Positions 1-10,347 of a stretch of DNA of 10,347 bases are shown here, piece by piece. The stretch is taken from the NCBI GenBank assembly GCA_002686955.1, contig NYZA01000203.1, positions 1 to 10,347 on the forward strand, written 5' to 3'. A program made the translations under genes and the position numbers. The notes beneath the pieces were generated by a model. The model searched no databases, was not told the origin of the DNA, and was given only the letters and a program-made list of their open reading frames with translations. The DNA is from Gemmatimonadota bacterium. Lineage in GTDB: Bacteria > GCA-2686955. The first letter of the stretch is position 1. The number at the start of each line of letters is the position of its first letter.

Positions 1-246
1 CTTCGTGCCGGTTCGACGCGGAGGCGTAGTGGTGCTACGTCGCACAAGGCGAAACGGTGGGAAGTGCCGGCAGGGCAGGGAGACGTGCGGTCGCAGCAGG
101 AATCTCGTGAGATATCCGGGCTAGATGCGCCGCTCGCGCCTCTGGCCCTTCAGAGATCCGGCTCGCGCCCGATCGAATGCGGGTATGCTCCGGGGCCTCG
201 TCCTCCGGTTCCACGAACTCGCCACCGCTCCCCCCGCGCACCGATC
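1..246. other. Upstream stretch with small hairpins, no supported gene
   Basis: I see no convincing coding region here. The frame of the downstream lipoprotein stays open back to a GTG at 64, but that translation is Arg/Pro/Gly-rich and would place extra residues before an excellent signal peptide, so I treat it as non-coding. Two inverted repeats are visible: CGTAG (25-29) pairs with CTACG (35-39), extendable by one G-C and one G-T pair to 23-41, and ATCTC (102-106) pairs with GAGAT (109-113). Neither is followed by a T-run, so they are not clear terminators. The stretch may hold the 5' leader and promoter of the first operon or a dispersed intergenic repeat. I found no good -35/-10 pair. 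Confidence 0.4.
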
Positions 247-2691
247 ATGGCCCCATCAGCTTTGCCCGCTTTCAGGCGGTCGTGGTTCATCGCCGCTCTC
301 GTTGCGCTGGTCGCCGCGGGTGTGGTGCCGCTGCTCGGCTGCGATCGGCCCGAGGCGAATCGGGACATGAAACCGCTCGCCGCGCTCGTGCGACCCGGTG
401 AGCCGCTCCCCGATCTGATCTCCTCTCGGCTCGCCGCATCGCCAGAGTGCGTGCGGCCAGGAGCTCCGCTCAACTTGACGATTCAGATTCCCGGTGGCGC
501 GGGATGGCCCGACTCCGCGATCTTCATCGAGCGGAACGGGCTGCGCCTCGACAACGAATTGATGATCGAGCATCGGGCCGATTCGACGATTGGAACGATC
601 GGAATCGACGCTCCAACCGAGGAGGGGGACCATCTCTTCACGCTTCGAGGGCGTAGCCACAACGCGCGCGTGGCGGCGCACGCGATGGTCCATGTCAGCG
701 CCGCCGGAGCGTGCGCCGAAGGAGAGGTCCGAGAGGTCGGCCGTTGCGTGCCGGTGGCGGAGGGACACCACATTCGGCTCACTCGCGGCGTCAATGTCAA
801 CAGCCGGGGTGGGGACCGCTATGCGCAGGGCCAGATGACCCATCCGCGAGCGGCGCTTCTGATCGACGATGTCATCGTTGCCTGCATGACCGACGCGATC
901 GGACTCATTCCGGTCGACGAGCTGCCGGAGGTCGGCAAGTCGGACAGAAGCGTGGCCGAGGGGCTGCGCTCGAGGTTGGTCGAGACCCTACTGGAAGAGA
1001 GCGGCATCATTGCCAGCGAGAACTTCCTGGTTCTTCCCCAGGAGCGGATTGTCATCACCTCGTCCCGCGGAGCGGACTGGACGACGAAGGGGGGACTGGC
1101 GAGCTGGCGGCTGCCGCCCCTCGATGTCCGCCCCCTCGCTCCGCCTCGTCACATCTCGACCCTCGGCGGCTCGGGGGGATTCGAAGGCCTGACCCGCTAC
1201 GGGGACAAGATTTACGCGGTTCGCAAGCCGAACGCGATCGCGGTGCTGCACCTCTCGGATGAAGGCGAGCTGGTTTTGGAGGAAGATGTCGTTGTGCCCG
1301 ACATGCGGGGTGTCTGGGCCATTGAGGCCGGCGAGAACCGGTTGTTCGTGACCGACGCGACCGGCGACGGGCGCTCCGAGGTGGCGGCGGGGCGGCTTCA
1401 CGTATTCAACATCGGCGACTCCGGCTCGCCTCGCCTGCTCGGCTCGGCTCGAACTTCCGGCACGCCCAGAGATGTCGAGGTGCTCGGCGACGAAGTGGTG
1501 GCCGTCGCCAACGGCGCTCTGGGGATCGATCTTTTTGACGTGTCGGACGGAAGAGATCCGATTCTGATCCAGCGGGTCGAAACGCCGGGATCGACCATGG
1601 GGCTCTCCTTCGACGAGGGGTATCTGCTCGTAGCGGATTGGGACAGCATTCGTCTCTACGACGCCTCTCTCCGGGGTCGGCTGAGGCTCCTGGACGGCGT
1701 CGACGCCTTTCACCGATCGTTCGGAGCTCTCGGTGGAGGATTGCCAATCACCGGCCTCTTCGCCGCAAGCTTCGTTCACCTGGACGGCGGACGTTTCATG
1801 GCAACCGAGTTCAACGTCCTGCTCACGGGCACGATTCAGCCGGGGGCCGGCGACGCTCGATTGATCGTGCACGACCGCGGCATCAGGCTGGGCGCCGGCG
1901 GGGAGGAAGACGTGCCGGTTTCGGTCCGTGTATCGAACGGGGGCCGGCGCCCGCTCGACCTCTATCAACGAGGTATGGGGCTCAGCCGGGGTGGCGGGCC
2001 CTGGTCGGTGGCCCCGGGAGCCACGGCGAAGCTGGACCTTCGTGTCGCGGGAGGACAGGCCGTCGAAGGGAGCAGGAGATCGGCACTGGTTCTGCACTCC
2101 AACGACCCCCGCAGAAGGCGGCTTCGGATACCAGTGGTTCCGCCCGGCGGGTTTCAGCTGGGCGACCGCGTTCCCGGCTTCAGACTGCCCATGATCAACC
2201 TCTGCGCTGACGGATCGTGTCCAGAGCGAAGCGGCTGCTTCGACCTGGATGACGAAGTAGCGAAAGGGCGCCCGATCCTGCTGGCGGCCTTCGCGTCTTG
2301 GTGACCGATCTGTGGTCTGGAGGTTCCGGATCTCATGAGTGCGATTCGCGACGAGTTCGGTCCCGACGAGGTGACCGCGGTCGCGATCAACTGGAAACAG
2401 CAGCGCGAGATCGTACAGAAGTTCATCACCGACACAGGATTGCGTGCGCCGGTGCTGATCGATCTCGGCCAAGGCCTCGATCCTGTTTGCTTCCAGCTTC
2501 CGTCCGGTCCGGAACCGACCGTGACTGAGCATTTCCGCAACAGAGTGTTCACGCCGGGGTTCAACGCGCCTTTTCCCTTGCAGGTCATCGTCGACACGGA
2601 GGGCCGATTGGCGTTCGCGAGCCGGCGGCATTCGACTGAAGAGGTGACGACAGTGTTGAGAGAGCTCGTTCGAGCGCAGGCGAGCGAGTAG
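247..2691 (+). CDS. Multidomain lipoprotein with C-terminal thioredoxin-like selenocysteine (UxxC) domain
   Basis: Predicted exported thiol/selenol oxidoreductase of 814 residues, with the in-frame TGA at 2302-2304 read as Sec686. The ATG at 247 is chosen because it gives a classic lipoprotein signal: R10-R11, a hydrophobic core (13-30) and lipobox LLGC with Cys32. No clear Shine-Dalgarno precedes it. Order: Ig-like region (about 62-155), an uncharacterised region, a beta-propeller-like part with LVIVD-like repeats (about 304-484), a HYDIN/Ig-like domain (about 537-633), then a thioredoxin/AhpC-TSA-type domain (about 635-814). The last holds W685-Sec686-P-I-C689, a plausible cis-Pro777 before a 'LQVIVD' strand, and a preceding cluster C653, C658, C664. 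Frame continuity past the TGA and the fit to the fold argue against a true stop. The alternative is a recent nonsense mutation or a protein ending at 2304. First gene of a tight four-gene operon. The redox partner is unknown. Confidence 0.85.
2302..2304 (+). other. In-frame TGA predicted to encode selenocysteine (Sec686)
   Basis: The TGA occupies the first position of the CxxC-type redox motif. The upstream frame reads ...A-A-F-A-S-W, typical of the strand leading into a thioredoxin-family active site, and the downstream frame reads P-I-C-G-L-E-V-P-D-L, typical of the following helix. The frame then stays open to 2689-2691. A stop falling by chance on exactly the residue most often replaced by Sec in this fold is unlikely. 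Decoding would require SelB, SelA, SelD and tRNA-Sec, none of which is in the window. Confidence 0.85.
2311..2335 (+). promoter_or_regulatory. Candidate bacterial SECIS element
   Basis: The upper stem TCTGG (2316-2320) pairs with CCGGA (2326-2330), with one G-T wobble, and closes the five-base loop AGGTT (2321-2325). The stem extends outward through G2315-T2331 (wobble), G2314-C2332, a T-T mismatch, G2312-C2334 and T2311-A2335. Sixteen bases separate the TGA from the apical loop, and a G lies in the first two loop positions. Both agree with the bacterial SECIS model as I know it (apical loop G, roughly 16-37 bases from the UGA). An SD-like GGAGG (2319-2323) lies inside the hairpin, 11 bases before an ATG at 2335, so a minor internal restart cannot be excluded. 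Confidence 0.7.
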
Positions 2692-2706
2692 GAGCCCACC
2701 GAGAGA

Positions 2707-4278
2707 ATGAGATCGCTGCGAATTTCGACGCTCCTGCTGCTCTGTTCGGCGGCATGCGATCGGATCGATCCCGTGCCCCTTGATGACCGATCCGCGGCGG
2801 CCGAGCCGCTGATATGCTTCGAGCTTCTCGACGCCGGACGTTCAGGAATCGATGGAATCTACACTTGGGGGGTCGCGATCAACGATTTCGATCGGGACGG
2901 TGATCAGGACATCTTTTTCGCAACCCGAAAGCCGAACGTTCGCGGCCCAGAGATGGCGCGCCGAGATCTACTCTATCGAAACGACGGAGATTTGACCTTC
3001 TCGCGCATCGGCGGAAGGCGCGGGATACGGCGGCGCTCGATGGCGCAGGGAGCGGTATGGGGTGATTTGAACGGCGACGGATTCGACGATCTGTACGTAA
3101 CGACTTTGCGCGGGAGCCCAAATCGACTCTATTACAACAACGGTGATGGGACCTTCGTGGAAGCCGCGAAAAGGGCCGGCGTAGGGAGCTTGGTCTTTGG
3201 GAAGGGCGCATCACTTGCCGACGTCGATGCTGACGGTCGACTCGATATCTATGTTGCGAACGCTTTGGTTGGCCGTGATGGGCGAGAGGGCTATCGCGGA
3301 ATCCCGAACCAGTTGTTCGTGAATCGCGGAGAGCGAAGATTCGTCGACATGGCGAGCGCGATCGGTGTGGAAGGACTGGATCGCGGTGAAGGCTACAACG
3401 GGGGCTTCTCTGATCTGAATAACGACGGAATCCCGGATCTCTTGGTGACGAACGACTATCGCGAAGACCAACTCTTCGTCAGCGATCGTGATGAGAAGGG
3501 CGGAGCGGCAATTGCCTTTCGACGGAGACATGTGTTGACCCATCGATCCGGAGCCATGGGGGTAGCTTTTGGCGACTACGACAACGATGGGGACTTCGAC
3601 TTCTACTTGACCAACTACAACCCGGATATACTCTTCGATAATGTGAACGGTACGATGTTCAATGACGTTAGCCGCGCTTCGGGAATCCACGAGTACACCC
3701 GCGATGTCGTGGGTATGGGGGCGGCGTTCGCGGATCTCGACAACGACGGTGATCTGGATCTCTGTGTATCGAATGGGCAAGTCGATTCCATCGAGCCCCA
3801 GCGGAATGCGATCTTCGAAAACCTCGGGGAGGGTTGTTTCGCGGATATCACCCCCTCGGCCGGCCCGGGTTTGGCGGATTTTCGGCACAGTCAAGGTCTT
3901 GCGGTGGGCGATCTCGACAACGACGGACGGGTCGACGTGGTCGTGGGAAACGATGATGGCTCTGCTCCGAGTATCCTGATCAATCGAACAGCGGATGTCG
4001 GAGGATGGGTGCGTCTTTTGCTCGTAGGGCGTGCTCCCAATACGAGTGCCATCGGTGCCAGAGTGTCACTGTCCTCCGGAGATCTCACCCAAGTGCGAGA
4101 ACGAAGGGCCGGCACGAGCTACCTTTCCTGCAACGAGAACGTGCTTCATTTCGGTCTCGGTGACTACGATGGGACGAGCCGCGCCCGAATTCGATGGCCC
4201 GACGGATCGGTGTCGGAGGAGGGCGGCCTGAAGCCCCGGTCGACCGTCACGATCGTTCAGCCGGATCTAGCGGAGTAG
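2707..4278 (+). CDS. FG-GAP/VCBS repeat protein with C-terminal ASPIC/UnbV domain (CRTAC1-like), putative lipoprotein
   Basis: A 523-residue exported protein of the CRTAC1/UnbV-like family. The N-terminus (R2, R5, then a Leu-rich core) ends in SAAC with Cys17, a slightly off-consensus lipobox. Seven calcium-binding-type D-x-D/N-x-D-G-x-x-D motifs recur at about residues 60, 120, 172, 237, 290, 343 and 402, as in an integrin-type FG-GAP beta-propeller. Residues about 438-518 match the ASPIC/UnbV domain: 'SAIGARV', 'AGTSYLS', 'HFGLG', 'RIRWPDG'. The start lies 15 bases after the preceding stop; GGAG overlapping that stop and GAGAGA before the ATG are possible SD sequences. The biochemical role of this family is poorly defined; surface binding or adhesion is inference. 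Four cysteines (37, 353, 377, 475) besides the lipid Cys and Cys13 could be clients of the upstream oxidoreductase, but this is speculative. Confidence 0.88.
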   Translation: MRSLRISTLLLLCSAACDRIDPVPLDDRSAAAEPLICFELLDAGRSGIDGIYTWGVAINDFDRDGDQDIFFATRKPNVRGPEMARRDLLYRNDGDLTFSRIGGRRGIRRRSMAQGAVWGDLNGDGFDDLYVTTLRGSPNRLYYNNGDGTFVEAAKRAGVGSLVFGKGASLADVDADGRLDIYVANALVGRDGREGYRGIPNQLFVNRGERRFVDMASAIGVEGLDRGEGYNGGFSDLNNDGIPDLLVTNDYREDQLFVSDRDEKGGAAIAFRRRHVLTHRSGAMGVAFGDYDNDGDFDFYLTNYNPDILFDNVNGTMFNDVSRASGIHEYTRDVVGMGAAFADLDNDGDLDLCVSNGQVDSIEPQRNAIFENLGEGCFADITPSAGPGLADFRHSQGLAVGDLDNDGRVDVVVGNDDGSAPSILINRTADVGGWVRLLLVGRAPNTSAIGARVSLSSGDLTQVRERRAGTSYLSCNENVLHFGLGDYDGTSRARIRWPDGSVSEEGGLKPRSTVTIVQPDLAE

Positions 4279-4287
4279 CCGAACAAT

Positions 4288-6444
4288 ATGCCCACAGAGG
4301 CACAAGTCGATTGGAGCGAGCTTCTTCGATTCCCCTGGCTGGTGCCCTTCGCCATCGTGTTCTTCGCATGGCGGGTGGGCGGATTGCTGCAGGACGGGAG
4401 CGTTTGGGATCGCCGAGCCACGGTTTCGCGCGCAGGTCCCCCGATCTGGGCTCGTCTCGCCGTGGTGGCGGCCGCACTGGTCGCCCTCGCCATGCGCCTC
4501 TATCGCATCGGGGCGGAGCCGATGGACCTGCTGGAGTACACCTACTACTTCATGTCGGCGGGGCGGAGGAGCATCGCGGATCTCCTTTTCGCGGAGATCT
4601 CGATTCAGCAAGCGCATCAGCCGGTTCCACATCTAATCTTGGCGCTGCTTTCGCGTGTGTCGGCGGGGAACGAGGGCTGGATGCGGATCCCCAGCGCTTT
4701 GCTCGGCGTCGCGGCGATTCCAGTGGTGTGGACCTGGGCGCGAGAGATCTTACCGGGGCGGGAGCGGATCGCGGTCGCTGTGGCGTGGCTCGTCGCTCTA
4801 CACCCGATCGAGATCTGGTACGGCAGAGATATGACTCCCTACGGGCTCTTCGCGCTTCTGGCGGCGGGGTCGTACCTCTTTCTTTGGCGGGGCCTGGAGC
4901 GTGGCACCCACTGGCGCGCATTCGTGCTCGTCTCCGCGATCAATTTCTATGTACAGTACTACGAGATCTGGGTACTCTTCTCGCAGATCTTGTTGGTCTC
5001 CGGCTACGTACTCTTCGCGAAGCAGAGACCCCGCCCGTGGTACGCCGCTGGTCAGGCGGTCCGAGCCATGGCGATCTGGTCGCTCTGCGTCACACCCTGG
5101 CTCCCCTTCTTCTTCAAGTCGCTCACGCTCGGCTATGCGTCGCTGAATGCAACCGGTCCCGCGTACTCCGCCGATCTGACGCTGCGTCATGCTCTGAACG
5201 AGGGCTACAGGCAGATGATCGGGTTGCCGCCCGCGGCCTGGGGATCGGCGGTGCTCGTCTTCGCGGTGGCGATTCAGGCGCTGGGTGCCGGTACTCTGTG
5301 GCGCAGGCACCGGGCGGCGGCGATCGTTGTTCTGACTCCGATTCTGGGGGGGGTGCTGACCGAGCTGCTCTTTTATTGGAAGCTCCACAGCCTGACCGAT
5401 GGGTACTACCTACAGATTCGCCACTACATCTACATCGTGCCCTTCAGCGCCATACTGCTCGTGACTGGAGTCGCGCAAGCAGCCCGACCATTCCATGCAC
5501 TTCGCCCACGACTGGCGGAGGTAGCGATCGCCGGGCTCACGGCTGCGATGGTCGTGGCGCAGCTCGCCTACGGCCGGAGGATCATCACCGGGGGGCAACG
5601 GAGCGATGTGCGGGAGATCGTGCGCTCGATCCGCGCGAAGCTCGAAGACGGTGATGCCATCGCTCTTCTGCCTGCTTCCTTCTACAGTCACCTTTTCAGC
5701 TACTACTTCCTCGAGCCGGGGGAGCGAGGGGATGATCTCTTTGGCTCGGAGGCGTGGCGACGTCTGCGACGCGCCGATGGGCGCACGGCGATGATCTACT
5801 CTCCCCTCACGGAGCACCGATTGCCCTATCGATACGGTGCCGAGAACCTCTTCCTCTCGCGTCTTTGGATCGTGCATTTCCAGGAGGAAGTGCTCGATCT
5901 TCGCAAGTTCGGAGACGCGCCCTACGAGGAGCTGCTGGCGAGCCTGAACCCCAGCCGGTCTCCGCTCGAAACGATCGAGGCCGACCGGATTCGGGCCGAC
6001 CTTATTCAGCTCGATCAGCGGCGCGAACTTCCCTGGACCGATGATCGGGTGGTTCTGGACATGCAGCTGATGGACACCGAGCACGCCTGGCTCACGCGTA
6101 GGAGCCGAGATCCCGATGGCCAACATCGCATCGAGCTCAGAGTGCCGGTCGGGCGGATCGATACACATTTCGAGCTGAGCTACAGGATGCGCTGGGAGAG
6201 CCGGAGCTTCCTTCCTCCGAGGAGGATCAAGGTCGATCTTCTCGCGGAAGGGCGACGGATCGAACGCTTTGCGTTTCAGGAATCGGAGGGCGTACGAGAG
6301 CTGAAGATCCGCAGGGAGCTGATCGAGGGGGATTCGATCGATCTGGTCTTCCGTACCGACCGCCCCCTCTGGTTCAAACAGCCACCCTTCCCTCTGGAGG
6401 AGGGGTTTACGCTCGACTGGCTGGTCCTGGAGAAGCTGCGATGA
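4288..6444 (+). CDS. GT-C family (PMT/ArnT-like) polytopic glycosyltransferase
   Basis: A 718-residue integral membrane protein that probably transfers a sugar from a polyprenyl-phosphate donor to a lipid or protein on the outer face of the inner membrane. After an N-terminal membrane segment (about 16-33) comes a second (about 56-73), then the loop 'EPMDLLEYTYYF', whose Asp80 and Glu83 occupy the position of the catalytic acidic pair in PMT_2-type enzymes. 'HQPVPHLILAL' (110-120) corresponds to the usual H-P-P motif, and 'ALHPIEIWYGRD' followed by 'PYGLFALL' matches the family's hallmark after the fourth or fifth helix. About 10-12 membrane segments run to residue 428. 'RHYIYIVPF' (378-386) fits the late conserved motif. 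The remaining 290 residues are a soluble, probably periplasmic region rich in predicted beta strands. It starts 9 bases after the previous stop, with GGAG at 4272-4275 as a possible SD. The substrate is unknown; the adjacent lipoproteins are conceivable acceptors. Confidence 0.8.
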   Translation: MPTEAQVDWSELLRFPWLVPFAIVFFAWRVGGLLQDGSVWDRRATVSRAGPPIWARLAVVAAALVALAMRLYRIGAEPMDLLEYTYYFMSAGRRSIADLLFAEISIQQAHQPVPHLILALLSRVSAGNEGWMRIPSALLGVAAIPVVWTWAREILPGRERIAVAVAWLVALHPIEIWYGRDMTPYGLFALLAAGSYLFLWRGLERGTHWRAFVLVSAINFYVQYYEIWVLFSQILLVSGYVLFAKQRPRPWYAAGQAVRAMAIWSLCVTPWLPFFFKSLTLGYASLNATGPAYSADLTLRHALNEGYRQMIGLPPAAWGSAVLVFAVAIQALGAGTLWRRHRAAAIVVLTPILGGVLTELLFYWKLHSLTDGYYLQIRHYIYIVPFSAILLVTGVAQAARPFHALRPRLAEVAIAGLTAAMVVAQLAYGRRIITGGQRSDVREIVRSIRAKLEDGDAIALLPASFYSHLFSYYFLEPGERGDDLFGSEAWRRLRRADGRTAMIYSPLTEHRLPYRYGAENLFLSRLWIVHFQEEVLDLRKFGDAPYEELLASLNPSRSPLETIEADRIRADLIQLDQRRELPWTDDRVVLDMQLMDTEHAWLTRRSRDPDGQHRIELRVPVGRIDTHFELSYRMRWESRSFLPPRRIKVDLLAEGRRIERFAFQESEGVRELKIRRELIEGDSIDLVFRTDRPLWFKQPPFPLEEGFTLDWLVLEKLR

Positions 6445-6968
6445 GCCCTTCCTCCGCGCGTCTTCGTCGTGAGCTGGTGCTCCTGTTCGGGACCTGCTTG
6501 GTTGCCGCTCTCGCCGGATTGACCCATTGGAAGACCGCCGTCCATCCACGGCGCCCGGCCCTGGCTTCGGTTCGCGCCGCGAGGATCAACCCTCTCGATG
6601 TCGAACCCGAGGTTCGGCGAACGGTGCGCCGCAACGCGCCCGATGCCTTCGTGCTCGAATGCGATCTGATCGAACCGCTGCGCGGCGAGTCTTACTACCG
6701 ATTCATCAAGTCGGACCGAAGGCGCCGCTGGACGCTGCGCGTGGCGAAGGACGGAGAGCTCATCGGAGGGATCTGGGAGCTGAAACCGCTTTCCGTGGAT
6801 GAGATTCCCCGCCGCGGTCGACCCCCGGCGCCGGAGCCGGGAACCCCTCCCTTGAGGGCCTGGCACGCTGCCCGGGCCGATTCCTCGATCTACATGATGG
6901 CCGGGGTTTCGCCCGCCGATGTACTCATCGAGTGGCAGTGGGAGGCGACGAATCGACGGGATCGATGA
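6441..6968 (+). CDS. Small membrane-anchored or exported protein of unknown function
   Basis: A 175-residue protein I do not recognise. The N-terminus carries basic residues (R7, R9, R10) and a hydrophobic stretch (about 12-27), which could be a signal anchor or an uncleaved signal peptide, so the rest is likely periplasmic. The body is Arg-rich with a Pro-rich segment near 125-140 and ends in a hydrophilic tail. No catalytic motif is evident. Its ATG overlaps the glycosyltransferase stop in an ATGA arrangement, the usual sign of translational coupling, so it probably serves with that enzyme, for example as an accessory subunit. That role is inference from position only. The overlap and the shared strand support it as a real gene, even though no family supports it. 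Confidence 0.65.
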   Translation: MSPSSARLRRELVLLFGTCLVAALAGLTHWKTAVHPRRPALASVRAARINPLDVEPEVRRTVRRNAPDAFVLECDLIEPLRGESYYRFIKSDRRRRWTLRVAKDGELIGGIWELKPLSVDEIPRRGRPPAPEPGTPPLRAWHAARADSSIYMMAGVSPADVLIEWQWEATNRRDR

Positions 6969-6979
6969 CCGGAGCGTGC

Positions 6980-6997
6980 CTGGCGGGTACCGCCCAG
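6980..6997 (+). terminator. GC-rich hairpin after first operon, weak terminator candidate
   Basis: Twelve bases beyond the last stop of the first operon, CTGGCGG (6980-6986) pairs with CCGCC plus AG (6990-6997) around loop GTA, with a single bulged C. No T-run follows (the next bases are CCTATTGC), so it is not a canonical intrinsic terminator. It could assist Rho-dependent ending or stabilise the transcript 3' end. Confidence 0.3.
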
Positions 6998-7001
6998 CCT
7001 A

Positions 7002-7030
7002 TTGCGAATTCACGGGTTCTCCGGTATTCA
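7002..7030 (+). promoter_or_regulatory. Weak sigma-70-like promoter candidate for catabolic operon
   Basis: TTGCGA (7002-7007) and TATTCA (7025-7030) are separated by exactly 17 bases. They match the -35 and -10 consensus at 4/6 and 3/6 positions. The location, at the AT-richest part of the gap and about 115 bases before the beta-ureidopropionase ATG, is sensible and would leave room for the structured leader. Such matches occur by chance, so confidence is low. Confidence 0.25.
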
Positions 7031-7080
7031 TAGAGCCTTCGCGTCGGTCCGCTGCGGCCGGCCAGTCCGTGCCTTTTGCC

Positions 7081-7123
7081 ACCCGGGGACTCGGGTGAAG
7101 TCCCGCCCCTACGAAACCGGGGC
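7081..7123 (+). promoter_or_regulatory. Structured GC-rich leader with overlapping inverted repeats
   Basis: Three pairings are possible. ACCCG (7081-7085) pairs with CGGGT (7092-7096). GGGACT (7086-7091), which is the loop of that first hairpin, pairs perfectly with AGTCCC (7099-7104). GCCCC (7105-7109) pairs with GGGGC (7119-7123). The first two are either mutually exclusive or form a very tight pseudoknot. The block sits just upstream of the SD AGGAG (7133-7137), so it could affect translation of the nitrilase-family gene. It may equally be a dispersed GC-rich intergenic repeat. It does not match any riboswitch class I can name. Confidence 0.4.
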
Positions 7124-7143
7124 CCGGAAGCCAGGAGAAGTTC

Positions 7144-8010
7144 ATGAGCCAGATCGTCAGAAGTGGCTTGATTCAGTGTGCCAATCCGATCAATGACGAA
7201 AGCGTTCCGGTCGCCGAGATTCAGCGAGCCGCGCTGGACAGGCACATACCCTTCATCGAAGAGGCGGGGGACCGGGGGGTTCAGATCCTCTGCCTGCAAG
7301 AGATCTTCAACGGCCCCTACTTCTGCCCCAGCCAGGATATCCGCTGGTACGACGCCGCGGAGCCGGTGCCCGGGCCGACGACCGAGATCATGCAGGGGTA
7401 CGCCAAGCGATACAACATGGTCATCGTCGTGCCGATCTACGAGAAGGAGACGCGCGGCGTCTTCTACAACACCGCGGCGGTGATCGATGCCGACGGCACC
7501 TATCTCGGGAAGTATCGCAAGCAACATATTCCGCAGACTTCGGGGTTCTGGGAGAAGTTTTTCTTCAAGCCCGGAAACGGCGGATACCCGATCTTCGAGA
7601 CCAAGTACGCCAAGGTCGGTGTCTACATCTGTTACGACCGGCATTTTCCGGAAGGGGCCCGCTGCTTGGGTCTGAACGGCGCTGAAATTGTGTTCAATCC
7701 TAGCGCGACCATCGCCGGACTGAGTCAGTACCTCTGGAAGCTGGAGCAGCCAGCCCACGCCGTGGCGAACGGTTACTACCTCGGTGCGATCAACCGTGTC
7801 GGCACCGAGGCCCCGTGGAATATCGGCAAGTTCTATGGAACCAGCTATTTCGTCAATCCGAGGGGCGAGTTTCTCGCCGAGGCATCGGAGGATGACGATG
7901 AGCTCGTCGTCGCCGATCTCGATCTGGAGATGATCGACGAGGTTCGCAAGGTCTGGCAGTTCTTCCGCGATCGTCGTCCCGACGCCTATCCCGAACTGCA
8001 CAGGCCGTAG
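7144..8010 (+). CDS. Nitrilase-superfamily amidohydrolase, probable beta-ureidopropionase
   Basis: Probably hydrolyses N-carbamoyl-beta-alanine to beta-alanine, CO2 and ammonia, the third step of reductive pyrimidine breakdown, in the cytoplasm. The 288-residue length fits a bare nitrilase domain. The Glu-Lys-Cys triad is visible: Glu53 in 'LQEIF', Lys126 in 'YRKQHIP', Cys163 in 'ICYDRHFPE', with the accessory Glu137 in 'GFWEKFFF'. 'LNGAEIVFNPSATI' and 'AINRVGTE' closely resemble the eukaryotic-type beta-ureidopropionase (UPB1/PYD3), which separates it from N-carbamoylputrescine amidases and plain nitrilases, although N-carbamoyl-amino-acid substrates in general cannot be ruled out. A strong SD, AGGAG, ends six bases before the ATG. 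It is the first gene of a three-gene catabolic run, 18 bases ahead of the transporter. Confidence 0.87.
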   Translation: MSQIVRSGLIQCANPINDESVPVAEIQRAALDRHIPFIEEAGDRGVQILCLQEIFNGPYFCPSQDIRWYDAAEPVPGPTTEIMQGYAKRYNMVIVVPIYEKETRGVFYNTAAVIDADGTYLGKYRKQHIPQTSGFWEKFFFKPGNGGYPIFETKYAKVGVYICYDRHFPEGARCLGLNGAEIVFNPSATIAGLSQYLWKLEQPAHAVANGYYLGAINRVGTEAPWNIGKFYGTSYFVNPRGEFLAEASEDDDELVVADLDLEMIDEVRKVWQFFRDRRPDAYPELHRP

Positions 8011-8028
8011 CCGCGAGAGGGGAGGAAC

Positions 8029-9486
8029 ATGACGTTCCGGCCCGATCCTGATCTGATCAACGACGATATTCGTCCCGTTCCGCCGGAGGAGCGGACCTGG
8101 TCGGTGCTCAGCATGGCCTCGCTCTGGGTGGGCATGGTCGTCTGTGTTCCCACCTACATGCTCGCGGCCGGATTGATCGAACAGGGCATGAGTTGGAGCC
8201 AGGCGATCACCACGGTCATGCTGGGCAATCTCGTGGTGCTCTTCCCCATGGTGCTGAACGGCCATCCGGGTGCCAAGTACGGCGTGCCCTTCCCGGTCCT
8301 CGCCCGGGCATCGTTCGGGATCAATGGTGCGCATCTGCCCTCGATCCTGCGGGCTCTTGTGGCCTGCGGATGGTTCGGAATTCAGACCTGGGTCGGCGGC
8401 TCGGCGATCTACCACCTGCTGAACGGCCTTTTGGGTGTAGAGATCGGCGGCGCTCCCTTGCCCCTCCTCGGAATCAACGCCGCGCAGGCACTTTGCTTCT
8501 TGTTTTTCTGGGGGATTCAACTCGTAATCGTCTATCGCGGAGTCGAATCGATCCGGCATCTTGAGCTGGTCGCCGCGCCCTTTTTGATCGTCATGGGGCT
8601 CGTGTTGCTCGGCTGGGCGTATCTGAAGGCAGGCGGATTCGGCGAGATGCTGCGCACCCCGAGCCAGTTCGTCGCCGGTGGCCCTCGCGAAGGTGAATTC
8701 TGGAGCGTTTTCTTCCCTTCATTGACCGCGATGGTCGGCTTCTGGGCGACACTTTCACTCAACATTCCCGACTTTACGCGCTACGCTCGAAGCCAGCGTG
8801 ATCAGGTGTTGGGTCAAGCGATCGGTCTGCCCACGACCATGACCCTTTTCGCCTTCATCGGAGTGGCAGTCACCAGCGCCACGGTGACGATATTCGGCGA
8901 GACGATCTGGGATCCGACAGTTCTGCTGGGGAGGATGGGGGGCGGGTTCGGCGTGCTGGTGTCCCTTTTGGCGCTCAGCATCGCGACACTTTCCACCAAT
9001 ATCGCCGCCAATGTCGTCTCGCCCGCCAACGCCTTCATCAATGTGCGTCCCCAACGGATCACGTTCAGGGTGGGCGGTCTGATCACGGCCGGTCTCGGCA
9101 TCGCGATTTTCCCATGGAAGCTGCTCGAGACCAGCGGCGGCTACATCTTTACCTGGCTGATCGGCTACTCGGCGCTCCTCGGTCCGATCGGGGGCATCCT
9201 GATCGCCGACTATTTTCTGCTGCGCGCAACCGAGCTCGATCTCGAAGGACTCTATCGCAAACAAGGGCCCTACACATACACCAAAGGCTTCAATCCAATC
9301 GCCGTGCTATGCCTGATCGTGGCGATCGTCCCGAATCTCCCCGGCTTTCTGCATGCCGCCGGCATCGTGAGCGACGTGGGCGCCACGTGGCAGCGCATCT
9401 ACACCTACGCCTGGTTCGTCGGGTTCTTCCTGGCCGGCACGCTCTACTGGGTTTGCATGAAAGCCACGTCGTCGATAGAAAGGTGA
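8029..9486 (+). CDS. NCS1-family nucleobase/hydantoin:cation symporter
   Basis: A 485-residue inner-membrane transporter of the nucleobase:cation symporter-1 family, about 12 membrane segments, which would import uracil, dihydropyrimidine, hydantoin or allantoin with Na+ or H+. Residues corresponding to the Mhp1 substrate site are recognisable: Trp115 and Gln119 in 'CGWFGIQTW' (Mhp1 Trp117/Gln121), Trp239 in 'GFWATLSLNIPDFTR' (Mhp1 Trp220) and the 'STNIAANVVSPAN' segment at 322-334 (Mhp1 Asn318 region). 'GHPGAKYGVPFPVLARASFG' (78-97) is the family's N-terminal signature. Length is typical. A good SD, GGGAGG, lies just before the ATG. Placement between a beta-ureidopropionase and a malonate-semialdehyde dehydrogenase favours a pyrimidine-type substrate, but sequence alone does not fix the ligand. 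Confidence 0.9.
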   Translation: MTFRPDPDLINDDIRPVPPEERTWSVLSMASLWVGMVVCVPTYMLAAGLIEQGMSWSQAITTVMLGNLVVLFPMVLNGHPGAKYGVPFPVLARASFGINGAHLPSILRALVACGWFGIQTWVGGSAIYHLLNGLLGVEIGGAPLPLLGINAAQALCFLFFWGIQLVIVYRGVESIRHLELVAAPFLIVMGLVLLGWAYLKAGGFGEMLRTPSQFVAGGPREGEFWSVFFPSLTAMVGFWATLSLNIPDFTRYARSQRDQVLGQAIGLPTTMTLFAFIGVAVTSATVTIFGETIWDPTVLLGRMGGGFGVLVSLLALSIATLSTNIAANVVSPANAFINVRPQRITFRVGGLITAGLGIAIFPWKLLETSGGYIFTWLIGYSALLGPIGGILIADYFLLRATELDLEGLYRKQGPYTYTKGFNPIAVLCLIVAIVPNLPGFLHAAGIVSDVGATWQRIYTYAWFVGFFLAGTLYWVCMKATSSIER

Positions 9487-9490
9487 CTCC

Positions 9491-10347
9491 GTGTCGAATC
9501 GATTCCCCGCCCGTAGCTACGAATTCACTCCCTACGTCGATTGCCTCAACTGGATCGACGGCAAATGGTCCGCGGCCGAAGATGGCGGAACGATCGAGGT
9601 GATCAATCCCCGCCATGGAAGAGCGCTTGGAAGCGTGGCTCTTTCGGGGACGAACGAGGTGGCGTCGGCTGTCGCGGCGGCGAAGGCGGCCTTTCCGGGT
9701 TGGCGCGACACTCCGCTGAAGGAGCGGGCTCAGGTAATGTTCCGCCTGAAGCAGCTCATGGAGAGAGATGTCGAGGAATTGACCTGGCTCTTGAGCCATG
9801 AAAACGGCAAGGTCTACGTCCAGGCCAAGGGGAGTGTGGTCAAAGGAATCGAATGCGTGGAGTTCGGCGCCTCATTGCCGAACATCGCGCAAGGGCAGCA
9901 GCTCGACGTCAGTCGGGGCATCAACTGTGAAGTCAGCTACGCACCTCTGGGGGTCTGCGCCGGCATCGTTCCCTTCAATTTTCCCACGATGGTCCCCTTG
10001 TGGATGCTGCCCCAGGCATTGACGAGCGGCAACACTTTCGTGCTCAAGCCCTCGGAGCAGGTACCTTACGGAGCCATGAGATTGGCGGAGCTGCTGAAAG
10101 AGGCGGGGCTGCCCGATGGAGTGCTGAATATCGTCAACGGCACCAAACCCGTGGTCGAGGCGATCGTCGACCATCCCGACATCAAGGCGGTCGGATTCGT
10201 CGGTTCGACCAAAGTGGCGAAGATCGTCTACGAGCGGGGCAGCCGCTCGGGGAAGCGGATGCTCTGTCTCGGTGGTGCCAAGAACCATCTGGTGGTCGTG
10301 CCGGAAACCGATCTCGAGCTGACCGCCGAGACCGTCGTTGCGTCGTC
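9491..10347 (+). CDS. mmsA: CoA-acylating (methyl)malonate-semialdehyde dehydrogenase, 3'-truncated by window end
   Basis: Oxidises malonate or methylmalonate semialdehyde with NAD+ and CoA to acetyl-CoA or propionyl-CoA plus CO2; here it probably finishes beta-alanine breakdown. It starts at GTG 9491, four bases after the transporter stop, with AAAGGTGA just upstream as SD; no earlier ATG fits and the next in-frame ATG lies well inside the domain. The 285 visible residues cover the NAD-binding half of an aldehyde dehydrogenase of about 500 residues: 'YVDCLNWIDGKW' near the N-terminus, 'PFNFPTMVPLW' (161-171, oxyanion Asn163), Lys186 in 'LKPSEQ', 'GFVGSTKV' (235-242) and 'LGGAKNH' (260-266), the last being the mark of the MmsA/IolA subgroup. 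The catalytic Cys should lie shortly beyond the right edge and cannot be checked. IolA-type use in inositol breakdown is the alternative; the neighbours favour beta-alanine. Confidence 0.9.
   Translation, partial: MSNRFPARSYEFTPYVDCLNWIDGKWSAAEDGGTIEVINPRHGRALGSVALSGTNEVASAVAAAKAAFPGWRDTPLKERAQVMFRLKQLMERDVEELTWLLSHENGKVYVQAKGSVVKGIECVEFGASLPNIAQGQQLDVSRGINCEVSYAPLGVCAGIVPFNFPTMVPLWMLPQALTSGNTFVLKPSEQVPYGAMRLAELLKEAGLPDGVLNIVNGTKPVVEAIVDHPDIKAVGFVGSTKVAKIVYERGSRSGKRMLCLGGAKNHLVVVPETDLELTAETVVAS

Follow-up and report, generated by a model that had tools for sequence, protein, structure and literature searches.

Positions 247 to 2691 of the window (the whole 10,347-nucleotide stretch of DNA that was analyzed, which is an entire contig, G000:C203) almost certainly form one gene, in which the in-frame TGA at 2302-2304 would be read as selenocysteine (Sec). 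We put at about 96% the probability that this codon is decoded as Sec by the genome's own SelA, SelB, SelD and tRNA-Sec under the direction of a hairpin downstream of it, and that the predicted product is an 814-residue lipoprotein combining a β-propeller, an immunoglobulin (Ig)-like domain and a thioredoxin-like domain. The features on which this reading draws are as follows.

247 to 2691, + strand: selenoprotein gene for an 814-residue lipoprotein with predicted Sec686 from TGA (frame reading, Pfam, paralogue on contig C108, dN/dS)
247 to 342, + strand: putative lipoprotein signal peptide with lipobox LLGC and Cys32 (lipobox pattern; LLSC in the C108 paralogue)
706 to 1851, + strand: β-propeller of LVIVD type, residues about 154-535 (AlphaFold2; WD40/propeller matches with Z of about 24; LVIVD Pfam matches of homologues)
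1900 to 2142, + strand: Ig-like domain of HYDIN/ASH, choice-of-anchor D type, residues about 552-632 (position in P0003 and distant homologues; strands of the model)
2161 to 2688, + strand: thioredoxin-like domain (AhpC-TSA/Redoxin, ResA-like fold), residues 639-814, with the Sec codon inside it (Pfam, PDB sequence matches, model)
2302 to 2304, + strand: TGA, putative Sec codon and first residue of a U-P-I-C redox motif with partner Cys689 (frame; alignments to paralogues and Cys relatives)
2314 to 2332, + strand: candidate bacterial SECIS hairpin, stem GGTCTGG (2314-2320) with CCGGATC (2326-2332), loop AGGTT (2321-2325) (folding, covariation, homologues)
2707 to 4278, + strand: partner gene for an FG-GAP/ASPIC-UnbV protein (Pfam; same gene pair duplicated on C108)

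The TGA is in phase with the ATG at 247 and with the TAG at 2689-2691, 128 codons farther on, and the joined product has 814 residues, with the TGA as residue 686 in the context FASW-U-PICGLEVP, just as a sequence-only reading had described it. Upstream of ATG 247, the frame stays open as far as the contig edge; ATG 247 was chosen as the start because it yields a lipoprotein signal (..VVPLLGC-DRP). Downstream of the TGA, ATG 2335 opens a 118-codon open reading frame (ORF), the headless fragment that the same reading expected from automated annotation. The window has a G+C content of 62%, and 6.4% of all its stop-to-stop runs reach 128 codons or more; how long the frame stays open past the TGA is therefore weak evidence when taken alone, and we rejected it as proof by itself. 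Coding above chance follows instead from homology that spans the TGA, namely the PF00578 match, a paralogue that aligns on both sides and the dN/dS ratios.

The PF00578 (AhpC-TSA) match covers residues 639-742 across the TGA at 32.2 bits (cutoff, 26 bits), PF08534 (Redoxin) exceeds its cutoff over the same residues, and PDB sequence matches are to the thiol-disulfide oxidoreductases ResA, StoA and DsbE. AlphaFold2 modeled the joined protein with a mean pLDDT of 62 (80 to 95 in core domains); the propeller extends to about residue 535, and Ig-like strands and the thioredoxin-like part follow it. The propeller is modeled confidently only from about residue 300, residues 27-286 being mostly of low confidence, and because of this low N-terminal confidence no claim of a fold is made for residues 33-157. 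In the model, a β-strand at 677-682 precedes a helix at 689-703, with residue 686 on the N-terminal side of the helix, a layout that would put U686 at the thioredoxin active site. Foldseek returned ResA matches with TM scores of 0.81 to 0.84 (by target length) as well as propellers; VIA-align, used as a second aligner, put the propeller at about residues 151-535. As propellers filled the VIA-align list, the assignment of the thioredoxin domain is based on matches from Foldseek, Pfam and PDB sequences. A Cys-rich insert, INLCADGSCPERSGCFDLD (window positions 2191-2256), lies ahead of the active site in the window protein and in its C108 paralogue and is absent from other family members.

A search of the same genome with the joined protein found three other loci, each with one internal TGA at a W-U-P-[I/V]-C motif. 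The copy on C108 is full-length and 54% identical across the TGA, which occupies the same codon (LLAAFASWUPICGLEVPDLM); the copy on C27 has GANWUPIC after LVIVD repeats and an Ig-like domain, and that on C66 has FASWUPVC followed by an FlgD-like domain. Between the window gene and C108, dN/dS is 0.28 upstream of the TGA and ~0.22 downstream (0.286/1.33), with most variation at third codon positions on both sides, and by this comparison of sequences purifying selection acts on both sides of the TGA. Homologues align across the TGA, and relatives have Cys at the homologous position; one such Cys form, WCGPC, lies on contig C244 of the same genome. The pattern TGGTGACCNNNNTGY had 12 matches in the genome, of which 8 were discarded as noncoding or as frames with many stops. 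A protein query at the family, class and phylum levels covered a single other genome. The FG-GAP/ASPIC-UnbV gene starts 15 nucleotides downstream of the Sec lipoprotein gene, and the pair (window positions 247-4278) recurs on C108 (L043:4088-8346) with both partners 54% identical, which indicates that the two genes were duplicated together. The C66 paralogue (L042, G000:C66, around 2727-3803) was without a clear signal peptide or propeller; it may be partial or an assembly junction, because its start abuts another gene.

The genome to which the window belongs is a 4.28-Mb metagenome-assembled genome (MAG) that is 84.5% complete, and the Sec-decoding genes selA, selB, selD and that of tRNA-Sec all occur in it. 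The selA match scores 434 bits (E = 3.8e-130), selB exceeds its cutoff and continues in one frame into its C-terminal part, and tRNA-Sec scores 76.9 bits and has a UCA anticodon. The match to selD is full-length and contains an in-frame TGA of its own (AGG-U-ARKLG; L018:1489-2532, G000:C248), with a hairpin, GGACCU-GGUCG-AGGUCC, downstream of it, and on this sequence evidence SelD of this genome is predicted to be itself a selenoprotein. A binning error is possible in principle, given this incompleteness and the location of selA, selB, selD and selC on separate contigs. As only two genomes represent this candidate phylum in the set searched, the window genome documents Sec use in its phylum.

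All four paralogous genes have a hairpin with a stem of 6 to 7 bp and a 5-nucleotide loop (AGGUU, AGGUU, AGGCU and AGUUG) that begins exactly at nucleotide 17 after the TGA. In the ungapped four-gene alignment, 5 of the 7 stem pairs show two-sided, compensatory changes and 93% of cells are paired; none of 500 shuffles matched the covariation score, and sliding the register by 1 to 3 columns abolished this signal. Stems of 6 bp or more at that offset occur at 0.25% of random codon positions in neighboring genes. Synonymous recoding that keeps the protein gives such a stem there in about 3 to 4% of cases, and because recoding yields it at about 4%, the hairpin is weak evidence for one gene alone. 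The window hairpin by itself was no more stable than its shuffles (z = -0.24); shuffle stability thus being uninformative for this copy, register and covariation were used. Published limits for bacterial SECIS elements are a loop of 3 to 9 nucleotides, a stem of 4 to 16 bp, a G in the first two loop positions, a distance of 16 to 37 nucleotides from the UGA and a minimum free energy of -7.5 kcal/mol or lower (PMC13188914). The window hairpin (7 bp, loop AGGUU, spacing of 16 nucleotides, -8.6 kcal/mol) lies within these limits, as do all four paralogue hairpins and the selD hairpin (-7.9 to -11.9 kcal/mol). The checks by sequence that the sequence-only reading had suggested, on homology across the TGA, Cys relatives and the sel genes, all came out in its favor, the conserved hairpin adds to them, and its proposal that the split-looking gene is a single selenoprotein is supported; the four-paralogue set and the many-phylum family described below go beyond it.

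Recoding and termination compete in known systems, and UGA is inherently ambiguous. A dual product that depends on selenium is therefore conceivable: when selenium is scarce, UGA would stop translation after 685 residues and leave a propeller/Ig lipoprotein whose redox domain is incomplete, whereas with selenium available the full form would be made. Residues 33-635 do constitute complete domains ahead of the TGA, but such a stop would fall inside the thioredoxin fold (the domain begins at 639 and the TGA is residue 686) and leave a stub. Moreover, the TGA is kept wherever the domain sits, even in small proteins with nothing else, and there is no evidence of a dedicated switch, so we regard this arrangement as unlikely. 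A nonsense mutation, whether in a decaying pseudogene or between two separate genes, might seem to be favored by the 118-codon ORF from ATG 2335. It is refuted by the TGA at the same codon in C108, in two more paralogues and in more than 100 homologues from several phyla, and by purifying selection downstream of the TGA, and the fragment from 2335 would, according to the model, lack the first strand and the active site; its probability is very low.

Two further readings are even less credible. A lone in-frame TGA cannot discriminate Sec from a genome-wide change of code in which TGA specifies Trp, Gly or another amino acid. However, TGA terminates three other window genes (4288-6444, 6441-6968 and 8029-9486), selA and two of the paralogues, and occurs internally in these genes at the redox site only; the TGA-reading tRNA recovered by a targeted search is tRNA-Sec, and relatives carry Cys at the site rather than Trp or Gly, leaving a change of code a negligible prospect. 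The source is a metagenome assembly, in which TGC, TGT or TGG could in principle have been turned into TGA by a sequencing or assembly error, but the same TGA recurs on four contigs of the genome and in assemblies made independently in many studies, and an error on that scale is scarcely conceivable.

A scan of GTDB genome DNA with the pattern F-A-x-W-TGA-P-x-C-x-x-[E/Q] gave at least 130 matches in at least 114 stretches, which were scored against a profile derived from the four paralogues alone. Among the matches listed, 114 of 130 were profile-positive thioredoxin-like domains; the other 16 were short random frames and were set aside as chance. Of the 114 profile-positive matches listed, 65 had a +17/18 stem of 6 bp or more, versus 0 of the 16 chance matches, and at offsets shifted by multiples of three 0 to 5 of the same 114 had one; about 43% of the distant homologues among the matches listed were without a strong +17/18 hairpin under this simple stem rule. 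As the pattern imposed the motif residues, invariance of the motif is not evidence, but neither the hairpin nor the upstream homology was imposed. At least 45 of the matches listed have 300 or more residues ahead of the motif, and at least 43 loci among them are homologous to the propeller and Ig part of P0001 (the window protein) or P0003; residues 282-809 of P0001, which span propeller, Ig and thioredoxin parts, align to L122 at E = 4.8e-34, with similar results for others and E values reaching down to about 4e-34. The sources are mostly MAGs of Myxococcota/Deltaproteobacteria, Calditrichota, Neomarinimicrobiota, Krumholzibacteria, Zixibacteria, KSB1 and SAR202/Dehalococcoidia. Sampled members have Pfam matches to LVIVD, HYDIN/ASH Ig, AhpC-TSA and FlgD_ig or Por_Secre_tail, and the family layout predicted from these sequences is a signal peptide, an LVIVD-type propeller, an Ig-like domain and a Sec thioredoxin-like domain, often followed by a C-terminal sorting domain. 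Together, the thioredoxin-like scan matches and the shared upstream propeller/Ig part indicate a family that crosses phyla.

The profile was also run on an independent set of 290 genomes, in which the top matches outside the genome itself had TGA at the motif as well and most lower ones had Cys; Cys relatives carry WCGPC, WCPPC or WCPTC. Co-occurrence of the motif with selA in this set (7 of 8 genomes, against 130 of 290; one-sided P of about 0.016) is a weak, post hoc association. One 86% complete genome without a detected selA had a WUPSC TlpA-like gene (L192, G032:C245), which may reflect missing sequence or chance. A Cys version of the complete propeller, Ig and thioredoxin layout was not found in a small sample of ten other large or TGA-bearing matches. 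A search of genome and viral contigs with P0001 alone came back empty because it depends on exact 8-residue patterns; the TGA-motif pattern worked.

Published lists already include thioredoxin-like UxxC selenoproteins with PF00578 (PMC13188914, PMC9312934), among them the Prx-like thiol:disulfide oxidoreductases with UxxC or UxxU (PMC13188914, Table 1; representative WP_010940744.1). Compared by Pfam and motif, the window protein resembles that entry in its above-cutoff PF00578 match and its UxxC (U686-P-I-C689) but differs in that its redox domain forms the C-terminal end of a propeller/Ig lipoprotein of 814 residues. ResA, TlpA and DsbE share the fold and the W-C-x-x-C-x-x-E position; the window protein instead has predicted Sec for the first Cys, extra domains and a Cys-rich insert, INLCADGSCPERSGC, and it scores far below the curated NCBIfam cutoffs for ResA (PRK03147; 26.8 versus 170 bits) and DsbE (24.5 versus 123 bits). 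The ResA-like selenoprotein family WAxxUGC_long (NF041054) likewise has Sec in a ResA-like domain, but the window motif is UPIC rather than UGC, and the window protein scores 19.8 against a cutoff of 300 bits. The HUIPC motif selenoprotein (NF047660) is also thioredoxin-like with UxxC, yet its motif differs and NCBIfam scans gave no NF047660 match. The window motif, FASWUPIC, is likewise distinct from the PxxxTxxC/U peroxidatic motif of typical peroxiredoxins. Upstream, the architecture is that of LVIVD/choice-of-anchor B propellers with choice-of-anchor D Ig domains, whose models, unlike the window protein, describe no redox or selenium domain. No NCBIfam model reached its cutoff in the redox domain of the members tested, and those passing outside it were domain models only (e.g., choice-of-anchor D and Por_Secre_tail). 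In the literature searched, "selenoprotein" and "LVIVD" did not occur together in any paper, an absence there that is no proof of general absence. The PF00578 UxxC catalytic domain is therefore the known part, and what is new is the architecture, breadth and anchoring of a widespread but apparently uncatalogued family. We consider it probable that these proteins form an unrecognized cross-phylum family of large exported selenoproteins, with an LVIVD β-propeller, Ig-like and Sec thioredoxin-like domains and often a surface sorting domain, split at the TGA by standard annotation, and that the Sec domain has expanded in the candidate phylum to four or more copies, some paired with FG-GAP/ASPIC-UnbV genes.

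Judged by homology, the window protein is most likely an extracytoplasmic thiol-disulfide (or peroxide) oxidoreductase or a thiol peroxidase, held by a lipid anchor and acting via Sec686 and Cys689. In this reading, SelA, SelB, SelD and tRNA-Sec would insert Sec at the TGA, guided by the hairpin with its apical loop from nucleotide 17, and the lipoprotein would place its C-terminal active site, Sec686-Pro-Ile-Cys689, outside the cytoplasm. Most likely, the Sec686 selenolate would there attack a disulfide or peroxide substrate, Cys689 would resolve the intermediate via a selenenylsulfide, and re-reduction would come from a thiol donor in the membrane; the propeller would keep the redox domain near its substrate or partner. 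What substrate outside the cytoplasm, or which electron donor, would require a selenol mounted on a β-propeller is the question that this raises. Thioredoxin-like selenoproteins are mostly listed as single redox domains, and the family would add to selenoproteins a large multidomain class that is membrane anchored or surface exported. Gene callers using translation table 11 would break each of at least 43 sampled loci into a truncated propeller protein and an orphan fragment.

Sec thioredoxin domains were also seen elsewhere in large proteins or with other motifs (N-terminal WUGGC in L203, N-terminal WUPSC in L205 and UGSC in L204). SAR202/Dehalococcoidia genomes contain tandem genes for small W-U-P-x-C thioredoxin-like selenoproteins, in pairs about 1 kb apart (L051, L053, L076, L079, L093, L098, L104, L110, L123 and L125). 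Farther along the window, at 7144-10345, consecutive genes for a carbon-nitrogen hydrolase, a cytosine/purine-type permease and an aldehyde dehydrogenase form a putative cluster resembling one for pyrimidine degradation.
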